Assembly (NCBI GenBank): GCA_945902755.1
Contig: CAMDNC010000012.1
Location: 1-38,946 of the forward strand
Reading direction: 5' to 3'
DNA from: Flavipsychrobacter stenotrophus
GTDB lineage: Bacteria; Bacteroidota; Bacteroidia; Chitinophagales; Chitinophagaceae
Length of the DNA stretch: 38,946 bases
In this document: one piece after another, positions 1 to 38,946 of the stretch
How the letters are laid out: each line of letters starts with the position of its first letter
Numbering within the stretch: position 1 is the stretch's first letter
Position numbers and translations under genes: made by a program
The notes under the pieces: model-generated
The model's input: the letters and a program-made list of their open reading frames with translations, nothing else
The model's database searches: none
Told to the model about the DNA's origin: nothing

Positions 1-359
1 AGCATTTCTTTCAGGTCGTGTTTGCCTTTGTTGATAATGGGGTCTACTAATGGAGTGAAAATACTGGCAGTAGATAAACAGACGAGTGCAATAGAAATAT
101 TAGCAAGCTTGATAGAACCATAAAAGGCTACCCAATGTAGGCCCATTAGTACTCCCACCAGTGCAAGTAGACGAATGTCCTTTTTGGGAATGGGTACCCA
201 TTGTTTTCTGTAGTAAAGGATAGCACCCATGAATACAGCTGTAAAAAGCATTCTGTACCAAACAAGTATGGGTGCATCTAGGGAAATGGCCCTTCCTAAT
301 ACACCGGTGAAACCCCACAACAGCACAGCCAAGTGCATTTGTATCAATGCTTTTTTCAT
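1..359 (-). CDS. EamA/DMT-family transporter, N-terminal part (cut by window edge)
   Basis: Reading from an ATG at 359 toward position 1, an open frame of about 119 codons runs off the window without a stop. It begins MKKALIQMHLAVLLWGFTGV and holds four hydrophobic segments of EamA type, with the typical early LLWGFTGVLGR and LHWVAFYGSIKLANISIAL stretches. The family (drug/metabolite transporter superfamily) has about ten membrane helices and two EamA repeats, so roughly 40% of the protein is visible. Substrate cannot be told from sequence. A -7 element lies only 7 bases upstream of the ATG, so the mRNA would have almost no leader. It ends 42 bp from the stop of the histidine kinase gene on the same strand. 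Confidence 0.85.
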   Translation of the reverse strand, partial: MKKALIQMHLAVLLWGFTGVLGRAISLDAPILVWYRMLFTAVFMGAILYYRKQWVPIPKKDIRLLALVGVLMGLHWVAFYGSIKLANISIALVCLSTASIFTPLVDPIINKGKHDLKEM

Positions 360-366
360 AAGGCTG

Positions 367-374
367 CAAACTTA
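367..374 (-). promoter_or_regulatory. -7 promoter element for the EamA transporter
   Basis: CAAACTTA on the + strand reads TAAGTTTG on the - strand, an exact match to the Bacteroidota TAnnTTTG element. It sits 7 bases before the ATG at 359, so transcription would begin within a few bases of the start codon. No convincing -33 TTG is present at the usual distance. Confidence 0.5.
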
Positions 375-401
375 GTGAACAAATACCGTTGAGAAGAAAT
401 A

Positions 402-1748
402 TTACAAGCGAGTGAGGGGTAATGAGACGAAAAATGTAGTGCCTTCGCCGAGTTTACTTTCAAACCATATTTCGCCATGCTGGTACTCTACAAATTCTTT
501 ACACATCATTAGGCCGAGACCAATACCTTTTTCTTGGTTGGTGCCGTAAGTAGATCTGGTTTTTAGTGTGAATATTTCTGCCTGCTGTTCTGGGGGTATG
601 CCAATTCCGGTATCCGATACCGACACTAAAAGTTTGTCTGATTTTTTTAAGGCTTTTATGTATACCTCACCGCCTTCATTAGTAAACTTAATAGCGTTGT
701 TTATAAGATTGCGCATTACTATATGCACCATGTCTTTGTCGCAAACTATTTCTAGTGTTGGGTCGATAGCGAAGGTGAGTTTAATGCCTTTTCGGGCTGC
801 AAAGGGTACTTTATTGGTAGCTATTTCGTTTATTAATTTTTGTACGTTGTAGGGTGCCAGATTTACAACAACACCCTGCATTTGGGCTTTTGCCCACGAC
901 ATCAGGTTGGCTAATAGTCCGCTAGTGTATTTGGTTTGTATTAGTAGTTCCTCTTGTATTTTTTCTTTCTCTTCTTCATTTAGCATATTGCCAGATAATA
1001 GTTCTAAGTAGCCTTTAATAGAGTCGAGAGGAGACTTTAGGTCATGTGAAACAATGGAAAACAGTTTGTTTTTTTCTTCATTAACTTGTTCTAGTTGTTG
1101 ATTTTGAGCTAGTATTTGTTTGTTTTGGGCAGATATTGCTATCGCTCGTTCATCTGCTATCAAACGTTTGGCATTAAACGAGTTTCTTAAATAAACGAAT
1201 AAAGAAGAGAAAAAAATTAAGGCGACAATGTAACTAACCGCAATATCCAGCATTTTTTCAGCTTTACTAGTATATGTTTTAGGTACCAATTCAGGATATC
1301 GATATTCGATGTAAAGAAGTACAACAACTATTACAATATGAATAGTAGTAATGAGACGGTATTTATTTTCGTTGCTGAGTGTAAGTAAAAACAGGAAGGT
1401 GACTATGAATAAGATTATTGATGGCCCTTCTACGCCACTATTTTGAAAGAAATTCAAAATAAGAATAACATAACTAGTTATTGCAAATATTAAAATGCTG
1501 GTTTTGTATTTCTTCCTGATACGTGAGAAATAGTAGGATGTACCCAACAGCAGCAGCAAAAAAGCCAATGCTGCCGACATCAGGTATAACTTGATGTACA
1601 CATCAAATACTAAACAAACGAACAGTAAAATAAGTGTAATGATACAAACGAAGTTGAAAGTTCTGTTTCTTACAGAAAAATCTTCAGCATCGCCAATAAG
1701 TTTTGTCCAAAAGTTATTTAGCTTGTTCTCTTCACCCAATTTACTCAT
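402..1748 (-). CDS. Membrane sensor histidine kinase (orphan)
   Basis: A 448-residue protein with about six hydrophobic segments between residues 31 and 187, a short coiled linker rich in Gln (200-228), and a complete transmitter module. The phosphoacceptor His is H235 in SIVSHDLKSPLDSIKGYLEL. The ATPase domain shows the N-box NLINNAIKFT (346-355), the G1 box DTGIGI (379-384) and the G2 box GIGLGL (408-413). It should autophosphorylate in response to an unknown signal sensed in or near the membrane, as there is no large extracytoplasmic domain. No response regulator is adjacent; the only one in the window is a receiver-only protein at 30396, far away, so a partner cannot be assigned. Confidence 0.9.
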   Translation of the reverse strand: MSKLGEENKLNNFWTKLIGDAEDFSVRNRTFNFVCIITLILLFVCLVFDVYIKLYLMSAALAFLLLLLGTSYYFSRIRKKYKTSILIFAITSYVILILNFFQNSGVEGPSIILFIVTFLFLLTLSNENKYRLITTIHIVIVVVLLYIEYRYPELVPKTYTSKAEKMLDIAVSYIVALIFFSSLFVYLRNSFNAKRLIADERAIAISAQNKQILAQNQQLEQVNEEKNKLFSIVSHDLKSPLDSIKGYLELLSGNMLNEEEKEKIQEELLIQTKYTSGLLANLMSWAKAQMQGVVVNLAPYNVQKLINEIATNKVPFAARKGIKLTFAIDPTLEIVCDKDMVHIVMRNLINNAIKFTNEGGEVYIKALKKSDKLLVSVSDTGIGIPPEQQAEIFTLKTRSTYGTNQEKGIGLGLMMCKEFVEYQHGEIWFESKLGEGTTFFVSLPLTRL

Positions 1749-1942
1749 TTGGCTGTCTCTGTTTAGCTGCTTTCTACACTATTTCTTTTCATTACACCAT
1801 TGCTACAATAAAGTTTGTAGGAAATGAATTTTGCTCAGTAGCGCTTTTTATATTGCGCCGTAAATCTACATATTAGTACTATATTATCGGCAATTGAGTT
1901 GTCAAAGGTCAAATTATAATCTACAAAACTAAGTAATACTTA

Positions 1943-1950
1943 CAAATGTA
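1943..1950 (-). promoter_or_regulatory. Candidate -7 element upstream of the histidine kinase
   Basis: CAAATGTA on + reads TACATTTG on -, an exact TAnnTTTG match. A second match (CAAAACTA) lies at 1924-1931. Both would give a leader of roughly 170-190 bases for the kinase gene, which is long, so the assignment is tentative. The rest of 1749-2087 is AT-rich, with no reading frame I can support. Confidence 0.3.
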
Positions 1951-2060
1951 AGTTATGAGCAATAAAGTTAAAACTAGTTGTTTTGCAATAATTGTAAATG
2001 TTGATTTTTATTTCTCGCATTGTCTTTGAAAAGAACTGTGAATATTTTGATGACAGTTTT

Positions 2061-2095
2061 TTGGATGATAGTTCTCTTTTACTTTAGTAACTTTG
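2061..2095 (+). promoter_or_regulatory. Promoter of the small protein-TonB receptor-lipoprotein unit
   Basis: TAACTTTG at 2088-2095 is an exact -7 match. A TTG at 2061-2063 could serve as the -33 element but the 24-base spacer is longer than the usual 17-23. The -7 element covers the upstream TTG codon at 2093, so that codon cannot be the translation start if this promoter is used. Confidence 0.55.
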
Positions 2096-2113
2096 CACCA
2101 GTATAAACCGAAA

Positions 2114-2458
2114 GTGAGAAAGGTAGTATCAAAAATACTTAGCGTATTCATGCTTTTTGTATTTCTTATGGGCATAATGCCCAAAGAGTACATACACCAT
2201 GCTTTGTTTGACCATGAAGATGATGTACATCCGTTATACAAAGCAGGAGAGGTAGTTATCACTAAAAAACACAACCACTGTTCGTTCCTGAATTTTGAAT
2301 TCGCACCGTTTGTAATTGACGAACCGCAGTTTTTGAAATTTAAACAAGCGGTAGTTTTTACCGGATTTGTTTTACCAGTTGTAGCATTTAGCTATTATTC
2401 ATTCCCAAATTTTATTTCGCTGAGAGGCCCACCCGCTATGGGTTGCGTGGCTAATTAA
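2114..2458 (+). CDS. Small His/Asp-rich exported protein preceding a TonB receptor
   Basis: About 114 residues from a GTG at 2114. The frame is open further up to a TTG at 2093, but that codon lies inside the probable -7 element, so the GTG is preferred. The N-terminus (KILSVFMLFVFLMGIMP) looks like a signal or membrane anchor. It is followed by a short segment rich in His and acidic residues (YIHHALFDHEDDVHP) and a KKHNHC motif, which suggests metal binding. A second hydrophobic stretch (FTGFVLPVVAFSYYSF) precedes a C-terminal LRGPPAMG. I recall similar small proteins before TonB receptors in Bacteroidota but cannot name a family. First gene of a likely three-gene unit ending at the terminator at 5531. 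Confidence 0.65.
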   Translation: MRKVVSKILSVFMLFVFLMGIMPKEYIHHALFDHEDDVHPLYKAGEVVITKKHNHCSFLNFEFAPFVIDEPQFLKFKQAVVFTGFVLPVVAFSYYSFPNFISLRGPPAMGCVAN

Positions 2459-2575
2459 CCCATATCTTGACTTGGATATTGGTGACATCCTTTTTTGTCA
2501 AAGTATGTAAGTATAAGGAAGTTTCGAAATTGCTACTTGTACCTGCTGCATTGTTTTCATTTAACTCGTTATTTG

Positions 2576-4903
2576 GTGGTCAGATTTTTTTCTGCCACAG
2601 TATTTTTTCTGCTTTTTTGTTTGCATGCAGTGATTGTGCATGCACAAGACTGTGTATATCGCATTTCCGGAACTGTAACGGACAATCAGCGTCATCCTGT
2701 GATGGGTGCTGTGGTGCGTATAGAAACAGATTCAACGAAGGGCGATGTAACCGATACTGGTGGTAAGTTTACAATTCTTAATGCGTGTCAGGGACACCTC
2801 ATGCTTACTTGTAAGGCTGATGGCTTTAGCACTGCTGTGGCGCACATACACATAGATGGCAATAATAATGTTCAGTTTGTGCTCTCAGCAGATAAGAATC
2901 AGTTGCACGAAGTTGTGGTGAATGGTGTGCGTATGCAAGACTTGCATACTGTGTCGCATACTGAGCTGAAGGGCTTAGCACTATTGCAGTCGAGGGGGAA
3001 AAGTTTGGGTGAGGCTCTGAAAATGCTTCCAGGGTTAAACACTATACAAACCGGACCAACCATAGCTAAACCTGTAATACATGGGCTGCATAGCAACAGA
3101 GTGTTGCTACTCAATAATGGTGTGCGACAAGAAGGGCAGCAATGGGGCTCGGAACATGCACCGGAGATTGACCCATTTGTAGCTAATCGTATCAATGTAG
3201 TAAAGGGTGCCGCAAGCGTGCGTTATGGAGCAGATGCTATAGGTGGAGTAGTTTTGTTAGACCCAGATCCTTTGCCTAACAACAAAGGAATATCAGGCGA
3301 TGCCTATCTAATAGGGCAAAGCAATGGTAGAATGGGCACTGCTTCGATGTCGTTGCAAGGCAAGCTAAGTGATAAACTGGCTGGTGTGGCATGGAGGCTG
3401 CAAGGTACAGTGAAGCGGGCGGGCAACTTTAGTACTCCTGATTATTACCTAAAGAACACTGGTATAAGCGAGCAGGATTTTTCGGCTTCGGTAGGGTATA
3501 GGCGTAATGGCTGGGAGATAGCTGGTTATTATAGTATGTTCAATACTAAAAATGGAATCTTTGAAGGTGCTCATGCTGGTAATATTACAGACCTTTACGC
3601 TGCGTTTAGCAGAACAAGACCTATAACGCAGTCTGTGTTTTCCTACAACATAGGCCGTAGCTATCAGCGGGTATACCACGACTTAGCCAAAGCCACCGCT
3701 ATTTACAGGTTTGCCAACGAGGGGAAACTAGAATTGAACATAGCCCGACAAAAAGATCTAAGAGAGGAGTTTGACATTAGTTTGCCATTTACAAAAGACC
3801 CTGAACTGCTGAAGAAACCACAGGTTAGTTTTCAATTGAAAACACATAGTGCAGAGTTGGTTTATACCCAGCCTTCTGTGAATGGTTTTTCGGGTAATGT
3901 GGGCGTAGCTGGCAATACTCAGGGCAATGTATTCAGAGGAATCAGGTATTTGATTCCTAATTTTCGTACGTACAGCGGAGGTGCATTTGCCATAGAAAGG
4001 TACACCTATAAGCGACTGACAATAGAAGCAGGTGCAAGGTATGATTATAGGTGGCAGCAAGTGTATCAGCGCAATCAGAGTACGCTGGCTACCTACCATA
4101 CGACACTTGAATTTAGCAACATTACTGCTACGGGTGGTGCTATATATCGGTTGAGCGATCAGCTGACGTTAACAGGTAATGTAGGCACAGCATGGAGAGC
4201 CCCATCTGTAAATGAGTTGTATATACATGGGGTACACTTTAGTGATGCGAGCTATCAAGATGGAGATTCTACATTGGGAGCCGAAAGATCATTGAATAGC
4301 AGTATAACGCTGTCCTATCAAAGCACTAAACTGAGGGCAACTGTAGATGTGTATAACAACACAATAGGCAACTATATTTATGAAACACCCCAAGCCCAGC
4401 CGATCACATTACTGAGTGGTACATTTCCTGCTTTCAAGTTTACTCAGGATAACGTAACAATAAGGGGTGTGGATGCATCAGTGCAATATGATTTCTTATC
4501 GCATTTTACGCTGCAGTCGAGAGCTACAATAGTGCGAGGATATAACCATTCTGCACAAGACTGGCTAATATACATGCCTGCAGACAGATATGAAAACGGG
4601 TTGGTATTTAACCTACATGAATTTGGTTTTATGGAGGAACCCTACCTTTCTGTAGAGAATGTTAGCGTGTTGCGACAAGACAGAGTGCCACCAGGTATAG
4701 ATTACGCCCCGCCACCTGCAGGGTATAGTATTTTCAATGCCAGTACAGGCTTTACCACACACATCCGGAATCACAAAATGCAGTTAGATTTTACAGTGAG
4801 CAACATGACCAATACTGCTTACCGTGAGTATTTGGATAGGTTCAGGTATTATGCCGATAATATTGGTATCAATTTTATAATCAAGACCAAAATTTCATTT
4901 TAA
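2576..4903 (+). CDS. TonB-dependent outer membrane receptor
   Basis: A TonB-dependent receptor of about 775 residues. From the GTG at 2576 it begins VRFFSATVFFLLFCLHAVIVHAQ, a good signal peptide cut after HA. The frame is open upstream to a TTG at 2495, and there is no ATG, so the start is uncertain. After the signal come a carboxypeptidase-regulatory-like domain (CVYRISGTVTDNQRHPVMGA onward), a plug domain (ALKMLPGLNTIQ, HGLHSNRVLLLNNGVRQEGQ, VVKGAASVRYGADAIGGVV) and a beta-barrel ending in an aromatic C-terminal strand (FIIKTKISF). The plug contains an HG...EHAPEIDPF segment. Substrate is unknown; the His-rich neighbour upstream makes a metal or metal complex plausible, by inference only. 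Confidence 0.9.
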   Translation: MVRFFSATVFFLLFCLHAVIVHAQDCVYRISGTVTDNQRHPVMGAVVRIETDSTKGDVTDTGGKFTILNACQGHLMLTCKADGFSTAVAHIHIDGNNNVQFVLSADKNQLHEVVVNGVRMQDLHTVSHTELKGLALLQSRGKSLGEALKMLPGLNTIQTGPTIAKPVIHGLHSNRVLLLNNGVRQEGQQWGSEHAPEIDPFVANRINVVKGAASVRYGADAIGGVVLLDPDPLPNNKGISGDAYLIGQSNGRMGTASMSLQGKLSDKLAGVAWRLQGTVKRAGNFSTPDYYLKNTGISEQDFSASVGYRRNGWEIAGYYSMFNTKNGIFEGAHAGNITDLYAAFSRTRPITQSVFSYNIGRSYQRVYHDLAKATAIYRFANEGKLELNIARQKDLREEFDISLPFTKDPELLKKPQVSFQLKTHSAELVYTQPSVNGFSGNVGVAGNTQGNVFRGIRYLIPNFRTYSGGAFAIERYTYKRLTIEAGARYDYRWQQVYQRNQSTLATYHTTLEFSNITATGGAIYRLSDQLTLTGNVGTAWRAPSVNELYIHGVHFSDASYQDGDSTLGAERSLNSSITLSYQSTKLRATVDVYNNTIGNYIYETPQAQPITLLSGTFPAFKFTQDNVTIRGVDASVQYDFLSHFTLQSRATIVRGYNHSAQDWLIYMPADRYENGLVFNLHEFGFMEEPYLSVENVSVLRQDRVPPGIDYAPPPAGYSIFNASTGFTTHIRNHKMQLDFTVSNMTNTAYREYLDRFRYYADNIGINFIIKTKISF

Positions 4904-4939
4904 TAATCCAACAATTTTTAATCATTTCAACTAACAACA

Positions 4940-5506
4940 ATGAAAAACAAATCGATCATATTATTCTCAGTAACTATTGCAATGCTAGCGTGGAACTCTT
5001 GTAAAAAAGATGAAAAAACCGTAGCGCCACCAGACCCGGAAAATGAAGTAATTACCACAGTAAAACTGGTAGCAACCAACGCAGCGGATACTACTGATAT
5101 AGTAACAGCACAGTGGAAAGACTTGACCCCGAACGATGGTAACCCTGACCTGACGCAAGCTGCGATGACACTGAAAAAGAACGCTACTTACAATGTAGCA
5201 GTTACATTTCTAGACGAGACAAAGAGCCCCGTAGAAGATATAACGGAGGAAGTAGAAGAGCGTTCAAACTTTCACTTAGTATGTTATACACCCGCTGCTA
5301 GCCTCAACGTTGCTGTTCAACGTACAGATTTGGACAATAATACACCAAAACTGCCATTGGGTTTGAAAACAAGGTTTACTACAGGTGGCGCTAGTACAGG
5401 TGCGTTGCAGGTAGCATTGCACCATCAGCCATCAGGTAAAAATGGAACTGATTGCAGTATAGGCTCTACAGACGTAGACGTGAATTTCACTGTAACGCTT
5501 CAATAA
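4940..5506 (+). CDS. Lipoprotein downstream of TonB receptor
   Basis: A 188-residue protein with a lipobox-type N-terminus (MLAWNSCKKDEK): signal peptide, Cys at about residue 20, then a charged segment. The mature part is acidic and beta-rich, with EDITEEVEERSNFHLVCY, a HHQPSGKNGTDC motif near the end and a final VDVNFTVTLQ strand. It resembles a Bacteroidota family that I recall being annotated as a type 1 periplasmic binding fold protein; I cannot verify that name. It starts 36 bases after the receptor gene and ends just before a strong terminator. It is therefore probably co-transcribed with the receptor and works as a surface or periplasmic partner in capturing the receptor's substrate. 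Confidence 0.75.
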   Translation: MKNKSIILFSVTIAMLAWNSCKKDEKTVAPPDPENEVITTVKLVATNAADTTDIVTAQWKDLTPNDGNPDLTQAAMTLKKNATYNVAVTFLDETKSPVEDITEEVEERSNFHLVCYTPAASLNVAVQRTDLDNNTPKLPLGLKTRFTTGGASTGALQVALHHQPSGKNGTDCSIGSTDVDVNFTVTLQ

Positions 5507-5530
5507 TTATTGTTGCTCACTGTAATGCAA

Positions 5531-5576
5531 AAAAAATCGGGGTCATCTTATATCGACAAGATGACCCCGATTTTTT
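5531..5576. terminator. Bidirectional intrinsic terminator
   Basis: A perfect inverted repeat: the arm ATCGGGGTCATCTT (5536-5549), an 8-base loop, and its exact complement at 5558-5571. It is flanked by A6 on the left and T6 on the right, so the stem extends to about 19 bp and has a U-tract on either strand. It lies between the lipoprotein gene (+) and trxB (-), whose stops face each other, and should end both. Confidence 0.95.
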
Positions 5577-5596
5577 ATTTACTTTGGTCGAGAAAT

Positions 5597-6538
5597 TTAG
5601 TGACTTTCCAGTGCTCCCAAGTACCTTTCGGCATCTAAGGCTGCCATACAGCCAGTACCAGCTGCGCTCACAGCTTGGCGATATATTTTATCCTGTACGT
5701 CTCCGCATGCAAACACACCCTCTATATTGGTTTTGGTAGATCCTGGATGGGTTATCAAGTAGCCTTGTTCATCCATATCCAGTACATTATGGAACAAGCT
5801 TGAATTAGGTTGGTGCCCTATAGCGACAAAGAAAGCTTTTACCGGAATTATGCTTTCTTCGTTAGTTTTATTATTAAGTATTTTCACACTGTCAACTTTG
5901 TTTTCGCCCAATACTTCTAGGGTTTCTGTATTCCAGTAAACTTTTATATTTTCAGTTTTCAGTACACGAGCCTGCATCACTTTGCTAGCGCGCATTTCTT
6001 CTTTTCTTACAAACATGTGAACGGTGGTGCACAGTTTAGATAGGTAAAGCGCCTCTTCGCAAGCTGTATCACCTGCACCAACAATGGCTACTTCCTGGTT
6101 TTTGAAAAAGAAACCATCGCACACTGCACAAGCAGATACGCCATGACCATTCAAGCGCTGTTCAGATTCTAACCCGAGCCATTTGGCAGATGCACCAGTG
6201 GCAATTATGACAGAATCTGCCTCTATCCATTTTTCTTCATCTATCTCTACTTTGAATGGGCGTACTGAGAAATCAACTTTTGTAGCCATGCCCCATCTTA
6301 TATCTGCACCCATACGTTGGGCTTGTTGTTCGAAATCAACCATCATTTGTGGTCCCATGATACCATTAGGATAGCCAGGGTAGTTTTCAACTTCTGTCGT
6401 TATGGTCAATTGTCCACCAGGTTGCATACCTTGGTATAATACTGGTTTTAGATTAGCTCTTGCTGCATATATCGCAGCTGTATATCCTGCAGGTCCTGAG
6501 CCTATGATGAGGCAATGCACTTTTTCTGTTTCGTTCAT
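5597..6538 (-). CDS. trxB: Thioredoxin-disulfide reductase
   Basis: 313 residues, the normal length for low-molecular-weight TrxB. It carries the FAD-binding GSGPAG (13-18), the redox-active CAVC (C137, C140) in SACAVCDG, the NADPH site around GAGDTA (154-159), and the C-terminal GVFACGDVQD FAD motif. It reduces thioredoxin with NADPH in the cytoplasm. It appears to be a single gene; its 3' end faces the terminator shared with the lipoprotein gene. I saw no clear -7 element in the 115 bases upstream. Confidence 0.97.
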   Translation of the reverse strand: MNETEKVHCLIIGSGPAGYTAAIYAARANLKPVLYQGMQPGGQLTITTEVENYPGYPNGIMGPQMMVDFEQQAQRMGADIRWGMATKVDFSVRPFKVEIDEEKWIEADSVIIATGASAKWLGLESEQRLNGHGVSACAVCDGFFFKNQEVAIVGAGDTACEEALYLSKLCTTVHMFVRKEEMRASKVMQARVLKTENIKVYWNTETLEVLGENKVDSVKILNNKTNEESIIPVKAFFVAIGHQPNSSLFHNVLDMDEQGYLITHPGSTKTNIEGVFACGDVQDKIYRQAVSAAGTGCMAALDAERYLGALESH

Positions 6539-6653
6539 TTTAATGCGTGTATTAGTGATGTTTTACTTTTTTCTTCGGTAATGATATGGGTAAAGGTGCG
6601 AAATTTTCGGCAAACAAAATATGACTGCCGTCTTATGGTGGTATACTCAAAAC

Positions 6654-7559
6654 TTATCTGGCTACAATAACGGTTTTGGAGTAAACACCGTAGCCTGCCC
6701 ACACCCCCACTGCGCCGTTTTTTATATTGGACGTGGGATTAATGGGTGAGGAAAATGGGTTGCCTACAGCGTTTTTTGCAAAGTCGAGGGTATTCCAAAA
6801 GTCATATACTCCTTTATCAATTGCACACCATTTTAGGGTAACCCGCTCGCCTGGGAAGAAATAGATAAGTGAGTCTCTGTTTCTATTGCTGCCGTCGTTC
6901 TGAAAACCTGCTGCCAAACCAATATTGTTGATGGTTTTTCCATTTACTATTTCGTCACTAAAGTTGGTGGAAGGGAAAAAAGCTTCATTTCCTCTTTGTG
7001 TGAAACAGCGCACAAAATCGCCGAGTGTATCGGGATCGGAATAATTTACAAAAAGTTGTAAAGCGCTATCGGGTGTGTTATCTCCGGCGAATAGTGGTGT
7101 TTCGAACCACATCGTATCAAAACCTTGTGGTGTGGGTATTTTTGTGGCAGAAGTATATGTTTTTCCGCCGTATGTTACTTTGAGTTCATAAGTTTTGCCG
7201 TTTTCACCTAGCATCAGGTTACTGCTATCTATGCTGTAGACATAGTATTTAAAGGCGGTGCCCGTATCAAATGAATATTCTCTGAGAGTTACAGTGCGAT
7301 TGCCGTCAGATACCTCTATTTTAGCATCGTGCAAAAAACTGTTTTCGAGTGTAGCAAGATCTACTTTTGAAAAGAAACCTACGGTTGAAGTAAGTATTAC
7401 ATAAGGAGGCCCATTGGTTTCTATGCCGCCCTGCACCACAACTTGTGGTGGCGAGCTGGCAAGGTTTATACTTACTTCTTTTTCGCAAGAGGCTAGCGAA
7501 AGCACTAATAACACCAACATCCACACTCCCCAGTTCATTTTTTTGTATTCTGCTTTCAT
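6654..7559 (-). CDS. DUF4249-type lipoprotein
   Basis: 301 residues with a lipoprotein signal (MLVLLVLSLASCEKE, Cys at about residue 25). The mature start EVSINLASSPPQVVVQGGIETNGPPYVILTST matches the DUF4249 pattern, a Bacteroidota outer-membrane-associated beta-sandwich family usually encoded next to a TonB-dependent receptor. No receptor is adjacent here; the nearest is the divergent one at 2576-4903. An internal Met at residue 8 is an alternative start that still leaves a usable signal. It lies 61 bases downstream of the L,D-transpeptidase gene on the same strand and may be co-transcribed with it. Function is unknown. Confidence 0.8.
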   Translation of the reverse strand: MKAEYKKMNWGVWMLVLLVLSLASCEKEVSINLASSPPQVVVQGGIETNGPPYVILTSTVGFFSKVDLATLENSFLHDAKIEVSDGNRTVTLREYSFDTGTAFKYYVYSIDSSNLMLGENGKTYELKVTYGGKTYTSATKIPTPQGFDTMWFETPLFAGDNTPDSALQLFVNYSDPDTLGDFVRCFTQRGNEAFFPSTNFSDEIVNGKTINNIGLAAGFQNDGSNRNRDSLIYFFPGERVTLKWCAIDKGVYDFWNTLDFAKNAVGNPFSSPINPTSNIKNGAVGVWAGYGVYSKTVIVAR

Positions 7560-7620
7560 GCTTATTTTTCTTTTTATCTGCTGCTTATACTATTCGGGTT
7601 TTTACTATACTTTGCGATGA

Positions 7621-8388
7621 TCAATTTATATAACTGCCATCAGGTCCATATATAACGGGTAGTAATTTGTGATATTGTTCGAAGAAATCATAACCTTTTT
7701 TCAGTGCAGCCCAAAACTGTTGTTTAGCAGCATTGCCGGGATAACTGGTCATTAAATAGTTGATACCTCTGCTATGCATGTGAGTGGGGTAGATGTGCAC
7801 AGGTATAAACTCTTGTCCATTCAGTTTGGCGCTCAAGCACAGTGTATATATTTCTTTTATTCCTTGGTCTGTCATGGGTAAGCAGCCCACTGTAAGGCAA
7901 CTGCCATGAATGTATATGTCGCCACCCATGCGTGTACTGCCTTGCATACGATCTGAATAGTTAGGATAGTTTATTAGTAAGGACAAATAGTATTCGCTTT
8001 GAGCATTATATTCGTCTATAAAATAGTATCCCTCTGGAACTTGTTTATCTCCTTGTTGCCTTTTAGGACCAAGTTTGCCTGATATTGCGCAGATATTGTA
8101 AGTTTTTACTTTTTTGAAGGCTTCGCTTACATCATTTCTAGCCCACAATTCCATTTCATTTTGCGATTTGAAAGCCCTTAGAAAAATCTCGTTAGGTGGC
8201 CAGTTTAGTTTATTTGATGTGAAGATGCTTTGAAGTGTATCTTCGTATTCTTTCCATGCTGTGCGTACTCGTTCATTAGAAAACTGGTATTCTTTGAATG
8301 ATTGATCTCTGTTTTGAGCATTAGCATGATATTGGGTAGAAAGTGCAGCAAATACCAGTACAATAAGTTGGGATAATTTGGTTTTCAT
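7621..8388 (-). CDS. Periplasmic L,D-transpeptidase (YkuD domain)
   Basis: 255 residues with a signal peptide (cleavage probably after HANA). The catalytic signature is present: GGDIYIHGSCLTVGCLPM, with H161 and catalytic C169, the YkuD His-x-Ser-x-Gly-Cys arrangement. The sequence is closest to the YafK-like branch of the family, with a long N-terminal region before the catalytic core. Members cross-link or edit peptidoglycan, or attach proteins to it, using a meso-diaminopimelate stem. It reads away from the TetR gene, and a -7 element lies about 25 bases upstream. Confidence 0.88.
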   Translation of the reverse strand: MKTKLSQLIVLVFAALSTQYHANAQNRDQSFKEYQFSNERVRTAWKEYEDTLQSIFTSNKLNWPPNEIFLRAFKSQNEMELWARNDVSEAFKKVKTYNICAISGKLGPKRQQGDKQVPEGYYFIDEYNAQSEYYLSLLINYPNYSDRMQGSTRMGGDIYIHGSCLTVGCLPMTDQGIKEIYTLCLSAKLNGQEFIPVHIYPTHMHSRGINYLMTSYPGNAAKQQFWAALKKGYDFFEQYHKLLPVIYGPDGSYIN

Positions 8389-8413
8389 AGATACATGTAG
8401 CTGTGCAATTACT

Positions 8414-8421
8414 CAAAAGTA
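8414..8421 (-). promoter_or_regulatory. -7 element of the L,D-transpeptidase gene
   Basis: CAAAAGTA on + reads TACTTTTG on -, an exact -7 match 25 bases before the ATG at 8388. No -33 TTG was found at the proper distance. Confidence 0.5.
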
Positions 8422-8463
8422 CTGCAACAATGTTAAATAATATCTTAAATTGGTAGCTACTGA

Positions 8464-8492
8464 TTGAAGGAAAATATTTTGTTTTACTTTTG
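8464..8492 (+). promoter_or_regulatory. Promoter of the TetR gene
   Basis: TTG at 8464-8466, an 18-base spacer, then TACTTTTG at 8485-8492, a full -33/-7 match. It predicts transcription starting near 8497, inside the operator at 8498-8511, a layout that fits autorepression. Confidence 0.75.
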
Positions 8493-8497
8493 TAGAG

Positions 8498-8511
8498 TGA
8501 TTAGTCAATCA
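8498..8511. promoter_or_regulatory. Putative TetR operator 1, at the regulator's own start
   Basis: TGATTAGTCAATCA contains the inverted repeat TGATT/AATCA around AGTC and overlaps the first base of the regulator's ATG. It matches the second site at 9101-9114 at 12 of 14 positions. The size and symmetry suit a TetR-family dimer. Confidence 0.65.
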
Positions 8512-9077
8512 TGATAGATAAACAAACAGAAATACTAAGAGCAGCATTGAAGCTGTTTGTAGAAAATGGCTTTCATGGCACACCTACCAGCCTTATTGCT
8601 AAGGAAGCAGGAGTGGCTAATGGTACACTGTTTCATTATTTCAGCACTAAAGAGGAACTGATAGTGTCATTGTATGTAGCGATTAAGAAAAATCTCAGCG
8701 CTTGCATGGTTTTAGAAGAAGATTCTTTTTCTAGTTTGAAAGAACAAATGAAATACATCTATGTTTCGGCACTGAAGTGGGGCATAGACAACACTACAGA
8801 GTTTAGATTCATACAGCAGTTTATTAGTTCGCCCTATTTGTTAAAACTTGCACCTGAAGAAATTCAACAGAAAAACACAAGGATTCTTCAGCTATTTCAA
8901 CAAGGTATAGACGAAAAAATTATAAAGAAATTGCCAATAGATCTAATAAACACTTTGGTAAACAGCCATTTATTTGGTGTGAGCCAATATGTAAACCAAT
9001 GTCAATTAGCAGCCTCAGAGCGGGATAATATTATTAGTTATTCTTTTGAACTCATGTGGGAAATGATAGCGCTTTAA
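8511..9077 (+). CDS. TetR/AcrR-family transcriptional repressor
   Basis: 188 residues with the N-terminal TetR helix-turn-helix at about residues 10-55 (KLFVENGFHGTPTSLIAKEAGVANGTLFHYFSTKEELI), including the conserved G-FHYF-K motif. The C-terminal ligand domain is helical and does not point to a ligand. It is followed after 65 bases by the metallo-hydrolase gene, and both are preceded by the same operator-like sequence. The likely model is a self-regulated repressor that also controls the hydrolase and is relieved by a small molecule. The ligand is unknown. Confidence 0.92.
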   Translation: MIDKQTEILRAALKLFVENGFHGTPTSLIAKEAGVANGTLFHYFSTKEELIVSLYVAIKKNLSACMVLEEDSFSSLKEQMKYIYVSALKWGIDNTTEFRFIQQFISSPYLLKLAPEEIQQKNTRILQLFQQGIDEKIIKKLPIDLINTLVNSHLFGVSQYVNQCQLAASERDNIISYSFELMWEMIAL

Positions 9078-9099
9078 TATTTTTTGACTTTATTGTAGA

Positions 9100-9115
9100 C
9101 TGATTAGTCGGTCAG
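9100..9115. promoter_or_regulatory. Putative TetR operator 2, before the metallo-hydrolase
   Basis: CTGATTAGTCGGTCAG has CTGA/TCAG ends and shares TGATTAGTC plus TCA with operator 1. The bases to its left (TTGTAGAC) also resemble those left of operator 1 (TTGTAGAG), so promoter and operator may have been duplicated together. It lies 28 bases before the hydrolase ATG. Confidence 0.65.
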
Positions 9116-9142
9116 TATTTAAAATAGGGATAAAAGAGATAG

Positions 9143-10279
9143 ATGATTGTTAAAAATAAAATTCTAAAATCAATAAAAATGATTCTGATGATTATTGAAG
9201 CACTAGTGGTTGCACTGGTATTGGTAACATGGGCATATATGCAACAGCCGCAATTTGGGAAAATACCGGAGGGTGCAAGATTGACCAGAATACAGCGATC
9301 TCCTAACTACAGAGATGGAGCTTTTCAGAATAAAAACTTCACACCCGATCTGGCGGAAGGTGCTAGTTATTACAAAGTAATAAAAGATTTTATTTTTGGT
9401 AAAAGTAAACGTGCAGCACCAGCAAAAGTATTGCCGGGAGAGAAAACAGACCTTAAAAACCTGAATTCTGATGAGGATATTATCGTGTGGTTTGGGCACT
9501 CGTCTTACTTCATGCAGATAGGCGGTAAGCGTATATTGGTAGACCCAGTGTTTAGTGGCAATGCATCGCCTCTAAGTTTTACTACTCGGAGTTTTGATGG
9601 TGCAGATATATACACGACGGAAGATATGCCTGAAATAGATTTTTTGTTTATCTCGCATGATCATTACGATCATCTGGACTATAAAACCATAAAACAGCTA
9701 CAACCCAAAGTGAAATTGGTTGTTACTGGTTTAGGGGTAGGGGCTCATCTTGAGTACTGGGGATATGATACTGCGCAGGTAAAGGAGCTGGACTGGAATG
9801 AACATTTGGATTTGGGCAACGGATTTGAAGTGAATACTGTATCTGCCCGACACTTTTCGGGTCGTGGTTTTAAGAGGAATGGCACTTTGTGGACCTCTTT
9901 TGTATTTACTACTCCATTCGGTAGATTATTTTTAGGAGGTGACTCTGGATATGATACTCATTTTGCAGAAATTGGCGAGCAGTTTGGTCCGTTTGATTTG
10001 GTTATTCTAGAGAATGGTCAGTACAATGAGTCTTGGAAATACATTCATATGATGCCAGAACAGGTAGTACAAGCTGCGTTAGATTTGAAAGCCCGTAAAT
10101 TATTTCCAGTTCATTGGGCTAAGTTTACATTGGCATTGCATGACTGGGATGAGCCAATAAACAGAGTGCTGAAAGAATCCCACCGACGCAATATGCCTGT
10201 AATGCACCCACGTATAGGGAAGGCGGTGAATCTTACAGATACACTTACACATGAACGATGGTGGGATGATCATAAATAA
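9143..10279 (+). CDS. MBL-fold metallo-hydrolase, RomA/NAPE-PLD-like
   Basis: 378 residues. One N-terminal hydrophobic segment (MILMIIEALVVALVLVTWAYM, about 13-33) suggests a membrane anchor or signal. The metallo-beta-lactamase metal site is plain: SHDHYDHLD gives H172, H174, D176 and H177, followed by SARHFSGRG, GGDSGYD and PVHWAKF for the remaining ligands. The order and the WFGHSSYFMQIGGKRILVDPVF lead-in are those of the NAPE-PLD/RomA/UlaG-like group, which contains phospholipases D and other hydrolases. Substrate is not determined. An alternative ATG at 9179 would remove only 12 residues. Probably repressed by the adjacent TetR protein through the operator at 9100. Confidence 0.9.
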   Translation: MIVKNKILKSIKMILMIIEALVVALVLVTWAYMQQPQFGKIPEGARLTRIQRSPNYRDGAFQNKNFTPDLAEGASYYKVIKDFIFGKSKRAAPAKVLPGEKTDLKNLNSDEDIIVWFGHSSYFMQIGGKRILVDPVFSGNASPLSFTTRSFDGADIYTTEDMPEIDFLFISHDHYDHLDYKTIKQLQPKVKLVVTGLGVGAHLEYWGYDTAQVKELDWNEHLDLGNGFEVNTVSARHFSGRGFKRNGTLWTSFVFTTPFGRLFLGGDSGYDTHFAEIGEQFGPFDLVILENGQYNESWKYIHMMPEQVVQAALDLKARKLFPVHWAKFTLALHDWDEPINRVLKESHRRNMPVMHPRIGKAVNLTDTLTHERWWDDHK

Positions 10280-10292
10280 AAATGGAAAACTA

Positions 10293-10907
10293 CTATCTGT
10301 AACGCCGAGGTGGATGTACTCCTAGTGTTTTGCGATACATATTTCTTTCTTCGTCAAAAAACTGAAAGCCGAAATTAAGGCTAAGGTCAACAAAAGAACC
10401 AGGACCAGTGGTGTAAAAAAGGTTGCGGTTATAGTCTTCGGCCTTTTCTACTAATTGAGAGAATCTAAGACCAGCATTGCCCTCTATGAAAAAATGTCCA
10501 AAGTTGTACCTTTTACCTAAACCTGCTGCAGCAAATGCGTACCCACCGGGGCTGTTGTACTTAGTTTCCCAGCCACTAAAATAGGGTTTGGGTTCGTAGG
10601 TGGCATTTCCGAAACCTAATTTGCCGTAGAAGAATGCTTCAGACTTCTCAAAACTGCGAAAATAGTGATGAAATTCGGCCGATACTTGATAACCTGGAAA
10701 GAACCCCCAATACCATCTATACCCCAGCAAGAAAGAGTTTTCTTGACTTACTCTGTATTGTGCTTTGAGGCCTGCTTTTGATAGTACACTTAATGGATTG
10801 GAGAAATGAATAGACAGTCTAGGTGCGAGATATTGAGCGAAAACTATGCGGCTATTTACCACACAGAAAAGTAAAAGTAAGATGGGTAAAATATGGGTTT
10901 TCTTCAT
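10293..10907 (-). CDS. Hypothetical exported protein, probable small beta-barrel
   Basis: 204 residues with a clear signal peptide (KKTHILPILLLLFCVVNSRIVFAQ). The mature part alternates aromatic and polar residues in strand-like stretches (SFLLGYRWYWGFF, AFFYGKLGFGNATY, GYAFAAAGLGKRYNFGHFFIEGNAGLRF), as expected for an outer membrane barrel of about eight strands. I do not recognise a family. It stands alone: its 3' end faces the metallo-hydrolase gene with only 13 bases between, and no terminator is visible there. Confidence 0.7.
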   Translation of the reverse strand: MKKTHILPILLLLFCVVNSRIVFAQYLAPRLSIHFSNPLSVLSKAGLKAQYRVSQENSFLLGYRWYWGFFPGYQVSAEFHHYFRSFEKSEAFFYGKLGFGNATYEPKPYFSGWETKYNSPGGYAFAAAGLGKRYNFGHFFIEGNAGLRFSQLVEKAEDYNRNLFYTTGPGSFVDLSLNFGFQFFDEERNMYRKTLGVHPPRRYR

Positions 10908-11016
10908 TGTACCAAAGCTGCGTATTGGATTTCCATTTAAAATGTCTGCTTACAAATATCGTGTATGTATCGCAACAATTATAGAGACAAGCTAATTTAG
11001 TACAAAAAAACAATGT

Positions 11017-12318
11017 TTATCCGGCAAAAATCTGCTCGAGTGCCCATGCTTTAAGTAGTCTTTCTTCCCATTCGCTTTCGGCAACACTGTCGTACGTTAT
11101 AGCCCCACCGGTCTCGTAGGTTAGCAAATGGGTAATACTGTTGTAAAATAGGCTCCGGATAATAACGTTGAAATCGAAATCGCCGTTGGGCGTGACGTAG
11201 CCTACCGTGCCTGAAAACAGCTCTCTGCTATTGTGTTCGTAGGTGTCTATCAGCTCCATTACTTTATACTTAGGTGCTCCTGTCATACTACCCATAGGGA
11301 AAGAACTGCGAATAGCATCTGTGAAGGACGCATTAGGTAGCAACTTTCCGCTAACGGTAGATATCATTTGGTGTACCTGTGGGAAACTGTATATGCCAAA
11401 AAGTTCGTCGACAGAAACACTCCCTGCTACACAACACCGGGCGAGGTCATTGCGTGTTAGGTCTACAATCATCACATTTTCTGCTCTTTCTTTTGTGCTA
11501 TTTAGCAGTGCTCGTTTTAGCATGTCATCTGTACCTGTGTCCTTGCTGCGTCTTGCTGTACCTTTTATGGGTTGAGATAGTATCTGATCTCCTTCTTTGC
11601 GAAGGTATCGCTCGGGACTGGCACACATTAAGTGCAGATGATTGAGACGATAGTAAGCGGCAAAAGGAGCAGGAGAAAGTTTGTTGAGTGCGTTAAAAAC
11701 GTTCAGTGCATCAACATCGGCGTTAGTGCAGCTGGCACCAGTACAATAATTTATTTCATAGCAGTCTCCCTCTAGTATATGGTTTCTTAGTTGGTTGATT
11801 GTATCGATGTAGCTTCCACGGTGTGTAGTAGGAGTGAAGGTTAGTACTGGTAGTATGGTGCTTTCTGATTGCATCTCATCAGTCAGAATAAGTAGGTTGT
11901 AAATGTCATCTACATCTTCATATGTTTCAATAGTGAGTAATTCCTTTGAGCTATTTATATAGCATACAGTGCTTGGTATAAAAAACTGTAATAACGGATA
12001 ACCGTGTATTGGTTTGTGAGTTGCTGTAAGTTTTGGTTCCAGATTGTTTTTGTAGTCATAACTTATGTGGCCAAATAACCAATCAGGGTAAGAATCATGT
12101 ATTTCTTGTAGTTGCTTTAGAGGGTCTGTAGAGTCATTAGCTACCATTTGTGCTACACCTACTGCAAGCAAACATTCGTATCTACTGTAGGCTGATGAAT
12201 AGTTATTACTATCTAAAAAAGCAAGAACGCTGAATTGTTTTGCCCAATTCAGCATTCTTGCTTTAAGTATGCCCGAATGTTCGGGCAATATTTTATATAC
12301 TTTTTTACTCCTTTGCAA
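11017..12318 (-). CDS. pabB: Aminodeoxychorismate synthase component I
   Basis: 433 residues of the chorismate-binding family. The PIKGT motif (250-254, with Lys252) is diagnostic of PabB; anthranilate synthase TrpE has PIAGT. FPMGSMTGAPK and the C-terminal YETGGAITYDS complete the active site. With a glutaminase (PabA), not seen here, it converts chorismate to 4-amino-4-deoxychorismate for folate. The start used is a TTG at 12318; the next candidate is an ATG at 12255 (residue 22). The conserved LNWAKQF...FLDSN begins right there, so either is possible. The N-terminal coding region holds a terminator-like hairpin (12218-12264) and an inverted repeat (12271-12286). Confidence 0.92.
   Translation of the reverse strand: MQRSKKVYKILPEHSGILKARMLNWAKQFSVLAFLDSNNYSSAYSRYECLLAVGVAQMVANDSTDPLKQLQEIHDSYPDWLFGHISYDYKNNLEPKLTATHKPIHGYPLLQFFIPSTVCYINSSKELLTIETYEDVDDIYNLLILTDEMQSESTILPVLTFTPTTHRGSYIDTINQLRNHILEGDCYEINYCTGASCTNADVDALNVFNALNKLSPAPFAAYYRLNHLHLMCASPERYLRKEGDQILSQPIKGTARRSKDTGTDDMLKRALLNSTKERAENVMIVDLTRNDLARCCVAGSVSVDELFGIYSFPQVHQMISTVSGKLLPNASFTDAIRSSFPMGSMTGAPKYKVMELIDTYEHNSRELFSGTVGYVTPNGDFDFNVIIRSLFYNSITHLLTYETGGAITYDSVAESEWEERLLKAWALEQIFAG
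12215..12264 (-). terminator. Intrinsic-terminator-like hairpin inside pabB
   Basis: On the - strand, the arm at 12264-12245 (AAAGCAAGAATGCTGAATTG), a 7-base loop, and the arm at 12237-12218 form a 20-bp stem with a single G-U pair. T6 runs from 12220 to 12215. It lies 138 bases beyond the stop of the charged-protein gene and inside the first 35 codons of pabB. The alternative pabB ATG at 12255 is within the stem. It could end transcripts from upstream or act as an attenuator for pabB. Confidence 0.8.
12271..12286. repeat. Short perfect inverted repeat next to the pabB hairpin
   Basis: GCCCGAATGTTCGGGC has perfect 7-base arms around two bases. As RNA it would form a 6-bp hairpin with a 4-base loop, immediately before the longer terminator-like hairpin on the - strand. 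Protein operator or RNA element cannot be distinguished from sequence. Confidence 0.7.
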
Positions 12319-12401
12319 TGCGTGGTATTGATGAAATTAGTAAGGATGCTGATTATGTATCATTAGCTTACTACATTCAAGCCAATTACTGCAGAGATAT
12401 A

Positions 12402-12848
12402 TTAAAAATCATCATCGTCGTCGTCAAAACCGCCGGAGCCTTCACTAAAGAAGCCAAGATCTTTGAATTCGTCGTCAACATCAAAATCATCATCTTTTGC
12501 AGATTTTTTCTTTGGCGATTTTGATTTTGATTTTGGCAAATCAAATTCTTCGAATTCTTTTTCTATATCGAAGTCGTCTTCATCTTTATTGAAGTCATCA
12601 TCCTCTTCGATATCGTCGATGTCATCATCATCATCGTCGTCGTCGTCATCTACTGGTTTCTTCTTTTTAGATGAGGGTGCTGCTTTTTTTGAAGGTTTTG
12701 CAGGAACCTCGTCCAAATCGTCTTCTAATTCGTCATCCTCATCCACTTGACTTTTTTTAGTCTTCGGTGCACTTTTTTTAGATGCCGGAGCTGCGTCTTT
12801 AGATGCGCTCTTTTTCGTTGCTACTTTCTTACTTGGATTTGATTTCAT
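12402..12848 (-). CDS. Disordered block-polyampholyte protein (Lys blocks and Asp blocks)
   Basis: 148 residues with no foldable domain. Basic Ser/Lys/Ala blocks (1-33, 51-65, 106-118) resemble histone H1-like tails and alternate with very acidic blocks (35-48, 67-105, 119-130). Residues 67-76 are ten Asp in a row. The C-terminus is GGFDDDDDDF: a run of six Asp ending in a terminal Phe, similar in kind to the acidic DDDxPF tip of single-stranded DNA-binding protein. Such a protein should be fully disordered and could bind nucleic acids and basic partners. Function is unknown. It sits between purA (84 bases upstream) and pabB on the same strand. The first terminator-like signal after it lies within pabB. 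Confidence 0.75.
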   Translation of the reverse strand: MKSNPSKKVATKKSASKDAAPASKKSAPKTKKSQVDEDDELEDDLDEVPAKPSKKAAPSSKKKKPVDDDDDDDDDDIDDIEEDDDFNKDEDDFDIEKEFEEFDLPKSKSKSPKKKSAKDDDFDVDDEFKDLGFFSEGSGGFDDDDDDF

Positions 12849-12932
12849 AGCTCTTAATCTTGATGCCGTAAAATTTTATTAGTTTGATGAAATTGCCAAA
12901 TTTTTTTGAGTGCAATATTATATTTTTTATTC

Positions 12933-14198
12933 TCAAATAACTATTAGTTGGTCTCTACCAGTGCCGTTAGAAATATGAGAAATTTTAGCATTAAGGTACT
13001 GCTCAATAAACGTACAATATTCTTTGAATGTTTGTGGTAGCTCATCATAATTGTTACATTCACTTATGGGTTTCTCCCAGCCATCAAAAGTACTATACAC
13101 TGGTGAAATTGGAGCATCACAGATATCAAAAGGCATTTGTGTAGTGGTTTCTCCATTCACTGTGTAGGCCGTAGCGGCCTTGATAGGGCTAAAGCTGTCC
13201 ATAACGTCTGTTTTTGTAATGATGAGTTTGGTTACCCCGCTCAGCATCACAGCGTAGCGTAGTGCCACCAGATCTAACCAGCCACATCTTCGAGGTCTGC
13301 CAGTAGTAGCACCAAATTCATGACCCGCTGCGCGTAAAGCTTCGCCAGTAGCATCTTCCAGCTCAGTAGGGAAAGGTCCGCTACCAACTCTGGTACAGTA
13401 CGCTTTTGTGATTCCATATACCTCGCCAATGCGAGCAGGTGCAACACCCAAACCACTGCAAACACCTGCGGCTATGGTATTTGATGAGGTTACAAATGGA
13501 TAGGTACCAAAGTCTATGTCCAACATACTTCCTTGCGCACCTTCTGCTAGTATTTTTTTGCCAGCTTTCAAATGTTCATCTAACCAATACTCTGCATTTA
13601 CGATTTGCAAAAAGCGCATACGCTCCACAGCATCAAAGAATGGTTGTTCCCATTGCTCCCATTCTGTAGCAGCTCCTGGGTATTGGCGCAGCATTTGCAA
13701 ATGTTTTTGTTTTAGCTTATTGTATTTGTCGATAAAGTTTGGCGATAGTATGTCGCCAACTCTTAGTCCATTTCGGCCAGTTTTATCCATATAAGCTGGT
13801 CCAATACCTTTGAGTGTGGAACCAATTTTATCTACACCCTTTGCTGATTCAGAGGCAGCATCCAGCGCTCTGTGTGTGGGGAGTATCAGGTGTGCCTTTT
13901 GAGATACAAATAATCGTTTTAGTAGGTCTGGACAAAGGGGTATAATTTTGTCTATTTCAGCTTTGAGTGTAACTGGGTCTATAACAACTCCATTGCCTAT
14001 CAGATTAAGACAATGGGACTGGAAAACACCTGAGGGAATGGTATGCAGTACTACTTTTTTACCATCGATGTACAATGTGTGTCCAGCGTTTGGACCTCCC
14101 TGAAATCTGGCAATAATATCATACTTACCAGCAAGGAAATCTACTATTTTTCCCTTGCCTTCGTCGCCCCATTGCAATCCCAACAAAATATCTATCAT
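12933..14198 (-). CDS. purA: Adenylosuccinate synthase
   Basis: 421 residues, normal length. The N-terminal GLQWGDEGKGKIVD is the GTP/IMP-binding P-loop signature, and the family's GPNAGHT, ERAR-like and TGRPRRCGWLD motifs follow in order. It joins IMP and aspartate with GTP hydrolysis in the first step from IMP to AMP. The ATG at 14198 is followed directly by the P-loop, as usual. A -7 element lies 56 bases upstream and a hairpin lies in the leader. The charged-protein gene follows after 84 bases with no terminator visible, so the two may share a transcript. Confidence 0.97.
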   Translation of the reverse strand: MIDILLGLQWGDEGKGKIVDFLAGKYDIIARFQGGPNAGHTLYIDGKKVVLHTIPSGVFQSHCLNLIGNGVVIDPVTLKAEIDKIIPLCPDLLKRLFVSQKAHLILPTHRALDAASESAKGVDKIGSTLKGIGPAYMDKTGRNGLRVGDILSPNFIDKYNKLKQKHLQMLRQYPGAATEWEQWEQPFFDAVERMRFLQIVNAEYWLDEHLKAGKKILAEGAQGSMLDIDFGTYPFVTSSNTIAAGVCSGLGVAPARIGEVYGITKAYCTRVGSGPFPTELEDATGEALRAAGHEFGATTGRPRRCGWLDLVALRYAVMLSGVTKLIITKTDVMDSFSPIKAATAYTVNGETTTQMPFDICDAPISPVYSTFDGWEKPISECNNYDELPQTFKEYCTFIEQYLNAKISHISNGTGRDQLIVI

Positions 14199-14214
14199 GC
14201 TATTGGTTGAATTA

Positions 14215-14234
14215 ATCTGGCTGTTGTGCCAGAT
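14215..14234 (-). repeat. Hairpin in the purA leader
   Basis: ATCTGGC and GCCAGAT form a perfect 7-bp stem around TGTTGT, between the putative purA -7 element and the start codon. There is no U-tract, so it is not a terminator. It could be a protein operator or an RNA element affecting translation. Confidence 0.5.
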
Positions 14235-14253
14235 GAGAAATAAAATCAGACAT

Positions 14254-14261
14254 CAAAAGTA
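14254..14261 (-). promoter_or_regulatory. -7 element of purA
   Basis: CAAAAGTA on + reads TACTTTTG on -, an exact -7 match. A CAA (TTG on -) at 14286-14288 gives a 24-base spacer, somewhat long. The predicted leader is about 50 bases and includes the hairpin at 14215. Confidence 0.55.
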
Positions 14262-14465
14262 AAACTTAGTGTTTGAAAAAGTGAACAATACTTACTCATA
14301 AAAATATTTTTTTATTGGGTTGAAGGGTATATATTCCCAGCTTTTAGATGCTGTTAGGTTTTTCTGTTTTCCTATCAATAGGATGCGTGAATAACGATAA
14401 TTTTTCCTTGCAATATGATGACAAACAACCTGATTGTAGTCATTAAATCAGCTATCGAGTGAACT

Positions 14466-14473
14466 TATTTTTG
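14466..14473 (+). promoter_or_regulatory. -7 element of hemN
   Basis: TATTTTTG is an exact TAnnTTTG match ending 14 bases before the hemN ATG. No -33 TTG was found at the proper distance. Confidence 0.55.
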
Positions 14474-14487
14474 GCAAAAATAAATAC

Positions 14488-15858
14488 ATGAACCTCGCCC
14501 CTGATCAGTTGCTGGCAAAGTACAACATTCCCGTGCCACGATATACGAGTTATCCTACTGTGCCCTATTGGCAGGAATGCGATACTCCGGCAGAGTGGTT
14601 AGATGCATTTAAATACGATTTTTCAACAGCAGCCGCTGGAGATGGTTTTAGTTTATACATACACTTGCCATTTTGCGAATCGTTGTGCACTTATTGTGGG
14701 TGCAACAAAAAAATCACTAACAATCATGCTGTTGAAAACGAGTATATTTCGGCAATTCACAAAGAGTGGCAGCAATATTTCTCACTCATGTCTCATACAC
14801 CTGTGCTGAGAGAACTACACCTAGGGGGCGGCACACCAACTTTTTTTAAGCCCGAAAATTTGAAACGATTATTGCAGCCTATTTTAGCAACTTGCCAAAT
14901 ACACTCGCAGCATGAGTTTAGTTTTGAAGGTCATCCCAACAATACTTCTGCCGAACATTTGCAAACATTATTTGATCTTGGTTTCAGGCGAGTGAGTTAT
15001 GGTGTTCAAGACAATGATGAAGAGGTGCAACGCATCATCAACCGGATTCAGCCATTTGATAAGGTACAATCAGTTACAGAAAAAGCTCGGGAAATTGGAT
15101 ACAGTTCAGTCAACTTTGACCTTATTTATGGGTTGCCCAAACAGACACACGAAAGTATAAAGCGGACTATTTCTCAAACCATTTCATTAAGGCCAGATAG
15201 AGTAGCTTTTTATAGCTATGCTCATGTACCCTGGACGAGTAGGGGACAACGACTTTTTGATGAGAATGATTTGCCTAGTACAGCAGAAAAACTTGCGCTA
15301 TACCAAACAGGAAGGCAGATGTTTTTAGACGCGGGTTATATAGATGTGGGCATGGATCATTTTGCCCTGCCAGATGACGACTTGTGTCAAGCATTGAAAC
15401 AGGGTAGATTGCACCGTAGTTTTATGGGATATACTACACAGCGCACAGAAATACTGATAGGGTTGGGTGTGTCTGCGATAAGCACTTCTCCTAGTGCCTA
15501 TGCACAAAACGAAAAGACGCTGCACAACTATTACAACATTACTAATCAAGGAAAATGTGCAGTAAAGAAAATTTGTATCAGAAGTGAGGAAGACAGGCGA
15601 TTCGGTCAATACATATTGGATATTAGTTGTAACGGGTTCACAACTTTTCATACAGAAGATTCAAGTACTATAGCTACGCTAACAATGCCATTACTTAGTG
15701 ATATGGAAAAAGATGGTTTGCTGGTGTCTACTGCAACTGGTGTATCGCTTACCAATATTGGTAAAAATTATGTGCGTAATGTGTGTAGTGCTTTCGACCT
15801 GCATTTGCAAAAGAATAGACCGGACAGAGTAAAGAAGGTTTTCAGTCAGTCAGTGTAG
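14488..15858 (+). CDS. hemN: Oxygen-independent coproporphyrinogen III oxidase
   Basis: 456 residues, typical for HemN. The radical-SAM cluster motif is CESLCTYCGC, with C63, C67, C70 and C72, the CxxxCxxCxC form specific to HemN. It follows the family N-terminus KYNIPVPRYTSYPTVPYW. LHLGGGTPTFF and the later VNFDLIYGLPKQT motif are also present. It decarboxylates coproporphyrinogen III to protoporphyrinogen IX without oxygen, using S-adenosylmethionine. It stands alone, divergent from purA, with its own -7 element. Oxygen-independent haem synthesis suggests that the organism meets low oxygen at least at times. Confidence 0.96.
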   Translation: MNLAPDQLLAKYNIPVPRYTSYPTVPYWQECDTPAEWLDAFKYDFSTAAAGDGFSLYIHLPFCESLCTYCGCNKKITNNHAVENEYISAIHKEWQQYFSLMSHTPVLRELHLGGGTPTFFKPENLKRLLQPILATCQIHSQHEFSFEGHPNNTSAEHLQTLFDLGFRRVSYGVQDNDEEVQRIINRIQPFDKVQSVTEKAREIGYSSVNFDLIYGLPKQTHESIKRTISQTISLRPDRVAFYSYAHVPWTSRGQRLFDENDLPSTAEKLALYQTGRQMFLDAGYIDVGMDHFALPDDDLCQALKQGRLHRSFMGYTTQRTEILIGLGVSAISTSPSAYAQNEKTLHNYYNITNQGKCAVKKICIRSEEDRRFGQYILDISCNGFTTFHTEDSSTIATLTMPLLSDMEKDGLLVSTATGVSLTNIGKNYVRNVCSAFDLHLQKNRPDRVKKVFSQSV

Positions 15859-15919
15859 ATAATTACCGGACAATAAATCAGAGATGTCAAAAAATATTTT
15901 ATTTTTCAATAAAGTTACG

Positions 15920-15927
15920 TATCTTTG
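15920..15927 (+). promoter_or_regulatory. -7 element of the cold-shock gene
   Basis: TATCTTTG is an exact -7 match, 25 bases before the ATG at 15953. It excludes a longer reading frame that starts at 15884, because that start would lie upstream of the transcript. Confidence 0.6.
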
Positions 15928-15952
15928 TGTCTCATTATTTAAAAACAGTAAA

Positions 15953-16144
15953 ATGCAAGAAGGTACAGTAAAATTTTTCAATGGAACTAAAGGATTTGGT
16001 TTCATTAGCCCATCTAACGGTGGAGAAGACATTTTCGTTCACGTTTCAGGTCTTTATGATGAAATTCGTGAAAACGATAAAGTTTCTTATGAAGTTCAAA
16101 ATGGTAAGAAAGGTTTAAATGCAGTTAACGTTAGAGTTCTCTAA
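15953..16144 (+). CDS. Cold-shock protein (CspA family)
   Basis: 63 residues starting MQEGTVKFFNGTKGFGFI. RNP-1 (KGFGFI) and RNP-2-like (DIFVHV) motifs mark a single cold-shock domain that binds single-stranded RNA or DNA as a chaperone. The frame is open 23 codons further upstream, but those residues do not belong to the fold and the -7 element lies among them. It is monocistronic: its own promoter precedes it and a strong terminator follows 23 bases after the stop. The next two genes (opposite strand) also encode RNA-binding proteins. Confidence 0.95.
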   Translation: MQEGTVKFFNGTKGFGFISPSNGGEDIFVHVSGLYDEIRENDKVSYEVQNGKKGLNAVNVRVL

Positions 16145-16167
16145 TTTATTCATAAATAATCATTTGG

Positions 16168-16198
16168 AAAGGGTGTCTTGCAAAAGACACCCTTTTTT
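16168..16198 (+). terminator. Intrinsic terminator of the cold-shock gene
   Basis: AAAGGGTGTCTT (16168-16179), loop GCAA, and the exact complement AAGACACCCTTT (16184-16195) make a 12-bp perfect stem with a GNRA-type tetraloop, followed by more T. Confidence 0.95.
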
Positions 16199-16242
16199 AA
16201 TGCTGAGGAGGCGTTGTTTGTTGATTCGGGAAAAGAATTAAT

Positions 16243-16291
16243 CGTGGAGTGTACTAATTACGCACACTTTCGAGAGCATGTATATTCCACG
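16243..16291 (+). repeat. Imperfect inverted repeat between convergent genes
   Basis: CGTGGAGTGTAC (16243-16254) and GTATATTCCACG (16280-16291) can pair over all 12 positions in + strand RNA, using two G-U pairs, around a 25-base loop. The direct repeat AATTAATC occurs at 16236-16243 and 16311-16318. It lies beyond the csp terminator and before the 3' end of the NYN gene. It may be a remnant of a small mobile element or a weak structure; no coding potential was seen in 16199-16345. Confidence 0.4.
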
Positions 16292-16345
16292 GTTGGATTT
16301 GATGTTGTAAAATTAATCTATTCTCATTCCGGCAAAATATAGAGA

Positions 16346-17206
16346 CTAAGAAGCTGGTTGGGTGGAAGCAACCTTTGCCGTTGCTTTTTTACTCTTGTTA
16401 ATAGTTTTTCCTGCTTTTTTCGTTTTTTCGGGTTTGGGTGCAGTGATCACCTTGACATATACATGTTTTATGTTGCCGTTGCCTTTATCCGTTAGTCTTT
16501 CATCAAGCTCGAAAGCGCCAGTGCTTTTGAGGAGCAATGCTAGTTTTTTGTAACCAAAGTTTCTGGGGTCAAAATCTGGTTGTTTTTTTATTATCAGATT
16601 TCCCACTTCACCTAGAAAAGCCCATCCACCTTCGTCAGCCATATCTGTTATAGAGGTCGATATTAGCGAAATTATATCGCTATCCACTTTTTTAACAAGT
16701 TCAGTAGTCTCAGCTTCTGGTGGAGTTTCTAGTATTACATCTTTGTTTTGGGTTTTTGTTTTTGGGGCTGATAATATTTCTATATAAATGAATTTGTCGC
16801 AGGACACTATAAAGGGCTCTGGAGTCTTTTTTTCACCCATTCCTATAATTTTCATGCCTGCCTCTCGCAAGCGCAATGCCAGCCGTGTGAAGTCGCTGTC
16901 GCTGGAGATAATACAAAATCCGTCAACTCTGCCAGTGTACAATATATCCATGGCGTCTATGATCATCGCAGAGTCAGAAGCATTTTTGCCTTGAGTATAG
17001 CTGTACTGTTGAATAGGAGTAATTGCATTTTCCAGCAGCACATTTTTCCACCTAGTTACATGTGGTTTTGTCCAGTCTGCATATATCCGTTTGAAGGTGG
17101 GATTGCCATATTTGGCTATTTCTGCCATCATTTCCTTAATGTTGGATGACGGCACATTTTCTGCATCTATAAGCACCGCCAGTCGCAGTTCGCTATTGGT
17201 TTGCAT
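16346..17206 (-). CDS. NYN-domain ribonuclease-like protein with OST-HTH/LOTUS domain
   Basis: 286 residues. The N-terminal NYN (PIN-like) domain, about 7-150, shows the acidic residues of the family: LIDAEN (D14), SDSAMIIDAMD and IISSDSDF. A C-terminal OST-HTH/LOTUS domain, about 172-245 (SLISTSITDMADEGGWAFLGEVGNLIIKKQPDFDPRNFGYKKLALLLKSTGAFEL), follows. The last 25 residues are Lys/Ala-rich. NYN domains are RNases and LOTUS domains bind RNA, including structured or G-rich RNA, so this is a likely RNA-processing or decay factor. Partner RNAs are unknown. It lies 68 bases downstream of the RRM gene on the same strand. Confidence 0.9.
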   Translation of the reverse strand: MQTNSELRLAVLIDAENVPSSNIKEMMAEIAKYGNPTFKRIYADWTKPHVTRWKNVLLENAITPIQQYSYTQGKNASDSAMIIDAMDILYTGRVDGFCIISSDSDFTRLALRLREAGMKIIGMGEKKTPEPFIVSCDKFIYIEILSAPKTKTQNKDVILETPPEAETTELVKKVDSDIISLISTSITDMADEGGWAFLGEVGNLIIKKQPDFDPRNFGYKKLALLLKSTGAFELDERLTDKGNGNIKHVYVKVITAPKPEKTKKAGKTINKSKKATAKVASTQPAS

Positions 17207-17274
17207 AAGTTTAGGATGTTATTTGTTTAGTGATTTTCTCTCTACGGGTTATATCATTTCGGCGGCACGGTAGG

Positions 17275-17541
17275 TTATTTCCATACGATGGCCATTGATT
17301 GTTTGGAGCTTGCTTGATAAACCAGTATTTTTTCGCCCATAAACGTACTGTTGTTCAATACATTTATCGCATTGTGAGCCATACCAGCATCTGGCATTTC
17401 TACGTAACCAAAACCTCGGGAGCGCTTTGTTATTTCATCTAGCATCAATTTAGATTTGGCAATACTTCCAAATTTGCCAAATAAATCGGTAAGGTCTTTA
17501 CCAGTAGTTGCTTTACTCAGGTTGCCTACAAATAATATCAT
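17275..17541 (-). CDS. RRM-domain RNA-binding protein
   Basis: 88 residues from the ATG at 17541, consisting almost wholly of one RNA recognition motif: RNP2 is LFVGNL (residues 3-8) and RNP1 is RGFGYVEM. It resembles the small single-RRM proteins of cyanobacteria and Bacteroidota. The frame is open eight codons further upstream, but MILFVGNL is the usual start and fits the RRM fold. A -7 element lies about 48 bases upstream. It probably acts as an RNA chaperone or post-transcriptional regulator. The NYN-LOTUS gene lies downstream on the same strand. Confidence 0.93.
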   Translation of the reverse strand: MILFVGNLSKATTGKDLTDLFGKFGSIAKSKLMLDEITKRSRGFGYVEMPDAGMAHNAINVLNNSTFMGEKILVYQASSKQSMAIVWK

Positions 17542-17588
17542 AGTAATAGTTTTGTTTTTTAACAACCAACCAACCTGATTGCTTTTTA

Positions 17589-17596
17589 CAAATGTA
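17589..17596 (-). promoter_or_regulatory. -7 element of the RRM gene
   Basis: CAAATGTA on + reads TACATTTG on -, an exact -7 match. The leader of about 42 bases contains GGTTGGTTGGTTG (- strand), a short GGTT repeat that could be a binding site for an RNA-binding protein. Confidence 0.5.
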
Positions 17597-17771
17597 CCCT
17601 AATTATCCATAACTGAATGTATTAATATTGTGGTGCTTTGAATGCACAGCCAATTCATAATAAAGGAGTTTCTAAGCGGGCCAAAGTGAAGGGCAGTAAG
17701 TGAATGAAAATCTAAATGGTTAAAATAAATGTAACAGCTACAATACATTTACTGTGTTTACTGATTTTAGT

Positions 17772-17779
17772 TACATTTG
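17772..17779 (+). promoter_or_regulatory. -7 element of exbB-exbD
   Basis: TACATTTG, exact match, 19 bases before the ATG at 17799. It lies downstream of a GTG at 17754 that would otherwise extend the reading frame, so that earlier start is excluded. Confidence 0.6.
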
Positions 17780-17798
17780 TTCAGAACAAATTTCGCCC

Positions 17799-18494
17799 AT
17801 GACATTACTATCCGTTTTGCTGCTACAGATCGATACTGCTGTCAGTACTGTTGAAGCTGTAGCTCCGCCGGCTCCAGAGAAAATTTCGCTGTTCAATCTC
17901 CTTATGGAAGGCGGTGCTATTATGGTGCCGCTGTTGCTTTGCTCGGTTATAATGGTGTATGTTTTTGTAGAGCGTTTATTGCATATTCGCAAAGCATCTG
18001 CAGTAGACCCTACACTTACTGTTCGAGTGGTACAGGCTATTGAAACAGGAAACATTCAGGCTGCGATAAGTGCCTGCAAGGGTAGCGCTACTTCTGTATC
18101 CAGAGTGCTAGAAAAAGGTATCGGCAGGTTGGGTAAACCGATTGATTATATCGAAAAATCAATGGAAAATACTGGAAGATTGGAAGTATACCAACTCGAA
18201 AAAAATGTATCAATCCTTTCTACTATTGCTGGTATTGCCCCCATTTTTGGATTTTTGGGTACCATAGCTGGTATGATTATTTTGTTCTTTAATGTGCAGC
18301 ATCAGGGTTTCTCGCTCGAAACCATTGCTGGTGGTATCTACACCAAGATGGTAACATCTGCAGTAGGTCTTATCATTGGTTTGTTGGCTTATGTGGGTTA
18401 TGCATTTTTGAATGCTCAGATCAACAAAGCCGTAAACAAAATAGAATCAGCCTCTGTAGAATTTCTGGACAGTATTCAGCAACCCAATAATTAA
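17799..18494 (+). CDS. exbB: MotA/TolQ/ExbB-family proton channel
   Basis: 231 residues from the ATG at 17799. Three membrane helices are visible: GAIMVPLLLCSVIMVYVFVERLL near the N-terminus, then ATIAGIAPIFGFLGTIAGMIILFF and TSAVGLIIGLLAYVGYAFL, which hold the family's GFLGT and small-residue packing motifs. With ExbD it forms the inner membrane motor that energises TonB using proton-motive force. The exbD start follows 18 bases after its stop. The N-terminus has a Pro/Ala-rich external segment before the first helix, common in Bacteroidota members. Confidence 0.93.
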   Translation: MTLLSVLLLQIDTAVSTVEAVAPPAPEKISLFNLLMEGGAIMVPLLLCSVIMVYVFVERLLHIRKASAVDPTLTVRVVQAIETGNIQAAISACKGSATSVSRVLEKGIGRLGKPIDYIEKSMENTGRLEVYQLEKNVSILSTIAGIAPIFGFLGTIAGMIILFFNVQHQGFSLETIAGGIYTKMVTSAVGLIIGLLAYVGYAFLNAQINKAVNKIESASVEFLDSIQQPNN

Positions 18495-18512
18495 TTTCAC
18501 CAAGAATAACAG

Positions 18513-18917
18513 ATGAATATAAAAAGACGTTTAGCGCACGACCCCCAGGGGCACTCTTCAGCTTTGAACGACATATTGTTCATACTGCTACTGTTCTTCC
18601 TAATCATATCTACCCTAGCCAATCCGAATGTTGTGAAACTGAGTATACCTAAGGCAAAAAGTGACACTAAGGCAAAACAAACAGTAGTTGTTTCGGTGAA
18701 TGACAAACAAGAGTTTTTTATAGGCACAAAACCTGTTTATGTAGACTCATTAAAACCATTCATTGCTGCTGCTATCGCTAAGTCGCAGGATGCCGAACCA
18801 ACGGTAGTAATCAATGCCGATAAACAAGCTACTGCCGACAATATTGTGGCCATTATGCGTGCTGCTCATGAGCTTAATCTGCGTACAGTACTTGCTGTAG
18901 ACAACAACAACAGGTAA
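18513..18917 (+). CDS. exbD: ExbD/TolR-family biopolymer transport protein
   Basis: 134 residues: a short cytoplasmic N-terminus, one membrane helix (NDILFILLLFFLIISTLA) and a periplasmic domain ending ADNIVAIMRAAHELNLRTVLAVD. Asp20, at the start of the helix, is the conserved proton-carrying Asp of the family. It works with ExbB and TonB to power outer membrane receptors such as the one at 2576-4903. Its 3' end faces folC with a 54-base gap. Confidence 0.93.
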   Translation: MNIKRRLAHDPQGHSSALNDILFILLLFFLIISTLANPNVVKLSIPKAKSDTKAKQTVVVSVNDKQEFFIGTKPVYVDSLKPFIAAAIAKSQDAEPTVVINADKQATADNIVAIMRAAHELNLRTVLAVDNNNR

Positions 18918-18971
18918 TCGAATTTTTTTGGTAACGGGTAATTGCTTGTTCTATATGGGCAGCATTATTTG

Positions 18972-20300
18972 TTACTGTTCCATAGCTTCCATGGCTTCAC
19001 CCACTACAAAAAAACTTCCTGTGATTAGTAGTATGTCGTCAATTCTCATCGCACTTTTAGCAGCTGCTAGTGCTTCTGCAACAGTAGGGTAGGTGTTGCC
19101 ACTTAGCCCCACACGCTCTCCTGCAGTTTTTAACTCATCGGCAGGCAGTGCTCTAGGTATGCTGGCATTTGTGAAGTAGTAGATGGCATCTTTGGGGTAG
19201 AGCGTCAATGCTTCACCTACTTCTTTATCTTTCACAAATCCTGTCAGTATGTGCGTATTGCGTTTGGTGTTGCCATCTTCACTTAGTACTTGCAATTGTT
19301 GCATCACTTCCATTATACCAGCTGTGTTGTGAGCTACATCGCAAATAATTATCGGCTTTTCTTGCAGCCATTCCCATCTACCGCGCAGTCCAGTTGTTTT
19401 TTTTACTTTACCTAGAGCACGTATTGCAGCTGCCAAGCTTAGTTTCCATCCTTGATGGATTAGTAGCTCTACAGCAGTTAAAATGGTTTTTAGGTTGTGT
19501 TGCTGATACTGCCCTTGTAGATCTGTATGCACGTCATACATTTCCATTTTAGCATTATTCACAGCTTTGTAATGGCTGAGTTTGGAATCTTGATTTATTC
19601 TCACCATTCCCCACAGAGATTGTGCATAATGCAGTGTACTGTGTTTGTGCACTGAATGCTCAAAAAAGACTCTTTCAGTTTCAGGATGTTGTTCGCCAAT
19701 TACAACAGGTATGCCTGGTTTTATGATGCCAGCTTTTTCACTTGCTATTTCTGCAAGAGTGTTGCCTAGCAAGTCTTTGTGGTCGTAGCTAATATTGGTG
19801 ATTACAGAAAGAAGAGGTGCAATTACATTGGTACTATCTAGCCTGCCACCCAGCCCCGTTTCTATTACGGCTATGTCTACTTGCTCATTTGCAAAATATT
19901 CAAATGCCATCGCCACTGTTATCTCAAAAAAAGAAGGGGTTATTTCTTCCATAACGGGCTTTATTTTATCTGTAAATGATACTACCCATTGTTTGCTGAT
20001 GGGTGTGCCATTGACGCGTATACGCTCTCTGAAGTCTATCAAATGCGGGGACGTGTAAAGTCCTGTTTTGTAACCAGCATCTTGTAGTATTGCTGCTAAT
20101 GAGTGGCTCACACTTCCTTTGCCGTTAGTACCAGCGATATGCACTGATTTAAACTTCAAATGAGGATTGCCTAGTGCAGCACATAGCTTCAATGTATTAG
20201 TGAGGTCCGGTTTCAAGGCTGCTTTTCCTATTCTTGAAAACATGGGCAATCGCTCGTATAAATACTCAAGCGTAGCAGCATAATTATTAGCTAAATCCAT
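18972..20300 (-). CDS. folC: Dihydrofolate synthase / folylpolyglutamate synthase
   Basis: 442 residues of the Mur-ligase superfamily. The ATP-binding loop AGTNGKGSVSHSL and the VIETGLGGRLDSTNV and NISYDHKDLLG motifs are in the family order, with a C-terminal ligase domain (ICDVAHNTAGI, LTGFVKDKE). It adds glutamate to dihydropteroate and to folates. Together with pabB (11017) and folE (37740), three folate-pathway genes lie in the window but not in one operon. It starts 6 bases after the stop of the tonB gene and is surely co-transcribed with it. Confidence 0.96.
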   Translation of the reverse strand: MDLANNYAATLEYLYERLPMFSRIGKAALKPDLTNTLKLCAALGNPHLKFKSVHIAGTNGKGSVSHSLAAILQDAGYKTGLYTSPHLIDFRERIRVNGTPISKQWVVSFTDKIKPVMEEITPSFFEITVAMAFEYFANEQVDIAVIETGLGGRLDSTNVIAPLLSVITNISYDHKDLLGNTLAEIASEKAGIIKPGIPVVIGEQHPETERVFFEHSVHKHSTLHYAQSLWGMVRINQDSKLSHYKAVNNAKMEMYDVHTDLQGQYQQHNLKTILTAVELLIHQGWKLSLAAAIRALGKVKKTTGLRGRWEWLQEKPIIICDVAHNTAGIMEVMQQLQVLSEDGNTKRNTHILTGFVKDKEVGEALTLYPKDAIYYFTNASIPRALPADELKTAGERVGLSGNTYPTVAEALAAAKSAMRIDDILLITGSFFVVGEAMEAMEQ

Positions 20301-20306
20301 GTCTGT

Positions 20307-21110
20307 CTATCGGCGAGTTTTGAAAACAATGGTTACGTCCCCAAATTGCTGAGGTTCTGGCCCGTCGCTTTTGCTGAAACGTGCACTGCTCAGCTTTTCT
20401 AGTGCTATTTTCGTCAGGTGGGCACCCGATGAACTTTTTACACGTTTATCTACAATATTCCCGTTGCGATCGACAGTCACATGTATCACCACCTTGCCAC
20501 TCTCCTGAAATTCTGCTTCAAATTTATCGGGCGAAATGTGCCTCCCTGATAAGGTATGACCTATACCTCCAGTACCGTTACCAGGCACGCCTGTGTAGTT
20601 TTCTGCTCCTGGTGTGCCACCAGGCACGCCTCTGTCACCATCGCCAGTAGTATTACCCTCGCTTTTGCCGTTCATATCCTGAAGAGCGCTGTTACCACCT
20701 TTGCCCACATCGCCCGGATAGGTATATCTTGGATTAGGCTGCGATTTACCTTTTTCAGTTGCATCAGATTTTCCGTCTTTTTTACTCTCATTGTTTATGA
20801 CAGGTGCATCTGCAGCCGCAGATTTCAAAATGTTGCTAGGTACACTGCTGCGCATAGCAGTAGTCTTATAAACTACAGTTGCTTGAAAATCGGATGGGGC
20901 TTTTTTTGACATTGGCTGGTCTGTACCACTGCCATCTTCACTAGTGCCAAGGTTTACTTCCAGTCCTCCACCCTCGTCTGTTACCACTTCAGTAGGGAGC
21001 GAATAGGATAGTAGTATGAACAGCAAGAATAGTAATGCATGTATGCCCACTGTCCATACGAGTGCCTTGTTATTTATAACCGGTTGTTTATTCTGTTGCA
21101 ACGCTATCAT
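20307..21110 (-). CDS. tonB: TonB-family energy transducer
   Basis: 267 residues: one N-terminal membrane helix (ALVWTVGIHALLFLLFILLSYSL, about 16-38), a long Gly/Ser/Pro-rich periplasmic linker (about 60-200), and a C-terminal TonB/TolA-like domain (GKVVIHVTVDRNGNIVDKRVKSSSGAHLTKIALEKLSSARF). It links the ExbB-ExbD motor to outer membrane receptors. The linker is Gly/Asn-rich rather than the Pro-Glu/Pro-Lys type of Proteobacteria. The motor genes are encoded on the opposite strand just beyond folC. Confidence 0.9.
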   Translation of the reverse strand: MIALQQNKQPVINNKALVWTVGIHALLFLLFILLSYSLPTEVVTDEGGGLEVNLGTSEDGSGTDQPMSKKAPSDFQATVVYKTTAMRSSVPSNILKSAAADAPVINNESKKDGKSDATEKGKSQPNPRYTYPGDVGKGGNSALQDMNGKSEGNTTGDGDRGVPGGTPGAENYTGVPGNGTGGIGHTLSGRHISPDKFEAEFQESGKVVIHVTVDRNGNIVDKRVKSSSGAHLTKIALEKLSSARFSKSDGPEPQQFGDVTIVFKTRR

Positions 21111-21151
21111 TTATCTGATGAGCTAATTGTGATTGTGAAGTAAGTATCTTA

Positions 21152-21159
21152 CAAAAATA
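21152..21159 (-). promoter_or_regulatory. -7 element of tonB-folC
   Basis: CAAAAATA on + reads TATTTTTG on -, an exact -7 match 41 bases before the tonB ATG. No -33 TTG was seen. Confidence 0.45.
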
Positions 21160-21359
21160 ACAGAAAATAGATATGGCTGTTCATATTGTAGCAGTATTAG
21201 TATATTTATTAACACTTTTCTTCTTTTTGGTGTTATTTAGTGATATAAGAGCTTGTTAATGGGAGTTACATTTGTGTGATTTTTTTATTGCTAGTAATTT
21301 TTAAGTACGTACCTTTATCAACCCAGGAAAATATTCTGATAAATATCCGAAATATTTTT

Positions 21360-21389
21360 TTGAATGATAAAATGTTTGACTTACCTTTG
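21360..21389 (+). promoter_or_regulatory. Promoter of rpsL-rpsG
   Basis: TTG at 21360-21362, a 19-base spacer, and TACCTTTG at 21382-21389 give the best -33/-7 pair in the window, as expected for ribosomal protein genes. The predicted leader is about 28 bases. Confidence 0.85.
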
Positions 21390-21421
21390 CACTCCATTTT
21401 AATTTATTACTAACGTAAGCA

Positions 21422-21826
21422 ATGCCTACAATACAGCAATTAGTACGTAAAGGCCGTGAGCAGATACGGACAAAGTCGAAATCCCGCGCACTGGATGCGT
21501 GTCCACAACGCCGTGGCGTGTGTACCCGTGTATACACAACTACGCCCAAAAAACCAAACTCCGCGCTGCGTAAAGTGGCTAAAGTTCGTCTCACTAACAA
21601 AGTAGAGGTGATCGCGTACATACCCGGAGAAGGTCACAATCTTCAAGAACACTCTATCGTGTTGATACGCGGTGGTCGTGTTAAAGATCTTCCAGGTGTT
21701 CGTTATCACATCGTACGTGGTGCGCTAGATACTGCAGGTGTAAAAGACCGTAAGCAGAGCCGCTCTAAGTATGGTACGAAAAAGGAAAAAGCGAAAGGTG
21801 GAGCAAAACCAGCAGGTAAAAAATAA
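21422..21826 (+). CDS. rpsL: 30S ribosomal protein S12
   Basis: 134 residues. The motifs [18 protein letters not shown] and [17 protein letters not shown] are those of S12, including the two Lys (E. coli K42 and K87 equivalents) linked to streptomycin response; both are wild type. A Lys-rich C-terminal extension ([15 protein letters not shown]) follows the core. It takes part in decoding in the small subunit. It is followed after 32 bases by rpsG. Confidence 0.99.
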
Positions 21827-21858
21827 TTTCTAACTCTTTAATTTAAGCCAATCATCAG

Positions 21859-22326
21859 ATGAGAAAGGCACAGGCAAAAAAATTACCGTTAGCACCGGAT
21901 CCCAAGTTTAACGATAAAAATGTAACTCGTTTCGTTAACTGTCTTATGTGGGGTGGTAACAAAACTGTTGTTCTAAGCGCATTCTACGACGCTCTAGATA
22001 AAGTTTCTAAAATCACTAATGAAGATGGTTATGAAATTTGGAAAAAAGCATTGAACAATGTAACTCCTGCTGTAGAAGTACGTAGTCGCAGGATAGGTGG
22101 TGCAACTTTCCAGATACCGTCAGAAGTACGTCCTGATCGCAAAATTTCACTAAGCATGAAATGGTTAATCCGTTTCTCTCGTGAGCGCAACGGTAAGACC
22201 ATCGCTGACAAACTTGCTAATGAAATCATCGCAGCATCTAAGGGTGAGGGTGGTGCATTCAAAAAGAAAGAAGATACACACCGTATGGCAGAAGCTAATA
22301 AAGCGTTCTCTCACTTCAAAATCTAA
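21859..22326 (+). CDS. rpsG: 30S ribosomal protein S7
   Basis: 155 residues, starting [27 protein letters not shown], with the [21 protein letters not shown] core of S7. It binds the 3' domain of 16S rRNA and starts assembly of the head. It is the last gene of a two-gene unit, since a strong terminator follows 23 bases later; in many bacteria fusA follows instead. Confidence 0.99.
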
Positions 22327-22349
22327 TTTTTTAAATTCTATTTATAGTG

Positions 22350-22380
22350 TTAGCCCCACCATATTGGTGGGGCTAATTTT
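22350..22380 (+). terminator. Intrinsic terminator of rpsL-rpsG
   Basis: TTAGCCCCACCA, loop TAT and the exact complement TGGTGGGGCTAA form a perfect 12-bp stem followed by TTTTG. Confidence 0.93.
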
Positions 22381-22814
22381 GTTGTGTTTGATCGTGTTTT
22401 TTTTTGTCTCATTAACTACGGCTACTGATTTTATACTTGCTTTTTAGTTCCGACCTGAGAATTGACATTTTTTTCTTCTCATGGTATAAATGTTTAATGT
22501 CGGGTTTTAACTAAAATTTTCTGCAGTTAAATTATTCAAATAGTCTTTGTATGCTTCCAAGTAGTTATCCCCCCCCCAAAAAAAAAGAGACGAATTTGTT
22601 TCATACATATATACTGGTGATAAATATAAGTGTGATCCGTTGATTAGGTTCAATTCGTTTTCAGTAGTTAGGGCGATTATTGTTAAACACTTAAATGTAA
22701 CAAGATGTTTAAAGTGGAGATTTATTTAAATCGGAGCATTGAATTGTAATCTACATAGCGTAGCGAATTACTAACAATTAGGTAATAATATTTTAAGCCA
22801 ATTCGCCTTTTTGT
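22381..22814. other. Long AT-rich intergenic region with a C9A9 tract
   Basis: About 430 bases without a gene I can support. The one striking feature is nine C (22569-22577) followed by nine A (22578-22586), a homopolymer junction prone to slippage. A 14-codon frame at 22705 has no supporting evidence. Confidence 0.6.
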
Positions 22815-22845
22815 TTGTTTTTACAATTCCGTTTTGTTAAATTTG
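22815..22845 (+). promoter_or_regulatory. Promoter of the giant surface protein
   Basis: TTG at 22815-22817, a 20-base spacer, and TAAATTTG at 22838-22845. It predicts a leader of about 150 bases before the ATG at 23002; no strong hairpin was seen in that leader. Confidence 0.6.
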
Positions 22846-23001
22846 GCTTTACTATTATCCAAATGTTATTATTAGGGCAGTTTTTAGTGCCGAAATAAAT
22901 AAAAATAACTTGGTGGTAATATTCCCTATCTCTTTGTAGGCAAGGCGTTTCAGCGTTTGCCTTTAACTCATGTAGTGCAATAATTAGCTTAATAAAACCA
23001 A

Positions 23002-26000
23002 ATGAATATGAGACGAATTAGTTTACTCTTCCTATTACTCTGTTTGAGTATGGCTGGTTACGCACAGGTAACCTTCAATTACACGGGCTCTATGCAGACC
23101 TACACAGTGCCAGCAGGTGTAACTTCTATTGCTGTAGATGTGGCTGGTGGTCAAGGCGGCAATTACACCGGGTTTGGTTCAGGTGGATTGGGTGGACGTG
23201 CTCAGGGCACAGTCGCGGTGACGCCTGGGCAGGTTATTTATGTGTACGTAGGGCAACAAGGTCCTAATGCGGCACCAGGAGGTGCAGTACCTCCAGGTGG
23301 GTCAAATAGTGGTGGTGGTGCAAATGGTGGTAATGGTAGTAATAGCTATGGCGGTGCGTCTGGTGGTGGTTCGTCCGATATTCGTACTGTTTCTGGTAGT
23401 ACTACTGCCGCACTTAGCAGTCGTCTACTTGTAGGTGCTGGTGGTGGTGGCGGCGCTTGGGATTGCGGCACTGATAATGGTGGCGGTGGTGGTGGACTCA
23501 CTGGTAGTTTAGGGTTTGACTGTGGAAGTTATTATTCTAGCTGTGGTGGTCCCGGTACGCAAACTGCTGGCGGTGCAAGTGGCGGAAGTCCAGCCACCGC
23601 AGGTGGATTTGGTTTCGGCGGTAACTCTGCGAATTACTATGGCGGCGGCGGCGGCGGCGGCTGGTATGGCGCTGGCGGAGCTACTTATGGTGGTGCTTGT
23701 GGTGGTTCTTCTTATTATGGTGGTGCTGGGGTAACTGGCGGATCTACAACAGCTGGTTTCAGATCTGGCAATGGTTATGTTACTATCACTCCATTGTGTT
23801 CTACTCCTCCTGCTAGTACGGGAACTTTAAATTATTGTGTAGGTGGTTCGGCTACTCTCGCTAATACTGTTACTGGTGGTGCATGGACTTCAGGCAATAC
23901 CTCGGTAGCTACTGTAGCTACGTCTACAGGTGTTGTCACTGCGACTGGTACCGGTACTGCGGCTATTACTTATTCTACTGGTCCTGGTTGTACTTCTTCG
24001 ATTGTTGTTACAGTTGTTGCGGCCCCTTCTGTTGCTAGTGTCACTACCAACAGTCCTGTTTGTGCTGGTTCTTCTCTTACACTTACTGCTACAGGCGCAT
24101 CAGGCGTTACAAGCTATTCATGGACTGGTCCTGCCACAATTTCAGGAGCGTCTACTCCTTCTGCATCAGTTTCTTCTATTTCTAGCTCTGAGGGTGGAAC
24201 TTATAATCTTACCGTTACAGGTGCTACTGGTGCAGGATGCACCGTTACCTATCCTAGCGTAGTATCAGTGCTTGCGGCTCCTGCGGCAATTACTGGACCT
24301 ACTGGTGTTTGTTTGGGCGCTACCATCTCACTTTCTAATACTACCCCTTCAGGCATATGGAGCAGCAGTGCTTCTAATGCCGATGTTAATACTTCTGGTC
24401 AGGTCACAGGTATTTCTGTAGGTGCTGTAACTATCTCTTACACTTTACCTAACTCCTGTTTTGCATTGAAGAGTCTTAATGTTAACCCATTACCGGTTTT
24501 GGGTGTAACTCCAGCGGCTTCAGCTTCTGTATGTCTCAACAACGGAACTTCTTTTACTGCTGTTGCTCCTGGTGCTACATTTACGTGGTCTGGTGTTTCT
24601 GGTGCTACAGGGCTTTCTTGTACATCATGTGCCACTACTACTATAACACCTACTGTGATAGGTAGCAACCAGTATAATGTAACTGCTACAAGTGCAGCGG
24701 GTTGTACCTCATCAGCTTCTGTCAACGTAAACGTAAATGATTTACCTGCCGATATCTCTGGCGCTTCTTCTACTTGTATAGGCACAAATGTGTTTGTAAC
24801 AAACAGCACTGCTGGTGGTACCTGGACAAGTGGTAATACATCTATTGCATTCATCAACTTGGCAACAGGTGAGATCACTCCAGTAGGTGCAGGTATCACT
24901 TCAATAACTTACACTTCACCATTGGGTTGTGTGAAATCTAGAATTTTCAACGTGTCTGCCGCACCCGCTCCTATTTCTGGTTCATCTGCGGTATGTTTGG
25001 GTCTTACTTCTACTCTCAGCCATCCTATTGGCGGCGGCGTATGGACAAGTGCCAACACTTCTACTGCTTCTGTAAACAGTACTGGTATTGTTACAGGTGT
25101 GGCTTTAGGGCAAACTGGTATCACGTACACATTGCCTTCAGGTTGTATCACTACTACAACTGCTACAGTAAATCCAGTTCCTGGTGCGTTCACTGGTACA
25201 GCCGCAGTTTGTGAGTCATCTACTGTTACGCTTTCTAATCCGCTTACGGGTGGTACATGGAGCAGTGCATCATCGAATGTTACCGTAGGTCTTACTTCTG
25301 GCAACATTACTGGTGTGACTGCTGGTTCTGCAGTAGTAACCTATACTTCGCCTGCTGGATGTATCCGCACGGTTGTAGCTACAGTGAATGTTTTACCAGC
25401 AGCTATTTCTGGCTCATTGTCAGCATGTCAGGGCAGCCTGGGTGCTTTGTCCAATACAGTAAGTGGTGGTAACTGGGCTAGTAGCAATACGTCTGTAGCT
25501 ACCATCGACAACGCTGGTCTGGTTATAGCAGCTACTTCGGGTGTTACTACGATATCTTATACATTGCCTACAGGCTGTCGTGCTACTGCTAGCTTCGTGG
25601 TTAACCCACTTCCAGCTGCAGTAACAGGCAATACCACAATTTGTCAAAACGTTACTACATTGCTAAGCAGTGCTGATGCAGGTGGTACATGGGCAAGTAG
25701 CAATACTGCTGTTGCTAGTGTCAACGCATCCGGCGAAGTACTGGGTGTAGCGGCAGGTACAGCGAAAATCACTTATATGCTTCCTACTGGTTGCCGCAGA
25801 ATAGTTGATGTTATTGTTAATGCGCTTCCTGCAAGCATCTCTGGGGCAAATGCAGTTTGTCAAGGTCAAACTACCACTTTGTCTTCAACAACAAGTGGTG
25901 GTGTTTGGATTTCAGATGCGAGTGCTACCGCAAGTGTCAGTACAGCTGGAGTAGTATCTGGTACTACAGCTGGTGTTGCTACAATATCTTATGAATTAGC

Positions 26001-29000
26001 AAATGGCTGTCGTCGCACGCAAACTGTAACTGTGAATGTTTTACCATCTACTATTTCAGGTAGCCTTACAGTTTGTTCTGGTCAGTCTACTTCTCTGTCA
26101 AACTCTGTAGCTGGTGGCACATGGTCAACAAGTGTTCCTTCTACAGCATCGATCGATGCTTCAGGTTTAGTTACAGCAGGTACTGCAGGTACTTCAATGG
26201 TTACCTACACGTTGCCTACAGGTTGCTCTAGAATGAATACAATAGTAGTAAATCCTCTACCAGCAGCTATCGCTGGTACTAATACTATATGTGCTGGATC
26301 TACAAGTTTGTTTACGAGCAGCACTTCAGGTGGTACTTGGTCATCAGAATCTGATGCTATAGCTACAGTAAATACCTCTGGTACTGTTTCTGGCGTCGCA
26401 GCTGGTAACGTAGCAATAACCTACACATCTACACTAGGTTGTTACCGCACGCGCAGTTTAGTGGTTAATGCTATACCTGCTACTATTGGTGGTACTACTG
26501 CAGTATGTAACGGTTTGTCTACTACACTTACCAATGCTACAACAGGTGGTGTATGGTCTTCTGGCTCTACAGCTATAGCCTCTATTAATGCTTCAGGTAC
26601 CGTAACTGGTAACGCAGCTGGTAATACTAACATCACTTACACTGCACCTAACGGCTGCAGAATTGCTACTCCTTTTGTAGTAAATGCGTTGCCAGCTTTA
26701 ATAACTGGTGCAACGAATGTTTGTGTTAATGCTACATCTACACTGAACAATACTACAATAGGTGGTACATGGGAAGCTGGCGATATATCTATCGCATCTA
26801 TTACAGCATCAGGTGTTGTAACGGGTGTGGCCGCAGGTGCTACTGCTGTTACTTACACATTGCCTACAGGATGTATACGTACTGCTAATATCAATGTGAA
26901 TCCACTTCCTGCCACCATTGCCGGAAACTTAGACGTATGTCTTGGTGCTACCACTGCGCTTAGCAACAGTAATCCAGGTGGTGTTTGGAGCAGCAATGCT
27001 GCTGGTATAGCGTCAGTTAATGCTACCGGTCTGGTTACAGGTAACAATACAGGTACAGCTGCTATCACTTATACATTGCCTACTTCATGTCGTACATCAT
27101 CAGTAGTGGTAGTTAATCCATTGCCAGCTAATATCTCTGGTTCAGCTACCGTATGTGTTAACAGTACTACTACTTTGTCAAATGCCACAATCAACGGTGC
27201 GTGGAGCTCAAGTTCTCCAACTATTGCTACAATCGATGCATCAGGAGTTGTAACCGGTATTGTTGCTGGTACTGCAACCATTACCTACGAATTGCCTACT
27301 GGTTGCCGTAAAACAACCAATATTACCGTTAATCCATTACCTGCACCTATCACTGGTAATACTAGTGTATGTCAGGGTCTAATTACTGGTCTTAGCAATG
27401 CTAGCAGTGGTGGTACATGGAGTAGCACTAACACTTCAGTAGCTACTATCAGTGGTACTGGTGTGGTTTCTGGTTTGTCTGCTGGCGGTTCGTCAGTTGT
27501 ATATACACTCCCTACGGGCTGTAGTGTTTCTGCCAACATTGCTGTTAATCCTTTGCCAGCGTCTATAACTGGTCCTAATGCCGTATGTGTAGGAAATTCG
27601 ATTACAATGAATACTACCTCTACTGGTGGTTTCTGGGGTAGTGCTTCTCCTATTGCCACGGTTAGCTTCTTAGGAGAGGTTACAGGTACTGCAGCGGGTA
27701 CAGCAACAATAACCTACATGCTACCTACAGGTTGCATTCGCACAAGATCAATTGTAGTTAATCCGCTGCCAGCTGTTATAGGTGGTGCTGATGCTGTCTG
27801 CGAAGGTGCTACTATCACACTTACAAATGCTAATATAGGTGGTAACTGGGATGCCAACAGCAGCCCTCTTGCATCTATAAGTGCCACTGGTATATTATCA
27901 GGCAACACTGCGGGTAATGTACTTATCAGTTACACTCTGCCCACTGGCTGTATGCGCACTAAAAACATAGCAGTTAATGTTACTCCTGCTGCTATTACTG
28001 GTACAACACAGGTTTGTGCGGCTTCATCAACTACATTGTCTACCACAACTACTGGTGGTGTATGGACTAGTGGCGCCACTTCTACAGCTATCGTCGGTCT
28101 GGTAAATGGTGAAGTTACTGGTATAGCTCCTGGTGTAGCTACTATTTCTTATGTAATGCCGTCTGGATGTTACAATACTACTATTGTAAATGTTAATACA
28201 CTGCCAAGTACAATCATGGGCATTACAAATGTTTGCCAAGGTGCTTCTACGGTTCTTAGCAATTCAATAGCTGGAGGATCATGGTCTTCAAGTGCAGCTT
28301 CTGTAGCTGATGTAACTTCTGCTGGTGTTATGACAGGTGCGTCAACTGGTAATGCTACTGTTACATACACATTGCCTACTGGTTGTTTCAGAACAGCTAC
28401 TGTAGCAGTTAATGCACTTCCTACTGTTTACAATGTAACAGGTGGTGGTAGCTATTGCGCAGGCGGTTCTGGTGCCGATATCAGCATCGATGGTTCTGCA
28501 GCGTTTACTACTTATCGTTTGTACAATGGTACTACACTTGCTGGTACATTCTCTGGAACAGGTGCTTCAATGTACCTTGGCGCATACGCAGCTGCTGGTT
28601 CATATTCAGTTATGGCTACTACAGCAAACGGTTGCAATAGTGCGATGAACGGTGCTGCTACTGTTTCTATCACGCCATTGGTAGCTCCACTCGTTTCAAT
28701 ATCTGCCGATAACAGCGATACAGTGTGTAACGGTACATCGGTTGCGTTCACAGCTGTCCCTGTAGATGGTGGCACTACACCTGCTTATGTTTGGAAAGTG
28801 AATGGTACGGTAGTATCTGCAGCTGCTGGCTCTTACGCATTTGCTCCTGCTTCGGGCGATGTAGTTTCAGTTACTATGACCAGCAGTGCAGCATGTGCTA
28901 CACCAGCTATCGTTTCTGCAGTTAAGGTAATGACTGTAGTAAACAATCAGACTCCAGAAGTTACTATTGGTGTTAGTCCATCTGCCAACATTTGTAAAGG

Positions 29001-29775
29001 CACTCAAGTGACGTTCACTGCTAACAATGCTTTTGGTGGTGATGCTCCCGCTTATTCTTGGATGAAAAATGGTACCACACCTATGGGTATAGGTGCAGAA
29101 CTTACATACACTCCAAATTACAATGATGTAATCACTTGCTGGATGAACAGTAATTACCGTTGTTTGTCTTCGAACAATGTAATGAGCAACAGTATCACGA
29201 TGAATGTAGATGAAGTTTACATACCTGAGGTTCAGATCATTGTGACTCCTGGTACTACTATCAACGAAGGTCAGCAGGTTACATTCAACACTGTTGTAGC
29301 TAATGCTGGAATAGCACCAAAATATATGTGGTTAAGAAACGGTAATGCTATACCAGGTGCTACTTTAGATGCTTACACAACATCAAACATTGCCGATGGT
29401 GATTCTATAACTTGTTTGGTGACCGGTACTGGTGCTTGTGGTGAGTCTACTCTGAATTCTGTAATGATGACTGTGATACCTTCTACTGGTATAGTTTCTA
29501 CTGGTTCAATAGGTACTGATATCATGTTGGTGCCAAATCCAAATAATGGTTCGTTTGTTATTAAAGGTTCAATTGTGACCATTGGCAATGAAGCAGTTAC
29601 TTTGGAAGTTACTAATATGCTTGGTCAGGTTGTGTACAAAAACATGATTACAACTACTAACGGTAACATCAATGAGCGCGTAACATTAGCTACTGATTTG
29701 GCTAATGGTATGTATATCCTTAACGTTACAGCGGGTAGTGACCGTAAGTCAATCCATTTTGTTGTAAAACAATAA
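23002..29775 (+). CDS. Giant T9SS-secreted surface protein with glycine-rich domain and about 19 BIG2-like repeats
   Basis: 2257 residues. Order: signal peptide (1-21); glycine-rich domain of ALK/LTK-like type (about 22-262, with GGGSSDIRTVSG and SRLLVGAGGGGGAWDCG); one BIG2-like repeat; a PKD/Ig-like unit; a second BIG2-like repeat from 428; another PKD-like unit; then 17 contiguous repeats (583-1807) averaging 72 residues, of the form ITG..VC.G.T..LSN...GG.W.S....A.V..SG.V.G..AG...ITY.LP.GC.RT..I.VNPLP. Four more Ig/PKD-like units follow. A type IX sorting domain (about 2170-2257: VPNPNNGSFVIKG, LGQVVY, NGMYILNV) ends the protein. Each BIG2-like repeat has two Cys and one Trp at fixed places. 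A role in adhesion or matrix is likely. Long open frames on the opposite strand are by-products of the repeats. Confidence 0.92.
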   Translation: MNMRRISLLFLLLCLSMAGYAQVTFNYTGSMQTYTVPAGVTSIAVDVAGGQGGNYTGFGSGGLGGRAQGTVAVTPGQVIYVYVGQQGPNAAPGGAVPPGGSNSGGGANGGNGSNSYGGASGGGSSDIRTVSGSTTAALSSRLLVGAGGGGGAWDCGTDNGGGGGGLTGSLGFDCGSYYSSCGGPGTQTAGGASGGSPATAGGFGFGGNSANYYGGGGGGGWYGAGGATYGGACGGSSYYGGAGVTGGSTTAGFRSGNGYVTITPLCSTPPASTGTLNYCVGGSATLANTVTGGAWTSGNTSVATVATSTGVVTATGTGTAAITYSTGPGCTSSIVVTVVAAPSVASVTTNSPVCAGSSLTLTATGASGVTSYSWTGPATISGASTPSASVSSISSSEGGTYNLTVTGATGAGCTVTYPSVVSVLAAPAAITGPTGVCLGATISLSNTTPSGIWSSSASNADVNTSGQVTGISVGAVTISYTLPNSCFALKSLNVNPLPVLGVTPAASASVCLNNGTSFTAVAPGATFTWSGVSGATGLSCTSCATTTITPTVIGSNQYNVTATSAAGCTSSASVNVNVNDLPADISGASSTCIGTNVFVTNSTAGGTWTSGNTSIAFINLATGEITPVGAGITSITYTSPLGCVKSRIFNVSAAPAPISGSSAVCLGLTSTLSHPIGGGVWTSANTSTASVNSTGIVTGVALGQTGITYTLPSGCITTTTATVNPVPGAFTGTAAVCESSTVTLSNPLTGGTWSSASSNVTVGLTSGNITGVTAGSAVVTYTSPAGCIRTVVATVNVLPAAISGSLSACQGSLGALSNTVSGGNWASSNTSVATIDNAGLVIAATSGVTTISYTLPTGCRATASFVVNPLPAAVTGNTTICQNVTTLLSSADAGGTWASSNTAVASVNASGEVLGVAAGTAKITYMLPTGCRRIVDVIVNALPASISGANAVCQGQTTTLSSTTSGGVWISDASATASVSTAGVVSGTTAGVATISYELANGCRRTQTVTVNVLPSTISGSLTVCSGQSTSLSNSVAGGTWSTSVPSTASIDASGLVTAGTAGTSMVTYTLPTGCSRMNTIVVNPLPAAIAGTNTICAGSTSLFTSSTSGGTWSSESDAIATVNTSGTVSGVAAGNVAITYTSTLGCYRTRSLVVNAIPATIGGTTAVCNGLSTTLTNATTGGVWSSGSTAIASINASGTVTGNAAGNTNITYTAPNGCRIATPFVVNALPALITGATNVCVNATSTLNNTTIGGTWEAGDISIASITASGVVTGVAAGATAVTYTLPTGCIRTANINVNPLPATIAGNLDVCLGATTALSNSNPGGVWSSNAAGIASVNATGLVTGNNTGTAAITYTLPTSCRTSSVVVVNPLPANISGSATVCVNSTTTLSNATINGAWSSSSPTIATIDASGVVTGIVAGTATITYELPTGCRKTTNITVNPLPAPITGNTSVCQGLITGLSNASSGGTWSSTNTSVATISGTGVVSGLSAGGSSVVYTLPTGCSVSANIAVNPLPASITGPNAVCVGNSITMNTTSTGGFWGSASPIATVSFLGEVTGTAAGTATITYMLPTGCIRTRSIVVNPLPAVIGGADAVCEGATITLTNANIGGNWDANSSPLASISATGILSGNTAGNVLISYTLPTGCMRTKNIAVNVTPAAITGTTQVCAASSTTLSTTTTGGVWTSGATSTAIVGLVNGEVTGIAPGVATISYVMPSGCYNTTIVNVNTLPSTIMGITNVCQGASTVLSNSIAGGSWSSSAASVADVTSAGVMTGASTGNATVTYTLPTGCFRTATVAVNALPTVYNVTGGGSYCAGGSGADISIDGSAAFTTYRLYNGTTLAGTFSGTGASMYLGAYAAAGSYSVMATTANGCNSAMNGAATVSITPLVAPLVSISADNSDTVCNGTSVAFTAVPVDGGTTPAYVWKVNGTVVSAAAGSYAFAPASGDVVSVTMTSSAACATPAIVSAVKVMTVVNNQTPEVTIGVSPSANICKGTQVTFTANNAFGGDAPAYSWMKNGTTPMGIGAELTYTPNYNDVITCWMNSNYRCLSSNNVMSNSITMNVDEVYIPEVQIIVTPGTTINEGQQVTFNTVVANAGIAPKYMWLRNGNAIPGATLDAYTTSNIADGDSITCLVTGTGACGESTLNSVMMTVIPSTGIVSTGSIGTDIMLVPNPNNGSFVIKGSIVTIGNEAVTLEVTNMLGQVVYKNMITTTNGNINERVTLATDLANGMYILNVTAGSDRKSIHFVVKQ
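23641..23661 (+). repeat. (GGC)7 tract in the glycine-rich domain
   Basis: Seven GGC codons in a row encode seven Gly, while most other Gly runs in the gene use GGT and mixed codons. A pure trinucleotide tract can change length without shifting the frame. Confidence 0.85.
24748..28422 (+). repeat. 17 tandem 216-bp coding repeats
   Basis: Residues 583-1807 divide into 17 units averaging 72.06 residues (3675 bp / 17 = 216.2 bp). Units share the frame but differ at many positions, so this is an old, diverged array rather than a recent expansion. The Cys near position 10, Trp near 26 and Cys near 60 are present in every unit. Confidence 0.92.
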
Positions 29776-29799
29776 TACACGTCTTATCTCCAATTCGTT

Positions 29800-29834
29800 C
29801 AAGAGCCGCCCCAGTTGGAGCGGCTCTTGTTTTT
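29800..29834 (+). terminator. Intrinsic terminator of the giant gene
   Basis: CAAGAGCCGC (29800-29809) pairs exactly with GCGGCTCTTG (29820-29829) around a 10-base loop, followed by TTTTT. Confidence 0.92.
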
Positions 29835-29938
29835 ATGTCGGATATGACCTCTACTTTGTCTCAATTTCCTATTCTTTGATCTAATGATTATGTGTAAGTT
29901 TGCTCAAGAGCATTTTTTGTATTCACTAAACTTCCTTT

Positions 29939-30325
29939 ATGAATAGTCAGAACATACAGGACATAGATCAGTACATTGCTATGAACACTCCACAAGTGCA
30001 AGAACTTTTGGAACAAATTAGAACGGCAATATCACAGGTAGCACCAACGGCTATTGAAAGTATAAAGTATGCAATGCCCACATTCGAGTATTATGGCAAT
30101 CTTGTGCATTTCAGTGCTTGTAAATCGCACATTGGTTTTTATCCAGCACCCTCGGGTATAGTAGCTTTTAGTAATCAGCTATCGCAATACAAATGCACCA
30201 AAGGGGCCATTCAATTTCCTTTCACGCTTCCCTTACCAATTAACTTGATCAAAGAAATTGTAATTTTTAGAATGAATGAGAATCACGAAAAATCCTTAAA
30301 AATGGTTAGGAAAAAGACGAAGTGA
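29939..30325 (+). CDS. DUF1801 / YdhG-like protein
   Basis: 128 residues. The layout DIDQYIAMNTPQVQELLEQIRTAI, IKYAMPTFEYYGNLVHFSACKSHIGFYPAPSGI and the C-terminal IVIFRMNENHEKSL match the DUF1801 family (Bacillus YdhG/FraH-type members have been called iron chaperones). The core is a small alpha/beta fold. The cellular role is uncertain. It stands alone between the giant gene's terminator and the response regulator. Confidence 0.85.
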   Translation: MNSQNIQDIDQYIAMNTPQVQELLEQIRTAISQVAPTAIESIKYAMPTFEYYGNLVHFSACKSHIGFYPAPSGIVAFSNQLSQYKCTKGAIQFPFTLPLPINLIKEIVIFRMNENHEKSLKMVRKKTK

Positions 30326-30395
30326 ACTTTACACAATTATCCGTTTATTCTTTAATGCTAATAGTGTTTTCATATATTTCGTTTAACTTTTGGTA

Positions 30396-30809
30396 ATGAG
30401 AGAGTTTAGTACAATACTAATAGCTGAAGATGACGCAGACGACAGATTTTTATTGAATGCAGCATTCAAACATAACGAAGCTCCTGAGAAGTTGGTTTTT
30501 GTAGAAAATGGAGTAGAGTTGTTCGATTTTTTATATTCATGTCTCAATAATGAAAATTGCAATCTGCCCAGTTTTATTTTACTCGATCTAAATATGCCCA
30601 AAAAAGATGGTAGAGAAGTTCTCAAAGAAATAAAGTCAATTCCTTTACTTAGAAATATTCCAGTGATAGTTTTTAGTACCTCCAATAGCAATTTAGAGAT
30701 ACAAAGATGTTATGATTTAGGTGCTAATTCCTACATTGCAAAGCCAAATAGCTTTGAACAATTAGTACGCACAGTTACACACCTAAGGCAGTTTTTGGTT
30801 ACAGACTAA
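30396..30809 (+). CDS. Single-domain response regulator (receiver only)
   Basis: 137 residues from the ATG at 30396; two further upstream codons are open but not needed. One receiver domain: the acidic pair in AEDDADD, the phosphoacceptor Asp in ILLDLNMPKKDG, Ser/Thr in VFSTSNS and the Lys in AKPNSFEQL. It is of the Rcp1-like type with no output domain, so it probably acts by protein contact or phosphotransfer. No kinase is adjacent; the orphan histidine kinase at 402-1748 is a possible but unsupported partner. Confidence 0.93.
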   Translation: MREFSTILIAEDDADDRFLLNAAFKHNEAPEKLVFVENGVELFDFLYSCLNNENCNLPSFILLDLNMPKKDGREVLKEIKSIPLLRNIPVIVFSTSNSNLEIQRCYDLGANSYIAKPNSFEQLVRTVTHLRQFLVTD

Positions 30810-30960
30810 CCAGCTGCCTTTCTCCAGCGTTTAGCCTTTCTTATCGGCTTTTAATCTAAAGCTGTGGTAAAAATTGAATAATTAGCTGTCCTTATTGATT
30901 CATTAGTCAGTTGTTTATTAATTACAATCAAATAAATTTCTTAATGGTTGTTAATGTCTC

Positions 30961-30989
30961 TTGTTTAGAAGAGTTAATAATTATTTTTG
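30961..30989 (+). promoter_or_regulatory. Promoter of the small membrane protein
   Basis: TTG at 30961-30963, an 18-base spacer and TATTTTTG at 30982-30989 make a full -33/-7 match, with a leader of about 45 bases before the ATG at 31040. Confidence 0.7.
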
Positions 30990-31039
30990 TATAAGATAAT
31001 ACAAGTGTCACCCTACACTGATTTGGGTATAAACCATCC

Positions 31040-31339
31040 ATGCACAATTTACTACAGCAAATAAGCCATGATTTTATATCATTAACCTTCATCACGTTTG
31101 TTGCTTTATATATTACATATTCTATAGTTATTCAGCTGCAGTTGCGTGCATATCGACAAAAGCATAATGCTAGGCCAGTACACTATAAAGCATTTAGGTT
31201 GTATAGTAAGAGTCTAATTTCGAATTCGCCATCAAAAAAGGAAAAAAACTTCTATATCAAAACAAATAAAATAACCTACTTTTTCAACGTAGTGTTAGTA
31301 GGCGCATGCATAGTGTATGTATTTATTTGCTTTAGGTAA
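31040..31339 (+). CDS. Small two-helix membrane protein, unknown
   Basis: 99 residues. Hydrophobic helices lie at about 14-33 (ISLTFITFVALYITYSIVIQL) and 79-97 (ITYFFNVVLVGACIVYVFICF), joined by a basic loop rich in Lys/Arg/Tyr that should be cytoplasmic. I recognise no family. A well-formed promoter in front and the lack of a competing frame support it as a real gene. Confidence 0.6.
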   Translation: MHNLLQQISHDFISLTFITFVALYITYSIVIQLQLRAYRQKHNARPVHYKAFRLYSKSLISNSPSKKEKNFYIKTNKITYFFNVVLVGACIVYVFICFR

Positions 31340-31408
31340 TGCTCACTTACATTTTTCCTGTTTTTTTCTGTAGTGATAGGTAATCTTTATCTTTACAATT
31401 TTGGCTCT

Positions 31409-31438
31409 TTTATCTCATTCGATCTTATAAGAGATAAA
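31409..31438 (+). repeat. Inverted repeat upstream of the DUF2851 gene
   Basis: TTTATCTC (31409-31416) and GAGATAAA (31431-31438) form an 8-bp stem around a 14-base AT-rich loop, with no U-tract. It could be an operator or a weak terminator for the small membrane gene. 31340-31479 otherwise holds nothing clear; a near-match -7 (GACTTTTG, 31458-31465) precedes the DUF2851 gene. Confidence 0.4.
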
Positions 31439-31479
31439 GCGACACCTAGAAAATTGAGACTTTTGCAACACCTATAACT

Positions 31480-32751
31480 ATGAATGAGGCGCTTCTTCAA
31501 TTTATTTGGCAACATAGCCTATATAATTCTTTAGGATTAGTAACTACTGCCGGTGATGTTGTTACAATAATTTTTCCAGGCAGAATCAATAGAGATGCCG
31601 GACCAGATTTTCTAGAAGCTAAGATTAAAGTTGGAAGCACAATTTTAGTAGGCAATGTAGAGCTACACACACGCAGCAGCGATTGGTTGAGGCATGGTCA
31701 TCAAAACGACCCCGCATACAAGACACTTATTTTGCACGTGGTTTACCAAAATGATGTAAAAGAATGTACACCAAACACTCCGACATTGGTATTAGACAAG
31801 CACATAGCCCCACAGATAATATCAAGATATGCAGGACTGGTAACTACCACCCAAAAATTACCTTGTTCAGGTTTACATACAACAGTCAGAGACATCACAA
31901 AAGAAGGTTGGCTTAGTAGATTATTGGCTGAAAGATGGGAGCAAAAGCTGTCAGATTGGAACGTTTTGTTAGAGAATTCTGCAGACGATTGGCGAAATCT
32001 GCTCTATTGGCGAATGGCTGCTAACTTTGGTTTTAAAACCAATGCTACGCCATTTCTGTTGCTGGCACAGTCTCTTCCGCTCAATGTTGTTACACGTCAC
32101 AAAGATAATCTTCTCCAACTCGAAGCATTACTTTTTGGCCAAGCGGGGATGCTTTCAAATGACTTCAAAGATGATTACCCTCGCGAACTGCAAAGGGAGT
32201 ATGAATACCTACAAAAGAAGTACAAGCTGAAGCCAATATCAGGTGCTTTGTGGAAATTCCTACGCATGCGACCCGTCAATTTTCCCACTATTCGTATAGC
32301 TCAGTATGCAGCGCTCATTCACAAATCTGTTCATTTGTTTTCGCAGATTATTGAAGTTCATTCGTTGGCAGATATGTTGCCATTACTTGATGTTAAAGCA
32401 AGTTCTTATTGGGATACTCATTACAGGTTTGATACATTACAGGAATTGCCTTCAGTTAAGAGTATAGGAAAATCATCGGTCGAAAATATTATTATCAATA
32501 CTGTAGCACCCATACAGTTTTTGTATGCTGCCAGACAAGATACTGTCAGTATGCAAGAGCGTGCGCTACAGTTATTAGAGGCCATTCCTGCCGAGAAAAA
32601 CAATATTACACGTATATGGCAGGAAGAAGGATGGAGTGTCAATTCTGCTGCTCAATCGCAGGCATTATTGCAACTTTACAACAACTACTGCACCGCCAAA
32701 AGGTGCCTTGACTGCACTATAGGGCTAAATGTATTAAAGATAGTAAAGTAA
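31480..32751 (+). CDS. DUF2851 family protein
   Basis: 423 residues. The N-terminus MNEALLQFIWQHSLYNSLGLVT and the segment FPGRINRDAGPDFLEAKIKVGSTILVGNVELHTRSSDWLRHGHQNDPAYKTLILHVVY are the hallmark of DUF2851, a conserved Bacteroidota family. The D-GPDF-A-I...GNVE-H...W..H.H..D pattern resembles a nuclease-type acidic/His site, but that is only an impression. Function is unknown. No partner gene is obvious; the following gene has its own -7 element. Confidence 0.9.
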   Translation: MNEALLQFIWQHSLYNSLGLVTTAGDVVTIIFPGRINRDAGPDFLEAKIKVGSTILVGNVELHTRSSDWLRHGHQNDPAYKTLILHVVYQNDVKECTPNTPTLVLDKHIAPQIISRYAGLVTTTQKLPCSGLHTTVRDITKEGWLSRLLAERWEQKLSDWNVLLENSADDWRNLLYWRMAANFGFKTNATPFLLLAQSLPLNVVTRHKDNLLQLEALLFGQAGMLSNDFKDDYPRELQREYEYLQKKYKLKPISGALWKFLRMRPVNFPTIRIAQYAALIHKSVHLFSQIIEVHSLADMLPLLDVKASSYWDTHYRFDTLQELPSVKSIGKSSVENIIINTVAPIQFLYAARQDTVSMQERALQLLEAIPAEKNNITRIWQEEGWSVNSAAQSQALLQLYNNYCTAKRCLDCTIGLNVLKIVK

Positions 32752-32786
32752 GGCTTTGGCATTACGCCTCTATTCGTTTTACTCCT

Positions 32787-32794
32787 TACCTTTG
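32787..32794 (+). promoter_or_regulatory. -7 element giving a leaderless transcript
   Basis: TACCTTTG, exact -7 match, ends only 4 bases before the ATG at 32799, so the mRNA would start at or within a base or two of the start codon. The sequence just downstream of the stop at 32751 supplies no good -33 element. Confidence 0.6.
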
Positions 32795-32798
32795 CTCT

Positions 32799-33326
32799 AT
32801 GCAAGCACAGGAGTTGACCAATCTTATTCCAGCACATTTCCCAGATAATTCCAGAGTATGGGTATACCAATGTAGCAGAGCATTTATAGAAAAAGAAGCA
32901 GCAGAAGTTAACGAGCAACTATTGCACTTTTACAGCCAGTGGCAAACACATGGTAGTCCCGTAAAAGGTTGGGCTGGCTTACTTTTCAGGCAGTTTGTGG
33001 TAGTAATTGCCGATGAAACCAACGAAGCCGTGAGCGGTTGTAGTACCGATAGTTCTGTGCGGGTAATAAAAAGCCTAGAAAGACAGTATGATGTCAATTT
33101 TTTTGACAGAATGATGATCACTTTTTTGCTGAAAGGCAAAGCAGAAATGTTGCCATTTGCTCAGGTACAATACGCTATTGACAAGGGATATATCAATGAG
33201 GATACATTGCTGTTTAATAATATCGTGACCAATAAAGCTGAATTGATGAACAATTGGTTGGTGCCTATCGGTAGTAGCTGGTTGGCAGGCAGAGTTACAT
33301 TTCAGCAATCTTCAGAAGCGATATAG
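32799..33326 (+). CDS. Conserved Bacteroidota protein (often named ABC transporter ATPase without the motifs)
   Basis: 175 residues: VWVYQCSRAFIEKEAAEVNEQLLHFYSQWQTHGSPVKGWAGLLFRQFVVVIADET, then SGCSTDSSVRVIKSLERQYDVNFFDRM. This matches a small conserved Bacteroidota family that I recall appearing in databases as ABC transporter ATPase. No Walker A, signature or Walker B motif is present, so that name is not supported. The conserved CSTDSSV-R-IK-LE and DRM segments suggest an enzyme or binding site of unknown kind. Its 3' end faces the OmpA-domain gene. Confidence 0.8.
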   Translation: MQAQELTNLIPAHFPDNSRVWVYQCSRAFIEKEAAEVNEQLLHFYSQWQTHGSPVKGWAGLLFRQFVVVIADETNEAVSGCSTDSSVRVIKSLERQYDVNFFDRMMITFLLKGKAEMLPFAQVQYAIDKGYINEDTLLFNNIVTNKAELMNNWLVPIGSSWLAGRVTFQQSSEAI

Positions 33327-33392
33327 TTGAAAAGACGAATCCATTTATTTAGTGGTAGATACGCACCATAGTTGCAGTTGCGTAAGCGAGTA

Positions 33393-34268
33393 CTATTCAT
33401 TTTCCAGTATCCTTATTTCCACACGTCTGTTTTTTTCTGCATCTTCTTCACTCAGTTCAGGGTCTACCATTGGTCGCCTTCTTCCATACCCTATATAGCT
33501 AAGCCTGCTGGTGTCTATTCCTCTTGATGTTAAATATTGAAATATTGCCTTTGCCCTATTTACAGATAACTGAGGTTCAAAGGTATCTATATCCAGCGCA
33601 TCAGGTGTGTCTTTTATACAGCATACATGCCCCTCTATACTGATTTTTAAATTTGGATTTTGTCTCATTACTTTAAACAATTGATCCAAAGCCGGTTGAG
33701 ATTCAGTACGCATGATATGCCTGTCTGCCGGAAAGTAAACATTATCTAGCTTGAAAACTGAACCAGCTTTCAGGTTTTTCATTTCATCGATGCTCGTTAT
33801 TCTCACACGTTTTGCAGTGTCTTTTCTGTTGGTTTTAGTGTATTTAGGTGTTTCTTTTTTCTTAGTAGTTTTGTTATTTACCACTATATCCACTCTTCTA
33901 TCTATTGGGTATCCGCCTCTGTCAGTCATGCCTGCTCGTTCCACCTTTCCTCTGCCCACACACAGTGTTATGTTACTTTCATTTATTCCATACTTAACCA
34001 AGTAGTCGCGCACGTTCTCGGCACGTTTCATGGATAAGTTTTTATTGTAGCTCTCAGAGCCCAAAAAGTCAGCATATCCCACAATAGTCACATTGCTGCC
34101 ATTGATAATTTTGTCATTATAAATGAGCAAATCAATCTTTTTCTCCATTTTCGGGTTCAACGTAGGCACATTCAGGTCAAAGAATAACTTAAACGTATCA
34201 GTCACTTTCTGTGCTTGCACAGAAAGTGTGGATAAAAGGAGTAATATGTATAGTCCAGATTTATACAT
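33393..34268 (-). CDS. Exported protein with two OmpA-like peptidoglycan-binding domains
   Basis: 291 residues from the ATG at 34268 (MYKSGLYILLLLSTLSVQAQ, a clear signal peptide); the frame is open 12 codons further up without that signal structure. Two OmpA C-terminal-like domains follow. The first is about 26-132 (VTIVGYADFLGSESYNKNLSMKRAENVRDYLVKYGI...YPIDRRVDIVV). A basic linker (KKKETPKYTKTNRKDTAKR) comes next. The second is about 178-290 (ISIEGHVCC...LSVNRAKAIFQYLTSRGIDTSRLSYIGYGRRRP...NRRVEI). No beta-barrel or lipobox is present. It should sit in the periplasm, bound to peptidoglycan. Confidence 0.9.
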   Translation of the reverse strand: MYKSGLYILLLLSTLSVQAQKVTDTFKLFFDLNVPTLNPKMEKKIDLLIYNDKIINGSNVTIVGYADFLGSESYNKNLSMKRAENVRDYLVKYGINESNITLCVGRGKVERAGMTDRGGYPIDRRVDIVVNNKTTKKKETPKYTKTNRKDTAKRVRITSIDEMKNLKAGSVFKLDNVYFPADRHIMRTESQPALDQLFKVMRQNPNLKISIEGHVCCIKDTPDALDIDTFEPQLSVNRAKAIFQYLTSRGIDTSRLSYIGYGRRRPMVDPELSEEDAEKNRRVEIRILENE

Positions 34269-34405
34269 CTCTAATTGATAGTATAAAGTAACTGATTTTT
34301 TCAATAAAAACGCAATTTCGCTGCTCAGTTTACCCTTAATATCCCCCTTTTATCATTTCATTACCACTTCAATGCAGAAGATCGGTCACGTATAGATGAG
34401 TGTTT

Positions 34406-35143
34406 TTATTGTTGTTCTTGCTTTTTCGCTCTATCGTCCACCTCAAAAACCTTATCACTTATCCCTTTATTTATTTCATATTTCAGATAGTTTATTTGTA
34501 TCGTACCTTTCTGATTCTTCCCTTCTTTTGCATCCCTTGCTATCTTAGCCTCTGGTAGGTCGTCATAGTCCATTGTCACACCTTTAGGTAGTTTATAGCC
34601 TTTTAAATCTAGGTGAATCGTCATTTTGTCTGGAAGAGAGTACGGAATATACTTCGCATATTCTAGATCCATGATAATAGTACCATCATTACGAGTAGTG
34701 GTCTCTGTTCTCACGGCTACCATATCTGCTTCATCTATCCATATTTTTGTTAGCACTATACCACTGTTGTCATCTTCTGGCACTACTTTTAATATTCGCA
34801 CCTGTCTGTTGGCTATGGTGGTTTTTCCCACATCTATCACCATTACGTTTCCACTCGGTATCAGGTTGCGAAGGGTTAGGTTAATGTTTTTTTTAGGCAA
34901 GATAGACAAGCCACCATGGCGCTCCAGTCTCATTTTGTCTGGGCTTTTGTAGTACAATGTACCAGCAAGTGGAGGTATCTTCATGTAGTTTACATTTATT
35001 TTCATCTTCACCTCTGCTGTATAATCTCTTACTGATAACACTTTTGTTCTTAGTGTTTCAAACAAGACATTTCCGTCGGCTTCCTTCGCTGTAAGTGCCA
35101 AGTGTTGCAACAGCAGTACAACAATTACTAGTCCCTTTCTCAT
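34406..35143 (-). CDS. LolA-like outer membrane lipoprotein-sorting protein
   Basis: 245 residues with a signal peptide (MRKGLVIVVLLLQHLALTAK). The pattern SVRDYTAEVKMKINVNYMKIPPLAGTLYYKSPDKMRLER, followed by VRILKVVPED and KIWIDEADMVAVRTE, is that of the LolA/LppX-type open beta-barrel that binds lipidated or hydrophobic cargo. Its start overlaps the end of the permease gene by 4 bases (ATGA type), so it is translationally linked to the ABC transporter. It may receive a lipid or lipoprotein from it, or protect a periplasmic step. Cargo is unknown. Confidence 0.85.
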   Translation of the reverse strand: MRKGLVIVVLLLQHLALTAKEADGNVLFETLRTKVLSVRDYTAEVKMKINVNYMKIPPLAGTLYYKSPDKMRLERHGGLSILPKKNINLTLRNLIPSGNVMVIDVGKTTIANRQVRILKVVPEDDNSGIVLTKIWIDEADMVAVRTETTTRNDGTIIMDLEYAKYIPYSLPDKMTIHLDLKGYKLPKGVTMDYDDLPEAKIARDAKEGKNQKGTIQINYLKYEINKGISDKVFEVDDRAKKQEQQ

Positions 35144-35979
35144 GATTTTATATCTTTTTTATTAAAGTACAGTACCGTAGTACCCAGAAATGCTACCGTG
35201 TATACTACCAGTATAATCACCGATCGCGTAATAGCAGCATAGGGTACTGGGTCGTCAAAGAAGCCTTTCCAGCCTATGATATGTGTTGTAAAAAGGTATG
35301 GTTTTATAACATTGAATATGGGTAATTCTAAGTTGGACATTATTGTAAGTACCACTACCACGCCCATTGTGCTTATGACGGGTCCTATGGCATTATCAGC
35401 AAATGCAGATAATAGGATAGACAGTGCAGCTATGGTGGTCATTGCCAACACTGCAAACAAGAACGCTGCACCGTACCTCCACATGATGTCATCTTGCAAT
35501 ATCATCACAAATGCGTCACTTTTTAGGTTTATCATATCGCCCTTGCCAAATAATACCAATGATAATACCAGTGCTACACCGGCAAGCCACATTATCAGAA
35601 GTACTGTATATATGAAACTGCTTATGAATTTTGCCATTACTAGCTTCAGTCGCGATATGGGTTTCGTAAGCAGTAGTCGCAAGGTGCCAGAGTTTGCTTC
35701 TCCTGCAAGCGAGTCTCCGGCCACTAGAGCCACCAGTAGCGGAATATGAATAAGCAACGACTGCAAAATGATGTAGGTGATCAGGTAGCCATTCAGAATG
35801 TTACCTCGTATATCAAACTGTTCATTTACGCCTTGCAATGCAAAGTTTACAAACGAATTGCCGTCTGACAGCATTGCCAATTGTATAACAAAAGTAATTG
35901 CAGTTACTATCCCAAAACTAATGTAGGTTCTCGGACGTCTGAAAATCTTATATAGCTCTATTCGCAGTAGTTGTATCAT
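35140..35979 (-). CDS. ABC-2 type transporter permease
   Basis: 279 residues with six to seven membrane helices and the N-terminal cytoplasmic start MIQLLRIELYKIFRRPRTYI typical of ABC-2/NatB/CcmB-like permeases. It includes GDSLAGEANSGTLRLLLTKPISR, a family feature just inside the second membrane segment. Its start lies within the ATPase gene (32-base overlap), and the LolA-like gene begins at its stop. It forms an exporter with the ATPase. Confidence 0.92.
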   Translation of the reverse strand: MIQLLRIELYKIFRRPRTYISFGIVTAITFVIQLAMLSDGNSFVNFALQGVNEQFDIRGNILNGYLITYIILQSLLIHIPLLVALVAGDSLAGEANSGTLRLLLTKPISRLKLVMAKFISSFIYTVLLIMWLAGVALVLSLVLFGKGDMINLKSDAFVMILQDDIMWRYGAAFLFAVLAMTTIAALSILLSAFADNAIGPVISTMGVVVVLTIMSNLELPIFNVIKPYLFTTHIIGWKGFFDDPVPYAAITRSVIILVVYTVAFLGTTVLYFNKKDIKS

Positions 35980-36880
35980 TGGTGATATTTAAAAAGTATG
36001 CTTCAAATGAATGTCTGGAGCTGATGCTCAATACGTCTGTTCTGTTTTCTACCAGCCATCGGTTCAGTTCTGGTACTATTTTGGGGTTCATCTTCATTAC
36101 TATTTGTTCTTCAGTTTGGCTCACTGTTAGTTGTCCCCATACACTGCTGCTCAGCATTCGTGCTAGGTTATTGTTTGGTGTAATATTAACTTCTATCAGG
36201 GTTTCATCTGGGTTCATAAGGTCACCAAGTCTGCCATCACTTACTTTTTTTCCCTTGTGTATGATAAGCATACTTGTTGCCATTTGTTCCACCTCATGCA
36301 GCAGGTGCGACGAAACCAATATCGTTTTGCCATGGTCTCTACTTAGCGACACTATGAGTGCCCTTATTTCTGCTATTCCTTGTGGATCTAAGCCATTAGT
36401 AGGTTCGTCCAATATCAGTAGGTCTGGATTATGGGCCATAGCTATCGCTATGCCCAGCCTCTGTTTCATGCCCTGTGAGTAAGCCTTAAATTTGTCTTTT
36501 TCTCTTCCCTTCAGCCCCACTATTTCTAGTACTTCATACAGCCTTTGGTTGGTTATTTTACTGTCGCTAAGCGTTGCAAAGATTTTTAGGTTATCCCATC
36601 CCGACAAGTAACCATACATATCCGGTCGCTCTATGATGGCACCAATACTTTTCAGTAGGTGCCTTCGGCTGTTGTTAAATTCATATCCGTTGATGGATAT
36701 TGTACCGCTATGTGGGAAAATTAACCCAAGCAACATACGCATGGTAGTGCTCTTTCCAGCACCATTTTGTCCCAAAAATCCATAAACTTCTCCATGCTGT
36801 ATCGTAAACGATAAATTGTCTACAGCCTTAAAAGTTTTGAATGATTTCGTTAGTGCGTTGACCTCTAATATTGGTTTCAA
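35948..36880 (-). CDS. ABC transporter ATP-binding protein
   Basis: 310 residues. Walker A is GQNGAGKST (37-45), the signature is YSQGMKQRLGIA, Walker B is LLILDEPTNGLD, and the switch His lies in LVSSHLLHEVEQ. A C-terminal extension of about 90 residues follows the ATPase domain, as in CcmA/NatA-type exporters. First gene of a three-gene overlapping operon (ATPase, permease, LolA-like) behind a -7 element at 36904. Confidence 0.95.
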   Translation of the reverse strand: MKPILEVNALTKSFKTFKAVDNLSFTIQHGEVYGFLGQNGAGKSTTMRMLLGLIFPHSGTISINGYEFNNSRRHLLKSIGAIIERPDMYGYLSGWDNLKIFATLSDSKITNQRLYEVLEIVGLKGREKDKFKAYSQGMKQRLGIAIAMAHNPDLLILDEPTNGLDPQGIAEIRALIVSLSRDHGKTILVSSHLLHEVEQMATSMLIIHKGKKVSDGRLGDLMNPDETLIEVNITPNNNLARMLSSSVWGQLTVSQTEEQIVMKMNPKIVPELNRWLVENRTDVLSISSRHSFEAYFLNITNDTTTANRAI

Positions 36881-36903
36881 AACAAGTTGATTGAAATATT
36901 ATT

Positions 36904-36911
36904 CAAAAGTA
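36904..36911 (-). promoter_or_regulatory. -7 element of the ABC/LolA-like operon
   Basis: CAAAAGTA on + reads TACTTTTG on -, exact -7 match, 23 bases before the ATPase ATG. No -33 TTG at the proper distance. The rest of 36912-37290 is AT-rich, with GTATAC repeated near 36941 and 36961 and nothing else I can name. Confidence 0.5.
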
Positions 36912-37297
36912 CCTCTCTTTTACTGTCCTATCTATAGGTAGTATACAACAATTAACAATAGTATACCATTCCTGTTCTTTTTAAACTCAGCTCTACACAT
37001 TCATCTATTGAATTCTGATGTTGCTAGGTTAATATTTACTAACGGCTTCCTTAGTTATTGTTTATAATATTCTTCAAAATTATGAACAATATTTCATCTT
37101 GTGTTCTTTCTTTTTGTTCATTTTAGCACTCTTTTATGCTTTTCAAATTAAAAATAATATTCATTTAGTGAGGCTTTATAAATCAATAGATAATACCTAT
37201 AAAATGATTGTTCTACCCTCAAAGCCGCTCCAGTAGCACATTTCAGTGGTTTATCGTTTCCATTTTTTTGAACTATTAATTTTGTTTAACAAAATCG

Positions 37298-37330
37298 TTG
37301 AAAAATTGAACAAAATAAATCCTACTTTTA
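37298..37330 (+). promoter_or_regulatory. Weak promoter candidate for the pterin pair
   Basis: TTG at 37298-37300 and TACTTTTA at 37323-37330 (one mismatch to TAnnTTTG) with a 22-base spacer, about 36 bases before the first ATG. Confidence 0.35.
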
Positions 37331-37366
37331 CATCATCAACAGCAAAACAACAGACTGTTTAAAAAA

Positions 37367-37777
37367 ATGAACAAAATTTCAGTCATCAGAAAAGAGCACT
37401 TCAACGCCGCTCATAGGTTGCACAACAGTAGCCTATCTGCTGAAGAGAATAGCGCACTTTTCGGGAAATGCAATAATCCACATTATCATGGTCACAATTA
37501 TGATTTGTGGGTAAAAGTAACAGGTTTCATTAATACAGTATCAGGATACGTAATAGACACCAAGTACCTGAGTAAGTTGATAAGTGAAGAAATACTGGAT
37601 AAGTTCGATCACAAAAACCTAAATCTCGATGTTCCAGATTTTAGCGATTTAAATCCAACTACAGAAAATGTTGCAGTAGTCATCTACAACAAATTGAGAA
37701 ACAAAATTGACTCACAATTCGAAATTAAAATTACACTCTATGAAACAGACAGAAACTTTGTTGAATACCCTGCATAA
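37367..37777 (+). CDS. 6-pyruvoyl/6-carboxytetrahydropterin synthase family
   Basis: 136 residues. It carries zinc-ligand His residues (H16 in HFNAAHRLH and the HGH at H41/H43), the active Cys35 in FGKCNNPHYHGHNY, and Glu in TLYETDRNFVEY. The CNNPxxHGHNY form resembles eukaryote-type pyruvoyltetrahydropterin synthases. Bacterial QueD proteins of the 6-carboxytetrahydropterin branch (queuosine, 7-deazaguanine) belong to the same fold, so the product cannot be settled here. Its stop lies inside the folE gene (38-base overlap), so the two are translated together on a shared substrate, dihydroneopterin triphosphate. Confidence 0.9.
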   Translation: MNKISVIRKEHFNAAHRLHNSSLSAEENSALFGKCNNPHYHGHNYDLWVKVTGFINTVSGYVIDTKYLSKLISEEILDKFDHKNLNLDVPDFSDLNPTTENVAVVIYNKLRNKIDSQFEIKITLYETDRNFVEYPA

Positions 37778-38444
37778 TAGAATAACCCTCAACGGATTAT
37801 CTATCGATGAAATTGGTGACGACCATATTTACACAGGTGTGGAAACACCTCTTCGCGATGACGCTTTCGAACTGAGCGATGAGGAAAAAATAGAAAGAAT
37901 TGAATTTCACTTTCGCGAAATAATGGAAACGCTAGGTCTTGATTTAAATGACGAAAGCCTCACCGGTACTCCAGCGCGTGTAGCTAAAATGTATGTTAAA
38001 GAAATTTTCTCTGGCCTCAATCCTAAGAATAAGCCAAAGATTGCTTTGTTTGACAACAAGTATCAGTACAAACAAATGTTAGTGGAGAAAGACATAACGC
38101 TCTATAGCAACTGCGAGCATCACTTTGTGCCTATATATGGAAAAGCGCATATTGCCTATATCTCGGGCGGTAAAGTTATTGGTTTATCAAAATTAAATAG
38201 GCTTGTTCAGTATTTCTCCCAGCGTCCTCAGGTGCAAGAAAGATTAACAGAACAAATAGGTAGAGAGTTGCAAGATGTGTTAGGTACAAAAGACGTTGCA
38301 GTAATCATAGATGCAAAGCACATGTGTGTATCGTCTAGAGGCATTAAAGATACAGGTTCGGCTACCATCACATCTTTTTTCGAAGGTAAGTTTCAAAATG
38401 AAAGAACCAGAAACGAGTTTTTAGAGTATATAGCTATGAAGTAA
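37740..38444 (+). CDS. folE: GTP cyclohydrolase I
   Basis: 234 residues from the ATG at 37740; the frame is open to a TTG at 37707, but that adds only residues deep inside the preceding gene. Zinc ligands by comparison with E. coli FolE are C125 and H128 in NCEHHFVPIYGKAHI and C196 in HMCVSSRGIKDTG. The SQRPQVQERLTEQI segment completes the active site. It converts GTP to dihydroneopterin triphosphate for folate and related pterins. It follows the pterin synthase by overlap. A weak inverted repeat (38444-38450 with 38467-38473) follows the stop. Confidence 0.97.
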   Translation: MKQTETLLNTLHNRITLNGLSIDEIGDDHIYTGVETPLRDDAFELSDEEKIERIEFHFREIMETLGLDLNDESLTGTPARVAKMYVKEIFSGLNPKNKPKIALFDNKYQYKQMLVEKDITLYSNCEHHFVPIYGKAHIAYISGGKVIGLSKLNRLVQYFSQRPQVQERLTEQIGRELQDVLGTKDVAVIIDAKHMCVSSRGIKDTGSATITSFFEGKFQNERTRNEFLEYIAMK

Positions 38445-38566
38445 AATCCCATTATGCAGCTCGGTTGGGGTTTGATATTTATATAACAAGTGTGTTTGGA
38501 GTTGTGAGATAGATGAAAGCGGTAATTAGAGTTGGAATAGTGCAGATAGGTGAGAAGCGATAAGTA

Positions 38567-38600
38567 GGGTAGGGATTTTTCGGGCTAATAGTCCCTGCCC
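38567..38600 (+). repeat. Hairpin resembling the array hairpins
   Basis: GGGTAGGGA (38567-38575) pairs with TCCCTGCCC (38592-38600) over 9 bp with one wobble. It looks like a degraded, shorter relative of the hairpins in the array that starts 28 bases later. 38445-38566 otherwise holds no gene. Confidence 0.6.
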
Positions 38601-38684
38601 TTAAATAGTATTTAAGTTTTTTTTGATATAGGTTTTGTGTGTTTGAGTGGCGTGTGAGTATGAGGCGAGTGATGAGTGTGTGTG

Positions 38685-38720
38685 GCAGGGGCTTCTGCCG
38701 ATCTGAAGTCCCTGCTTTTT
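38685..38720 (+). terminator. Terminator-like hairpin, array unit 1
   Basis: GCAGGGGCTTC pairs with GAAGTCCCTGC over 11 positions, with one G-U, around a 9-base loop, then TTTTT. An alternative shorter hairpin (GGCAG...CTGCC, 38684-38699) uses the same left arm. Confidence 0.75.
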
Positions 38721-38816
38721 GAACTAACGAGATGAGTTTTGTGATATAGGTTTTGTGTGTTTGAGTGGTGAGAGAGTATGAGGTGAGTGAAATGAGGCGA
38801 GTGATGAGTGCGTGTG

Positions 38817-38852
38817 GCAGGGGCTTCTGCCGATCTGAGGTTCCTGCTTTTT
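38817..38852 (+). terminator. Terminator-like hairpin, array unit 2
   Basis: The left arm is identical to unit 1, and the right arm is GAGGTTCCTGC. The two base changes in the right arm relative to unit 1 both produce G-U pairs, so all 11 positions still pair in RNA. TTTTT follows. Confidence 0.75.
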
Positions 38853-38946
38853 GAGACGATGAGATGAGTTTTGTGATGTAGGTTTTGTGTGTTTGAGTGG
38901 TGAGAGAGTATGCGGCGAGTGAAATGAGGTGAGTGCGTGTGGCAGG

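Follow-up and report, generated by a model that had tools for sequence, protein, structure and literature searches.

The pabB locus and its hairpin

The window analyzed here, a 38,946-nucleotide stretch of DNA from Flavipsychrobacter stenotrophus, carries pabB on its minus strand, preceded by a gene for a small acidic-tailed protein and, further upstream, by a gene that we take to be purA (Table 1). The acidic-tailed protein was without a match in Pfam and NCBIfam. It is widely kept between purA and pabB, with a first half rich in Lys, Ala and Ser and a tail of acidic residues and Phe/Tyr. SSB has an acidic tail, which the tip of the small protein recalls, and this likeness suggests a nucleic-acid-related, partner-binding protein.

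Table 1. Features of the pabB region (strand and positions within the window)
Feature	Position	Strand	Remarks
pabB, aminodeoxychorismate synthase component I (chorismate-binding enzyme)	11017..12318	-	likely TTG start at 12318
U-tract, T6	12215..12220	-	Phe/Leu codons of pabB; at the stem base and just outside it
20-bp hairpin	12218..12264	-	5' arm 12264-12245, loop 12244-12238, 3' arm 12237-12218; pabB codons 19-34
Small 7-bp hairpin	12270..12287	-	just 5' of the main hairpin; stable here, not general in relatives
Acidic-tailed small protein gene	12402..12848	-	Lys/Ala-rich, then Asp/Glu-rich; ends FDDDDDDF
purA, presumably adenylosuccinate synthase	12933..14198	-	next gene 5' of the acidic gene

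The stem of the main hairpin comprises 20 pairs, one of them G-U, and is closed by a 7-base loop. Together with the T6 it occupies codons 19-35 of pabB, numbered from the probable TTG start, and it covers an in-frame ATG at 12255 (codon 4 of the stem). The original prediction had placed such a stem, loop and T6 in the early codons of pabB, which the coordinates and the fold confirm, and had noted the enclosed alternative ATG, which the sequence bears out. The region 12200-12300 (101 nt) has a folding energy of -42.4 kcal/mol, whereas shuffled versions average -15.7 +/- 3.3 (z -8.1) and none of 200 is as stable. Counting unbroken stems with loops of 3-10 bases, the pabB hairpin is the second longest of the window, exceeded by an intergenic one at 5531-5576. 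The latter, a 21-bp hairpin flanked by A and T in the gap between convergent ORFs, would be a useful reference terminator for this genome; with 16166-16197 and 22349-22377 it makes up the other long hairpins with T-rich tails between long ORFs. Near-identical 12-bp hairpins with T-rich tails at 38684-38716 and 38816-38848, 132 bases apart, suggest a tandem repeat at the window end (38684-38848).

A 71-nt hairpin query found a single match in the genome (95% complete) at E<=0.001, and a dispersed repeat or mobile hairpin was rejected since the hairpin is single-copy. No Rfam family matched within the window at gathering score, and neither a riboswitch nor another described RNA family was found there. 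Sequence features of an intrinsic terminator are present at pabB, namely a GC-containing stem-loop and a U-tract directly after the stem, part of which lies in the stem base. A simple terminator scan, requiring 5 T of 8 after the stem, did not list the hairpin on the minus strand, which counts against a terminator; it was missed because only TTTAGATA comes after the full 20-bp stem and because much of the T-run doubles as stem base. Our own terminator criterion allows the U-tract to begin within the stem base. On the plus strand the simple scan listed parts of both inverted repeats, and on the minus strand it listed no other terminator site from the acidic gene to pabB, in keeping with the prediction that none precedes the hairpin.

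A tandem-hairpin leader had also been proposed. None of 300 synonymous shuffles matches the stability of the small hairpin in this genome, but the proposal does not extend to relatives in general: local folding of the 39 nt before the stem reached p<0.05 in 6 of 31 members of the genus and in 28 of 155 other relatives. A conserved first hairpin at 12270-12287 was thus rejected as strong here and not general among relatives.

The -7 motif of Bacteroidota is TANNTTTG. It occurs 63 nt before the purA start and is absent between the acidic gene and pabB in this genome. In relatives, 2 of 106 stretches from the acidic-gene stop to the hairpin contain it (0.24 per kb; shuffles 0.34), as do 13 of 106 stretches upstream of the acidic gene (0.83 per kb; shuffles 0.54), rates that give no clear promoter for either gene. 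A sigma-70 scan returned 10 matches vs 13.2 expected. A promoter of pabB's own, which the original prediction had not seen after the acidic gene either, is therefore unsupported.

Conservation and covariation of the stem

Relatives were represented by 184 pabB genes with the acidic gene upstream, distinct over 150 nt, and by 11 pabB loci from other families. Four of the 184 (L119, L134, L135 and L140) were added by eye after automatic assignment had missed them, and the 11 include L024 and L025, which have an acidic gene upstream. The comparison genomes are mostly drafts, and membership of Chitinophagaceae was taken as named.

At the same codons, 14-20 of the 20 positions pair in 181 of the 184 genes, and the stem was found in more than 60 genus codes (hand count). 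The pabB genes of other families form 7-16 of the 20 pairs, near chance for the protein. Two loci, L062 and L267, have both acidic gene and pabB with a weak stem, which speaks against a terminator; L267 (genome G229; 10 of 20 pairs) was fetched later and stands outside the 184. In consensus, the element is AUGCUGAACUG-loop-CAGUUCAGCAU with a T-rich run behind it.

Covariation was assessed in 150 of 176 distinct 54-mers, chosen at random, with L062, L135 and L181 left out (L181 has one extra loop codon and still pairs when folded). Paired cells make up 92.6% of this alignment vs 37-56% after sliding the partner by 1-3 columns, and both sides have changed at 16 of the 20 stem pairs. RNAalifold predicts 15 of the stem pairs. 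Each of core pairs 8-15 is unpaired in at most 4 of the 150 rows. At the base, pair 4 is lost in 50 rows and pair 5 in 62, a point against termination, and the full 20 bp is therefore not required. On a quick tree of 126 genes (LG+G4, protein after the hairpin only), the minimum changes between Watson-Crick states sum to 106, with 16 at 9/39, 14 at 13/35 and 11 at 18/30.

The peptide encoded by the stem, K-x-x-M-L-N-W-A-x-Q-F-S, is half palindromic at the codon level, and each gene was therefore compared with synonymous shuffles using its own codon usage. For the first such null, 147 loci were collapsed to 127 distinct ones, of which 126 were used (L022 lacks the region). In the 115 genes with the acidic gene, a median of 18 of 20 pairs was observed vs 15.0 expected, with p<0.05 in 109 by weighted pairing and in 90 by pair number. 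The corresponding figures in other families are a median of 12 pairs vs 11.0 and p<0.05 in 1 of 11 by each measure. Among all 47-nt windows of a gene, the one at the stem register ranks first in 112 of the 115 genes and in 1 of the 11.

Amino acids follow the pairing as well. Counting the first Lys codon of the stem as residue 1, the combination at residues 3 and 14 is Q-C in 65, K-F in 47 and R-L in 42 of 184 genes, while Met at residue 4 occurs with Ile at residue 13 in 134 and Val with Thr in 21. Leu5 is CTG with Ser12 in 75 genes and TTG with Asn12 in 61; TTG-Ser occurs in 7. Codon choice outside the stem favors T: Phe16 is TTT in 132 of 149 genes (gene background 0.69; binomial 2e-8) and Leu17 is TTA/TTG in 106 of 171 (background 0.35; binomial 8e-13), neither probability being corrected for relatedness. 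The T-tract is interrupted by C in many relatives (Leu17 CTN in 65 of 171), which counts against a terminator.

These comparisons show selection on the stem at the RNA level. The synonymous null, the covariation and the fold vs shuffles agree with the original prediction that such a stem is unlikely by chance, and the check proposed with it, whether pairing is kept in relatives, came out in its favor through compensatory and synonymous changes.

Loci without pabB and the start of translation

From the stop of the acidic gene to the stem there are ~140 nt in the F. stenotrophus window and mostly 50-100 nt in relatives (median 71 nt, 182 loci). Terminators with a score of at least 20 within 160 nt after the acidic gene were found at 165 of 182 loci where pabB is next (shuffles 13 of 910) and at 11 of 20 loci where it is not (shuffles 0 of 100); at any score, a terminator-like hairpin was present at 13 of these 20 (shuffles 11 of 100). 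The other 7 lack a terminator by the same criterion, which weighs against the terminator reading; in two of them, L239 and L243, convergent gene ends lie within 30 nt. The 182 loci include L024 and L025 and exclude the four genes added by eye. L230 was dropped from the group without pabB because pabB is present there, no acidic gene was found at L232, L235 and L252, and L234, L236, L244, L258 and L259 failed the automatic filter for the acidic gene, even though terminators can be seen at L244 and L258 by eye. Thirteen loci called without the acidic gene, four of which do have it, gave 6 terminator-like matches (3 at a score of at least 20).

At one locus without an intact pabB (L246, genome G103), the first pabB codons persist after the acidic gene up to the stem, where the frame ends, and the remnant keeps a stem of ~20 bp and a T-rich tail. 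No pabB orthologue was found in G103; its one 31% identical relative, on another contig, is taken to be TrpE. L257 (G161) looks like a second pabB remnant with the hairpin, judging by its sequence, and L245 (G063) shows possible further pabB decay with the hairpin left after the acidic gene. Genome searches found no pabB orthologue in G103, G161, G063 or G160, which raises the question of the p-aminobenzoate source of these strains. At L135, pabB is kept and the palindrome lost, with a different stem and T-rich tail at the same place.

The full stem is present at none of the 11 other-family loci. By eye, the upstream ORF end is PurA-like in five (L026, L028, L030, L031 and L094), an acidic gene is upstream in L024 and L025, and four have neither. 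That L024 has an acidic gene and no terminator, and L025 only a weak one, argues against the terminator reading. The stem and the acidic gene may have arisen together, so that loci lacking both say little, and the link to the acidic gene is therefore carried by the loci without pabB, which show from their gene order and hairpins that the hairpin goes with the upstream gene rather than with pabB. The suggestion that pabB contains the upstream gene's terminator is thus strongly supported, by these loci and by the compensatory and synonymous changes.

Over the 45 nt preceding the stem, none of the 184 genes has a stop codon in the pabB frame, and the other two frames are open in 31 and 27. No separate leader ORF of the trp type was found there, only the pabB frame being generally open. 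Up to 15 disjoint close pairs were compared; in these 45 nt, 47 of 89 differences fall at third positions and 42 of 71 changed codons alter the residue, with third-position differences numbering 280 of 459 in the gene body and 12 of 39 in the hairpin codons. Given the open frame and the third-position differences, translation most likely begins 5' of the stem, ~45-60 nt before it and mostly at GTG or TTG. Between 40 and 66 nt before the stem, the 184 genes offer TTG only (78), GTG only (54), both (4), ATG (31) or none (17). The last group, e.g. L068, L077, L090, L102, L107, L110, L158 and L171, includes several genes with CTG or ATT codons, and rarer start codons may serve there.

pabB largely avoids ATG starts. 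An in-frame ATG within 24 codons before the stem is present in 43 of 184 pabB genes, whereas any ATG is available for 110 of 110 purA genes and for 121 of 128 acidic genes by a loose criterion (M then at least 3 K in 16 residues). The any-ATG count was used because the nearest-start count for purA (66 ATG, 38 TTG, 3 GTG) is misleading, Leu TTG codons being read as starts. In other families ATG is available for pabB in 7 of 11.

A proposed dual-coded terminator and its alternatives

We consider it highly probable that the hairpin and U-tract form an intrinsic terminator that ends the upstream transcript and is dual-coded in pabB, and that pabB is expressed by read-through. The same letters would serve as an intrinsic (Rho-independent) terminator, ending transcripts of the acidic gene or perhaps of a purA-acidic gene operon, and as pabB codons 19-35. 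We infer that in vivo RNA polymerase leaving the acidic gene forms the stem and is usually released at the U-tract, and that a minority reads through and transcribes pabB, so that the terminator would also hold pabB low. A terminated transcript would include the start of pabB but no stop codon, and a weak start would reduce the loading of ribosomes onto such stop-less transcripts, which may be the reason for the avoidance of ATG. By its sequence features, the hairpin would belong with operon-internal intrinsic terminators.

In ribosome-mediated attenuators of the trp type, the terminator is governed by translation of the same RNA. A translation-coupled attenuator, in which the stem mainly regulates pabB and a ribosome on pabB melts it and permits read-through, would suit the position of the stem, 45-60 nt after the likely start and in the pabB frame, and the weak start codons, with which initiation could be the variable step. 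We nevertheless regard it as unlikely, as L246 keeps the hairpin without pabB and, of the 20 loci where pabB is not the next gene, 13 still have a terminator-like hairpin after the acidic gene; control of pabB is therefore not its only role. In contrast to trp-type attenuators, the region shows neither a separate leader peptide nor, as far as local folding goes, a competing fold that is generally conserved. Translation, moreover, lowered a terminator 30 bp after a start codon by only ~10% in E. coli (PMC4824070). Attenuation of pabB, as originally suggested, thus stands insofar as the upstream transcript must read through the hairpin, but no evidence of regulation was found; regulation by ribosome loading on pabB is possible.

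A site for RNase III or other processing, or a 3'-end stabilizer, would be a 20-bp duplex separating the mRNAs of the acidic gene and pabB. The length of ~20 bp and a structure conserved over a variable sequence would fit, but we find this improbable: T codons are favored outside the stem, core pairs 8-15 are far better kept than basal pairs 4-5, and hairpin-plus-T terminators replace the stem in many loci without pabB.

Sequestration of a true pabB start at ATG 12255 is very improbable. At codon 4 of the stem, 141 of the 184 genes have ATG and 23 have GTG, and those inspected among the 17 genes without ATG, GTG or TTG at 40-66 nt have ATG or GTG there. However, this codon is ATA in 8, the frame before the stem is open in all 184 with 47 of 89 close-pair differences at third positions, and the identity of residue 4 tracks residue 13 as pairing requires; the original suggestion of start-codon sequestration was abandoned on the ATA codons and the open frame. 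That the palindrome merely follows conservation of the peptide KxxMLNWAxQFS is scarcely credible, for although synonymous shuffling alone gives a median of 15.0 of 20 pairs, the observed median is 18, 109 of 115 genes reach p<0.05 by weighted pairing vs 1 of 11 others, and the residues themselves covary with pairing.

The terminator reading has partial precedents. As reported in PMC4824070, a terminator placed in the first 100 bp of an E. coli coding sequence retains most of its efficiency, and in that system ribosome interference is relieved once the terminator lies >27 nt beyond the upstream stop codon; the geometry at pabB fits both. In a construct of this kind, the upstream gene was expressed at about half its level and recovered when the second start was silenced. 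The engineered tR2 of that system likewise has a stem and U-tract shortly after a start and downstream of an operon gene, and it works, giving transcripts without a stop codon; however, it is an engineered plasmid, whereas the pabB element is natural, spans more than 60 genus codes and shapes enzyme residues. The ABC importers of Ruminiclostridium (PMC9045158, in part) also have an operon-internal terminator before a more weakly transcribed gene, setting gene ratios, but these terminators are intergenic and the pabB one lies in the downstream codons. RNA 3' ends within ORFs occur in E. coli as well (PMC7815308), where the portion consulted ascribes ORF-internal sRNA ends mostly to processing and shows no stem with codon covariation. 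No description of a pabB-embedded terminator was recognized among the matches listed in a search of open-licence PMC articles, a limited scope that makes this weak evidence of novelty. What is unusual for an intrinsic terminator is the place in the codons of a downstream enzyme, the breadth of conservation and the covariation of amino acids.

In a large bacterial family, then, the stop signal of one gene appears, from these alignments, to sit in the codons of the next and to shape its residues: if the terminator is written in the first codons of pabB, RNA base-pairing has shaped the amino acids of the enzyme. A more far-reaching proposal, which we hold only tentatively, is that across Chitinophagaceae the neighbor's terminator in the pabB frame dictates the Q-C, K-F and R-L pairs and keeps the start off AUG, forming a translation-coupled valve in which the ribosome start rate on pabB against RNA polymerase speed would set how much folate-pathway mRNA is drawn from the purine operon.

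The locus would thus provide a natural and widely kept example of a terminator and a conserved enzyme written in the same letters, with residues that covary because their codons pair. Such residue covariation could pass for protein contacts, and elements of this sort would escape terminator searches that leave out coding sequence. A testable reason is offered for non-AUG starts, namely limiting the translation of terminated, stop-less transcripts, and pabB may provide a clean system for the race between ribosome and polymerase in Bacteroidota.
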